Assembly (NCBI GenBank): GCA_014871385.1
Contig: CM026426.1
Span: 13,981,810 to 14,045,809, forward strand
DNA length: 64,000 bases
Reading direction: 5' to 3'
Source: Ceratodon purpureus
Lineage: Eukaryota > Streptophyta > Bryopsida > Pseudoditrichales > Ditrichaceae
Shown here: piece after piece, positions 1 through 64,000 of the stretch
Numbering within the stretch: the stretch's first letter is position 1
How the letters are laid out: every line of letters begins with the position of its first letter
Program-made: the position numbers and the translations under genes
The notes under the pieces: generated by a model
What the model was told of the DNA's origin: nothing
The model's input: only the letters and a program-made list of their open reading frames with translations
Databases searched by the model: none

Positions 1-2
1 AC

Positions 3-548
3 GACCATTGGTCTCTCCTTGTATTCCAGTATGACAAAGTGGTACATCTAGATTCAGCGGAGAAACCGTACCATGATCCAGAAGGTAAGGATGCAGAGTT
101 CGTTTCTTCCATTTCTAAGGCGTGGCAGATTTTAAGAGGAGTAGAGCCATACGATGTCCCCCAGGTTAGACTTCAGGTTTTCCCACAGGCCGGAAATTAC
201 GAATGCGGACATCACACAATACGGAACAGCATGTTCTATTTAAAGGTATGCGAAGCTCCTTTATTCATCCTATCCAATATTTTTTCTCCTTTTTCTTCGT
301 TCAGTCCGTAATTTCTCAGACCATCGTCTGTCTACCCTTATTTCATTTCAATTCGATGTTGACAGCTTAGGGCATGGCGATCTGAGAAGAGAGAGGAACT
401 CATGAAGACAGCATTGATGACTCCCTTCTCTCCGAAGGATACGAACATGGAGATATTGTGTCTACTGGCCCGCGAGATGGACCCAGAACGACGTGACAAT
501 AGATTCGGGGCACCATTTTCTGTGCCTCAGAAGAAGTTGAGGCGTTGA
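3..548 (+). CDS. Ulp1-like cysteine peptidase (C48), 3' part
   Basis: This is the C-terminal part of a SUMO/Ulp1-type cysteine peptidase whose 5' end lies before the window. The frame opens at base 3. It shows the catalytic His in DHWSLLVF, the Asp in HLDSAE, and the Gln and Cys in FPQAGNYECGHH, in the order and spacing usual for the family, so the His-Asp-Gln-Cys set is complete. A GTATGC donor follows codon 81 (intron 246-365). The reading frame then resumes in phase after ...TTGACAG and runs 60 codons (start LRAWRSEK) to TGA at 546-548. Plant MULEs often carry Ulp1-type genes, and this one lies beside a MULE transposase and amid the AGTGTCAC motif copies, so I read it as element cargo. It has no in-frame stop, unlike most genes here. 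The peptidase call is firm; the splice site is inferred from phase and consensus. Confidence 0.85.
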
Positions 549-1477
549 GTAGATTACCTCTCTAACGTTCAGCTAGAAATCCTTTTATGAGACCTAGACC
601 GTCGCAATGTAAGGTTTACAGAGTCACGGCTACTTTGATTGACCTTTAACTTTAATCACGGATATCATGTTTAAAGAAAATCAAGTGTCACAGTTTTCAG
701 TGTTTTTCTAAGTGTTTCTTTCGAATTAGTTGCATGCGGTACAATATGATACGGGTGTCACAGAGTTGCGAACGGATAAAGTAACATCCATGGCGTCGTC
801 TCTACATCATCAATTATCCTTTGCTTTCGGGTGAAATTAGATTCGCTCTGCATTGTGACATTGAGGGCTGCCCCCCACATCACTATATCGCCGTACCTTG
901 AGTCTTGCCTTCACTCCATAGCAATGCACCAACGACAGACTACATTATCCTCGATATCAAACCCACGTAAACGACAATGTGATGCACAGTGGTAGCTTGC
1001 TAGAACTGTATACGGTTTAGGATTCAACGATACGGATATGATGAAGTTCCCACAGCAGTAAAACGCGATTCGTACTCCACATAGAAACGCCAAACGTTTG
1101 TATATAAGACAAGCTTTCCTTGCTTATAATCCTCTCTTGTAGTGCGGTTTAGTTTTTTCATTTTCTAGGCTAAGATCCAAGTCTGGTCTGTTATAGTGTT
1201 TATACTCTACCTTAGACATGGAGGGGCTGGAATCAGAAGTACTCGAGTTCTTAGTATTCATATGTAAAAAATTCATATGTACCACTTAGTTGAATCCATT
1301 GAATTAGAAGGGGCACACTCCAGGCATACAGTGTCACGAGCGAATCAAACACAGAGTTACAAGTAGTGTCACAAATACTTGGAATACGTCCAAGTCTCGT
1401 ATTATGTGACATTGTACTCAAACTTTACAATAAGAGTACAATGTAAGGATAAACGACACCTAAAAAACACCCATTGA
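549..1477. other. gene-free stretch of element A
   Basis: I see no convincing coding frame here. The stretch holds four copies of the element's short motif (684, 755, 1330 and 1365) and otherwise unremarkable mixed-composition sequence. Confidence 0.5.
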
Positions 1478-1876
1478 CTACTTTGCGCTGTAATTGCTCA
1501 AATTGTCCAGCTCCTCGTCGTCCATGCCGGTGTAGAATTGACCTAAGACCCAGTCGACTTTTGTTGTATCGCGATGCACGGATTGTTCTCGGGAAAAAGG
1601 AGTACGTAAGAATGGCGATGAGTCACCATTGTCTGATGAAGCCCGTCGATGATGACGTCGACGACGCTCGGGATGATGTAGCCGTCCTCCACACGGCGCA
1701 GAAGAATACGCTGCTAAGCAACCACCGTGACCTCCTACTGTCGCATCTCCGACAGAGAAGTGGCGAATCCCAGGAGTCTCCATACCACCCACTCCACGAC
1801 TGGCAGTGCCCTTCTTCCCGAGAAAACAGAAAACGACGGTAGCAATCAAAAGAACAGTGAACTCCAAGGGATCCAC
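1478..1876 (-). CDS. hypothetical protein exon with one membrane segment
   Basis: The minus-strand frame becomes open after a good acceptor (pyrimidine-rich, ...TTCTTGCAG at 1880-1877) and ends at TAG. The exon would encode about 132 residues. It starts with a hydrophobic segment (FTVLLIATVVFCFLG), followed by a Gly-rich stretch, a basic patch (HPERRRRHHRR) and an acidic tail (GMDDEELDNL). It lies downstream of the MULE gene on the same strand, so it may be a 3' exon or a separate small gene of element A. I do not recognise the family. The opposite strand and the other frames look less protein-like. Confidence 0.3.
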   Translation of the reverse strand: MDPLEFTVLLIATVVFCFLGKKGTASRGVGGMETPGIRHFSVGDATVGGHGGCLAAYSSAPCGGRLHHPERRRRHHRRASSDNGDSSPFLRTPFSREQSVHRDTTKVDWVLGQFYTGMDDEELDNLSNYSAK

Positions 1877-2091
1877 CTGCAAGAAAAACCCAAAACAAAT
1901 CATCTCCGCTAGTGAGAAATCCGACATGAACAACAACAGTTAATGTGAAGACAGATAATGTAACCAAGGAAAGGTCCGGAAGACCTTAACCATGAACGAG
2001 CAGTGAACAGTGTCACAAGGAAGAAGATTGTAAGTGACGCTACGGACTGGATAGAATCTGTAGGTGAGGGAAGGATGTAAATCGCACCCAG

Positions 2092-5000
2092 TCAAAGCCG
2101 TCGAGCCACGGGGGGACCAGAGCGCTCCTGGAAGTCTATCCTTCGTTTCAGTTTGAACCCCATCCCATCATCAACAGTCTTGAACATTGGAGTGCCCATC
2201 ATCGGATGTACTGTCCCATCCCTTTGTTCTACCTTCAATTTCCGGAGCCTGCCAATCGTCTGGTCAAGGTCAGAAATTAGATGTTCCATTAAGAAGGCGT
2301 CGTCTCCGACTTCTTCATGTATGGTAATGATTCGTTGCCGAAGTGTTTCCTGGAGATCATCCCTATGACGCCTTTGAGGAGTCGGAACCGGTGTCACAAG
2401 AACTGGGGTGTTATCTTGTAACGGCGTACAATACTCATGTGGTTGTTCAGGTTGGGCTCGTCGTGGAGTTAATAATTGTTGTGATCCTCCGTTCACGTTA
2501 CCTGCCAGTCTACCATAGTAGCGAGCGATAGTCCCTTCTGCGATGTCCGGGTGCATCATCATAACCACCTTAAAATGATGTTTGCACATGTTATCACGTT
2601 GCGCCCAGACACAATTACAAACTCTCCACTCAGAGCCCGGATTGTACACACTGTATCGCATATGGCGATGTGTAGTAGATGTCACCATGGCAGTGTCACA
2701 GTCCTCTGTCGGCAAGATAACGTCAGACTCAGGTATTAATCTAGCCTTCAGTATGGAATTTACCACCTTATCCTGCATCTTTTTGTTGTCTACGAAACCC
2801 TTCTCCTTACGCAGGTCCTTGTACCAGTAATGGTCAACGACATTCTCGGTTAAAGCTGTAATACACCAGTCGACTCTTCTTCCAGTCATCCTACTTCGCT
2901 TAGACTTCAGAATGGACTTTGCAAACCCATGATATCCTTCGATGGCTGCATTTGTGTCTTGACCACAGTAGTGCAGATTCCTAAATCCAACCACCCACAT
3001 GTGTGTTTTCTCTACCCACTGGTCCCTCATGTATTCCCGAAACTCGTTCTCCTGTGGGTACTTCTTTTCTAGTTCGTCTTTTTTTTTCCGAGCCCATTCC
3101 TTACCCTCTTCACCTGGGGGAGAACTCCGATCGTACATTATCAATCCTAGCTCCTTCATTATCGCAGCTCGTCTACCCAAATCTGCGATCTTGTAACAGG
3201 AATTTTTCTGCCAAGCTCTCCCAACATGCCATAAGCATAAAAAAATAGCAGCATTGGGCCACGTATCGCTGCAGGAAAACCACAATTTAATATTAATGTA
3301 GTACAGAATTGTGAAACACTGTAAGAAGCGTAATAAACACTGTAACATTGTGACACCACATTCGTTTTTTTCGACAGAAGCGTGAATATGAAGACGCCCA
3401 CTTAGAATTGCAGTGAAGTTAACTAGAAATCAATATAAAGGGTTGGAACGAATGTAATAGGGTAGAACTTACTTCAATGCATTTATCTCTCCAGGTGCGC
3501 AGTTGATGATAAAAGCTGCTGGTTTCCAGTAAGGTTTTTTAGCTACCATTCTCGCATTCAAAGCTTTCATCCACGGAGACAAGTCGACCTCGGCGCATTT
3601 AGAAGTCAATATAAAAGCGACAGGTATACCATTGTGCCACTCATCGAAAACCATGAGCGTGTAGAGAGGGAACTGCGGTGAGTTTACATTGCGACCGAAT
3701 CCGTGTATTTAGACTGGAATTTTAAAAAACAATAGTGAATTCAATCAGTGTCACAACTTTGAAAATAGTTAGAGAGTGAGATTGAAACGTTACCTTCTTC
3801 TCATTTGTTCCGAACGTGGCATCTATCAAAATACCCCCATTGTGGCCGTGTTGCAGCATCATTTTACGCTCCCAGTCCGTTTGAATTCCGATGGTGAACG
3901 GCATGTTCGCCCCAGTCAATTCACCAGGGACAGGAATTGGCTTCTGTTCATTGGACTCAGTATAATAGAAAACCTTGTCCGGATTCCTCTCAACCCACAT
4001 TCTGACGCTCTGTGCGTCATTTTTATGCAACATATAAGTTTCTTGGGCAAGCTTCCCGGAAATATTGCGAATATCCTTGGTGGTAAGCAGAAGGTCCCGT
4101 GTTATATCCCTGCCATCTGCTTGATACTGCTTTAGTATTTCCAAATGCTTCTTCATAATTTGATTTGAAGAATCTTTGAGACGTAGACACTCTACGAATG
4201 TGCGAATCTCCGGCAACAAGTGAGCTGAGAAAGCACTACGATCTCCACATTTCATACCTCCGTGCACAACGAGGCCGTCCTGGTTGACATGTTTCTCTTG
4301 TATTATACATATTTCGGACACGTGTAGCGCGTACAAAAGAGTCTTGACCGTGAATTGAGCCAGGCACCCTCGCTTGATGGACCCCCCCAAATTTCTTCTT
4401 AGAGTCCCTTTTTTGTTTCACAGTGGCGGGTACCTTAACTTTGCCAGTTGTCGGGAACATCGCCTCCTCCTTTTCCTGCACCTGAGGGACGTCAATGACC
4501 TTCGGTGCAAGGCCAACTTCAATGTTTCCGCATTCCCTTGACCCGGCTGAACGTACTTGAGAAGATGTGAACTGGGCTTGCTCACATAGAGCGGATAGCA
4601 GCGGCGCAAGGCCATCTGTGACACTGGAAGGATCATTCATAACAGAATCAATAGGCAGGGCTGCGCAGGGGACGAACCACCATTTACTCCCGGCAAGACT
4701 GGATTCCCAAGATCATGCTTTGCCACAATCACAGGATGAGAACCAACCATGTGACACTCATGTTTGCAACCAGGTGGTACCTTCTTTTTCCGGGGTGCGT
4801 ACTTCCGCAGGGTTTGTTTGGCAGGCTTCACTGCGTCTACAACAGAACCTGGGTCCGATTGTGAAGGCCCCCCTATCTCACATCCAGTGGAATCTAAACC
4901 TCCTTCGGCCAAACTGCGGCTGGCTTCGCTTTCGAAGCCCTTCTTCTTACGACTTTGACAGTCGGTATATCCCCTGTGACACTGGAGTTGACACCAGGGA

Positions 5001-5930
5001 CATCGTTTTTCTTCTTTCGTGATCCCCTCCTTTTTGCGTGTACCACAGGACTGGCGGGAGCCTCTTCTGTCAAGGGCATTTCGTTCAGATCAAGAATTTG
5101 TGGAGGGTGAACTGCGTCGGCGGTGATGTCACAAGATTGCTCCACGCAACAATCTACCTTCGTCTTTCTACTACGGCGCTTCTTTGGCATGGACGCGAGA
5201 TTTGCCAACATACAATCCATAGCGTCCACCCCGCATGCAGGTGTTTTTGACTTGAATCTGCGCGGTGGTTTCCTCCCCTCTGAATTCTTAACTCTCCTTG
5301 CTCTGGCTTTTTGAGTAGGAGCAATCGCATTACCTTCAGGAACGCAGTCGGGAGTACGTGGTTTCTTCCTCGGCTTTGGCAGGAGTTCTTCTGAAATCGG
5401 CTTCACAATATGTGAATAATCTTTGGGACCGTACTCACATCTGTACCTGCACGTTCATACACTGGAATTAGAGCCCCTAAACTATAAAGCAGTACAGAAT
5501 TGGATACTATAGTAACACAGAATACACTGTGACAATAAAGCACTTGCCGGGTGAAATCGAGTGCAGTTTTGTGCCCATCTCGTCTTTGGTTGGGGCGTCG
5601 ATTCTCCTTATTAGGTCTAAATCTGCATTGAGCCCCTTCTCTACCGCACTGCATTCCCTCGATGAAATCAGGGACGCGCGACGTAAGCACATAGCATTGT
5701 CGAACAATGTGAGACTTCTTGTGCTCACCCCTAGGAGGTCGATAGTGGAGCTCCCATCGTAAGTCGCGTGGTCCATAAATGCCAGGGGGCGGGTTCTGAA
5801 CGCGTTCCTCAATCGCATGGAGCTAGAGCTTGTGAATATGGAAATCACCAAGATCTATCTCTTCGTCTTCCACTTTCCCCTCCATGGGGTCAAACCGCGT
5901 ACTCTGGAAGCCCTTGCTCTCCATATCCAT
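2092..5930 (-). pseudogene. Mutator-like (MULE) transposase, broken
   Basis: A DDE transposase of the Mutator superfamily, normally cutting and joining element ends in the nucleus. Exons seen: 5930 to ~5540, ~5430 to 3794, 3672 to 3473 (after GCAG, ending at a GTAAGT donor) and 3268 to 2092 (TGA stop). N-terminal part: Cys/His-containing region (WELHYRPPRGEHKK), Lys/Arg-rich clusters and a DLNEMP motif. The FAR1/MuDR-like entry domain is KRGC.AQFTVKTL. Catalytic block: LIDATFGTNEKK, then DEWHNGIPVAF, then C-x2-H in LCLWHVGRAW, then the Glu in TNAAIEGYHG. A SWIM zinc finger (CNCVWAQRDNMCKHH) follows. Breaks: in-frame TAG at 5823-5825, frame changes near 4900 and 4660, and a G7 run at 4382-4388 that shifts frame. 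The second catalytic Asp appears as Asn (FIINCAP). Family call sure; exact N-terminal exons uncertain. Confidence 0.85.
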
Positions 5931-6990
5931 CTTCGAGCGGTACTTCCCCTTCACGCAAATGCCCAAAACCCAGATCCGTCGATCTGTGAGCTCATCAACC
6001 CTAAACCGGATCCCGAACCCTCAATAACACTGAAACACGTAAGTGACATTAATCATTTCCATTGACTGTGACAGACAAACCAACGTGCAACAGCAAGGAA
6101 GACAGCCGTAAACGTAAACAGACATGCTTTGGAAAGTAATCGAATAACATGCGCAATCGGAGAAACCCGGGCCTCTCGACACAGTACACAATAACACTGG
6201 AACCCTAACACTGGAAAACCCTAGTCGGACCGTCGAGGCTGTGAGAGACGATGACGTGGCGTGACGTCATTTTTTTGTGGGGGCACGGTCAGTTCGGGAA
6301 GGTAGTGTCACATGAGGCGCCAGTGTTTTGTGTCACGGGTTGTTTGATCTAGTGTTCAGTGTTACGCAATGATCGAGATTACCGAAGCTAGAAGTTACCG
6401 GCAAGGGAAAACGCGGGGAAAAATGGGCCGTCCACGCTGGCGGGCCACGGCGGACGCCAAGGCGCGCCGTCCCGCCTTATCCTTCCTTACATGGCATTTA
6501 GCGTTCTCCGTGTATGTGAAGCAGTAATGTTCACCTCATCATGTTAATACAAATGTTACATGATTTTCTACCGATCACAGTTGTCCTTTAGAAATGAATG
6601 TGATGTGGGTGGGTGTTACAGGTGCAAGTCTTCTCTCTCTCTGTTCATTACGGATACATATTCTCCATGGATGAGTACATATGGCCTAAGTTATGCTCTT
6701 ATGGGGTTCAACACCATGTGTTTGCTGCTTACACAGAGTTCACGTTTTACCAAACCGAGAAGTACGGTTTGCTTCCAGTGTCTTCGCAAGGTCCAGATGA
6801 TGTCCACAGGATTCGTTGCACTGAATGCCCCGAGTCATGTAATTCTTTTCCTTACACTACCCCTAAATTGATGTTCCTACGTGACTGTTTTTGCTACCGT
6901 CCATTATGTATTTCATAACCTTGTATTAGGCCCTGCCCTTCTTATAGATTAGGTGTTTGAATATGGCTATTTGGGGGGTGGAATGAATTG
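5931..6990. other. gene-free junction between elements A and D
   Basis: No convincing gene. The last AGTGTCAC-type motifs (6302, 6331) lie near the probable right end of element A. Several AACACTG/CAGTGTT words occur at 6020-6210 and 6330-6365. The region after 6.4 kb has a different composition. I could not find a matching inverted end because the left end of element A is outside the window. Confidence 0.4.
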
Positions 6991-7000
6991 GTTTCTACAG

Positions 7001-7850
7001 TCCGTTAACAGCTCTGGAGCTCCTCGTGCTGTCTGTCAGGTTAGTCATATGCGTACCGTAGTCCCGGATTTATGTTCAAATTTCTCTATTGTTGCTACGT
7101 CGTTGTCTCTATTTTGTTCCCATGGTACATGTCATGCACCTCTTAAACATGAGTGTTATTTATGTTCCCAACATAAGGATGTACCCGTATGGTTATTGCA
7201 GGCTCTGGACAACTCTGGAGCGCCACATGTAACGGGACAGGTATTTCCATTCCTGACACTTCTCTCGAATTCATGATTAATTATTGTGTATGTTACTACA
7301 ACTGTGCCTTCGCTACAGAACTCTCGAACAGAGCCATAAAATTTGATAATGATGAGATGTTCAATTTTTTCTAACAAGGGTGTCCACTCAATTGGCTCTT
7401 ACAGTCTATTCGATTCTCCGGATCCCAGCACGTCTGAAGTCAGGTAAATGTCGTGCATACCGTACTCCGGATTTTCTGAGTCGACCTCTCATCTGTTGCT
7501 ACAACGGTGTTTCTATTACAGTCACATCCAACATGTAATAATCGTTTATAGATAAGGTGATTCCATGTCTCTTATGAGGGGGTTTATGCAATTCGTTTGT
7601 ACAGGCAATTAACAACTTTGGATCTCAACATATCGCGAGTCAGGTACTTGTTTTTTATACCCACCTCCTGAATTTACGATTTATCAGCTCATATGTCAGC
7701 AGAATTCCGCCTATATCCCACACTTGTCTTACATGTCATACAGTTGTTGAAGAAACAAAGTTCTTCTGTTTCTCCTGAGGGGGTTTAGCTGAAGTAATTG
7801 TAACAGCCCCTTGACAACTCCGGAGCGCCCCACACCACCCCAACTCTCAG
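7001..7850 (+). repeat. array of 39-nt mini-exons at ~201-bp period
   Basis: Five related short segments start at 7001, 7202, 7405, 7605 and 7807 (spacings 201, 203, 200, 202). Each of the first four is exactly 39 nt, is preceded by ...ACAG or ...GCAG and is followed by a GT donor. Each reads as 13 codons ending in Gln, with a shared core like NSGAPH (SVNSSGAPRAVCQ, ALDNSGAPHVTGQ and so on). The third has a TGA at codon 11 where CGA would fit. The fifth runs on into the next large exon. The intron 3' ends also resemble each other (GGGGGT...TTTGTACAG). This is a tandem exon-intron duplication, diverged but still in phase. Confidence 0.7.
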
Positions 7851-9010
7851 CGACCCCTGTATGTTCAGCCGTGGAATGGTCAAGTATTGTATTTCGGAAA
7901 TGCAGCAGAGAATGGAAGTGGAATGCCCCGTAATCCTCATCAGTATATGTATCCAGCTTTCCTTGCGTCAATGGCGCAACCTCACACTCCCACAGCGCAA
8001 CATCACAGTGCGCATCAAGGGGGAGGTCAGTTCCAGAACATCGGGTCCCAGTCTCTTAGCCCTTCACCCATTTCTCACGGAAATGGGTTGCCATTTCTAG
8101 GTCCGTCCAGCCACGTACAGCAGGGGTTACAATTTGTATCCGGAGTTCCTCGCAGTCCACTGTCTAGGGATTGTTCCAGCCCCCACAGTGGCGGAAAGAG
8201 CGGGACTGTGGGAACGCATACGCAGAACTCCATTCCCCAACGATGTTCTAACGTCAACAACGATGGACTTCGCTGGCCCCCGTGGATGGGTGTTCCTCAG
8301 GTGCCATCACCATCGAACACACCAGGTGCACATACGGTAGCTGACTAGAGGACTCCAGTGAACGATGCCGGCACATGCGGTCAACTTGTTGGGAGAGAAG
8401 ATAACAATCCCCTTCTTTGGGGTGACTTGTGGAATAATTCAACACAGACGCGACAGAGGAAGTTGCAGCGCATGGCGAAGACCGCATTTAAAGCAAAAAC
8501 CAGCGATTTCCCAATGATAGTGCCGTGTAATGCCAAAGGAGAAATCGACCAAGGTTACAAATTCTTCGTTCACAGGCAATTTAGAGCTCACGCAAGGCGC
8601 TTCTTGAAAGTGGAGGTAATTTCGTTTTCGGATCACCCGCCACAGGATGTGAAGTCTGTGTTGGAGCTCATACGGAACGAATTCGATTTCACCCCGCCCA
8701 TGGCAGATGCGGACATAGCGCCTTCAATCCAGAAAGACATGAATGCATGCCAGACCAGTGGAAGAAATACTGGCAAAGGACAGGGAGGGGTCAAAAGCAC
8801 GACCAATGCCCGAGAGAGTCATTTCCGACGTTAGTGAAATACTGGAAGATTGTCGAATCGGAGGAGGAGAGCCAACTACTAGAGCACGAGAGGAAAGAGG
8901 AGAGGGCTGCTTGCAGATGTAGCCTTCCGAATTCCGAGAATTCTCAGAACCTGAGTCAGGAAGCATGGGACGTAAGACATCTCAGCACCTCTAATTTACA
9001 GCACCTCTGA
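7851..9010 (+). pseudogene. Ptta/En-Spm-like plant transposon protein, central exons
   Basis: The frame from about 7851 encodes a Gln/Pro/His-rich stretch. After an in-frame TAG (8346-8348, where CAG fits) comes a globular part that includes KLQRMAKTAFKAKTSD, MIVPCNAKGEIDQGYK and LELIRNEFDF. This order (Lys-rich helix, 'G..P/I' loop, Arg-rich helix, ...I..EF.F) resembles the plant Ptta/En-Spm 'transposase_24' type domain. After a one-base frame change near 8740 it continues with WKKYWQRTGRGQ, FPTLVKYW and an acidic Glu/Lys helix, again as in that family. The similarity is by eye and moderate. The mini-exon array lies directly upstream and further exons downstream, all on the + strand. Two breaks suggest a dead copy. 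Confidence 0.5.
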
Positions 9011-9150
9011 TTTACAGCCATGCCTGTTGTCCCTTACTTTCTGTTTTCGAACGAGTGGGAATGTCATACACGTGTGCACTGGATGTCGAGGTCATGTTGG
9101 GGTCATCGTTAACGGGATGCCTCACTACTTGTATATGTATAAATCTGCAG

Positions 9151-9270
9151 CCCTTAGTAGAGGCGGATTGTTCTGAGCAACTTCTGTGGAATGACCTCGA
9201 CGTCCGGTCCGACTCGGATGCTTTCTCAGTGCCTCAACGCTCCTCTGGCGACTTCGATCAGCATCTCCAG
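9151..9270 (+). CDS. probable exon of the element D gene
   Basis: A 120-nt segment preceded by TCTGCAG and followed by GTCAGT reads as 40 codons in phase 0, acidic and Ser-rich (e.g. LLWNDLDVRSDSDAF). Its phase matches the mini-exons and the exon at 10200-10253. No family is recognisable. Confidence 0.45.
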
Positions 9271-10199
9271 GTCAGTGCCTGTTACCATGCATCGGTAGGA
9301 TTGACTGGCCCACCACCTATCCCTACGTTCTCGGATTAATTGAACGGTAAGTAGTAACCTCAGTGGACCGTTGACACAGCGTATGCACACATATATCCCT
9401 ACGTGAAGTGTGTGTCCTGAAGATCATACTTGGGAACCACGTCGTCAGGGTGCGGAGTCGTATGGATATGAGCGTTCCGAGTCTCAACAGAATTTATGCG
9501 CCGGTTGTCATTGACTATCTTCAACGTTTTCGTGTGTGGTTTCGAATATGGCGCTCACCTTCAGCATTTGTCTGTTAAGTCATTAGCTACAGAAGCATGA
9601 TCAGTTTAAGCGTTTTAATGAAGGTTATGTTTGTGATATATATTTGTATTTCTTTGTACCCGATGACAATGGCGGGTCAATTGTACAGTATAGCTGCGTT
9701 GAGGTTGGTATTAGAAAAATCAGTAGGAATGTTGAGAAGGGTTTTTGTCGTAGAAGAGAGCTATGTAGAGGATAACTCGGAATCAGAAGAGTTTGCAGTT
9801 CAAGGAATTCGTGATGACGTTCTCGGGGTGCATGGAAGTGAGAGTGATGTTGTCGATTATTTCTCTTCGCTTCCTGAGGACGTAGTAGTGATGTGCATAT
9901 GGCCGAAGGTGGTGAAGTCGAACGGGAACTTTGCTAACACTTGCAGGGCAATTGCCAATGCGTGACTGGTGTCGTGAATGGCGACAATGGATTACGAGGG
10001 TTCCCCAGTACAAGGACTATGTAGAGTCCTCTGTGGATCACGCCCTGCAGAATGATTTTGCTACAGTACATCTAAGACGTGGTTTTTTCCTATAGGACCT
10101 GTCGTTCTGTAGCACGCGTCTTATACATCTGCAATGTAAACTAATGCCGGTTCTCTAGAGGCCTGATTATGAATGTTATGGTTTTTGAGCATGTTGCAG

Positions 10200-10788
10200 G
10201 TTGGGACGTCCTCAACTCCACCGGGTCAAGACGGACTCATATCAAACAGCCGGGTAAGTATCCAAGAGCATTGTCGTTTTCCTTGAATTGATTTGAGTTT
10301 CTGTTTAACCATAAACGGTGCATGCGCAGAGTGCTGATTGCTGCAACGGTAACGGGAGCCCTCCTCACAGAAGGAGTGGAGCCTCGGAAAGACCTGATTT
10401 GGTCAATTTACATGGACAGAGTCGCAGTGGACAGGACTCTACGACTGCATCTGTGAGAACCATGTCGGACTGGCGCGGAGAGGTTGAGAACAGACTGGAC
10501 ATGAATGCAAGCGAAATGTCCTCCCTGAACAGGAAATTCGAAAGTACTGCAAGCGAGATGTCCTCGATGAACAAGAAAATCGACTTCCTAATTGAGAATT
10601 TACTCTCAAAAGGACAGAATCGGGTGAGAGGAAGTCTGACCAACCTAGTGGGGCCCTTATCCGGTCAGGGTCGCCCCATGAACACGCAGGACGAACACCA
10701 TGTACCGAGGATGGGACAGAGAAGGCATGCTCTGCTTCTGTTCTCTCTGTAGAGACTCGCCATGGTGTTCCTGTGCGCGCCGAAGCAG
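10200..10788 (+). pseudogene. two exons of the element D gene with coiled coil
   Basis: Exon 10200-10253 (TTGCAG before, GTAAGT after) encodes 18 codons in phase 0. Exon 10330-10788 (GCGCAG before, GTAATA after) encodes 153 codons in phase 0. The second contains two near-identical heptad-type segments (NASEMSSLNRKFES and TASEMSSMNKKIDF), a likely coiled coil for oligomerisation, followed by a Gly/Arg/Gln-rich tail. An in-frame TAG at 10750-10752 sits 12 codons before the donor; CAG would restore it. A short coiled coil after a DNA-binding-like region suits a TNPA/TNP1-type accessory protein, but this is inference. Confidence 0.5.
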
Positions 10789-10892
10789 GTAATACTTCAT
10801 GTCATTAATTCATCTCGTCCTCTCTGAAGCTTTCTACTCATCAGATCTGCTAGTACACATGCTAATGAACTTGTGAAATTAGTCCGTGAGAT

Positions 10893-11374
10893 GTGGATAT
10901 CACTGTGACTCAGACTATGAATTTTACAGGTGATGCCTGTGACTCTCGAAGTCACAAGGGGAGTTTTGCATTTCATATGTATGGCAGCATCGAAAATAAG
11001 AGTACTACAGGACGATCTGGGCTGCTCCCTCTCGATATAACACGTAGCGCAGGTGGCATCGAACAGTTCTCTGCGGGGCCCGAGGAGGTCACTGCAGTCC
11101 AGCATACTGCAATGCAAGTGGCTCTCGGCTCATTCGATGACGATATTTTATGCACTCAGCGGCCAAATCCAGACGGAGACGATGGTGCTTCATATAACAC
11201 AATTCAAGTTTGGACGTATATACTCCTTTACCGGAGGATTACATGAATGATTTATATAGTGGACACAAAACGTACAAATTGCAATCACTCATGTTCATAT
11301 TTGTGGTCCTGTGGCAGAGAACTCACATGAATTTAACCCACCGTCAAAGAGGCCACGGCTGAGAGCCGCAAGTG
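10893..11374 (+). CDS. probable exons of the element D gene with an NLS
   Basis: An open frame through about 11190 is protein-like (GIEQFSAGPEEVTAVQ, ALGSFDDDILCTQRP). A 57-nt segment 11318-11374 between GTGGCAG and GTAAGT reads NSHEFNPPSKRPRLRAAS, including a classical basic nuclear-localisation cluster. Phases between these pieces are not resolved, so the joins are uncertain. No family is recognised. Confidence 0.4.
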
Positions 11375-11561
11375 GTAAGTGGAGTTTCCATGCAGTACTG
11401 GACAGACTGTGGTATCTTTTCATGCTTTAGTTTTGTGTATAGTTCATTCAATTGCAGGATGTTCAGTCTTTTGGAGTAACGCAAGTAGACGTCGATGTGA
11501 ATGCAATGTCATTCGGTGAAAATTTTTATGGTATTCAGAGAACCATACGGCCATTACTTAC

Positions 11562-12235
11562 AGCATGCCACCGCCGAAAGGCAAAGGCACGGAGGCAGTT
11601 CCGCGGATTTCTACCAACGGGAGATCCAATGCACGAGTTAGTGAAAGAAGCAAGAGACAAACCAAGAGGCCGTCGAAGTACTTGGCTTACACTCCTCCAT
11701 CTGAAAACAAACCCCGTACGGAAAAGGTACACGGAATTCCTCTTCATATCCGATTATTTCTTTTACAATTCAAACGTAACTTGTATAAGGAGATGTTGTT
11801 TTTTGTTGCTCTTCATTGCACGTCCTAACTCAAGTACGCATCTTGGAAATCAGTATCTTCTGAAATGTGTGGAACATGCTGATGATGATTAACGTTGCAC
11901 AGGCGGGGCCCTTGCACCCGAAGAGGAATGTGTGGGTCCTACATCCTGAGCACCCGAATCAAACGGTAGCTCTAGGACAAACAAGAAAGCACTGGAAAAA
12001 TACCAGAAACAAATTTGTCCCGAACGTAACCGGGGTTCTATGGGAATACGAGATGCAACAAGTGACCATAGAACACGTGTATCCGGAATGGGGTCACGTA
12101 ATCCCATTGTACCGAGACCAACAACGTGAAGGAATTCATAAAATGGGGGATGTACTACATGGAGAATTTGCAGAAGACTCTACAATTTTGTGGAACACAA
12201 GGTACCTCAACTACGTACAGGTTGCGAAAAAGTGA
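11562..12235 (+). CDS. 3' exons of the element D gene
   Basis: After CTTACAG at ~11561 the frame encodes a basic, Ser/Thr-rich piece with KRPSKYLAYTPP, then a GTACAC donor near 11723. A second exon (11891-12235, after CGTTGCACAG) gives about 114 residues ending at TGA. It holds alternating beta-type segments (VWVLHPEHPNQTVALG, GVLWEYEMQQVTIEHV, VIPLYRDQQ). Such a basic-linker plus beta-rich C-terminal domain is seen in plant Ptta-type transposon proteins, which fits the upstream exons. The resemblance is weak and by eye. No stop or shift breaks this last exon. Confidence 0.45.
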
Positions 12236-13761
12236 GGTACAGAATAACAACTCTAAACACTACTGGTACATTACTTTCTCAGAGTTTGTCATCGTCTTTT
12301 ACCTCATCTGAACAACGATGCTGCTATATGACAGGAAGTGCTTTCCGACGTGTCTCTGCGCTAAGAGAATTTCTACTCCTTTCCAAAGTGATGATAGTGT
12401 TCTACTGTACATAGAGTACACGGGGGCCTGATTGCATTGAAGCGGGTTTGGTGGTTGACGAGGACAATTTGAATGGACGACTACATGTTCTGTTCAAGGG
12501 GTATGTAACGTCTGTGACTTCTCTGAATTTGTAGTAGCCTCGTTAGAATGGTTTCTGTACAGACATGATGTCGTGAATTACAGAGTCATTGTATGGTCAA
12601 GGCCCAGTATGGATAAAAATAAAGTGCACTCGGTTTTCTGCAATTAAACGTGTGACTCTTTCTTATGAATGTTTCCATGCGTAGATGAAAAGGTTATACA
12701 GAAATTCATTTCGAGCTCAAGAAGGGTTGAAAGAGACGTAATCTCAGCAAATCTGAACTGTATTCCTCATGAAATAACGAGCACATAATTTAGGGTTGCA
12801 AGCACGCAATCCAAGGTCCATAAAACAACGCCCGACTAATGAGGAATATTCCTCGTGGATGAACGCCCATACTGCGACCCTTATAAAACCAAGAATCACA
12901 TTCATACACAGCATATTCCCTCCTTTAATTCCATGTCATGTCCGTCGTTAGATGGAAATCCACTGTTCTGCCACTTGTGACAATCCTGGACAGCGTATCC
13001 TCTTTACAAGACCACCGCTTCAGACCTCCGTGTAACGCGGTTGAAACGACCTCAATAAATCAGGACTTCACGGTCCACTGGGGGACTAATGATCGAACGC
13101 GCAACAGGAACTTCCGACATAACGAAACCTCGAAATAGACGGCTCGATGCAGGAGTAAAACCTTCTCCCGGAATCACAGAGGTCGAGTAATCCTTGCCTG
13201 AATATTCCACCTGCTATGGCCGACTCCATCCGAACGCTTCATTGCTCCTCCGCCTCTGCGAAATCAACCACGATAGTGTGTTCCGCCAGTGATGCTGCGG
13301 ACGGTCCCAGACCTTGTCTGTTGTGACCGAATCGATTGACGATGACCGCCCCTCGCATAGCACGGAAACTCAGAAAATGTGGCGCCCTATAATCCCTTTT
13401 TGCTAAATCAGGGAAACAAAAACGACGGTTTTGCTAGCAGTGTTGGTTTGTTTCCCCATCGTTTATTCTGTTTCATACGGGCAAATCGAGCTTAGTTTGA
13501 TTGCAAAGATGTAAAATACAATCTCCTTGTAGTCATCTATTGCAATTCTTGTATATAAATCACATTTTCCCTCCGATGTGTCAATTTTTTTGGAGCAACT
13601 CATGTAGTAGAAGTTGTCTCTCCTTGATTTGAATCGGTCTGCTCTGGGAACAAGAGTCGACGGCAGACAAGTCAATCAGTGAGATAGGTTCATCAAGTTG
13701 ATGAAAAGTTGAGATAAATCGTTTTCTTGTAGGTTATTTACTCCGTAAGCTTGGAGGCAGA
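12236..13761. other. gene-free stretch
   Basis: No convincing coding frame on either strand. The stretch probably includes the 3' end of element D and older repeats. I see no clear terminal repeats. Confidence 0.4.
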
Positions 13762-14327
13762 CTGGGGAAGCAACTCCCAGTTATTATAAGCAGATTTATT
13801 ATGTCTTATTTTACAAAATATTATGACTTTATCACTTATGATTATGATGATATATAGTTCACTATAAAGTAGGCATTGAGAGCTTTTAGAATATGTAATG
13901 TGTGTTTTGATATTGTTTATGTATAATTAGATATGACATATAATAAGTGTAAAATAATATGTTTTATTATGCAAGGGTATAAGGACAAGAAGGTCCTTAA
14001 ATTTTAAGGCATATTATAAATTTTATCATAAACATAATAAAATAAAATTTATAATAAGGGCATAATAAAGATAGGTGCAATTTTATATAAGATGGTTGAA
14101 TATATGTACACTTTGAATTTTTATGATATACTCGTGTGCTATACTTTGTTTAGTTATTAAATTTTTTATCGTACAAATTATAATAAAGCATAACAAGATT
14201 CTATTTATTATAAAATTTGATTCCGTCAAAAGAAGCATATTATACATTATTATAAATGAAATACCAAGTCTAAATTGACTTATTATGCTGCACAACCCTA
14301 CCCATAATAAGTGAGTTGCCTCCCCAG
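13762..14327. mobile_element. AT-rich 566-bp inverted-repeat element
   Basis: Imperfect terminal inverted repeats frame an AT-rich core without genes. The left end is CTGGGGAAGCAACTC...TTATTAT and the right end, on the other strand, is CTGGGGAGGCAACTC...TTATTAT. The core repeats TTATTAT/ATAATAA words many times. It looks like a MITE. Target-site duplication was not clear. It lies directly beside a Tc1/mariner transposase remnant on the minus strand and could be related to it. Confidence 0.5.
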
Positions 14328-14532
14328 GAGAGGCAGGGTGATCCATGTGTAATTCTTCTGTACAGTGGGTGTACAATGCTTACAAATTTCAGTTACAGTT
14401 ACAGTGGAAAGAACTGAATACCTTTGGAATGCAAGAACTTGCTTAAAAGTTGGATTGCTAGTGAAGTCTAATTTAATATCACAAAAACTTATACATGTAA
14501 ACTTGAAAACTAAATAAAAATTTGTAATTTCC

Positions 14533-14700
14533 TTATACACTATCTTCCACCTTAATACTTTCATCCTTAGCCAAAATCATTGCTTTAACACAATTGGGCA
14601 TAGCTGAAATGAGGCATTTCAAGTGCTCTAAGGGAACTTCATTCCATACTTTATGAATGCTTTTTATCAATTCTTGCTTGTTTATTGACATTTTTGTGAG
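14533..14700 (-). pseudogene. Tc1/mariner transposase, C-terminal remnant
   Basis: The minus frame reads NKQELIKSIHKVWNEVP followed by LISAMPNCVKAMILAK. This closely follows the C-terminal end of Tc1-type DDE transposases (KQELI..I...W..IP....L..SMP.R...VI.AKG). Only about 55 residues are recognisable; the catalytic core upstream (above 14760) is missing. A remnant of an old insertion. Confidence 0.65.
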
Positions 14701-14760
14701 AACAAAGCTGAGGAGGAGGAGGAATGGTACTAGCTCTGGTCCATGAAAAAAGGAGGACAA

Positions 14761-16446
14761 AAGACTAGATGCCTTTACAAATAACTCAAATGAGACAAAG
14801 AATTGACCAAAAAGTCCGCAGTAATGTTCACTATGTGTCAGGAGTTACTGAGGTTAACTTAAGAGCTTGGTAAATTGAATAGGTTGCCCTAATTGAAGCT
14901 AGGGATTTGAATGAGCTGTCCAAAGTAAGCCTAGTGACGTGGATTTGAACTGGAGGATGCAAGTGAAGATTGAAGGCGCCAATCACTGCGCATGTCATTT
15001 AAGCAGTTTCTTGCAAAGAGGAACAACTATACATGACATGGTAAGGTCTTCAATATCCCGTCCGCGAAGTTCATAACTGAGAATTGAAGTACATAACCAT
15101 GATTGTTTGATTGGGTACATTTGACCAAGCTATTCTCCAACTATGTTCATCTGGTCGTAGTAGTTAATATTCGAGTAAAGGACATAAGGTATTTTTAAGA
15201 CGTTAATGGCTGATGTATTTCATTAATTCAACGGAGTACATACAGGAAGACGGGTATATATTTTACACTTGCATATTCAGATTTTGAAAATCCGGTTCTA
15301 AAAGTTGATATGCTGATATATACGTGGATATTGAGAATGTGAGATTGAGAGGTCTTCGTCAAGCAAAAATTATAGCATATATCCAATTCACAACGAGTAT
15401 ATCTGGCTTTAACTGCAGTCTAATTATCTTCATCCCTTCATAGTGTTTGATATCCGTTCAATTCGTTGGATATAAAAAACTTTGATAGGGTGCGGATTTA
15501 TAGTGGTCGTTGTTCAAGTTGATATTCGGATTTATTACAAGACTCAGTATCACATCAAATTTGACAGCTTCTCTGTGTCCAAGCGTACAAAGACTGACAG
15601 CATCTAGGACGTTGGTTTGCGATAATTTGTAGGTCCCTTACCGTGGGATCGTCGTGTCATGGCATTGCGTGGTTCACGAGGGCTTCAACTTGCCATGACC
15701 TAAAATAGAGTATAAAATAAATAAATATATAAATATTCATTGAACATTCTTGCTATATTCCATCAACTTGCTATATAGCATTGAATAGCATTGAAGATCC
15801 ACATATGAACAATATAACCCCCTGCAAGAAGACCCTTTGCACATGCACCCACAAAACACCAATTTCGCAGAGTCGTCCCTCCATCTTAGACTTACGTAAC
15901 TTGTAGTGCACACTCGCCTTCCCTTACGCGGCAGCATCTCCATGGTGCTCAAGGTGGATAATATAGATTGCTTCTCTTGAAGCAATGGATACCTATATCT
16001 CAACAATGCATTTTATTTCAGCCTATTTGAACCGTGGTCTTATTACTTCATAACAACTATGATGTTGGATGCATAGGATAACTGAATGTGTTAAATTAGA
16101 TACACAATTTTGACTGACGACATACACGTCTTCTCAAGTATAATGATAAGGGCAATATTGAAGACGCTATTATCAATCATGTTTTGGAAGTCATACTCAG
16201 TGGTCAGCTATGGTCTAAAAAACGTTGGGGTTGATTCGTGAAAATATGCATACTATGCAAATACATATTTTTCCAGAACGAGAACGTATATAATCTACAT
16301 TACGTTTTCCCCCTTCATCTTTTGACATACTCAGTGAGAAATATGGAAGACAATGTGCGGAATGACAATGTTAAAATACTTTGAGAAGTGTCACCTTAAA
16401 ATGACTATCATTCAATGGAAGATAAGGTAGAATATATCTTTACCCT
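14761..16446. other. gene-free stretch
   Basis: Open frames here (for example a 270-nt one at 15737-16006 on the minus strand) do not look like protein, and I see no conserved motif, RNA gene or clear repeat. Confidence 0.4.
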
Positions 16447-16456
16447 GTCATACCAG

Positions 16457-16757
16457 GCGTAGACAGGACATCCCCACGCTGGGACTTACCTAGTGCTACA
16501 AGCATTTTTAGGAGCCACTCCCATTGGTTGGCTTTTTTCTTCCAAAACCCTGAAATTTTCAATTTGGACCCCCTCCAAGGCCATTTTTGGTAATTTTGAA
16601 TTCAAAAATGGGGCCTGCGGCCCCAAATTACTCTAGAGAGACCCTCTTGGGAATTTTAAAATAAAAAACCAAAAACTAAGGGCTCATCAACCCTGCCCCT
16701 CCGAAAAACGCTCGTAGCACTTGGTAAGTCCCAGCGTGGGGATGTCCTGCCAAAGTG
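16457..16757. mobile_element. MITE copy 1 with 10-bp target duplication
   Basis: A 301-bp element with inverted ends containing CAGGACATCCCCACGCTGGG and its exact complement (27 bp perfect overall). It is flanked by direct repeats GTCATACCAG at 16447-16456 and 16758-16767. A 9-10 bp duplication is typical of MULE-mobilised MITEs. The core (from GCATTTTTAGGAGCCACTCC) is shared with the copy at 36083-36398, although the terminal arms differ. Confidence 0.8.
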
Positions 16758-16767
16758 GTCATACCAG

Positions 16768-19399
16768 AGAACGTCTAGTAACGTCTTGGTTAGCCTTAGT
16801 GCTGTGGAGCACAGATAATGGAATTTCTGCTTGTGTTGGTGGTGATAGTGCTTGTTGTGGCTCCACGTCTGCCATGTCCATGTCTATGTCCCGTGATGCA
16901 CTTTCTCTGACGTGCCTTATGGAGGTTTGACCCCGCCGCGCTCTCTGCGGCCTACACCTTCAACACCTCGAACTGAATTTGTTATCCTCGATTGAAAAAC
17001 TACTGTTGAAGGTCCCTCTTTCTTTCGGATACTTAGTCTTGTCGTCTGGTTGTACACATACATTTCAATCTCCTTACCTTCAACCGTGGCCATTTTGTTC
17101 ATTGGCGTCATGAGACAAATGAAGTCTTCACGTATGTCCAAGGTCCAAGGTATGCACTCTTGTTTTAGTGAGCTCCAACTCCAGTAGAACTTTACTCAAC
17201 TTTTTTTTCTAGACCAGCGATGGATTCGGCAAGGTTGCCTTTGGATGTAGATGCCCGTCCAAGTATTGTTGCATGAGGAGGCGGCCCTGATGCTCCTATG
17301 CTAACCGCAGTGTTCTCTCCCATCTGTTTAAACCGTTCAAAACATGAGTGTCATCTTGTAAGGACAAGATGGAATGGAATTGAGAACATGCTACGAGTAC
17401 AACATGTACAGCGGACGACCATCATGTCTGCGCATGCAAAGTGAGATTCTAACGAATATTGAAGAACAATGTATGTATGAAGTGTACGATCTATAGATTT
17501 TAAAGTACGTTCAATTTTCTTCCGACAGGCTTTAAGGGACACAACGGAGGGCCTTCATTATGGGCTACTCAACTTCTTTTTGTGTCAACTGGAGTTTTAA
17601 CATGTGCATCATCGTCCATGTCCTGTAATCGTCCATCACCATCGCCACAACATCATTGGATTTGAGAAATTTGACATCCATGAAAATTCAACCCAATTAT
17701 GTGATGATGGATGCCATTGTAGATATTCCAAATATAAAACATTGTCAGTGTAGTTACCAAAGTGGGAGGGAGTGGGTTGGGACTTGAATTGTAATTTGAC
17801 ATAGGACCTGCGGTAATGAAACGATGGGCAGACCTGTTGTTTTTGTTGGACATTCAGAAAGTATATATTCCTCACTTGCCACTGCTGAAATGCCTTGGTG
17901 CACTCTTATATCATGGCTACGCAACATGTGATCGTGCGTCACGTTATTCTTTACATGATTGACATGGAGATTGACGAGAGCGTGTTGGAACTGTGGATGC
18001 ACTTCCTTGATTCTCAAGAGCAGGTGCGACGATCATGTCCTCTATACTATGTCACACTTGCTGCCACTGGCCGTCTATGGACATGTCCCTTGACAAATGA
18101 TGTGATATTGTGGACATATGACGCCGAACAAAATTTTCCGAGTTTAGTGCTGCTAGCAATTGTGATATGAAGCCATTCACCAAGACGGACATGCTCAAGA
18201 CATGCTGCAATAATTGGTCGGATATCAATTTTGATCCTTGCGGCACAAATGTCGGAGGTTCTACAAATGGAGTCGGCAATACATTTCCTACGTTCAAAGA
18301 TAGCGCCGCCATTTGCGTTTGAAATGCCTTCATGAATGTGTGAGGGTTCAATCTCTATATTTTCTCTAATCCAATCCCTAATACGGAAGTTAGAATCACG
18401 TACATTGTATCCTTTCAAGCATGCATTAGGGGAAAAACGAGGTCACGAAAGGGCCTTTGAAACAGGCACGTGAGAAAAAAAAGGGGGTGCCCGTGCACTG
18501 TTGACAGTGGCACCTAAGGTGCCACCGTGGTGCCAGTGCTGCGGAGGAGAGGGATCAAACCAATCACTTCGAGAAAGAGCGTGTGTGCAGCATTGCTACA
18601 GTGTCGGGGCTGACAGCATGCGGAGCTGCTGCGCACAGATCCCAAGCCTCACCACTTGTGTTCAAAAAATTTCTGGCATCACATTCAATGAGGGAGTTAC
18701 GAGTCAGCCCACCTACCTCCTCCACCGACGATGTGTGCTGCTCCACCTTCAACCGAAGTTGTTTGGGCGACATGCTGCCAACAGTTAGAGCAACTCGCTC
18801 TACATTGGAGCAGACCATGATGGTCGCCCAAATGCTTTGTAGAATGTTGGGGGTGGCGTGGGCGATGACGGTTTACAAAGATTAGTATTAATCTATGGGA
18901 GCATTGGTCGATAGGGTTTAGCCAATAGTAGTTAGTGCTGCGGGAGAAGCACTTGATTTGTAAAATTGGGTGCAGCCAGCAGGAGTTAGTGCTGCAAGGT
19001 TTCCAAGTGATTTGGGAGATTAGGTGCATGTATAGGTAGCACATTTTGCTTAAGTATGATATCTTGATTCAGTGTCGAAGTGCGGCTTTCTTTGTTGGCA
19101 TGATAAGCCGTATGCTGCCAGCCAGCTGCATATCAAAGTAACTTTCCTACTTCCTTTCAATCTTTGGCTTGACATAATCCAAGCTTCGTTGCCTCCTCGA
19201 GGCAATGTTGTGACTAGGCACGATTACGAAAAACTTTATCTTTAATTACACACTATAGATTTTGCTGTCATCAAGTACTCAAACTATGCAAATGTGATTT
19301 TCTGTGTGCTGGCAGCACGTTCCTTGGCGGTTGCTGGAATGAAAGGAAGATGTTGTAGTTCATTATTGTGTCTTCTAATACCTTAGGGTTTAAAAAAGC
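16768..19399. other. decayed region with scattered minus-strand coding remnants
   Basis: The best candidate is 18052-18351 on the minus strand (NPHTFMKAFQTQMAALSL, QLLQHVLSMSVLVNGF), whose frame continues through a TGA toward 17955. A second is 18564-18818 (SPKQLRLKVEQHTSSVEE). Both look like pieces of an old gene, but I recognise no family. The rest shows nothing. Confidence 0.3.
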
Positions 19400-20230
19400 A
19401 TGGCTAGACTGCCAAAAGCTCTAGTTCAGAGCGTAATTTTGCACAATGATGAAGACGTCCATGGCAATTGGATCCCAATGAGGCTGGACCGGGATTCATG
19501 GATTCTACTGCAACCAAAGTCGCAGGGGCCTTGGGGTAGAGAGGCAAGGCAACATGGTGGAGATAATTTTTGAGGAGCCTTCAAGGCTCAGATCATGGAT
19601 TTCTCCGGGATACCTACTGTGCGTAGAGCAACCAACCTTGATAAGGTGCTTGTGCGGCATGCATATAAGCCTTGCCATCTTTGCTTGGATCCCGCGGTGG
19701 CACTGAATAGGCCATGCATGGCCAACTACCTATATTCCTCGCACTTTGATGATTGGGTGCACCCCACATCTATCATCGGTCCCATTTTTGTCCTCCATAC
19801 AGAGATTGGGGAGGCGACGCGGAATGGTTGAAGCCATGCAGACTTCTTAAACACAGGTACATTCTTCTTTGATGGTGTATAGTTCCCTCCGGCAGAGCTT
19901 ATATCGTACGGGAAGGTAGAATCAATCCCGCTCTCTGGTTTCAACGACATTGAGTGCCCTTTGCCAGACATTCACACCTCTGAAGCCTTCAAGACCAAGC
20001 TCACAACAGATTTTGCCAATGCAATAAAAGCGTCCATTGGTAGTAGTTTCGACCATGAGCAATGGTTTATGCCTGTCCACGTTATCGTTGACTTGTTTGC
20101 GGTCACATGTGACAGCATTTGGCGGACTCCTACATTCTTCGTTTTACACTCTCCGTCTGAGGCACTCATAAGTAGTCTGATGAACCTTGGATGGGCTGAG
20201 AAGTTTCACATTGGCCAAGATGTGTTGTGA
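19400..20230 (+). pseudogene. unknown gene with three in-frame stops
   Basis: One frame of 276 codons runs from ATG at 19400 to TGA at 20228 with internal TGA 19571, TGA 19829 and TAG 19880. Between the stops the sequence is clearly protein-like: IPTVRRATNLDKVLVRH, a CHLC pair (C-x2-C), WVHPTSIIGPIFVLHTEIG, GTFFFDGV, then PLPDIHTSEAFKTKLT and PVHVIVDLFAVTCDSIW. The internal stops fit CGA, TGG and CAG changed by C-to-T or G-to-A. It converges with the minus-strand gene at 20281-21218. I do not recognise the family. Confidence 0.55.
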
Positions 20231-20280
20231 ATAGAAGATGCATACCTAATTCCGTGATGCCATAAAAAATGACCATGCTT

Positions 20281-21218
20281 TGCAGGACCACCTCAAGGTC
20301 AGTGAATAATGGATTCTTTTCATCCAAGACAACCTCCTTTTGCAGCTCCTCGGATTTCTTGGTTTTCTTTGACACTGATGGTAGCTCCATTCTTCCTCCA
20401 GCGTGGTAATAATGGCCTAAAAACTGTGGCAAATTCGCATTCAGCTCTTGCCAAAGCAATCTCATGTGGTAGGGGCTTGGTAGCATGCTGGCTTTCATAT
20501 CCTTGTTCAAAGCATGTACTGGATGCCTCACGGCATTGTAAATAGCACCACAGCGCCAATGACACACCCCTGCTTGGTCGCACGCACCAAGAATTTTCCC
20601 GGTCCTACACTTTTTCCAATTGATTTGAGGACATTGTTGGCAATCTTTCTCTTAAACATGCTCCATAGATGGTTGAGTTGCGAGGGTTAGACCTTCATGC
20701 CTAGATAGTATCTTTGCTAACACTACAGCTCTTCTTGTTTGGGAGACGTTATCCCCATGAAGTCGCTAGTTTCCATGCTTGACCCGGTTGTTCTCATTCA
20801 CAGCATCCACGACATGTGGTTGCAACACTCTTCTAATGAGATTCACTCTGCGTTTTGCACCCCTTCTACCAGGATTCAACTCATGAATCCTTCTTAGCCA
20901 GCGAGCCTTACGTCGCAACCCCATAGGCATGTCTTTCTCAAAATTGGCCCCTTGCTGTAGACGCTCACTCTCTTCCTGTAGGCGCTCACTTTCTTGCTGT
21001 CAGAGACGCACGCCAGTCTCCAAGGGCTGCACCATCATGCTATAATTTCTCTCTTTGCTGATCATCTCGTCACGAGTAGTTTCCAATTCATTCCGCAACT
21101 GCATGCATATATCCTCAATGTCCTTGTAATGGTCAAGCCTCATTCTGCTGACAGCAACCTCGTCTCTCACCTTCCACAGTTCTTCTTCAAGTTGTCTACA
21201 TTGCATTTCTCCAAACAA
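20281..21218 (-). pseudogene. unknown coiled-coil gene with in-frame stops
   Basis: A single minus-strand frame is protein-like from 21218 down to about 20281. It has a long coiled coil (CRQLEEELWKVRDEV, ICMQLRNELETTRDEM), an Arg-rich stretch (GLRRKARWLRRIHELNP), then HALNKDMKASMLPSPY and QELNANLPQFLGHYY. It is interrupted by TGA at ~21000, a TAG near 20770 and a TAA near 20655, all one C-to-T step from sense codons. The gene extends upstream in ways I cannot resolve. No family recognised. Confidence 0.5.
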
Positions 21219-21244
21219 CGTGTAGGAATCCCTTCATGACCGAC

Positions 21245-21538
21245 CTATAATCTGCCTGTATATCCGTACAGACCTCGTTCTCCATGGCATATGAATTCTA
21301 TGCAGTCCCTAAGAGTTTTGAATGGTGGTGGCTTCCTTGTTCCTGGATCAATCGGGCAAATGCTGCCATCGGTCCACAAGTCAATGTTTGGATCCCCGGC
21401 TACTCTCCACACTAGAAATGTTGATGGACATGGTCGCTCTGATTGCTGCACAACTCGCCTAATAAGTGGTGCATAGAGTGCATCAAGCAAAATTGAGGGA
21501 ATGTAGCTTGAATGCTCCGCCACTCTTGCTGCCATCAA
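21245..21538 (-). pseudogene. unknown gene fragment
   Basis: The frame reads SILLDALYAPLIRRVVQQ, CPSTFLVWRVAGDPNIDLW and PPFKTLRDCIEFICHG, which looks like real protein. It ends at TAG just before the coiled-coil pseudogene and may be its upstream exon in another frame. No family recognised. Confidence 0.35.
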
Positions 21539-23161
21539 GAATCAAAACATCTGAGGTACTCCTTGAAGCTCTCAATGGCCGTGAACGGACTGCAAGTATG
21601 TAGAAAAATCTTCTTATGATTGCCAAGTACCCAAAACTTTAGAGTTGTCAACAACCAAACTGTATACCGTATCCACTCATGGAAATTGCAAAATGGAATT
21701 AAAAACAACATCTACCCCAATACTATGGAACACGACCAAAAATTATTATAGAGAAAACGTCACTTACACTATATTTTCAGTCCACCCTAGTAGAGGTTAC
21801 AAGAACACCCTTGCATCTGCTTCCTGCTCAAATTCGTGATTGCTGCGAGCAGACATCTGTAAAGAAATTGCTCATAATTTTAGTTGTCACTCTCAACCTC
21901 ATGCGCCCTTGTGATTGCCCAGTTACCCTTGAATTCCACCTTACAATGGTGTCCTTTGTGCTACAACACTCAAATTCTAAGCACCCAAATTTGTGACTGC
22001 TTTTATGTAGGTGGAGACCAACCTAGGCGCAACCAAACTCTAATGTTCTTACTGTTGTGCCAGCAAACTTCGAAACATCGGCTTTCGAAACCGTTGGCAT
22101 TAATTACCCCAGATTCGATAAGGGAGTGATTGCTCTCTATTACTGCTATCCTTCAAACTTCGCTGCAGAGCAGTAAATGTTGGCAGTCGGTAGTTTGTTA
22201 AACACCCCAGCCACCTTGGCGCCACTAGGCACTCCTCCACGCCACGCAACTCCTTTCCGACACCATATAGAGGGCCTCTTAACTCCGCCGTCAGCATTTC
22301 TGGCATCTCCTGCCACCAGTAGAAAGGCCGTTGGGCAGCCGGTTTACCTAACGCGGGCTGTCTTAGAGGGCCTTTTTGTGAGGTCTTTTTTCACCTAATG
22401 ACATGGATTCCTATTTCTACTTAGACAACATAGTAATGTGGCAACAATGTATCTTTCATTTCCACTATTCTTGTTTGAAAATTCTGCATACATGCATAAT
22501 CATGCACAACAATGGGGAATCTACTATCTTAATGTACATGTTAGAGAAATTTGTAAGGTATTGTGGTCACTTAGAGCATGCATGCTCTCCGTATTGATGT
22601 CAATGTCATGCACCATATCCATGTTGCAAGGTGGAGATTCTGCAAATTCAAATACATTGACGCAGTTTAAGGTCTTAGTCCTCTATGGTGAGGAGAAGTA
22701 TATAATAAACTTGAATATACAATTGTACCACTGTGGATAACTAAAGACATTCCTTAATATACACATAGAGATAGCAGAACCATTAGTAATGAAAACTCGT
22801 GGCTAGAATGACGAGAAGCACAGAGTAGGGATGGATTATCCGCTGCCATTGTCTTCGTCTACCATAGGCTATGTAATAAATATTTCTCTCAGGAAATTGT
22901 GCCACTCCCTAACGGCTAGGCCAATGTTGAAATTTTTTTCTATGCACGTCCCAAATGTGCGGTATAATGTATGAGCCATTAACGTCTCTAATGTGCAGCA
23001 GCTGCAACATAGCTTCATTTGTGACTATTGATCAACATTAATAGGGTACCTTCTATTTGGAGTTTGCGCACATGTGTCTAGACGTTCCTATGCAGCACTT
23101 CTCATGTGCTCTAAGGATCATAGCTCAATAGCACATCTAGTCATAGAAGTGCAGTAGACTG
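21539..23161. other. gene-free stretch
   Basis: I see no convincing gene, RNA or repeat here. It probably includes the left end of element B, whose terminal repeat I could not locate. Confidence 0.35.
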
Positions 23162-26100
23162 TCAATTGATGTCATCGGAATGGTACTCTTCGATTATGGG
23201 CATCCAAGCTTGTAGCCTATGGTTTCCATTCCAAACCATAAACATCTTGTTGTAGAAGACACTGAGACCTGGATCATTAACTACTGAATTCTCAAAGTCT
23301 TCGTTGACCTCGTTCCAAAGCTCTCCCCACTTTGCCGTTATGGATGATGAGACATCCACAGTGTGTCCGTTGTTGTCTTCCACAGCAACATAGAAATATC
23401 TGTTCCCCTCCATGTATCTGCACGTAGTAAAGTGAGAAGCTAGTTGCGAGACATCGTTCTTTAAATAAGGTCTGACCACGGGTAGAGAAATCATTCTGCA
23501 CAAAGGAATAAAGAGTCGCCCTTTAGATTTCGGCTCCCACTTCAACTGCTCAAGCCTCAATGCGGAGTTAACTGTCTCTTTTACCACCACTTCGTGAAGC
23601 TTCTGCTTCACTTCGGCGCCTGATAATGGAGCCTGGGGCTCTTCCGGTTCCTTCCCCTTCAACAACCTTCCTTTGCTAAGCGAACTCTCTGCAAATCAAT
23701 TTAGATCATGTTAGACCAAATTCTGTAGCAAAATAGAATTGCCGGCACCGGCACTTTAATTGAGATGCTAATAGGACTTGCACAAAGCAATTGCCAGGTA
23801 TAGTTCAAGCATAAAGAACCCTGCTCAAACACTGCATATGAGACTGAACTGCACTTGTTACATTCACCTCAATAGTGCATAGAGTATGAATAACGATGAA
23901 TATGAATGTGAAAGAATATCCATTCCTTAGTGCCGGCACCGCAGTTCATGAGAAACAAAGAAAGCGTATTCAAAGGCTAGCACAGAGCCGTATGAGTGAC
24001 TCAAGAGTGCGAAGACATCATGCACCGGCAGACATCAGACATCTAAGTGCCGGCACCGGCAGTTCAATAAAAACAAGAAAAGCATATCCGACTCAAGACA
24101 GGTTAGGTCGTCTTGCACACTGCCGGTGCCGGCACTTCTCTGCAATGGTACAAGATAATTCTAATGAACACTGATATGAACTCGCAGAACTCACTGATAA
24201 GAACTTTTCGCTTAAATACTAAGTCTTGATCAACTGCCGGCACCGGCACTACCTGGGAGAGAATAAGGTTAAGCTTAAGGTTAAGATTAAGCACGAATAC
24301 ATATTTATTTCACATGAAAGCACACCAAAAAACAAACCTCGTGATTGACTGCCGGCACCGACAGTCATTAAACAAGTTGAAAAGGACGTCAAGCTTCATA
24401 CACTCTGACTATGAAGAACGTGAATTAATGAGAGCGTGATGGGTATTAGAAGACTAAAATGATAGGTAACAATACATAATTAGGAGTGCCGGCACCGGCA
24501 GTCTAAACACCCATCGATGAACAAGAGCTTACAGCTTCACATAGTAATTTCTGGTCAACAACGAGCACAGACCTGCACCAGCAAACCTGATCAAAACTGC
24601 TTCATATTACAGCAATGCAATTCCCAATTCACAATTTCCAACATCGCTGGCGACAACGATGTCTTAGATCCTAAATCTAAAACCAGATTTTTCAGCATAC
24701 ACCAACACTTCAAATGGCTCTACTAGGCGATCTTCCTCAAGCATTAGTAGCAGACTTGCAAATGTGAAGACTCAGCTGGCTCAAAACCGAGGAACAACTC
24801 ACACGCCATGACATTGAATTCTAACTTGAAACAAACTAGTTTGACATCTGCTTGAAACGAACTAAGACCTTGTCCAGTTGGCGAGGTCGTATGCTAGAAA
24901 CAAACTAGTTTTCCGAGAGAGAAATTAATGAGAATTTTAAGGTATCAGGTGGCACAGATGCAACTTGATATAACATAATTCGGAGTGTCGGCACCAGCAG
25001 TCTAAATAGAAGACTAATACAGTCTGCAAATTGGCCCTAACTGGAGTCAAACTTGCCAATGTTCCTCTCACTCTTACAGGATTTCTGCGAGTGCTAGCTA
25101 GGGCTTTACTCTAGGCAGCCTTCCCTTATTCGATGAAGCTCTTCTAGATGGTCCTAGCTTCAAGTTCTCTCTTACTCAATTGCTTCCCGTTAAACACCAC
25201 ACTATTCCTGGCGATCGAGAATGATCATAGGGTGACTCCTCTAAGCAAGTGAGCAAACTTGATCATAGCAATTAAACAATGCACGAGCCATTTACAGAAT
25301 ACCTTTGTCTTGCAAAGTCGAACTAAATTCATTCTTGAATTTCAATGCTAAGAGGAAACTGTTTGTGCTTGCAGCTTAAATGTAGGAACTCATGTTCTGA
25401 AGTACTTGGCATTGAACCTACTTACTTGCAGCTTTTTGATTAATCCCAATTGATGATACATGGCATTGAACCTACTTACTCAACAGCTTTTTGATTAATA
25501 TCGCAATAGATGATACAAGTGCTGGGTCTGCAGCCAAGCTTTCCACTAATTGGGTACTCAGTACAGAGCGAACTATTCTTTCACCTTTTACTAAAGAACA
25601 CCGTGCGTTGGGTACAGTCTTCTATTTAACCCAGTCTCACACTTGTGCATGAAAATGAAAACATCTCAAACCATCCACATTGACATACCAAGCACCCCAA
25701 ATAATCAAAATTAAACAACCTAATGAACCGCTACTATGCTGCTCTTACGAGAGAGAACTTGCACCGGCTCAACCCAAATCCAATACCTTGGCACTACATA
25801 AAACCTCACATGTATTGCCGGTGCCAACAGTCGTTCTGGTATTGTTCATAGATTTTTTTTGGTGGCTAAGTCCTATTTCATCAATTACGGTAATCAAATA
25901 CTATGATCGGATTGGAGAAAGACCGAAATGCTCAATGCTTTCCGAATGGCTACTATGGACGCTGCCGGCACCGGCACAGCCTACTGAGGGCACTCGGATG
26001 TACTTAGAGCACTGCCTACCGGAAAGCATTGAGCAGCGTTCAAGTGATCATATCTGGTAAGCGATCGAAGATCCGAACATACTACGAACTGCAAATATCA

Positions 26101-27068
26101 GAATAGTTGACTCTCAAGAACTGCCGGTACCGGCACATCTGTGGGAGGTTGTAAAAGAATGAACTTGTATCTAGCAACAGAGTCTTTGAAAACCCGACCG
26201 TGAATCTCCTTGCGCAGATACAATACACAAGAGCAGCATAGTATAAGAACGGCATTCGAAAGAAAACCCATGAGTTCAGCAAGGGCCTTCGTTTTGCTCG
26301 CGGTTTTTTGTAGTCTCGGTGTTGTCTCCTTCCGCCTCCACCCTTGACCCCGATCTGAGTACATCGCTCCGGCATATCCTGGAGTTCAGACATGTTTTCT
26401 CCTTCTACAATGGCTTGCGATGCCTGCAAGACCCACCTAACTCAGAAGTCTGCCATGACACAGCTATGGCGCACAAGAAGCATTAGGGTTAACACCCACC
26501 AACTCTGAACACTAGAACATCGATAAAAGTAAGAAGCTCAGCGACGACATACAAGACAAAACGCAAGAGAATGTTTTACTTGCAAAGGTGCGCAACGATG
26601 GAAGTGGAATGCAATGCGGCTGTGCATTCCTGGCCTTGATACCTAGTACGGTTTGACAATATAATAACCTAAAATCTAGGAAGAAATAATGAGCTCACTG
26701 GTAGGATGAACTGATAAGACAAGATGGTGAGAGTACTCCATATTCCTATCATGTACATTGCAATTCGATGTCTAATCAAAGAGGCGGCTGTTACTTACGT
26801 TTTTAGCACCTGTATTGTTGGAGCATGATTCTTGAGGTACAGATTTCTTCAACTTTCCTCGACGCTCATATTGCCTTGTGCTTTTGACATCTTCTTTCTC
26901 CACCTGAGAAGTTTTAGCCACTCTATCGTAATCTAATGTCTTCGTTACTTCGGCCATTTCTAACTGAGTCTCTTTCTTCTTCCTTCCCATCTTACTTGCC
27001 TCTAACTGCTTCTTAGTACTGTAATAAAACTTGCCTCTCTTTCTCACCTTCCTAGTCTGATTTTGCAT
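23162..27068 (-). CDS. ParB/sulfiredoxin-like accessory gene of element B (truncated or partial)
   Basis: ATG at 27068 opens a Lys/Arg-rich first exon (RKVRKRGKFYYSTKKQLEA, SKMGRKKKETQLE) that ends at a perfect GTAAGT donor after 26799. Further small exons are likely near 26420 (after GGTCTTGCAG). The last exon runs 23688-23162 (after GATTTGCAG). It reads SKGRLFIPLCRMISLPVV, then FYVAVEDNNG, then FYNKMFMVWNGNHRLQAW, ending at TGA. G-x-HR-x2-A at the end of a hydrophobic strand is the signature of the ParB/sulfiredoxin fold, used in ParB to bind nucleotide. The same domain occurs in element C's large gene. The protein stops soon after the motif, so the 3' half may be lost. It is divergent from the transposase at 28029. 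Intermediate exons are uncertain. Confidence 0.5.
23744..26136. repeat. dispersed near-palindrome TGCCGGYRCCGGCA
   Basis: About eleven copies at ~23744, 23932, 24048, 24122, 24235, 24350, 24485, 24986, 25818, 25963 and 26122, several with one or two mismatches. Two six-base arms, TGCCGG and CCGGCA, surround a central CA, TG or TA. They lie in the introns of the minus-strand ParB-like gene and I did not see them outside 23.7-26.2 kb. Probably recognition sites for an element B protein (inference). Confidence 0.8.
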
Positions 27069-28028
27069 ATCACATCAAAAAGAGTACTCTCATACAACGC
27101 AATAGATTTATGTGCAAGTGATCCAAGGTCTAAAGCTCAGTGGCGACTCTTCATTCGTGAAGTTATCATCATAAGTCGAACGTGGTGACCATACTAGGCA
27201 GTTGCTTTCAAAAGACAAATTAGAAACGGAGTTCAGTGTAAATTATAACAACAACACACCTAAAAGCACCATCGGGATATAAATAAATCATCAAAGACGG
27301 CGGATATCTAACACTCATAATTATAGATCGAATGGAATGACAGGCATGATTTTTTCAAAGTTCAAAGTTAAATTCCTGACAACGCATGACCAATCTAAAA
27401 TATTAATATTTAATTTATATTCTGTATTGATTAGCTATAGAGGCCAACACATTTTACATTCTCTGACAGATGCATGAAAGAATTTGTCTTAATATAAAAT
27501 CGGTTTATGAGCCTAAGTAAACATCCATCATTCATTACTTGCTTCATTCGTCAATAACGTTTTAAAAATAGTCCTTCAAACTAGAACAACACTTAGTTTC
27601 TAGAAGAATGTCCGCTAGGAAAGCTCTTTACAATCTGCACTTTCACTGTAGTTATTTTACCAGACTATTATGCTTATATTTAACTAAATTTATTTAGATT
27701 CTAACCACCAATTCTATCTAGAATTTATGTAAATGACGGCTATGTCTAATATTAAGTAAACATTTAACGAGTAGGAATTGAACCATGATTCAGATATTAA
27801 ATATATTTTGGAATGACACCGATGCAAATATAATGACAGCTCCAGAATTAATTCATTCTATTTTCCTAGAGTCCTTTTCATCCACGAATATCAAGTCCTT
27901 AAAATTCAATGTAAACGAATGTATAATTTCACATAGAATAAATAGAGTAACCATAATGTCCTAACCCTCACAATTTGTGTTTACGAATTTCTTTAGCTTC
28001 AGATCAATCTATCTCTTCACATCTTAGA
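27069..28028. promoter_or_regulatory. AT-rich divergent intergenic region of element B
   Basis: About 960 bp of AT-rich DNA lies between the two divergently read element B genes, so it must hold both promoters. It has no copies of the TGCCGG motif and no long open frame. Individual TATA elements cannot be assigned. Confidence 0.4.
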
Positions 28029-31000
28029 ATGGCTCATCTCCTTGCAGACAGAGTGTTAGGCATGGCCGTGCTCAGAGCTCATGGTCTAGGTATTCCACTT
28101 ACAGTACGTGTAGATGAGGATGGGTTGGCAACTGTGACGGCGCAACGCCTCAGCCTCAGATTTCACTTCAGAGAGGAAACTATTAGCATTGAGGAAGAGA
28201 TTTATGACGATGAGACAAATGAGATTACACATACGCTGGATCAGGTTTCTGAGAAGGATGATGACGATAACAGGTTCTGGAACCTTTATCCTGGTAGATA
28301 CAGAGTTTATGGAATCACAGAGGCCCAGATGCAGGCGTCTACTGAGATTCCGACTCCTTGTCGTTCATCTACTTGTACTATTCAGACTCCTCTGCCTCGT
28401 GACGTGAAGATTAAGGTAGAGCCTAGCTTGGACACTCCTGATGTAAAGCCAGTCATCTCCCTCTCCTCAGACAAGGAGAGTAGTCCACTAAAAGCATCAC
28501 CTGATGTTCCTAGACAGTCTGTAGAATCTAGCATGCCGACTACACTTCCAGAGAAATGTGCCAGGATCTCCCACACATCAAAGGAGGAGACTGTTACTGT
28601 AGTTTCGCTAATTAGGAATCTTGTGGAGAGACCAGGGAGGAAAAACATTCTGAAAAGAATAGATTATTTCTTAATGAGACAGGAGAAGGTTGAGTACTTG
28701 CTTGCAGTGTTCAATGGTCCTGTGATTTTTGAGCTCCTCCCTATTGGTGAAGGCACTGCCAGGTTGCAAGCGAAGGCAATGACCGGAATGGACAAGCGTT
28801 ACGATGGCCATCTCTGGACCAAGACAGTGACAACCAACATCACCAACGACTTCGGCCTCTCTTTCCGGTACTCTAGATGCGTTGGATAGCTCCGCTGCAA
28901 CAACAAGGACTCTGATTTTCTGAACCGTTGACCTCGAATTGCCGAGGTAAGTGAGACTGAGTTTGAAGGATGTATCCTTCAACCGTTTTTAATGGATCAG
29001 CCACCCCCAGCTAATTCAATACTGGTCTGCAAGGTATGTAAAGAGCCTCCCGCATGTATTGCTACATGTGGAGCTAAGATTTATTATGTCATTGGGAAGC
29101 TAAACCAGACTAGGACATGTATCCATATCGGGACTCATGATCACCCAGTCAAGGTAGGGGACTATAGGGACTCTAAGACGGAGATCAGTAGCCTGATCAA
29201 GGAACAAGTTGAGAATACTCCTAGAGCAAAGAAGAGTGCAGTTGTGTTGGAGGCGAGCAAGGTCCTGATTGGCAGTTATCTTCTTCAGCCTGAGGACGCA
29301 CCGCCCAAGAAACTGACGATGGAGGAGCTTGTTCCCATACTTGACCGATGCAAGGATATGGCTTTCCCAAATATCCGCAACTAGGTGATGACATTTAGGA
29401 TGCTGAGAAGGTACGGCGTCATGGACGCCATCACCAAGCTCCGTTATATCAGTCTATGGGCCTATGTCCAAGAGAACAAGTTTCCTGGGCAAGGCCCCAA
29501 TCTTGACAAGGTGTTCCTCTTCAAGATGTCTGAAGTTAGGCCAGGCAGTGGCGTCGACTTGGTGAGAATGATGCAGCCCGGCGGAGATCTCGAAAATGCC
29601 TGGGTCATGTTTGACCATGTCAAACGGGTAAAGTACTGGACCACCATGGCATGCCATGTGTACGGCTCAACCTATTGTCAAGTTATGACTATTGCCACCT
29701 GTGACATGCAGTTTGAGGACTGTCAAGCTCAAATTCTATTTTGGCAAAATCTAAACCTCGTCATGGAGAGTAATGGTGTGAAAGAGGTAAACTTCAAAGG
29801 CTTCATGGCGGACAGTGCCCAAGCAAATTGGAATGCAGCCCGGATAGTCTATGGAAATGGGAAGAAGGAGGACCGCATGGAGGACAGAGAGAGGACCTGT
29901 CTATTTCACTAGACATAGTCTATAGTCGCCAAGACTGAGAAGCATATTCCCGAAGAGCTATGGGAACAACATAAGAAGATGTGTCACCAGTATAGGAAAG
30001 CGACGTCTATGGAAGAAGCGGATACACTCGATAACGGCTTGCAAGCTTGGTGGGTATCCACCGGACTTGTGTCAGAGAAATCTATGGCCAAGCTAGAGCT
30101 CTGGCTTGCATTCTGGCATTTCCGTTATCGACAGTGGGGAGAATTCATGACTGAGGTAGGTTAATTCCACTCTAATTTGTTCTTCTACTTTTCTATATAC
30201 AACACTCCTTTTTTGAATATTTTCATAATGACTAAATACTTTCCATGTATCCCTTGCAGAAATTTACAGAAGAGGAATTTGCAGAAAATGCCTTCATACA
30301 ACCTAGCGGAAACTGTCCACAACAAATGGCTCCAAGCTTGGGGGAACAACGGCCAGAATCTGTATGTTGCTACTGTGGACGACTTTGTCCGTGAATTTCT
30401 ACAGGTTGCCAACTTTTACCAGTTCCTGAAAGGTGACGTGGGCGGCACAGGACCATCCAAGAAGAAACTCAAGCTAAGGAATGCTGAACGCCGGGCTAAG
30501 CAGACAGGAAACCCCATACTTCTAGAGGAGGCGATGTTGGAGATGCCCGGTGCACATGAGTTTTGCACACGACTGCCTCACATGGTAGGAGAAGAAGTGT
30601 TTGGGTCTGTCAAGCGGAAGGCAGACCTTCACGTCGGAGCTGAAGAAGAATCACATCGTCCGGACAAGGTAAACTACTCTCGTCCTAAAGGTTCAGGACG
30701 TGTTGTCAGGGCTCGCACTATGCCAATGCCTGTCATTCTGGAAGATGACACCAAAGATGAGACCGAGGTAGTTGAAATTCAACCTACGGCAGCAATATCA
30801 CAAGATATCCCATCATCACCAGTGAACGAGAAGGGGGTTCGACATGTCAATGCAGTTGAAGAAACCAGGGTAAATGTCAAGGAGTGGCACATTTCGAGAC
30901 TGCTCAAGACTTCTGCCAAGTGCTGCTGGGCACAGAGAGCAGTTACGAAAAAGAAGTGTACCGAGAAGATTGTAAGGCGTGCTAATTCAACTGCAGCACC

Positions 31001-31764
31001 TACCTACACCAGAGTCTGGACTTACGTACGCAGGAACACATCTCAGAGAACGGAGTTCTTCTTCTGCTCCGACGACATCAAGAGGTGTGTAAAGCGTACG
31101 AGACGCAGGTGGGTTGCCAAATCCTCTAGGGACCAAGAGATGCCTCTGATTCCAGAGGTTTGGCTGGTGAAGCTAGGTACAAACTTGAATCTGACAGAAA
31201 TTCGTGCACTTGAAGCGGCAGGGTTCCAACTCCCTAAAAAGTTGTCCGTCTCCCCAAGACGCCTCTTCTCTGCTGCCCCCCCCCCCCCCCCCCCCTGCAA
31301 ATCTGATTTCAGTACCCGTCCCTGCAAAAACTGACCGCTACCCTAAGAAGAGAGACGGCAAGATGGGAAAATGAACTGCCACTCGACTTAATCCGGCACA
31401 GCGTCTCTCCATGGGCTCCTCGGACTCCCTCAAAGCTCGACTTCGCTCCATCACTATGATTCCTCAACCGGGCCATGGCTGCATTATTGGGCTGGATTCT
31501 AGCGTTGCTCCAGCCATCACGCAGTACCAAATCGCCATTACCTTCTACCTCGGATGCACTTGCCCTGCATTCAGGAAGACGATGAATAAGTTTAGGGGCA
31601 AGGTTCAGTTCTCTCATTGTAAGCACCTCTACTATATTCTACTGAAGGTCTGCAATCGAGATCCAGACGCAGAGCTTTTCATCCATGCCCCTACTTTTAG
31701 TTTCAATGAGGTCAAGCTAGTCCTAGAGAGTGGAATCTTGACTCACCATTTGGCTAAAAGATAG
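28029..31764 (+). pseudogene. zinc-finger/DDE/SWIM transposase of element B, broken
   Basis: ATG at 28029 begins one frame to 30155, a GTAGG-AG intron (30156-30269), then 30270 onward. An N-terminal acidic region is followed by a Cys-rich finger (RYSRCVG.LRCNNKDSDFL, then C-x2-C in VCKVCKEPPAC). The RNase H-like core shows ATCDMQFEDC, KGFMADSAQANWNAAR and RERTCLFH, then MPSYNLAETVHNKWLQAW. The C-terminus has a SWIM finger (GCTCPAFRKTMN...SHCKHLYYIL). In-frame stops: TAG 28887, TGA 28929, TAG 29382, TAG 29910, TAG 29916, TGA 31372. Each is one C-to-T or G-to-A step from Gln, Arg or Trp; the pair at 29910/29916 falls where this family has 'HW.Q'. A 20-C tract at 31276-31295 shifts the frame. 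Closest to MULE-type transposases; clearly dead as it stands. Confidence 0.75.
31276..31295 (+). repeat. poly-C tract of 20
   Basis: Twenty consecutive C inside the transposase frame, read as a proline run. The protein-like frame before the tract differs by one base from that after it, so its length has changed by slippage or is misread. Confidence 0.8.
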
Positions 31765-32026
31765 ATGGGAGGATACTATTCTAGACATGCATTCACATAG
31801 TGGACGGTGGTTAATGCGGATGCTTAGTCATTAGTGATTGAATTTTTCCTTGTACTAAGACAACAATACAAATATTGTATTGCCTATTTTAATAAAAAGG
31901 TTTTGTCATTCACATTTATTTCATTCTATAACAATAGCTTTTGCTATGGACAAGTGGGCTTTGTACTTCGTATCCACTATTTGTTGCACTGTACTAATGC
32001 AATCATACATATCAATAGGAATCCTA

Positions 32027-33240
32027 TTTCTTGAACTTAATGCGTTTCGGTATCCCCAATGCATTTTCAGCATAATTACCAACCTCTAGCTGCACTACCG
32101 GACAAGCTACATTCACGTTTGTTGTTCGTTTCACACTTGGCAATTGTCCAAGGTGGGGGCGCTTCAACAATGGACGAGCTTCACTCTTTCCACGTAATGC
32201 TTCCCTAAAATAAGTCCCCGGTGGAATCTTCCCGACCTTGGAGTATGCATGAGGTGGCAAAGGGACAATCGGCTCCTTTTTAGGAACTATGAGACCACTT
32301 GGCTCTTCTACAACCACTAGATCTCCTATCACATCTACTTCTACTTCCACGTCATCATTTCCAGAATGCCCTCCACTGCACCCATTCGCCTCTTCTTCCC
32401 CCTGGGGAGAAGCACAATAAAGTGGACCACCAAGTGCAATATGTGATCACTAGGAAGTGAATATGAAGTGTGCTGTTTTTTATAGCTCAAAGCTGATTTT
32501 GAGCATTTTGGTGTAGTTTTTGAGCATTTTAGTCACTTTCTAAGGTGTCATAAGGTATCTTACACACATCTCAATGAAAAAAACATCTTCAATTGAAACT
32601 TTATTTGACCCCCAGTTCTAAATCATGAAAATGAACTTTTCCAAAGTCTTGATTTCTTCATTTGGGGCCCTCTATTGTCTTCAGAGGATGTTTTTTCCAA
32701 TTTAAAAAACAATTTTCGGTGAAAAAAACCTCACAAAAAGTTTCACCGAAAACAGTGTTTTAAAAACGTCCCGGGGATACTTTTTGCCAATCTAGGATTG
32801 CAAACACGACCACCCGGATCATTTCTACAAGCGTAATGTACAAACGAAGGGCCCCACAAAGTTAAAAGTGATTTCTGTCAAAACTACAATGTAATACGGT
32901 CACTTTTCCAAATGACTGCATTCACTTTGTTCAACTTTGTCGTGTTCATAGAGGTCTCTCAACTCAACAACTACAAATGCAAATTTCGGAAGTTGTAGTA
33001 CATCAAGTCTACTTTCCGTATCCTAAACTTAATTTCCTATCAAGAAGTTTTAGATGCCACTTTCTAGCGGGTTTATACAACAGGCTGAAATTGGCAATGA
33101 GCTAAGCACTTTTGTGGTCCACTTTATTGTGCTTCCCCCCCCCCTCGACCTCCACATACGGATGAAATGGGCCAACGACATCACCAAGTGAGAGAGCAGT
33201 ATCTCCGGCAACTTCCATATCTGGAACACGCTCTTCCTCG
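32027..33240 (-). pseudogene. unknown acidic gene split by an inserted element
   Basis: The minus strand reads SEEERVPDMEVAGDTALS and GDVVGPFHPYVEVEG before 33136. It resumes after the 727-bp insert at about 32406 with GEEEANGCSGGHSGNDD, EVDVIGDLVVVEEPSG and KIPPGTYFREALRGKSEA, ending near 32027 in KRIKFKK-stop. The two halves have the same acidic, Val-rich character. The exon probably starts after TTCTTGAAG near 33247. The family is not recognised; it may be a cargo gene of element B. Confidence 0.45.
32409..33135. mobile_element. 727-bp element with 22-bp perfect inverted ends
   Basis: The ends are GAAGCACAATAAAGTGGACC... at 32409-32430 and its exact complement at 33114-33135. The core has no gene. 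It sits inside the coding sequence of an acidic protein. Flanks are C-rich on both sides, so the target duplication is ambiguous. Confidence 0.75.
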
Positions 33241-33463
33241 GACTAGCTTCAAGAAGAGAATATACAAAGAGGAAGAGACCTTTTACTGCCACTACTTAAA
33301 TATCCAAGAGGTAGGTGCTCGGCGCCCTTGAATACTGGAAAATATAATAATATAGAAATTTTATCCCACTCAATGGCGTGTATAGGTTTGTTAACATTGT
33401 TTTGATTAATTTGTAAACAAAATACCCTAAACCATTGATTGAAGGTAAACTAGAGGCTATTAA

Positions 33464-33620
33464 AGAATTAAAAATTAAAAAAAATTATAAAAAAAAAGAT
33501 TAAAAAGATTAAAAAGATTAAAAAAAAGATAAAAGATTAAAAAATAAAAAAATAAAAAATTAAAATTAAAATTAAAATAAAAATAAATAAAAATAAAAGA
33601 TATTAAATCAGAATTAAATT
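33464..33620. repeat. A-rich low-complexity tract
   Basis: Imperfect tandem repeats of (GATTAAAAA)n and AAAATAAA units. The surrounding 33.3-34.1 kb has no gene; it is AT-rich, with a short CT/CG run (CCGCTCTCCGCTCGCCGC) near 33945. Confidence 0.7.
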
Positions 33621-34158
33621 CAAGAAATGCAACTTTGAGAGGGTGTGTTAGCAGTAAGGGAAAACTGGATTTAACAAAAAAAAAATGGAAGGGGAATGTT
33701 ATTAAATTGAAAATGAAAAAAGAGTATATAAGAAGAAAATGAACAGAAAAATAAGAAGATCAATTGGCGACTAACATCAACGCTCTAAAACATTTACTGG
33801 AGATAGAAAATAGATAGAGAGAATTGGAATTGAAACAATGGATAGAATTGAAGAATGTCGGAAGAGAAGTTAATCCAAATAATTAAAAATAAATAGAAAT
33901 GACATGATGAGATTGGTAGAGATGTAGCCTTCATTTTCTGCTCTCCGCTCTCCGCTCGCCGCTCGCCGCACGCATACATGCTACCCCCCACTGCGTGATG
34001 GCTAGTTTCGTTTCCCATAAATTGATCATATGTCCTGAGTCGATTAGCATAGGATCTGTTAACCGCTGAAATCTGAGTCAATCAAGTGATGGATACTGCC
34101 AAAACTGGCCCAAACTTCTCCCAGTGTACTGTACAGTACAGTGATTTTACCTTCTTTC

Positions 34159-35760
34159 AGATGTCGTTGACAAATGGTGCTGGTTCACATGTTTGTCTTC
34201 TCTTATATCCTACAAATTGGGAGAGTATGTTTGTGAGATCTATATCTCTGCAGTTCATCGTCCTCGAGACCCTTCTCAGAGCTGGACGAGCCGGTTATAA
34301 TTAATCCACTCTTTCTCAAGGCTGGATATAATACTGTCGTGAACCAGCATTTTGTGATTGATTCTTGGCCGTTGACACAGCCTCAGCCTAAACCGCAGGT
34401 ACATTGCCAACCTCTTTCTTTGTTTTGTTACCCTTTAATTTCCACTGCTTAGTTTTAATTTACCTGTCATCTGATTATGCCTACACATGTGAATGTCTTT
34501 GATCATGATAATTAGTATATATCTCATGGCCATATGAGGCCCTAAACCTAGATGATACTGTGACATACTAGGATCATTCACAGCGTATCTCATGATGATA
34601 TCATGATGCCGCTCCCTCTCTAACTGATGTTGTTATAATTGCAGTACTCATACATTTCTTTGTGATTAGAGAGTTTACATATCAGAAAATCCTTCATGTG
34701 AGATGGAGTGTCTTGCCAGTTTAGTTCTCCCTTGAGTACCTAGATCTCTCGCATTGAGAAATTTGCACGGACGCGACGGGCAGTGATGATCACCCAAACC
34801 AAGAGCATTGAAATGGGAATCTGTAGTCTACCCCGAGCTCACAAGATCCAATGCTGTCTCCAGGTGCACGGTAATTATGCTCTTCACTTCCAGTGCATCT
34901 CTCATCCTTTTCTGGTGCATTCTCATTTCAGCTCTTTAATTGTTCTCATTTGTAGGTAGTTCATATCGCTGGCTGCTTGTCCAGGTTCACCTCTCTACCT
35001 GAGCATTGCCTGTCCTTCTTTTTTTTTGCAATTTCTCCTTTGTTCTCTTCATAACATACTTCTTATAGCACGTTTCATCTTTAATTGGCAGGGTCATGGC
35101 AGGGTCATGGCAGGGTCACGGCATGGGACTATGATTGGGAGCGTGGCGCCGCAGTTCCTCGTGACAACCGCTGCGTCATTCAGGACATTGAGAACGCTCG
35201 TCTCGCTAGTCCGTTGTGGAGGGACATCATCGACGAGAGCCCGGAGTGGGCGCTGATCAGACTTAGTCGCTGGGATTACAAGAACGAGGTCGGGGCGACG
35301 TGGGAGCCGTATGACGAGTACGTCATGAACCGCTTCTATGTCTCGAGGGACATATTCATTTCTTCCTGGAGGTTGGCCACACCCATCGCTTGCCCCGCAT
35401 TCGCATGGATCCATTGGGCTGGTTGTCCGAAATGGAGCTCAGCATTCTCTGTGACACTCAGTCGCTGGGATTACAAGAACGAGGTCGGGGCGACGTGGGA
35501 GCCATATGACGAGTACGTCATGAACCGCTTCTATGTCTCGAGGGACATATTCATTTCTTCCTGGAGGTTGGCCACACCCATCGCTTGCCCCCGCATTCGC
35601 ATGGATGCATTGGGCTGGTTGTCCGAAATGGAGCTCAGCATTCTCTGTGGCCACCTGTAGGACCCCGCAAACCAGCGCATTGACGTGGAGGAAGGCGGAA
35701 CACTCCGACATGCCCTCGACATCTGGGTCTCCCATGTACACCGCTCATGAATTTCAGCAG
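34159..35760 (+). pseudogene. multi-exon unknown gene with an internal duplication
   Basis: Plausible exons: 34159 onward after TTTCTTTCAG; a piece ending at a GTACAT donor near 34400 (AGYNTVVNQHFVIDSW); and a large exon from about 35093 to 35769. The last reads DIENARLASPLWRDII, RWDYKNEVGATWEPYDEY, VMNRFYVSRDIFISSWR, then after TAG 35658 (CAG fits) QRIDVEEGGTLRHALDIW. It begins with a short triple repeat (GGTCATGGCAG). The duplicated segment introduces a one-base frame difference between copies. No family recognised. Confidence 0.45.
35265..35649 (+). repeat. 195-bp tandem duplication inside an exon
   Basis: Bases 35265-35453 and 35460-35649 are nearly identical, differing by one C in a C-run and very few substitutions. 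High identity means a recent duplication. It repeats about 62 codons of the host gene, and the C difference puts the ends of the two copies in different frames. Confidence 0.85.
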
Positions 35761-36082
35761 TATAAGGTAAATTTCTGTCTCTGTATTGCATTTCTCTAAG
35801 CGAATTGCAAATCAGTTTTCACTCAATGCAAACTTCACCAGTCCTGTTCACGGCTTTCACATAATTGTACTTAGTCATTGACGTCGTGTATACTTGCTTG
35901 TAGTACTGGCAGTCAAGGACAATCTCCCTCTCAGTGACGGTCATTTGGAGCAGAGCAATTTCGGAACAGAGTCCCATCGGTATGATGCGTTTTTGACAAA
36001 ATCTCTTCTAATATTAAGTAGCCTTCTCAGGATTTCTAGTATACACAGGTTCGATTTATACCGTAGATACTCGTTAGGAATC

Positions 36083-36398
36083 CCTCGTCACTAAGGGCGG
36101 GACTATGGAGGGGGAACGCCTCCGCAGCGGGCAGCCCTGCGTTTTTCAGAGAGGCAGGGTTGATGAGCCCTTATTTTTTGGTTTTTTATTTAAAAATTCC
36201 TAAGGGTGTCCTCCTAGAGTTAAAATTTTGAATTTTTTTTAATTCAAAATTACCAAAAATGGCCTTGGGGGGGATCCAAATTGAAAATTTCGGGGTTTTG
36301 GAAGAAAAAAACCAACCAATGGGAGTGGCTCCTAAAAATGCTCTGCTGCCCGTTGCAGAGGCGGTCCCCCCTCCACAGTCCCGCCCTTAGTGACGAGG
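36083..36398. mobile_element. MITE copy 2 with 9-bp target duplication
   Basis: A 316-bp element with long inverted arms (CCTCGTCACTAAGGGCGGGA... and its complement), flanked by TTAGGAATC at 36074-36082 and 36399-36407. The core is the reverse complement of the core of the MITE at 16457-16757, but the arms are not the same. A partial third arm (CTGCCCGTTG...GTCCCGCC) lies near 37731-37788. Confidence 0.85.
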
Positions 36399-36407
36399 TT
36401 AGGAATC

Positions 36408-38535
36408 ATGTGCTCCCTGTTTGCCAGCATCATTCACTGAGAAATCCAAAATGCCTTAGAATCGCAGAGCCCCAAGCCCCAAGCCCTCAGCATTTGACCG
36501 CTCAGCCCCATGCATACCCATCCGCATACATCCCAATCCCATGTCATTCTATCACATGTCATTAATATACACAGTGAACAGTGATTCCATCTTCCTCTTC
36601 GCGGCCCCCACTAGAGTGACAAAGGATCGGATGGAGCAGATGGCTTCAGGGAGATCGACGGCCCCAATTGCCGTAGGTAGTCCTCGATTTCGAGGCTGGC
36701 TAGTGACGAGGCCTGCCATGTGAGCTCATGTGGGCATTTGGACACATCATCTCATGCTCCCCACCAATAGGCAGAAAATCAAGAGACTTGTATTGATCCC
36801 AAGATAAAGGCTAAGTCTTTTGGGATCCTCGCCCATGATCAACTAAGCATCTGATTTGGTGTTAGCATCAACACTTTTCATTTGTTTCTTAGTTGGTTTT
36901 GAGACGATTTTCCAGCAGTGGAAGTTCATTCAAGGGAATCTAGAATCTTAGAATTTTTTTAGTGAGGATACATATGTGACTTAGAGATGTGAGGGCGGGG
37001 AACACTCTATATTAGACAAGTTTGGACTTGGAATGACATACGTAAAATGTACATGAATTCAACATATCAGTTGAATCCGGAATGAGTTTGTTATTGGAAG
37101 AAATTAACTAGACGCCATCAAATGCATAGTTTAGGTAGGATATATCATTTTCAAGGGAGACAAATGTTGTAATAGAATGATTGCATTTTGAGGTCCATAT
37201 TTTCTTGATATATGCACACTCTGTAAATCTCTATTCGAATTTTAGTATATGTTGAGCATTAGGTCTATGAAATAGTGTACACTACTTCCAATTTACTACA
37301 ATGTACACAAAAAAAATCATATTCCTTTGAAGTCAAGAGTCAAATTGTGGATCTCCACGTGTACTGGCCGTTTTATACACCTTCATCTGCGAAGGACTTA
37401 TCATCCAAAGAAGGAAATATAATCATTTGTTAACAAGTATTCAAACGTAGAAGGCATTGGCTATTGCTGGCTTTGTATTTTCTAATGTAAATAATTTTCC
37501 TTACATCAGTGGTTAAGGACATGGAGAAGAAAATTTGTAAGAGAATCCACGGTGATGCCACGGAAGTAGTAACAAGTGAAAACAAATTATGTTGGATAAT
37601 ATACCACCCCTCAAAGCTCAACACCGTAAACCAAGGACAAAAGAATCAATTTCATTGGCCTAATGCATCCACCAAGATTGGAACAGCTCGCAAACGAGAG
37701 CCATATGTGGAAGCCGGGCGCAGGGTAGACAGGACTGCCCGTTGGTGGAGGCAATCCCCCGCCAGAGTCCCGCCTTTAGAGCATCCCCAATGGAAACTTT
37801 CTTTATCGGCTCCCTAAACGTTCCAATGGGCTCTCCCCATGACGTCCCTGGTTCAAACTGTGAGAGGTTGCAATTGCCATAGGCGTGCGAAATATTTTCG
37901 GGCCCCACCACATGTAAAAGCGGCATACATGATGAGTGGTGAATGCGTTGTTGACTCTATTTGGCTAGGAATAAACATCTCCCTCTATAAGAGCATTTCT
38001 AATAGCAGCGGAGGTATGTTCTTTGAGGTCTCTTCATTGTGTGATATCGAGGTCAGGGTTCAGGGATGCTGGCCATGAGCATTGTGTTTTAGGACTAGAG
38101 CGGCTTGCGGTGTACTACTGTCGCAGGTCCGTGTCGCAGGAGGTTTGCGAGTCAATTCTTTAACTCTAAACCCCCCAGAGGCTATGTAGCGAGGGGAGTT
38201 GTGGAGGCCAGGTGGGCGATCACGTACTCGTTGCCGTCTTGGAGAGGGTATTGGGCCGGAGGTAGTGAGGCGTTTTGTATCCTTCGAGGGCGCTGGTTTG
38301 GTGAGCAAGGCGACTGCTTCTCGTTGTGGAGGTGGGCAGCAAGCGGAGGAAGACTACTTCGACTTCAAGCGTGTGGACAGGCGACGTTGCTCCTCGCCTT
38401 CGCTGGGTTACTTCAAGTGCGGTTACTGCCATGGACTCTCTGCACAAGCTGATCAGTACACTCGCGTTGTACCCTTCCCGTTTAATTTTGGTCTTTGTTT
38501 TCGGGTGTGGGCTGTGTGTTAGTCACGGTGGTCAC
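36408..38535. other. gene-free stretch with MITE fragments
   Basis: No convincing gene. It contains a partial MITE arm near 37731-37788 followed by GAGCATCCCCAATGG, a word common in plant MITE and SINE remnants. Open frames at 38.1-38.5 kb overlap on both strands and do not look like protein. Confidence 0.4.
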
Positions 38536-38768
38536 CTGTCCTAGAACTCTTCCTCTCTTCATGTTTTCCCGCTTTGTTGTCATCGTATCTGTCTGTCCTA
38601 GCATTGGCCTAGGGTTTAGGTTGGTATTCGAAGTAGGCCTTGTCGTTGTCTTCATTCCATTCCCTCCCACTTTTCCTTTGTGTTCCTCAGTCGTCGATCT
38701 GATCTCCTGGGCTTGTTTTTTCTCCGGCGGTCCCTCATTCCCTCCCATTAGTTCTCTTCCTTGATGCT

Positions 38769-38800
<32 letters not shown>

Positions 38801-41800
38801 CTTGTCGCCGGTGAGTTAGGTTTGGCTCCCTCTCCCCACCCCCTTCACTTCGCATCAAGCCTTCATGCACTACACTCTCTTTAAACCTAGGTCCCCTTCG
38901 TAGGTCTTGGGAAGTCCCCCTCTTTCTTGGGCGCCTTGTTTTCCCTCTCCTTCACTGGTTTTGTGCACCGTGGCTTCATTTTCTTCAATTTTTCTTTTTT
39001 TTTCTTTTTTTCTTTACGTTCTTTAAATTTTCCGTGGTTCATCGTTCTCCGCCTTTGGTAAATCTCTTTCCCGCGGCGATGTCGCTGCTCCGGGCCCTGA
39101 CAATGGTGCCCTTCGCTGCCCAGATCCACAATCCCAACACGCCGGACCTCTCCCGACTCAGTTGCCACGACGTCTGCGATGTGCTCAGGCTGAGGGCAAC
39201 AAAACTCGATGTCAGTACCTTGTCCAAGGAGTGGCAGACGAAGATTGCGAAGATGGAACAAGGGATAGTCCTGGGGGTAAGCAACCACCACTCCTCACCT
39301 ATTCAGAGCAGCCTGTCCTAAATTTTTTTTGTTTTTTTATTTTCCTTTCGGTGTTTGAATATACTATGTGGGCTTTTGGTTTGGGGGTTCGGATCCATGG
39401 GCTCTCTGTTCCGGAAGCTTGTGGTGGAAGGGAAGTTTGGCCCGGAGCACGTCATTGTATGCTCTAGCACATGGGTGGGATACGCGCCGAATAGGGACGC
39501 CTTCACCATGTCAGAATATGACTAGCTGATGGTGGAGGTGAACCTATTGTGGCGAAGGGTGGACTGTCACCGGAGGGAGTTGGGAAGGCGAGGACAAAAA
39601 TTCCCTTCGTATGCAAGTATTGCGACCTCGATATGGTGGACAAGGCAAATCTGTCATGGCATCGACAAATGGAGTGTTGTGAAGGCTACGTCTACGACAA
39701 CTTCGGCCCGCTGAAGATTTATCCGTCAATGGGGGTGAATGGCAACAAGGAGTCAACGGCGGTCTTCCGGAAGTATAACATCAAATTGCCCTGGCAGATG
39801 CTCAGAGAGAAGAGCTTGCCACAAGACACAGACGGGGACAAGTTGGAAACGCCTGGAGAGAGCAGCGACTCGGGGGATGACACTACGACAGAGGAGGGGG
39901 GGCGGGATGTGGGCGCAGGGGTGGAGGTGGTCGAGATCTCTAGTCCAAAGGGGGTGACAAGGGCGGAACGTGGGAGGCAGCGGAAACGGACACCGGCGTT
40001 AGGGAAGCGACCAAGGAATGAGGACCCGCGAAGTGTGTCCAAGTTGCTGTTGGAGAAGCACAAGGAGTGGGAGAAGTCAGGGTCGCCAAAGAGGTCTAGG
40101 GCGGGAGGGGCGCAGAAGGGGAAGGCAAGGCCATCCAGTGCGGCCGGAGAAAGAGCTGAGTCGAGGGGTGACCGTGGAGGACCGCTGGGGGGAGGTGGGA
40201 GAGATGAAACAGCAGATGCTTCGGATGGGAGAAAGGCGGGCACGTCGGGGGGCGGGGTTGGGGGAAGGACGCGGGCGGCGACTGCACAGGGTGGGACACT
40301 CCAAGGAGTGAGCCGAAGAAGCGTGCGCGGGCGGGTTCTCCGAGCTCGGTGCAGAAGACCACTTCGGAAGAGTGGGTGCCATCAGTGGAGGGTGGTAGGC
40401 GGGGGACTCACCAGACCAGGCCAGTGGCAGGGCGCGTGCCGACATTGGGACGCAAGGTGGATGGTGAGTCCAAGGAGAATGAGACGGTGCAGCCTAGGGG
40501 GAAGGAGGCGGTGCAGCCCAGGGATCCACGACAGAGGAGGCGATTGCGGATTCAAGAGGAAGCCAAGGACCGAGCGAGGACGCTGTTCCCGGACACTATC
40601 GTGAAGGTCGCGCCAAAGAAGCCAAGTCATCCATCGGGGTTGTATTGCTTGCAAACGGAGGTGGCCACTCTTATGCCGCTGGAGTCGATGAAGGATCTTC
40701 ATCCCCCGGTTGAGACGCTACGGAAGCTATAGGAGGTGGGGCAGTTACATGGGATGGTTGCACATGCATGGGGCCCATTGCAATTTAATCATGATTTGAC
40801 GGTGAGTATTCCGGCACTAAATGGATGAGTCCCTGTTTATCCCGTGTACTCACTCACCCAGGATCAGTATCCCTTCTAGGAATCCATGCATTTTGCAGGA
40901 CGGTATTCCCATCCAGTCATTGAAGCTTCTAGACAGGTGCAAGCAGGCATTCACAGCGAAGTGTGGCGAAGCAATTGAGCGGGAGATCTCAGACTTCTAC
41001 CTTTACCACAACAACGTACTCAGCTACGATACGCGTGTGAAGAAGTGGCAGGTGTCCGTGGAGGCGAGGAAACTCGTCGCAAAAAATCGGGCGGCGTTTG
41101 TAGCTGAGGAGATGGCTCGATTTGACAGAGAGATGAGTATTGCAGCGGAGGGAGCCAAATGGGGGTGGTCGCCAGTGTTTGCCCACATGATCTTGCTGCC
41201 CATGCCGCCTTGCCTGTGCAGGCCTTGTGAGCACTCCAAGGAAGAGTTCCAAGGTCTGCTCAAATGGATGGAGCGTGAGGGACGGGTGATCGGGGAGAAG
41301 AACAGCCCCCCTATATGACTAGGGCCTTCAAACTTTTCTGTTGCAACGAGGTAGGTAGTCGGATTCCGATGCTGTGTCCAGTGCAGGGGCTTACGGAGGA
41401 CCGCCTAATGGCGCGATCCGACCAGGTGATGTTGGCTATGGAAGAGCTCATACGATTGGGGAAGATTTATTTTTTGACCATGGATATGCACGGGGAGGAA
41501 TTCGAGACATTCAGGGAAGTCCTTGATCTCGGGGACGACAAGGGTAGGCAGGTGGAAAGCTTCCAGCATTGGAGAAGGGGCACATTCATTTGAGCATGCC
41601 TAGATACCGTGGAGCAGGGGAAGGAGGAGATTCAGCAAGACATGTGGGTAACGAACCCGGGGTGGACCGAGAGAAGGTCGCAAACGCCTTCAGGACTATG
41701 CTACTTCTTCGGGAGAACATTGACCTTGAGTACGCACTCGGGTCTTTGGAGGCTACGGGACAGTCGCCGGCTGCGGGGGAGACTCTGTATGATGCGGCAA

Positions 41801-42599
41801 AGGAGATGCTGGTCGATAGCATGCACCACATGCATGCCAAGATGTCGGATTGGAACATTACAATTGATCTGGAGGACTTAGACTACTTCCGGCCATCACA
41901 GGTGCCGAGCACATTTGACATGCCCTGTATTGACCCGTGTCATGACGGGGACAGTACATTCAGCCCGATGGAGCGAAGCTAGTCAAAGGACCGCAATGCA
42001 GGGGGAGAGTGGGACAACTTATTGGATGGGCAAGTCCAATACGTCAAGCCGCAGCAACCTTCGTGCACTCCAGTAGTTTCTTTGGCTGCGGTTTAGTTGG
42101 TTAGGACAGGTGGGGCACTATAGACATGTGGTGTTAGAATACTGTTCAGTAGGCGTAGTATAAGATAAATCCAGGATTCCCAGGCTGCTGCAATCTGTTG
42201 CTTTAAAAGACCTTGCATTCAGATGCAATTTTTTTCCTTGCATTCAATCGTTCAGGGGCGTTGGGTGATATCTGCTGGACAGCCGGGGCTCAAGAGACAT
42301 TTAGGACAGAGACCATTGTTTTGTTAATAAATAAATAAAACTTAAACTCTTTTTACAAACATTAGTTGATCCTTTGTTCGTCCTAGGTTCTCCACTCTCT
42401 AAGACAGTGACAGGCAGATCAGGTGAGTTTGCAAGCAAGATCTGGGCACTCGGAGGGGAAGACGGATATTTGCTACATGGAGAAACAGCAGACCTAAAGG
42501 ATTGTATCAGGGAATTGCGCTATTAGGACAGACGATCTGCAGAATAGACGAAGGGGAGGACGGTATTAAGATAGGTCACATTTGGTGCAGTCTGTCCTA
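38536..42599. repeat. dispersed octamer CTGTCCTA / TAGGACAG
   Basis: Seven exact copies: 38536, 38593 and 39313 in one orientation, 42112, 42302 and 42524 in the other, and 42592 again in the first. They cluster at both ends of the zinc-finger gene, like subterminal repeats. Chance would give about 0.1 copy in this span. A 31-base poly-T lies at 38770-38800. Confidence 0.65.
39079..41982 (+). pseudogene. zinc-finger gene of element F, fragmented
   Basis: ATG at 39079 begins a 61-codon exon (LDVSTLSKEWQTKIAKMEQG) ending at GTAAGC. The main exon near 39549 has a C-x2-C-x12-H finger (FVCKYCDLDMVDKANLSWHR), an acidic Ser/Asp/Glu stretch and long Lys/Arg/Gly-rich segments, then a frame change near 40350. 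Later exons read LLDRCKQAFTAKCGEAIE, KWQVSVEARKLVAKNRA (40900-41318), then SRIPMLCPVQGLTEDRL and DREKVANAFRTMLLLREN to 41982, in three frames. Its high GC differs from its neighbours. The flanking CTGTCCTA repeats suggest a DNA-transposon gene, possibly DNA-binding. Family not recognised; exon joins not established. Confidence 0.45.
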
Positions 42600-42690
42600 A
42601 TTACAGTTTTGACCAGGGTGGGCTCCATTTTGAATTTAAATTAAACTAAGACAAAAAAACTTTAACTCTGGAATGGAAACGAATTTGAGG

Positions 42691-43038
42691 AAGGAAAATT
42701 AAAAAATGAAATGGGGTAAGAGGGGATAATTGGAGAAGGGAATATATGGGTACGATTGGAGAGTTTCTAGTTTCGTATGCAATCATCGATGTTGCTTCTC
42801 CTCTTTACATGCTAGGATAGTAGAAGCAGGATTCGCTGTTTTGATCATTATTAAAAATGACTAAAATTCTGTGATGCTGTGGTGGTGTGTTGCAATGCAA
42901 TCGTTTGGCTTCTTTCTAGAGTGGTGTGACAGTAATGCCGTTTAGCAACTTCATGCCTTTCAAGGGGTTTTGAGAAAGGAAAATTAAAAAATGAAAATGG
43001 GGTAAGAGGGGATAATTGGATAAGGGAATATATAGGTG
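42691..43038. repeat. pair of ~62-bp direct repeats
   Basis: AAGGAAAATTAAAAAATGAA...GGGGATAATTGGA...AAGGGAATATATRGG occurs at 42691-42752 and again at 42976-43038 with few differences. Between them lies non-coding DNA. Origin unknown. Confidence 0.7.
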
Positions 43039-43189
43039 CGCTGAAGTAGAAATTAAAATCAAGTAGACATAGCATTATTGTGAAAAAATTATCAGATGTG
43101 AAGTATGAGGGAAATCTGGTTCAATGCAAAGACGTTTTGACCATTGAGATGGTGAGAAATAGTGAAGTTGGAATGGAATCGACTAAAAT

Positions 43190-43408
43190 CTCATTGAAAA
43201 TGTTTATGTGCACACTTGCCCTCGTAAGCATGAAGATCTGCGCTTGCTCCTCAAAATTCCACCGGATGGTTGGCTTAGAATGGAGACCGTGCGCCACTTG
43301 TGGGATCGGTACTACCGATATTGCATGAATGGGGTTCATGCTTTCCCTTCTCTTCGGGAGGTGAACGCGCGAATCACTGACATTTATCCAAGTGACAATA
43401 CAACGTGA
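43190..43408 (+). CDS. unknown protein fragment
   Basis: The frame reads KHEDLRLLLKIPPDGWLR, ETVRHLWDRYYRYCMNG and VNARITDIYPSDNTT before TGA at 43406. It looks like genuine protein but has no recognised motif. It lies just outside the left end of element C. Confidence 0.35.
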   Translation, partial: LIENVYVHTCPRKHEDLRLLLKIPPDGWLRMETVRHLWDRYYRYCMNGVHAFPSLREVNARITDIYPSDNTT

Positions 43409-43917
43409 GAAGCGTTTCAAGTGAAAAGCTTGTTTTGATTTTTATCATAGCCACCCGGGCGTACACTCAAAGCATTGACATGGCAAGTAGAAATTAAATT
43501 CATTAAATTCTGCAAACATCAATATTAAAATATAGAAAACATATAAGGAATAAGGAAGAGAAAAAAAAATTAATTAAAAAAACAAAGTTAAATTCAAGAA
43601 ACAAAAAATTGTATTTAAAAGTGCCACAGAGAACGGGATAGAGATTGACCCGCGGAAAATTCAGGATTGGGATTCGTATATGAAAGAAATATATGCCACA
43701 TTTAAGTAAATCCGGACTTAAAGGTAAAAACCGGACCTTGAGTACACTTTTTGCATGATTATAAGACCGTGGGATCACACCATGATGTCGTGGGCAGTAT
43801 CACAAAAATGCACTATTTACTGGTTTTCAGCCGAAGTTCAGACAATGTTGCACAAATTGAGCTTAATATATATTTATTGACAAGGTTATGTTTGTTTACA
43901 GACAATGCAGTGGGATC

Positions 43918-44591
43918 CTACGATCCACCATCACTACGTAGCACTCTTTCAATGTGCCACCTCTCAATCAGTCTACGCTTAAACTTTCCATCCTTCTGAT
44001 TTCTACGCAGGTACTCCTTTACCGAGGCGTAATACTTTAGCGGCAGAATGAACGGAAGCAACGCTGTTGCTACGTCAGGAATTACGTTTGCTGCATTGGG
44101 TAACGACATTTCACCACTCCACGGAGTTGGAAAGTAGCACGCCAGGTCTCCATTGAAAACATGCCTCATTGGCTAGTCATCAACCATCAGAATTTTGTCT
44201 GGACGACAGAAGTGCTTCGATTTCTCGTCCGTTACGAGTCTGGATAGCTCCTTGTCGCAAAAAGGATACAAATGCGGCCTGGAACACTTGTTTCGTCCAT
44301 AACAGAAGAGCAACCTCAATCAAACTTATCGGGTAGGAGATATCGAATAACCTTACTTAGTCTTGCAGGGGCCATGGAGGACCATATTCCAACTTTGAAG
44401 TTGTTGAGAAGTATCCTAAAGAATTCCAGAAGACCGGGACGAGCCATAATGTTCCTCGGATTGAAGCGACGGGGGGTGCACTTGATATATTGCTCAAAAC
44501 AAAGCAATCCGTTAACAGATAGCACTATAACCTTCCTCGAAACGTCTCGTCGCTCTGAACATGAAGCACCGCCAGATATTATAACCAACAT
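43918..44591 (-). pseudogene. FCP1-like HAD-fold protein, second copy
   Basis: ATG at 44591, two bases from a palindrome copy, opens a frame with RKVIVLSVNGLL, then ARPGLLEFFRILLNNFKVG, IWSSMAP, then (after a frame change near 44310) LRLLFCYGRNKCSRPH, PFCDKELSRLV, then ILMVDD and CYFPTPWSGEM. This order (hhhDxNG; RPGL..F...F.V..WSS; LLF...KC; hhhDD; P.PW.G) is that of the plant FCP1/NIF-like HAD phosphatase family. The nucleophile position is Ser instead of Asp, and a TAG at ~44168 follows MVDD where Gln would fit. So it is either a catalytically dead relative or a decayed gene. It lies downstream of the larger HAD-containing gene on the same strand. Confidence 0.65.
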
Positions 44592-45205
44592 AATGGATCG
44601 TAGGATCCTACGATTCCGAAATAAAAACAATGATCGCAAAAGCATGGAAACCATAATCGGACGCGCTATTTTGTACAAGGGCATCACTGGATCCTACGAT
44701 GTGGAAAATTGGATTTATCCATATACGGAAGGTTCCTAATTCACGTCTAGACCATAGCTCCTATACATCACTCCCTGACCGCAGAAACTACTGTAAAAGT
44801 GGGGATTACAACACAGCCCTCCTCAATGTGCGTGGTCTAATCCTACAATCATATTACAATTTGCACTCTCCTCGTAGTGAACAAAATACTGTTCACACAA
44901 CCTGTGGATAGAATGTTGTTACACCTGGATTCAAAAAGTTGAGGTATATCCTAGAAGTTTATGTAGATAAGAAATTTTACAAAGTGTGCAACTCAATACA
45001 AATATTGAAGTAGCTAGTGAATCACTCATAGTTAAGTGCTTCAAAAACTGAAACCCACCTTGTTCACCGGTATTTACCCTTCACTACGAGAACTATATCC
45101 TCATTACTATGTGCGTCCTTGAAAGGAATGAAACAAAACTTTACAAAGTATACACGACGCGCCTAACACTAAATTTGTGGGGTGATTATCCAACAAATGA
45201 CTATC

Positions 45206-48200
45206 CTATTTACATCCATCCAGAATATCCTTAGCCAGTTTACCAGTGAAGTCCTTCCTACAGTCCTTGAATCCGGGCTCAGGGTAATTGTTACGGACAT
45301 AATTCTGAACAGTCTGGCCAGATTTGAACATACTTTCGAGCCAAGGATGCAGAGTGGACATGAGGAACTTGTCCCCAGGCAACCCCGTCCACGGAATGGG
45401 AAAGATTGCATCATGGTAATCGTTGAGAAGATTCTTGTACCAGGTGTCGTCAATGAGCAATGTTCGGCTTAGGTCAACATGCTCAAGCTTTTCCTGGACA
45501 ACCTTAAGGTCCTTAAGCATGATTTGCTTGTCTGGGTTTTCCTCGTTTCGGTAACTGGACTTGGTAGCTTCGGTCTGCGTTAGCACCGTTAGGAGCTCCG
45601 GCTTAAGTTTTGACCCTTCTAAAACTTTCGCTAGAATCCTATCCACATTCTTTTTGATCATACAACTCCATACCACGACATTAGCCTTCTCTGCTAACAG
45701 CTCCATGAACTTTCCCGCGTCAGGCCTAACTTTGGTTTCTTGACTCTTACTGCCGCCTCGCAATACAAGGAAACCATTCAAGTCCACCACAATAGTGTAC
45801 CGAGGTTGCCTTACCTTCTTGACATTAGTCCAGGTTGACTTTGCGGGGTTAGTTTGTTTGCCTGCAAAAGACAGCCAAATCGTTAATAAGAATCATCCTT
45901 GCAGAACACACGTCATGTAAAATCAAATAGTGTGGCGAGAATTACCTTCTCTAGACGATGCAGATCCCTTTTTCATTGGTACAATTGGTACATTTTTCTT
46001 GCTTTGCGTAGACGTCGAAGACTTTAACCCTTGAGATCAAAAGAAGACATTTCTGTTAGAACACTGAGACGAGCGTATCGATCGTAGGATCCTACGATCC
46101 TGAAAGAGGAGGTCACATTTCAACAAACCAAAATAGAGATCGTAGGATCCTACGATCCATTTGAGAGATCGTAGGATCCTACAATGTGCAAGGAGATGAT
46201 ATAAGGATTAAATTTTCCCTTCTGGATCGTAAGATCCTACGATCCTAGAGTCCATAGAAAATGCCTGAAAAGGATTACTCTGATTCCGCTAAGAAAAATG
46301 GTGGGAAATACCTTCTGTGGGAGCTCTCTTATTCGCAGGCGGCACATCACGGGAGCCAGACTCCGACCGGTAAATTTCCTGGGAAACTGTGAAGGGGTCC
46401 GATCCAGGAGGGCTGAAAGGCGGCAACCCCGCTTTGTGGGCTTCTGCAAAGACACCAGTAAGTACCTCTTTGTCCTTTGCTAAGTCGCTAGGCACAGATG
46501 GAAGAGCGTATGGATCCGGATCGTCCTGCATTTGCGCCAGCGTATCCGCGACATTTTGCTGCTGCAAATCACCCTCGGACCCTTGGGCCTCACTTCCGGA
46601 CGTAAATAAGTCGGTATCGATATGCATTGGAGACGGTTTAGCCCATGGATAATGAACTGGCAAAGAAGATGTAATGCCAAAGGGAGGTGTAGTCAGCTCA
46701 GCGTCTATCGCTGACTGCATTTCAGCATCTTGTCCAGGAGGGCCAGAATCGCCATGGAAACCTTTCTCTGCACTTGAACTAGTACCCCCCTGGTATTTTT
46801 CTTGATCTAGACTAATCGAAGAGTAAATCCCGCGTTCACTTCGGGAAAGCTCCTTCGGAGGGGTGGACTCCGGCGTGAAAGCGGATCTTGGAAAGCATCC
46901 ACCTCGAGATGGCGGGTTGTTGGGAGGGTTAACCTGCAAAGCGATCAGTAACGGAAATAAATACACGAAATGTTTAACAATGACACATTGCATGGTTCGT
47001 TCCACAATAGTGACATTCATCTAGTTAGTTCTGTACCATGTGTCAAACACCACAACTGATTACTAGTACAGAAGTCGGGAACTGCATCATACTTGGTAAA
47101 GATTTTCATAAATCTCTTCATCGACATCGTCGGTCCGACGTCCGCCGAGATTGTGTGAGCCATACTCATGTTCAAAAGATCCTTCCATGTTCAGTCTCTT
47201 GCGAGCACCTCCTCCACGGAGGTGCAAACCCTCCTCTTCTCCCCGCCGTTCATCATGCTCATCCTCTTCATCCTCTTCTATCTCCTCTCGCTCTTCTTCC
47301 TCCTCATCGTCGGAAAGCTCAAGCGGACGTTTTTCCCGGGAAGTGGCACCCCTCTTCGATTTCTCCCTCATTGTCAGAGCCTCCATAGCAGGTACAGTTA
47401 TGGCGAGCGTTTTCGCACTTTCGAGAATATCACTCGTCGTTTTCGTCGCTTTCTCCACTTCATTCTCGTTGAAAACAATTTCGAGGACTTGCGCGCCTCT
47501 TGTCTGTAACAACACAAAGTAAGGTGGAAGAGTGAATACGAGAAGCCCGTAGGTGATAAAATTACGACAATAAATGGAATAAGACATTGAAAGCAGTAAG
47601 GATTTAGGGAACGAGATCGTAGGATCCTACGATCCTCATACTGCTCAATGTGAAACGGCACGGAACTTGGAGATCGTAGGATCCTATGATCTCCCAAAGC
47701 ATGATCGTTGAAGGGCGAAACTCGTTCAGAGATCGTAGGATCCTACGATCACTCGAACGCTAACTTGAATTTCTAATTTGCTGTAATCACTGAATATAGT
47801 TATCGTCGTGGGATCCTACGATCCCAACTAGGTAGGAGATGATGTAACTATAATTAAAAGAGGAAAATATGACAAGCAGAACGGGTTGCAGGGGATGAGA
47901 TCGTAGGATCCTACGATCCTCTTACCAGGCCAATCCAAGTGATCGAAGGACCGCCTCCAATGTTGACCAGAATGTTGTTAGGTGCTCCCAGGGTGCCAAG
48001 AATGTGTGTAACTGCATCGATGTTGAAGTTAGCATAACCATCTTGTGCCCATTGTGTCGGGGGATCCTTGAAATCAGCTGCAGATACAACCTGGTAGAAG
48101 GGCATGTCTATACCGTAAGCTTGTTGGAAGCAAACCGAATCAGGCGTCCTCTGATTGAAGTCGTTTCCATAAACAAAATTGAAGTACAGGGGGAGTGTAG

Positions 48201-51200
48201 GTTCAGGGGTCGTCGGAGTGATAAATCCCTCCTTTCCCTGTGTAATATAAAGAGTCGGGGTATGGAGCCACGGCCGAATTTGATTGACCCGGGAGCCTCT
48301 CTCGTCTACAGCGTTGGCAACGTCAACCAGTCCTGCCCGATCGGTGATGAAGACCCCCGAATAATTTGCCCTCCTGAATTGCGCTTGATCGTGGATCTCC
48401 ATCGCCCGAAGAGAACGCACCACCTGATCCATGCTTGAGAAGTCAGGCGTCCCCTTCTCCATTTGGTTCAAGAAGCAGAAGACTATGGTAATCCGTGCAT
48501 TCGCCTTCATCTAGGAAACAATATCGCCATTTTTTGGATCAAGAATTGTAGCAAGATCCCCGTTTTTCCTGCTCATTCTGAGGCACTTGTACATCGATGC
48601 CACGGACGGTCCTGACGTTGCAGCCACATCCTCAACCCGGTCGCCTTTGTTCTTTCTCTGGTACTCAAATAACATCCCAAGAAGAGTCGGAAAACCTGAT
48701 TCCTTGTTGGATGGACACAATGCGGAAGACCGCATCCTAAAAAAACGCTCTCCATTAACATCCTTGCTTAGCTTCTCGTACCACGTGTCTATGGTGGCCT
48801 CAGTTACATTGTACTTCAACGCCGCGGTATCATACTCTGCATCGGTGTACGAGTCTGCTCGCATTGTCTTACACCTTAGTTCCTTTTTCTCGAAGTAGTG
48901 CATGAACTCATTCTTGATGAGCCTGCGCTTCTTCTCCAAATGACACGCCTCATTCAGGCCCGGAAGAACGGGTTGTTTCTTGGTGGACTTTGTGGACTTC
49001 ACAGACACCTTCTTCTGTAACACCAGCTCCGTAACCTTCGCGATGTCAATATCTCGCATGGAATAAAGCGGCATTAAGTCAGTCTGCTTCAGTGCTCGCA
49101 CCTGGTATCTCTTCTGCTTCAAGCGCTCCTTCTTACTACTTCCTATCCCTCCGTCCCCGTCGTTGTTATCGTCCTCATCCACACCTGCGACGAAGGTGGA
49201 ATACTGTCCAAACGCATCAGGAAGCAAACCATTTACCCAATTGTCTTGAATACCACACCACTTTCTGTAAATCTGCTCATCTACGAAGAGCAGCGGATAT
49301 TTTGGTATGCCAGTGTTGCCATCTTCAATAGACTTGGAGTCGGAGTTGGAGAATAGAGCGGGCAGTTTGTCGGACCAACTCTGAGTTGCATCCAAATAAT
49401 CATTCAGAACATCGAATGCACAGATTGATGTTAAATGTGTAGTTGCGGTCGTAGGATCCTACAATCTCCAAGTTCAGTGGCGCTTCATATATCAGCATTC
49501 CGAGGATCGTAGGATCCTACGATCCTTCACAGAGCCCGGAATCGAAGAGTGGAGCTCTGCACGAGATCGTAGGATCCTACGATCCTCGGAATGCTTGTTG
49601 GAAACAAACACTGCTGAAATCAGAGATCGTAGGATCTTACGATCCGGAAGAACGTGGACGATACATTTAACATCTCGGAATCATTAACAAAACTGTAATG
49701 CAATGTTGGCATACCTTGAATGCGTGTGAGTGCGCAAGACCGGTTAATGATGGTGCTGGCGATCCAGCCTCTCTCCAACTTCTGCGAGCAAGTCCCAGAA
49801 GAGTAAGATAGTTCCACTGTGATCGCACACCGGCAAGGTCTTGATTCAGGACCCGGGAATAATAAATGAGTAGATTCCACTCCTCTTTTTTGGCCCAGAC
49901 CACAGTGACGATAAAACTTCGTGCATCTCTCCTATCCTCCTCACTCAGTCCACCCTCGGCGATGAGGGCTCTGTGTGCGGCAACACAGTGTTGCCCGCCT
50001 ATAATGATGAAGTGCGTTCTCTCATTAATGTCACTCCAGGTCGGTTTGTGATCAAAATACTCGTAAGTCTCCGTAGGCACATCCTTGAAGTCCTCCTTGC
50101 GAATTGGCGGTTCCCCCTTGACTGGCATCACGTAGAGGTGCTGGAGTGAAGGCTAAAACGGCATTGCCCGTTTCTGGTCCATCAGTTGATTCACTCGTTT
50201 AAGCTCCAAATTCCGATACACAATGCTACCCGCTGGAGCTCGGTGGAGCTTGTCAATGTCGACTAGCAAGTCGTCCTGACTTCGTTCAGATTTTCTGATG
50301 GGCCGCTTCCCAAAGATGTGTAGCTTGGTGAACTCCTTCACATAAAGAGCCCTCACTTGCTGCAGCTCCTTTGCTGATTTCCCGGCCACTGTCTTGCTCG
50401 TCATGTTGACCACCTTCGCAAGGGTCATCTCTTCTATCTTAGGGTCAGACTTCTTGCGCTGAGATGGTTTCTTCGTTGGAGGCTCATCTACTACTCTAAG
50501 AGAAGTACTACCCCTCTTCTTTTTCAAGGGCGAGGACGGAACTTTCTTCTTACGTTTCCTATTGTATTTATCACGATTTGCCTTCAGCTCTGTCCAGCAT
50601 TGCAGAATCCTCTGAACTGGTAAATGAATCTTCGAGATCACGAAGCCATGGTCTTTCACAGAGTCAGTTAGCTTCGGCATCAGAGCGTCCTTCATAACAA
50701 TCAGGGCGTATCTGCGACTAAGGTTTACGCTCGCAACATACTCCGAAATTACTAATACAATTAACCGATCGTCGAACTTGGCTATTTCCAGTACCTCCAA
50801 GTGTTTCGTGGGTAGCTTAAAAGTGTCTCCGCTAGGTGCGCTGTCATCCGTGATTGCCGTAACTGGCGCAATCAGAACTCGCTCCGTCTCGGGTTCGAGA
50901 TGCCAATAAAGACCCCACTCGACAATTTTATCAGCGACAAACCACGCGGTTGGTTCAGGGTCGACGTTGATAGACATGGGAGGTATCACCAGCGAGTAGG
51001 AAACAGCATCCGCCAAAAGTCTTGGTTGCCAGTCGGGGTTAACCTGCTTGACATTTTCTAAGTTATCTCTGCATCAAACAGAACAGAATAATTAGATCTC
51101 GTTCAGTCCTCATTTGAGATCGTAGGATCCGACGATCCCCATTGTCGTTTGAAATTACAACACTTTTGTCTTAGATCGTAGGATCCTACGATCATTCTAA

Positions 51201-51762
51201 TGCGCCGCTCGGAAAACCACTTCCCTTTGAGATCGTAGGATCCTACGATCTTTCGATGAGCCACGGTCATCTTTCCGTAACCGTTGAGAGATCGTAGGAT
51301 CCTACGATCTCCAACTTCACTTGCGCTTAAGTTTGCTTATTCCAAGGATCGTAGGATCCTACGATCTCCCAAAGGGTTCCAAATTGAAGGGGGAGCTCGA
51401 GAAGAGATCGTAGGATCCTACGACCCTCAGAATGCGCTTCGGAAATAAACGGTGCTCAACTCGAAGATCGTAGGATCCTACGATCTCTCTCAGCTCCAAT
51501 ACTTATTGGGGCATCTAATAAGGATCGTTTTTCTCTGTATGATGTAATCATTACTGCCGTACTTATAAGGAATTCCAAAATGGAGCGATTTTTGAAACAT
51601 TTCACATCAATAACAATAAAATGTGTCCAATTCTGAATGAATCGTGTCACTGGTTTCTTGGATTCAAACGCATAACACGAACCTCTAATGCATAGAGTTG
51701 GAAAATTCAGTGAATACTTACTTGTCAAGAGCGTTATGCGTTGCTGTTACTTGCGAAGACAT
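45206..51762 (-). pseudogene. 1,540-codon ParB-like / FCP1-like HAD fusion gene of element C
   Basis: Seven exons join in phase with GT-AG introns: 51762-51722, 51068-49715, 49380-47926, 47503-47093, 46933-46312, 46029-45946 and 45861-45206 (4,623 nt). Start MSSQVTATHNALDK; the first donor is GTAAGT. Residues ~140-260: basic (KYNRKRKKKVP, SPLKKKRGS). ~320-465: ParB/Srx-like domain ending in THFIIIGGQHCVAAHRAL, with Cys where Arg is normal. ~466-950: unknown region with ILVNIGGGPSITWIG. ~1010-1060: long Asp/Glu run. ~1088-1300: Pro/Ser-rich. ~1340-1540: FCP1-like HAD (VVDLNGFLV, VVVWSCMIKKNVDRIL, TLLIDDTWYKNLL, AIFPIPWTGLPGDKFL). In-frame TAG at 50153 and 48511; CAG would restore both. Introns 1, 2, 3 and 5 are packed with palindromes. 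One gene, or two fused in annotation; otherwise the model is strong. Confidence 0.7.
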
Positions 51763-52439
51763 ACTGACGTTGCTCAATTTCCAATTCTGTAAACATGAGA
51801 GTAGAAAGCAGGATCGTTAAGGCAACCACTGTGATAACCCAAAGTCAATTTTGCAATAGTGCTGCACCAAAAATAACATCAACGTCCGTCCATTTGCTCG
51901 CCATTCACTACCATAAAGAAACCTTCAGCGAAGGCTAAGCTACATAGAAAGGATGGAATTGAACGAAAGGGCAGCTTTTGCGGGATAGTGTCGTATCAAG
52001 TACTTTACCTGAAATCAAAGCGTCGCACTCTTCCCGAAGGATGCAGCTGTGTACCAACGCAACACCATCCACCGATGTTAGACCACGGTCTTCAAATTTT
52101 GCACCAAATCGGATTCGAACACCGAGTAACTCTGTATAGGCAGGTTGGGAAGTAAATGTAAGCTGGATGCAGGAATACATAAGGGAAGAAACTCAAGAAA
52201 TTGGAGACTAAGACAATGATCGTAGGTCTCGAGACCACAAAACACCGAGTGGATGGGGAACAAATACATCGTAAGAGCATTGCTTACCTGCGTGCAGATG
52301 TAGAAATGGCAGAAATGGCGACAACAAAGGCGCAGGAGATGGCGAAAGCAAAGGTTTAAGAAGCGGAACACCAAAAGCGACAACGCACGGGACGATCGCG
52401 AAAATTCAGCAGCAAAACACATACGCTACGGCTGAAACA

Positions 52440-54300
52440 GTGAATGCGTAGAGAACGCAAATGAAACCGAAAGGCAAGTCTCTGAGGAGTCGCGGGAAAT
52501 CAAGAAACCGGGTTTGGGAAGATGAACGCGTTTGAAATGTCAGAAGCTCTGGAATAATTAGAATTCTAACTAAGGCGGCTATTCATTGAGTGCTGTCTAC
52601 TAGTTTGATGTGAATGAAGAGCTGTCTAGTAATTTGAGAGCTGTCTAGTAGTTTGAGAGCTGTCCAGGAGTTTGATATACAGATTCCAACAATTAATGAA
52701 GGTAAATACTACACTGTATATGGTTTACAAAAGCCAGCTTCCACAAATTAAAGGACCTAAATATCTACGAAGGTTAATATGAATATACATAATTAACAGA
52801 ATAAGGAAGATATTAATTTATAGCTAGTAAATTAAAAAAAAATACCTTTTACATAGAAAGATAATTTAATAAATAAACGATGGAAAAACATCAAAACATC
52901 GAACTTGGTACGTTTCTAAACAATTACCTTGTATACATGGGTCCGTTCAATGTATTTTTATTAAATGCATGAAAAAGGGATTTGTGTTGAATGATTGAAA
53001 TTATTGAATTATACAATGTGGTCTACTATTTTTCGTAAAATTACGCATTTTACTAAAGGATGCATCTAACGGGAGTTGGGAATCTAACAACGGTATTACT
53101 ATCTATTTTTAATATCATGGGTTGCTTTTTAATAAAACAATAAAAGAAAGGTGAAGGAAAACGGGGAAGAAGAAGGGTTTCATAAAAAAAAAACTAAAAA
53201 AAAAAAGATGAAAAACCTATATATCTTTCTTTTATTTGTGAATTTGTGAAATTATAGCATTTGAGAAACTTGAGGAAAATGACCTGCACATATCATAATA
53301 ATCCTATGAAAAATGGAACAATCACTTATATTATATTTATTAAGAGGGTTAAAAAAATAATGAAGCATCTTCAGGAAGAAACATAACGCATGAAGAATAA
53401 AATCGAGATGAATAAATCTTCTTCAACGCATCTTCAAGAAGAAGCATTAGACATAAAAATACAGAAATCGTGACAATTTAAATAAATCAAGGTAAATAAA
53501 TATATAAGTGAACATCTCCACAAAGACGCATAATTTGAAAAAAAGCATCGCATCTTCTGGAAGAAGAATTATGAATCTCATAAATAAATATTAGTAACTA
53601 ATATTTTAATATATTTAATTAATAAGACAATTAAATTTTTTATTTTTTATTTTTTATTTTTTTTTTCTAAGTTGTACATTGTGCACAATGTTGATAAATG
53701 TACTACAACTTCGTTCGAAGTGTTGAACATAATTATTAACATAAAATAAATATATGGTTGGTAAATTAAAACAGGACTTCATAATATGTATTAGAAAGAT
53801 ATTAATAGCAAGTTGGTTGTAGACATGTGTTTACAAGCATGAGACGAGAAATTTGTGTTGAATGTTTGAAACTATTAATTTTACAAATTATGTGGTTTAC
53901 TGTTTTGTAAATGCATACTAGAGGAGATTTGTGTCCAATGTTTGAAACTTTTATATATACAATGTAGTTTACTTTGTTTTTGTATATGCACACTTAATAT
54001 GCTACAACTTCGAAAAAGTATAAGACATAATTATTTAGATAAAATAAATATATGGCTAGTAACTAAAAATGAGAAATGAATATACTACAAAGATTAAAAA
54101 AATGAATAAAAAAGAGTAGGGAACAAGAGCGGAGAAATATGATACAAAATTGTGGCCATGGAGGCACGATCTTGTTTATTATCTAGATAAGAAGGGATTT
54201 TTATGTACAATGATTGGAACGTCCAATTTTTTACGAGTATTTAATTGCTAATCATTTTATTTCTATTCTCAGAGAGGACTATTCATTTTGGTATTTTATT
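52440..54300. other. AT-rich middle of element C
   Basis: No gene. A ~75-bp motif (TTTGTGTTGAATGNTTGAAA...ACAATGTGGTYTACT) recurs near 52980, 53850 and 53930. GCATCTTCAGGAAGAAGCAT-like words recur near 53360, 53420 and 53550. It separates the minus-strand and plus-strand gene groups. Confidence 0.5.
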
Positions 54301-54354
54301 TTTCTTAAATTTGAAATTAAAAATACTTCAGGGCACTTCAGAGTTTAAGGTTTC

Positions 54355-54390
54355 AGGGTTTAGGGTTTAGGGTTTCCAGGGTTCAGGGTT
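54355..54390. repeat. short TTTAGGG-like tract
   Basis: GGGTTTAGGGTTTAGGG followed by degenerate units (CCAGGGTTCAGGG). The plant-type telomere unit, too short to be a telomere; an interstitial remnant or a chance simple repeat inside element C. Confidence 0.6.
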
Positions 54391-54989
54391 CATGGATGCC
54401 AGTCACTGTTTCACTGAAGGTGGTTTGTCTAGTCAATTAGATACCCTTCCGAGCACACCTAAGTATCATGATACTTTACAAGACGGACAATTTGCTGCGA
54501 CTTCATGATTGGTACTGAATTACCCTGTGTTTTGGATGCTCATTGAATGGTCTCATGGCTTAGTAACAATTCCGACTACTCTATTGTTACTACGCTCCTT
54601 CAAATGATTACTTGTTCAATCAAAGGGAGTTGTTCATTTCCTCAGCACCTTGAGAATGATTTCGTCCCTACTCAAGCCTAGTATGCATACCAGTTCTTGA
54701 TCTTGATCCAGACCTCATATGCATGAAGAAGTATTATCTGTGGTATTTCTCCTTTGTGGTTCGACTTCGTTTCCTAGACTTGGTTTCTTCTGCCAATTTA
54801 TTAGAACTAGTGCACATTCATACTCAGGGCGTAGCTTTGCTCTTCAGTAAAGGCACGAAAGTTGCCAAGACTTGCATTAAACTTAGGTCGCCTCCATTTT
54901 AGACATATCGTTATTTGTTTTCATGTATCGACGTCATGTTCTCTGGACATTCAGCAACTACAAACTATCCTTAAGCTCCAGCGAAGGAG

Positions 54990-55770
54990 ATCATTGATTC
55001 CGCGGCGTCAATTGCGGGCAACACGGACCGAGGACGATCTCCAACACAGGTCCGGTTAGTTTCCTCTCTCTTAAATTGCTTGCTTGATCAACTTGATAAT
55101 TCGTAAGAACTGCTAAATGACGAATCTTGCATGGACAGAAGAGTAGTCTTACTTGCTCCCTCGATTCCTGACTGGTTTCCTATAGACCATAGGTTCTTAC
55201 ACAATTAATGTGTTCCAGCAATTATTGATGCGCTCAAATGTTCCCGGCGTCTGGATAGGCATTCTTGTATTAATTTTGCGAATGTAGAAATCATGCATTG
55301 CAATGTTGAGTGCATCACAGTCATTCCAATGGCATTTTCTAATATAATTTAGAAGCGGTTCCTGCAGTTAACACGTTCAGCTTCCGCCGTGTTGCATCAT
55401 CGACTCCGCGGCGTCCACACCGGGAATTACGGACCCAAATTGACGTCATTCACAGGTATTATACATAGTTTCCCTCTCCACTATATTCTTTGCTTAATTA
55501 CGTTGATAAGCCGTAAGAATTGCGACTTCGACAAATCTTGCTGGAACAGACTTTTCTGCTTGCAGTCTGGGTTATTGCCTATTTTCCTTAGAGAAACAGG
55601 TTCTTGCACAAGTAATGACTTCCAGCAAAAATTAGCATGCTCAAATCCCTGCGTCTTGCCTAGGATAAGCATTGATATATTTGCGACTCTAGATAACATA
55701 CTGTATCGCATGTTAAGTGTTTCAGAATCATTTCAATAGCAATTTCTAATGCATATTTTTACGTGGTTCT
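54990..55770 (+). repeat. two diverged ~406-bp exon-intron units
   Basis: A short exon-like segment with GATTCCGCGGCGTC and ending CAACACAG before GT at 55050 is repeated as GACTCCGCGGCGTC and ending TCACAG before GT at 55456, 406 bp further. The following intron-like DNA is also alignable (CTTGATCAACTTGATAATTCGTAAGAA against its partner). No clear protein results. It could be the leader of the downstream transposase gene or a small lost gene. Confidence 0.5.
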
Positions 55771-56365
55771 TGCATTTGACGCTATCAACTGCCGTAAAAC
55801 AAACATGCCAGTTAATGTAGAAATCCCGAATATTCTAGAGTCCACTAATTACTCACTGTACGGACGAATATTCATCAAAACGATTCCGCATCACTTGCAG
55901 GATCGTAGGATCCTACGATCATTCTAATTTTTGAGAGGACACCGATGGGATCGTAGGATCCTACGATCCAATGAATGTTTTTTGCATCCGTTATCAACAT
56001 GAGAAGATCGTAGGATCCTACGATACCATTGGTGGTTTCGCATCCACCAAAGGCTTTACGAGATCAGAGGATCCTACGATCTCTGCGCTATAGTGTCTTC
56101 CATGGTACCAGGAAACAGGTCGTAGGATCCTACGATCCATTGCTCAAGGGCATCCGCTAACATAACCTGGGGGTGTCAACCTTACCTTCATCTGCTATCT
56201 TAAAGAGGGTCCACGGTGATAACCGTGATACCCAACGTTTTCTCTGTCCGTGGAAGATTGTAGGATCCTACGATCTCATCACCACTTCTTCGCTCAAAAA
56301 ATTCCATTTTCTGCATCATTTATTCTAACAGAATTGATTTCTTTCATACTTGCAGGTGATCAAAT

Positions 56366-59300
56366 ATGTCAACTAGCGTTGGAGAAGACGATGACTTCAT
56401 GGATCCCACGTGTAATAACTACGACTCTGACACGGAAGAGCAGCAAGACCCATTCATACCTGGGTTGAATGTATTCATCTGCTATCCTGGCCATGGCATT
56501 GTTGGTCATGCCGTTGTCATTGAAGTGAACCCCATTGGGTCTTGGCTTGGGGTCGATATTGAGAACACAACCCCCGGGATGACCCTCCTTCGTCCCATTA
56601 AGATAACTCCGATGGCGCTCTACCTGCCTATGCAACCTTTACAGACGGAGATCTCCGTCTTGGCCGATGCGCTTGGTAGAACGGTACTTTGGGAGACAAG
56701 AAATGTGATCCGAAATACGCGCGATGGAGAATGCTCGGACTCCACAAGTTCCCTACCATATGTCTCCCAGGCTGAGTGGGTTGCGAAGGTCGTGAAGCGG
56801 TTAAACGACAATGGGGATACCTTGGCCTCTGGACGAATCAACTGCGTCCGTCCAGAGGATTCTTTCGAGGACCACACCTTGGGAGTGGGATACATTGGAG
56901 TTACAGTGCTGGACGTCTTCCTCGGGGATGCAGGGGAAATCATGAGCCATCGTAGGTGGCCGATAGCGGAATGTGTATTTGAGGGTGGGCATAAGCTTAG
57001 CGATTCAGTTGACTATTATACTCTTCATCTTGACGGTGTAGACACCCAGACGCATCTCGGAGGCCGCCCAAAAGCCCCCTATCGATTTATTCGGCGCAAA
57101 AAGCGGATTGACAAGAAACTCGATCTCTATGCCAAGAAGACTCTTCCCGTAGAAATTCAAGCTCTGTGCTCTCAGCGGTGTTGTTCCAGCGAATGTGTCC
57201 GCTTGTTTAGGCCCCAGGATACACTTGTCATTCGACAAAAGTACTGGTTGAAGGACTTCGACGCACGCCGGGATTATGCACGGTCTGTGGGTGGCCAGTT
57301 CCACTATGTGGGAAGTAATAGGAAGCAGAAGTATGTCACGTTGAATGGAATGGATGTATGCGCTACGGCATGGTACAAGATCCATGGTGTACCAAAATCG
57401 ACATTTCACAAATACATGAAAGAGTACAAGAGAGGTGTCGTATCTTCGACGCACGGGAACAAGGATGTCAAACGGCCCCGCCTTGGAACAGTGCAAGCAC
57501 TTGGGACAGTCACAGCCATCATCAATGAGACAACTGATCTTATGCCCAATCAGATGAGAATGATAGCACCTGGCTGGATGGACACACTGAAGTTTCTATC
57601 CTCTGGTCACAGTTGGAAAATGATCCAACAAGACGCCACCCAGGTACTAACTACGAACAACACGCCCTCTTGTCAATTCAGTGTATCTTTCATGGGACAT
57701 CTGCTTGAAAATCCTGAGGTCGTAGGATCCTACGATCCGACGACTTGGAACATTAGTTCACCCGATCTTTAACGGGGTTCACAAATTACTGTAGTGACCT
57801 TTTATTATTAGCGATCCATAGTGACCCGCTACCAATTACTCTCCTACGTGATCGTAGGATCCTACGATCTCTAAGTCAAAAAGAAATGTTTACACAAAAT
57901 TCCCATCTACTCTGGGATCGTAGGATCCTACGATCTCTAAGTTGGGAGGAAATGTTTACACAAAATTGATGGTGTATTCTAGGATCGTAGGATCCTACAA
58001 ACTCTCTAGATTAAACATCTTTAATATTGCATTCCTGCTTCATTTCCACATTGCTAATGCTTATGAAGAGTACAAGTAGGGTACATTTCTGACTAGTAGA
58101 TTGTTTGGATTGATATGCAGACCAACTTAGAATTTGGGTTACCAGCGGTGTCTCAATCAGCCATAAGTAGGCTGAAGAAGCAGCACTTTAAGAATGTCGC
58201 AATCAAACCCGTTGGGAGTTCCTTCGCGAAGTGCACAGAGTGCGACACTCTTCTCCAGTACATTGACCGATCAGTGAAGGGGTCGCCAGAATACCTCAAG
58301 TTTGTGAAACAGAAACAGGACCATTGCAATCTTCAGTCGTCTTGTAGGCGTCTGTACTACACTTGGAGGGAGGAGTCAAAGAGGCAGAAGGGCGAAATAC
58401 TTTGTATTATCCACGACAAAATGGATACCGCAAAGACGGCTATTCCTCGAATGCGCGTTTCCACGAAACATACTTCACCGTTGGGACAGTTTCCTATGAA
58501 TGTCACGGGCATGGTTACGCATGGGCACGGCGACGGTGCCTACCCCCACAACTCGACAGACTTGTGGCCAGGCGACTCTAACTACACTATCTCCTCGCTT
58601 GCGAGACTGCTTCGGCGTCTTGAGGAACCACCCATTCGTCAATCTGGCAAACTGTTCCCTCATGAGCCCGCTAACTCCTTCTTTCGAGCCATGCTCAAGG
58701 GAAAGTCCAGATCTTTTGACGTACTACCCCCGGTAACGAATAACTCCAATGAACGCGCTCCACTCCGAGTGAAACTTTATTTGCAGTTGGATAACTCCGC
58801 AAAGGACAACAAGAATCAATTCCTGATGGGGTTCTTGTCGATGCTTACTTATCGGCGTGTATTCAAAGAGATCCACGCTGGTTTCTTATTGGTGGGGCAC
58901 ACGCACGAGGATACTGATGCCTACTTTAGCCATCTGTCTAAGACCTTGAAGAGTCAGAATACTTACATTGTTGCGGACTTGATGTTGGCCTTCATGAAAT
59001 CCCAGGAATTGAGTTTCATGCCCGAGTTTGTTCAGGAGGTTGCGGATTTTAAATCGTTCCTGGAAGGCTATCTCATTGACGGAGCGGATGTTCTCGTGGG
59101 TTTGGGAAATATGCACCTCTTCAAATTCTATGTAGACGAAAGCGGGTGGCCCGTCATGCGATTCAAGGAGTTTGCAGTTGACCAACACTGGCTACCTAGG
59201 AACAAGCCGGCTATCTGTCTATTCAAGGCGGATGCTGATGGAAATCCGAAGATACCATCTGGCATCCCCAATCCCTTTCAAGAATTTGTGGGGTGATGAG

Positions 59301-60038
59301 ACTGTTGCGTCCACTGGCAACCAAGACAAGGCAAGAGAACAACTTTCCAAAAATCTCGTTAAGAAGTCATTCCTCAAGGGTGGAATTCAAGGTTACATCG
59401 AATTTTGGGAACGCGGGATGCTTGAATGTTCCGGATTTCGCAAGGATTTTCCTCCGTATATTGATTACTGGAAGGGCATTCTTGCAGAATTGGAGAAACC
59501 TCTTCCTCCAACCGTGACGACCTTGGTAGAGGGTTTCTGGCCTAATCATGACTAGTCAGGTATAGAGAGTGCACCTCTATGCCTCCTCCCCGAGACGGAT
59601 GTCACACCTGAGGATGAAGAACCCGAGCCCTATTGTGGCCCCAAGTCCGCTCAACCGAAGCCCGCCTTGAACCCATGGCGAGATGTCCTACCAGGGGCTT
59701 GGATCCTACTTCGTCCCTCCGACCCAGATATTTATCCCGTCTAGTTAGGGAGAGCATGTTCAGCAGTCAATCGTGATGAACGAAATGCGGACTATGGGCA
59801 GTTCACTATCGAATTCTGGGAGCCCAGAAATCGCCACACCGACCCGAAGACGAAGTACGAGAATTGCTGGGACGCTACTTGGGTACGAGAAGATCGACGA
59901 CCAGAACAAGTTCATGTAACTTCAGTGCTCTTTGCAAAGTCCACAACAAAAGAAAACCCCAAGACACGGAAGATCCCAAAGCAAGATCGAGTAAACGCAT
60001 TGGCTAACCTTGATGCTGCTAACCTTATGGATCCGTAG
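56366..60038 (+). pseudogene. DUF7869-like putative transposase of element C, broken
   Basis: ATG at 56366 lies shortly after an acceptor (TACTTGCAG). Exon 1 runs to 57643 (CAG/GTACTA); intron 57644-58120 holds four palindromes; exon 2 starts at 58121 in phase. Exon 1 is acidic at first, then has a Cys cluster (CSQRCCSSECVRLF) and LNGMDVCATAWYKIHG. Exon 2 shows three conserved blocks: IIHDKMDTAKTAIPRM, LQLDNSAKDNKNQF and LVGHTHEDTDAYFSHL. These are the hallmarks of the DUF7869 group, whose spaced Asp/His residues suggest an RNase H-like transposase (inference). A one-base shift near 59280 leads to the frame of 59172-59552. TAG 59553 and TAG 59742 interrupt a further protein-like stretch (QFTIEFWEPRNRHTDPK, KTRKIPKQDRVNALANL) to TAG 60036. 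Confidence 0.7.
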
Positions 60039-60083
60039 CCGTCGCATAATTTATCCCCCATATCCATCCAGAGTTTTGTCGCT

Positions 60084-60378
60084 AGATCGTGGGATCCCAC
60101 GATCTCCTCTACCTGGTAGCTTTGAGATTATTCAGTTTTAGAAGTGCTTCGTTTTGCCCAGACGTACTCGTATAGAGATCGTAGGATCCTACGATCTCCT
60201 CTAACTGGTTGCTATGAGATTATTCAGTTTTAGAAGTGCTTCGTTTTGCCCAGGAGTACTCGTAAAGAGATCGTAGGATCCTACGATCTCCTCTACCTGG
60301 TTGGTATGAGATTATTCAGTTTTAGAAGTGCTTCGTTTTGCCCAGGAGTACTCGTAAAGAGATCGTAGGATCCTACGA
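60084..60378. repeat. three ~91-bp tandem units carrying the palindrome
   Basis: Palindromes start at 60084, 60177, 60268 and 60359. Between them the spacer (GAGATTATTCAGTTTTAGAA...) is almost unchanged. A lone partial spacer is repeated at ~60465-60500. This shows that palindromes multiply with their flanks. The first unit has the altered but still symmetric form GATCGTGGGATCCCACGATC. Confidence 0.9.
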
Positions 60379-60737
60379 CCCTGTTGAACATTCGCTACAT
60401 CTGTTCGGATTTTACTTTTTTTAATCAAACTGCACTCGTTTATGCTGCTTTTGCCTCTGCTTGGTTGCTGTGAGATTATTCAGTTTTAGATGTGCTTCTT
60501 TCCTTCAGCTGTCAGCTAGTTAAGCTAGTCCTAGTCCTAATAATGTTTTCTTATCGCTGAGTAGGAGCCTACGCGCTACTAGGATTAGTGAACGTTGGCT
60601 AGTAGACGTCCAGAAACCCTAGAAGAAGTGGATTACTAGAACTTTTACCAGCTTAGTAGACGAACTCCAGCCGGATACTGTAGAAGAACGTCGCATACTG
60701 TAGAAGTTTGTCGCATAGTGTCGAATATTTTGTCGTT

Positions 60738-61217
60738 ATGGGGAGTCGGGGTAGCAATGTGTGGTTTTTACAGGAGACATCGGCTGACGTCGAGGAGCTC
60801 CGGCCATGGTTTAGGGCGGTGGTCGCCTGTTCTCGCAACACAGCTATTCCTGCTTTCAAATACATCTCACGCATTCTGCAGCCAGGAGCGGAGTGGGATT
60901 GGAGTATTGCTCACACCATAGAGTTGTTGGAGATCTCTAAAGCTTCCGGCATCACCTTCCCACTGACGTTCGAGGAGTCCGAGGAGTCTGAGGAGTCTGA
61001 GAGTGTTGGCAGCGTTCACTTCAGCCACACAGGGGAGGTGTCAACACAAACCATGTCAACTACAGGGTGGCTCCGCATTGTTGACGAAGCATACGACATC
61101 TCGGAGGGTGCTGGAAGTCGGTGCTGGCCAAGATCAGTGGTGCGGAGGAAACGCAAGCCCGCAGTCCACGTATTCGTCGTTTGGATCCGTGCATCCATCT
61201 GTCGATACTGGGTGTAG
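60738..61217 (+). CDS. unknown small protein at the right end of element C
   Basis: ATG at 60738 opens 159 codons: GSRGSNVWFLQETSADVE, then ELRPWFRAVVACSRNTA, IAHTIELLEISKASG, then a Glu/Ser repeat (EESEESEESES) and a basic patch (SVVRRKRKPAV). After about 61110 another frame (PSVDTGCSAVQAKSIAKVR to 61269) also looks plausible, so a frame change is possible. No family recognised. It is the only short gene on the right flank of the transposase within the TIRs. Confidence 0.4.
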   Translation: MGSRGSNVWFLQETSADVEELRPWFRAVVACSRNTAIPAFKYISRILQPGAEWDWSIAHTIELLEISKASGITFPLTFEESEESEESESVGSVHFSHTGEVSTQTMSTTGWLRIVDEAYDISEGAGSRCWPRSVVRRKRKPAVHVFVVWIRASICRYWV

Positions 61218-62320
61218 TGCTGTCCAAGCCAAGTCCATTGCGAAGGTCCGCACGGTGCATGGCCGTTAGTGAACACGATGAGGCTTTTTACCATGTGCAA
61301 TGTCTACGGATTAATTAGTGTGTGTTGACATTGTCCAGCTCGTTTTCGATGGAGCTGCTTCTCACAATCAAATAGTTTTAGAATACATGGTTACTAGTTG
61401 TTATTGAGGCTTCAGGAGTAGTGGCATCTCTGATGTGTACACAATACAAAGTAACATGTAAAGGGCGGAAGACTCCAGTTGTACTCCGATTTGGATTTTT
61501 CTTTACAGTTCACAGAATCCAAATAATGTGATGTGTTTTTACACCTAGGTTGGCAAACATCGTAGGATCTTACGGTCCTGCTTACTACTTGCCAATATTA
61601 CAATACCCACATGTTTGATAACTTTCGTATGAATACTCTTGGAGTCTTCTTTACTGTTTATGCAATGTTCTAACGTGAAGTGTTTATATATACCTACTTA
61701 CCATGGATAGTAGGATCTTACGGTGTTTTACAAGTTGCCAATCTTTAATATCCACATGCTTGATAAGTTTCGCACTTAATCCCGAGCAATTTTTGCTGTA
61801 TTTTTCATTTCTAACCTTCATCGTCTCTCTCAATTTCATAAAACGGTTACGTCTTTGCTGGATCATATGATCCTACGATTCACCCTACCCATCATATTTC
61901 AGTTGGACTTTGACCAATCAGGACTATTGAAAGTCCGGATTTACTTAAATGTGGCATATATATAAGGATGAAATAAAATAGGTTTGAATGGTAGAAATGA
62001 GCTTCTGCCACTTTGTATCAAATAAGGCCTACGTGTACTACATTTCCCCTCCATATAATCAGAATCAAATGTGTATTCAATTGCGAATTCATAAAGGTTT
62101 GGATAAGTTGAAGAACTTATCTAAAGACAAGGGGAGAACGTATATTTCCGTAGCAGAGGTACACTGAATCCTTCCATTGCCAATATATAGTTGAACTTAT
62201 CAATCCACATGTAACGGCAAGAAAATATGGTAGCAGTAGCAACCGATCCCAATTGCTGTAGATCTGAGATAAGATTATGAGTAGAGCCACATATAACACT
62301 GTGGAAAGTGATTTCCACGG

Positions 62321-62721
62321 TTGACACACCGGAATACTAATTCCGGTAGGAAAATGATAAAAATTTAAAAATTTTATGTTAGAAATACGGAAGTACTAAG
62401 CCAATAAGTGAAACAACCGGTTAAGACGGTTGGCCGAATAAATAAGAGACCGGAAGGTCAGCCGGGTGAGATCCGGACGTCTGCGCTGGAGGAGAGGGGT
62501 ACAGTCCGTATGACAGAACCCTGACGCGGTAGACTTAAGGATAACCACCCAAAGGTACAACGCACACGGGGAGAATGGCTGCAACCATTAAAACGCCGCC
62601 GGTCGCGACCGTCCAATGATGAAGGGCTACGACCGTCCGTCATGATGAGCTACGAACGGGTGGGCGTGAGGGCAGGTATAAAAGGAGGAAGAACAGCCGT
62701 GCTCCTCCTTTCTCTTTGTCA
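62321..62721 (+). mobile_element. candidate 5' LTR of a retroelement
   Basis: TGACACACCGGAATACTAAT... starts a stretch rich in CCGG words and with a strong TATA box (TATAAAAGG at 62677-62685). The likely end is a CA near 62721, followed by TGGCACGCCGGGTCC, which could be a tRNA primer-binding site. The other LTR lies outside the window, so the borders are guesses. Confidence 0.35.
62677..62685 (+). promoter_or_regulatory. TATA box of the retroelement
   Basis: TATAAAAGG lies 201 bp before the gag-like ATG at 62886, in a suitable position for an LTR promoter. Confidence 0.6.
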
Positions 62722-62885
62722 TTTTGTGGCACGCCGGGTCCTTGCGTTCTAAGGCGGAGGGCGCAGTTAGGGTTGGACGGTAGGAGAGAGACGGTGAGAC
62801 GGAAGTGTTTCCGTTAGGCGAGAGATTGTGGTGAGGATCGTGCGTGCAGGTGTTACCGGAGTGACGGAGAGGAGGACTTAGCAGA

Positions 62886-64000
62886 ATGGGTAGAAAGGGG
62901 AAGGAACCGGCGGCGGAAGGACAGTTGTTCAGGGTACAACGGGCAATGCCGTTGATGCCGGCAGACGAGAGGGAGAGGGAGCTCCTCCGGACCGCCTTAG
63001 AATCTATGGGTTGTGAGGTCCTACTGGACAAGGCATGGGGTTGGAAGCATGCCCTTCCGGCCCATGAGATCCTCGTCAAGAATCCCGAGAATCGAGGAAC
63101 CATCCGGGGAGAGCCGGATAAGTGGACTGCACAAGTCTGGAGGGATACGTATGGTTTCAAGAACTCTGGAGAGGTCTCGACACCGGAGACCCGGGAGTTT
63201 GTACACCGGTATCTCAAGGGGTTCGGAGATCCGAGAGAAGGATGGGAGCTGGAGGACATCGCGAGTCCGGAGGCCCGGAGAGTAGTAGGGTTTATGAACC
63301 CTATTTTCCATCCGGAAAAGCCCAAACGGATAACCATCAAGTGGGCGTCCGTTTTCATTGGGGCCATGATCGGTGAATTCACGGTAGACTGGGGTGTCAT
63401 GATGAAGACGATAATCGACCGGCAGGTAGCCAATCTCCGGAAGACCAAGAAGCAGGCCACCTGCCTTCCGTCTTTCCTCATTCACCTCTACCGTCACAAG
63501 GGGCTGTTGAGTCCTGAGGAGATCCGGGAGTACGATGAGATCATAAGCTATCAGCGGTTCGCTGAACCGGAAGAAGTGTCCGATCAGGACGATGATGATG
63601 ATGTTATCGAGGTCTCCCCTACGCCGGCTAAGAGACCCCGCCCCAGCCCGGAGAAGGGACAGCCATCCGCATCACCTCGGACTCCCACACCGGCCAAGCG
63701 AACCTTGAACACGGAGGTCCAACAGCCCACCGGACCACCGGCGCACACCGGGGATCCGTACCAGGACTTAGTTAACCTATCGGAGCAGGCGTCGACGTAT
63801 GCCCGGTTCCTACAGTCGACTAGGCAGGCGGAGGGCCGGTTGGCTAGGGAGGTGATGTCCATTACGGAGACGGACCGGTTGGAGGATTGCCTGAGTATTC
63901 TTCGCAAGCACCGGGACTTGGCCGGTCTCCAGGACAAGCACATGGACCGGCTAGCGAAGTACCGGGAGAGGAATCAGAAGCTCGAGCAGGAGGTGCTTGA
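62886..64000 (+). CDS. gag-like ORF of an LTR-type retroelement, 3' end outside
   Basis: ATG at 62886 opens a frame that stays open for 371 codons to the window end, without any stop, unlike nearly every other element gene here. It reads GRKGKEPAAEGQ first, then a helical domain: VVGFMNPIFHPEKPK, ITIKWASVFIGAMIGEF, VDWGVMMKTIIDRQVANL, ATCLPSFLIHLYRHKGLL. Next come an Asp run (DQDDDDDVIEV), a basic Pro-rich linker (SPTPAKRPRPSPEKG) and a coiled coil (EQASTYARFLQSTRQAE, KHMDRLAKYRERNQKLEQ). The W....I...F.......MM..II...........LPS.LI.LY pattern resembles the plant gag-like 'putative plant transposon' domain (PF20167 type), by eye only. No protease or reverse transcriptase is in view. Confidence 0.55.
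   Translation, partial: MGRKGKEPAAEGQLFRVQRAMPLMPADERERELLRTALESMGCEVLLDKAWGWKHALPAHEILVKNPENRGTIRGEPDKWTAQVWRDTYGFKNSGEVSTPETREFVHRYLKGFGDPREGWELEDIASPEARRVVGFMNPIFHPEKPKRITIKWASVFIGAMIGEFTVDWGVMMKTIIDRQVANLRKTKKQATCLPSFLIHLYRHKGLLSPEEIREYDEIISYQRFAEPEEVSDQDDDDDVIEVSPTPAKRPRPSPEKGQPSASPRTPTPAKRTLNTEVQQPTGPPAHTGDPYQDLVNLSEQASTYARFLQSTRQAEGRLAREVMSITETDRLEDCLSILRKHRDLAGLQDKHMDRLAKYRERNQKLEQEVL

Follow-up and report, generated by a model that had tools for sequence, protein, structure and literature searches.

The window, by which we mean the whole 64,000-nucleotide stretch of Ceratodon purpureus DNA analysed here, contains a DNA transposon that is one copy of what we call family A. An earlier note on this DNA had described an 18.3-kb TIR-bounded transposon with perfect 31-bp inverted ends, at 43689-43719 and 61931-61961. 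The transposon is real; comparison of 14 insertions showed the outer 4 bp of those ends to be target duplication, and the element therefore runs from 43693 to 61957, with 27-bp TIRs that start ATGCCAC. In eight of the 14 insertions the 4 bp before ATGCC are the same as the 4 bp after GGCAT (ATAT twice, AATT, CTCA, CTCT, TATG, AAGG, and one further ATAT that is uninformative because it lies inside a TA repeat); the remaining six have no exact 4-bp duplication, two of them being off by a single base. Inverted ends combined with a target duplication of constant length, here 4 bp, characterize the element as a TIR DNA transposon. Its ends and coding features are given below, where family B is a second family discussed further on and "ParB-like" is a label kept from the earlier note.

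43689-43692 and 61958-61961: 4-bp target duplication ATAT, flanking the family A window copy
43693..61957: DNA transposon, family A copy, 18,265 bp; termini ATGCCAC...GTGGCAT, target duplication ATAT on both sides
43693..43719, plus strand: left 27-bp TIR
43925..44534, minus strand: decayed second HAD-like gene; in family B an open 202-aa ORF, matched by eye
45206..45830, minus strand: HAD / NIF (FCP1-like) phosphatase domain exon; Pfam PF03031, E 1.1e-12
46312..46933, minus strand: exon 5 of the long minus-strand gene
47093..47503, minus strand: exon 4 of the same gene, with an acidic stretch
47926..49380, minus strand: exon 3 of the same gene, without recognisable domain; family B counterpart 26% identical
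49715..51068, minus strand: "ParB-like" exon, with the motif FIIIGGQHCVAAHRAL
51722..51762, minus strand: putative first exon of the long minus-strand gene; the start codon is ATA in copy C2a
56366..57643, plus strand: transposase exon 1; family B counterpart 45% identical
58121..60038, plus strand: transposase exon 2, with DUF7869; open in copy C1a
60708..61217, plus strand: ORF3 (169 aa); region largely kept, at 90% identity, in the 2.1-kb deletion derivative L043
61931..61957, minus strand: right 27-bp TIR

The DUF7869-like putative transposase proposed earlier is borne out by Pfam, where DUF7869 (PF25273) matches at 140.5 bits against a gathering cut-off of 26 (E 6.3e-41). The protein has the RNase H-like catalytic core of the DDE/D transposase fold and matches no MULE model in Pfam. 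Named DUF7869 relatives come from Physcomitrium, Ceratodon, Riccia and oysters; two are Ceratodon purpureus proteins, one of which carries a U chromosome locus name. Two FCP1-like HAD genes had also been reported, and one of these stands by its Pfam match; the second is decayed in the window and was matched in family B by eye. The window copy is defective: in-frame TAG codons interrupt the ParB-like exon at 50153, where three other copies have a glutamine codon, and exon 3 at 48511, and transposase exon 2 contains a frameshift near 59285 and in-frame TAGs at about 59553 and 59742. An alternative genetic code was considered, the window stops in modelled exons all reading TAG, and was rejected because the readable other copies have Q or W codons and others carry TGA and TAA stops. 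Between young family A copies, pN/pS of the ParB-like exon is 0.54-1.03, weakly below 1.

Between these coding regions lie many copies of one 20-bp palindrome, palindrome A, GATCGTAGGATCCTACGATC. The element holds 18 exact copies, 11 with one mismatch, and 38 when up to four mismatches are allowed. Outside the element the window yields a single six-mismatch match, so the roughly 40 palindromes of the earlier note are indeed confined to the element within the window; each of 10 Markov shuffles gave no match at up to four mismatches. All 38 sites lie clear of the modelled exons, of ORF3 and of the second HAD gene, which is decayed. Their arrays occupy introns in both genes and also flank the transposase, upstream of its ATG and on its 3' side; most arrays are in modelled introns.

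46080..46244: palindrome array 1, 4 sites; a further 58-bp unit is present in the three other copies
47615..47918: palindrome array 2, 5 sites, between exons 3 and 4
49447..49644: palindrome array 3, 4 sites, between exons 2 and 3
51118..51485: palindrome array 4, separating exons 1 and 2; 7 sites at 56-60 bp spacing
55901..56275: palindrome array 5, 6 sites, directly upstream of the transposase ATG
57718..58002: palindrome array 6, 4 sites, in the transposase intron
60085..60380: palindrome array 7, 3' of the transposase; 92-bp tandem repeats carry its 4 sites
61558..61880: 3 degenerate palindromes, close to the right end

Spacing is often regular, 16 of the 25 intervals shorter than 100 bp measuring 56-60 bp. 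The flanks of the sites are mostly unrelated: 16 of 1406 flank comparisons exceeded 99.9% of the null, and eight of these 16 come from short tandem arrays, located at 57.9, 60 and 61.6 kb. Some arrays share an older inverted similarity. The window site at 60085, with two changes, remains a perfect palindrome; eight of the nine window sites with two or more changes no longer do.

Three further full-length family A copies, about 97% identical, keep their palindromes in place, with 34 of 39 site positions present in all four copies (at up to three mismatches) and positions 9-11 (GAT) invariant across 152 sites. Within the four aligned copies 24 of 738 palindrome columns are variable versus 74 of 1308 spacer columns, a modest difference (Fisher p 0.017) from a test mildly biased because the sites had been selected for few mismatches. 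The lower variation of the palindrome columns, together with flanks that for the most part show no relation to one another, suggests that it is the 20-mer itself that is kept. Across the 362-Mb assembly (151 contigs) exact palindrome A occurs 609 times and its reversed control not at all. The 50 of these 609 places that were listed extend, in contig order, across C1 and then up to 26.5 Mb on C2; every one of the 50 falls inside one of three TIR-bounded full-length copies. The earlier note had proposed testing whether palindromes, ParB-like gene and TIRs always travel together, and in the four aligned full-length copies palindromes, genes and TIRs do; nor are the palindromes abundant outside elements among the 50 places listed. 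The 2.1-kb deletion derivative L043, which is without the ParB-like gene, has both TIRs and just two degenerate sites. The architecture is common to the full-length copies, the sites are specific to the element in the 50 of 609 places listed, and they persist in place. Exact TIR cores number 59 in the genome, 49 of them on the large contig holding the window, which we take to be probably the V chromosome of Ceratodon purpureus. Among the best candidates scored, family A ParB-like exons form 29 near-full-length rows at 83% identity or above, eight of them without stops, and every row below 97% identity, as well as every partial row, is on that large contig. IMG/VR gave no exact palindrome A and no relatives, and a viral origin or distribution finds no support there.

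Sites and proteins have diverged together between two families in this genome. Family B is represented, among the best candidates scored in the same exon search, by 41 rows at 30-32% identity to the family A ParB-like exon, 38 of them without stops. The copy examined (C11:320001-340000, covering most of the element up to transposase exon 2) has the same genes in the same order, with identities to family A of 28-31% in the ParB-like exon, 26% in exon 3, 40% in the HAD gene, 45% in transposase exon 1 and 62% over 88 residues of transposase exon 2; its second HAD-like gene is 29% identical to the first. This copy carries 35 sites of its own palindrome B, CATCGGGNGATCNCCCGATG (up to four mismatches, two positions free), and no palindrome A, and a second family B copy has 15 B sites and no A site in 10 kb. 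The four family A copies, conversely, hold no B site at up to three mismatches. One family B site, at C11:333543, is inside an open reading frame. The two palindromes have a common framework, ATCGnnnGATCnnnCGAT, in which the outer ATCG and the central GATC are constant and the inner bases are changed; their half-sites agree at seven of ten bases (chance 0.0035). In an old relative, L049 (exon 69% identical), the 9.3 kb upstream of the exon contain a single poor framework match and no array, and another relative, L050 (50-56%), has ten framework matches, most of A type and decayed. Private binding sites that evolve along with a protein encoded by the element, as in the VANC/VANDAL system of Arabidopsis, would be expected to give the contrast seen between A and B.

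The candidate for such a protein had been called ParB/Srx-like. Its conserved THFxIIGGQHxV resembles the ParB GERRxRAA box by eye, but curated family models are unmatched: Pfam gave no ParBc match at E up to 10 for the family A protein, its 11 relatives or the family B exon, NCBIfam, PHROGs and PDB sequences gave no ParB match for it, and the sole ParB-named match, PF24392, is under cut-off (E 0.14) and located in the transposase. Using hhalign, the shallow query profile (Neff 1.9) scored 14.4 against four chromosomal-type ParB sequences, within the 10.1-18.2 of 30 column shuffles, with the best match falling at the expected neighbouring segment. A run against a mixed ParB set was likewise negative, and the positive control, SopB against ParB, reached 95.9%. 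At pLDDT 41 the predicted structure of the exon is too low in confidence for fold comparison, and protein tyrosine phosphatase matches obtained with this poor model in Foldseek (TM 0.08-0.09) were discarded. We found no recognised DNA-binding domain in the ParB-like protein and no Pfam match of any kind. When all 923 aa of the protein served as query, a homologue search returned no match; the ParB-like exon as query returned 11 related proteins, one of which is 99% identical and probably this species' own. By these sequence comparisons the protein has relatives and stays unclassified, and its "ParB" identity is not established. The likeness to bacterial ParB-parS is one of palindromic sites and, by eye, of the GGQH motif to the GERR box, whereas no statistical homology was found and the element has tens of sites within one 18-kb unit. 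A DNA methyltransferase was also considered, from DPPTQW and a glycine-rich stretch in family A exons 3 and 4, which we take to resemble amino-methyltransferase motifs, and from the three GATC in each palindrome A. This idea is unsupported and was dropped because no Pfam methyltransferase model fits A or B and the DPPT stretch is not kept in B (by eye).

We put at about even the chance that this DDE-type transposon family encodes a sequence-specific DNA-binding protein for its private palindromes, with VANC-like anti-silencing as the likeliest use. The binder would most likely be the conserved protein with the GGQH ("ParB-like") exon, although transposase exon 1, also co-diverged, could be considered a candidate. 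Acting as a dimer, the protein would bind the element-private 20-bp palindromes in most non-coding intervals, and with dozens of evenly spaced sites it would be able to coat the element that encodes it while leaving host DNA bare. Such coating may keep the introns and promoters of the element open against host silencing, perhaps assisted by the FCP1-like phosphatases acting on the transcription machinery. We infer the binder, the dimerisation, the coating and the anti-silencing, the last as the likeliest role of the putative binding. A bolder version, which we regard as quite improbable, sees here a partition-like nucleoprotein system evolved by a eukaryotic transposon lineage: a ParB-fold or convergent protein would load onto the GATC-centred palindromes between the coding exons, spread over the DNA that separates them, and mark the 18-kb element as self, thereby excluding silencing and directing the phosphatases to polymerases on the element's own genes, while families change the inner bases of the framework.

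Other uses of the palindromes should be considered. Spm/En provides a precedent for a role in transposition, its TNPA binding repeated short motifs that are subterminal in its own element, and the moss palindromes could similarly be sites at which the transposase or an accessory protein builds a transposition complex. The element-specific sites co-diverge with the transposase too, and L043 retains both TIRs together with its two degenerate sites. However, while the (here putative) sites resemble those of TNPA as repeated short motifs in their own element, they are spread through introns and show no concentration at the ends; internal positions, 51.1-51.5 kb and 55.9-56.3 kb, hold the largest arrays, and the sites closest to the right end are the most degenerate. 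Because the sites are spread over the element and not at its ends, we favour a putative chromatin or transcription role, and consider a transposition complex unlikely. A host DNA-binding factor, such as an insulator or transcription factor, might be exploited instead, with no binding by element proteins. This would fit one consistent 20-mer with its invariant GAT, but it is a poor account of two families in one genome with different palindromes, each absent from the other's examined copies, and of the 50 places listed, none of which is outside elements, and we think it distinctly unlikely.

The palindromes could also act in RNA, as intron hairpins that either bring in a factor for splicing or export or give rise to double-stranded RNA. 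Modelled introns do hold most arrays, but eight of the nine window sites with two or more changes have not been restored as palindromes; family B sites like CATCGAGAGATCCCCCGATG would give imperfect hairpins, and sites are also found near the ends, outside any modelled gene. We consider a role in RNA very unlikely. It would be more improbable still that the palindromes are functionless short tandem repeats that spread passively. Recent tandem units certainly exist (the 92-bp repeats at 60085-60361, the 58-bp unit missing from the window copy), as does the older inverted similarity common to a few arrays, but passive spread would not be expected to keep a 20-mer amid mostly unrelated flanks, to avoid exons, or to give parallel arrays in family B. 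The reading we prefer remains that of a self-encoded protein with private docking sites.

VANDALs are MULE-type elements, and the moss element falls outside them, with no MULE model matching in its transposase and no Pfam match for its candidate protein. As described in PMC5735166, VANC21 and VANC6 motifs occupy non-coding regions, introns among them, of the VANDAL families to which they belong, differ between families, and shift in number through repeat gain and loss; each is a directional motif of 8-9 bp whose copies are arrayed in a single orientation, and its binding has been demonstrated. On that account the comparison with VANC made in the earlier note is apt by anatomy (PMC5735166): both cases have an element-encoded protein, element-specific non-coding motifs that differ between related families (for the moss, in the 50 of 609 places listed, and with one B site in an ORF), and motif numbers that change by repeat gain and loss. 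The moss element differs in its 20-bp palindrome, often at 56-60 bp spacing, in its DUF7869 transposase, and in its binding being putative.

In a partial search of the literature, we came across nothing that described the element, its palindromes or DUF7869. The moss transposon group may already have a name, Lanisha, whose authors are reportedly those of the Ceratodon genome. Lanisha (Repbase Reports 2020) was proposed as a new cut-and-paste superfamily, as cited in PMC12730594, and that paper gives the Lanisha / CMCT group mostly CA..TG termini and 2-5 bp duplications. The 4-bp duplication of the moss element fits this, and its termini are AT..AT, where CA..TG holds for most cases.

If the palindromes are private docking sites, the moss families would be a second known case besides VANC/VANDAL of a transposon co-evolving an address code with its own protein. 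The mechanism would be of the VANC kind, but its transposase and candidate protein are both unrelated to those of that system, and its sites are palindromic and often evenly spaced. Since one genome contains two families whose codes differ, specificity is directly testable by protein and site swaps, and the large regular arrays, if the palindromes are docking sites, would offer a natural setting for asking how silencing is resisted by dense binding sites.

Within the window element (44596-61558), five of the eight gaps that separate palindrome arrays measure 1.39-1.55 kb. The single long gap spans 4435 bp, roughly threefold that length. Elsewhere in the window, at 2092-4390 on the minus strand, ORFs were seen by eye only to resemble a MULE-type transposase. 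The second, diverged family (family B) carries a tandem array at its locus L047:

L047 3383-4692: 127-bp tandem array, placed between the transposase and the ParB-like exon

Among the TIR matches listed, 18 rows have the variant GACACATTTAAGTAAATCCGGAC, which may be the signature of solo ends or of a non-autonomous family distinct from the others. One element copy, C6:110505128-110524265 (L037, L038), stops about 41 bp short of the contig end and, by eye, has the same right flank as the copy at C2:26533735-26552870, which suggests that a segment has been duplicated near contig ends.

Several decayed palindromes in L050, a relative on C6 (C6:74350001-74360000), resemble GATTGTAGGATCCTACAATC. 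This is the change that would be expected of CpG deamination, hinting that palindrome sites in dead copies become methylated. Genome-wide, exact TIR cores cluster on C6, a 110.5-Mb contig that makes up 30% of the assembly but holds 49 of the 59; in the ParB-like exon search, the older, broken family-A rows among the matches listed are also located on this contig. This is what would be expected of a non-recombining sex chromosome that retains fossils.
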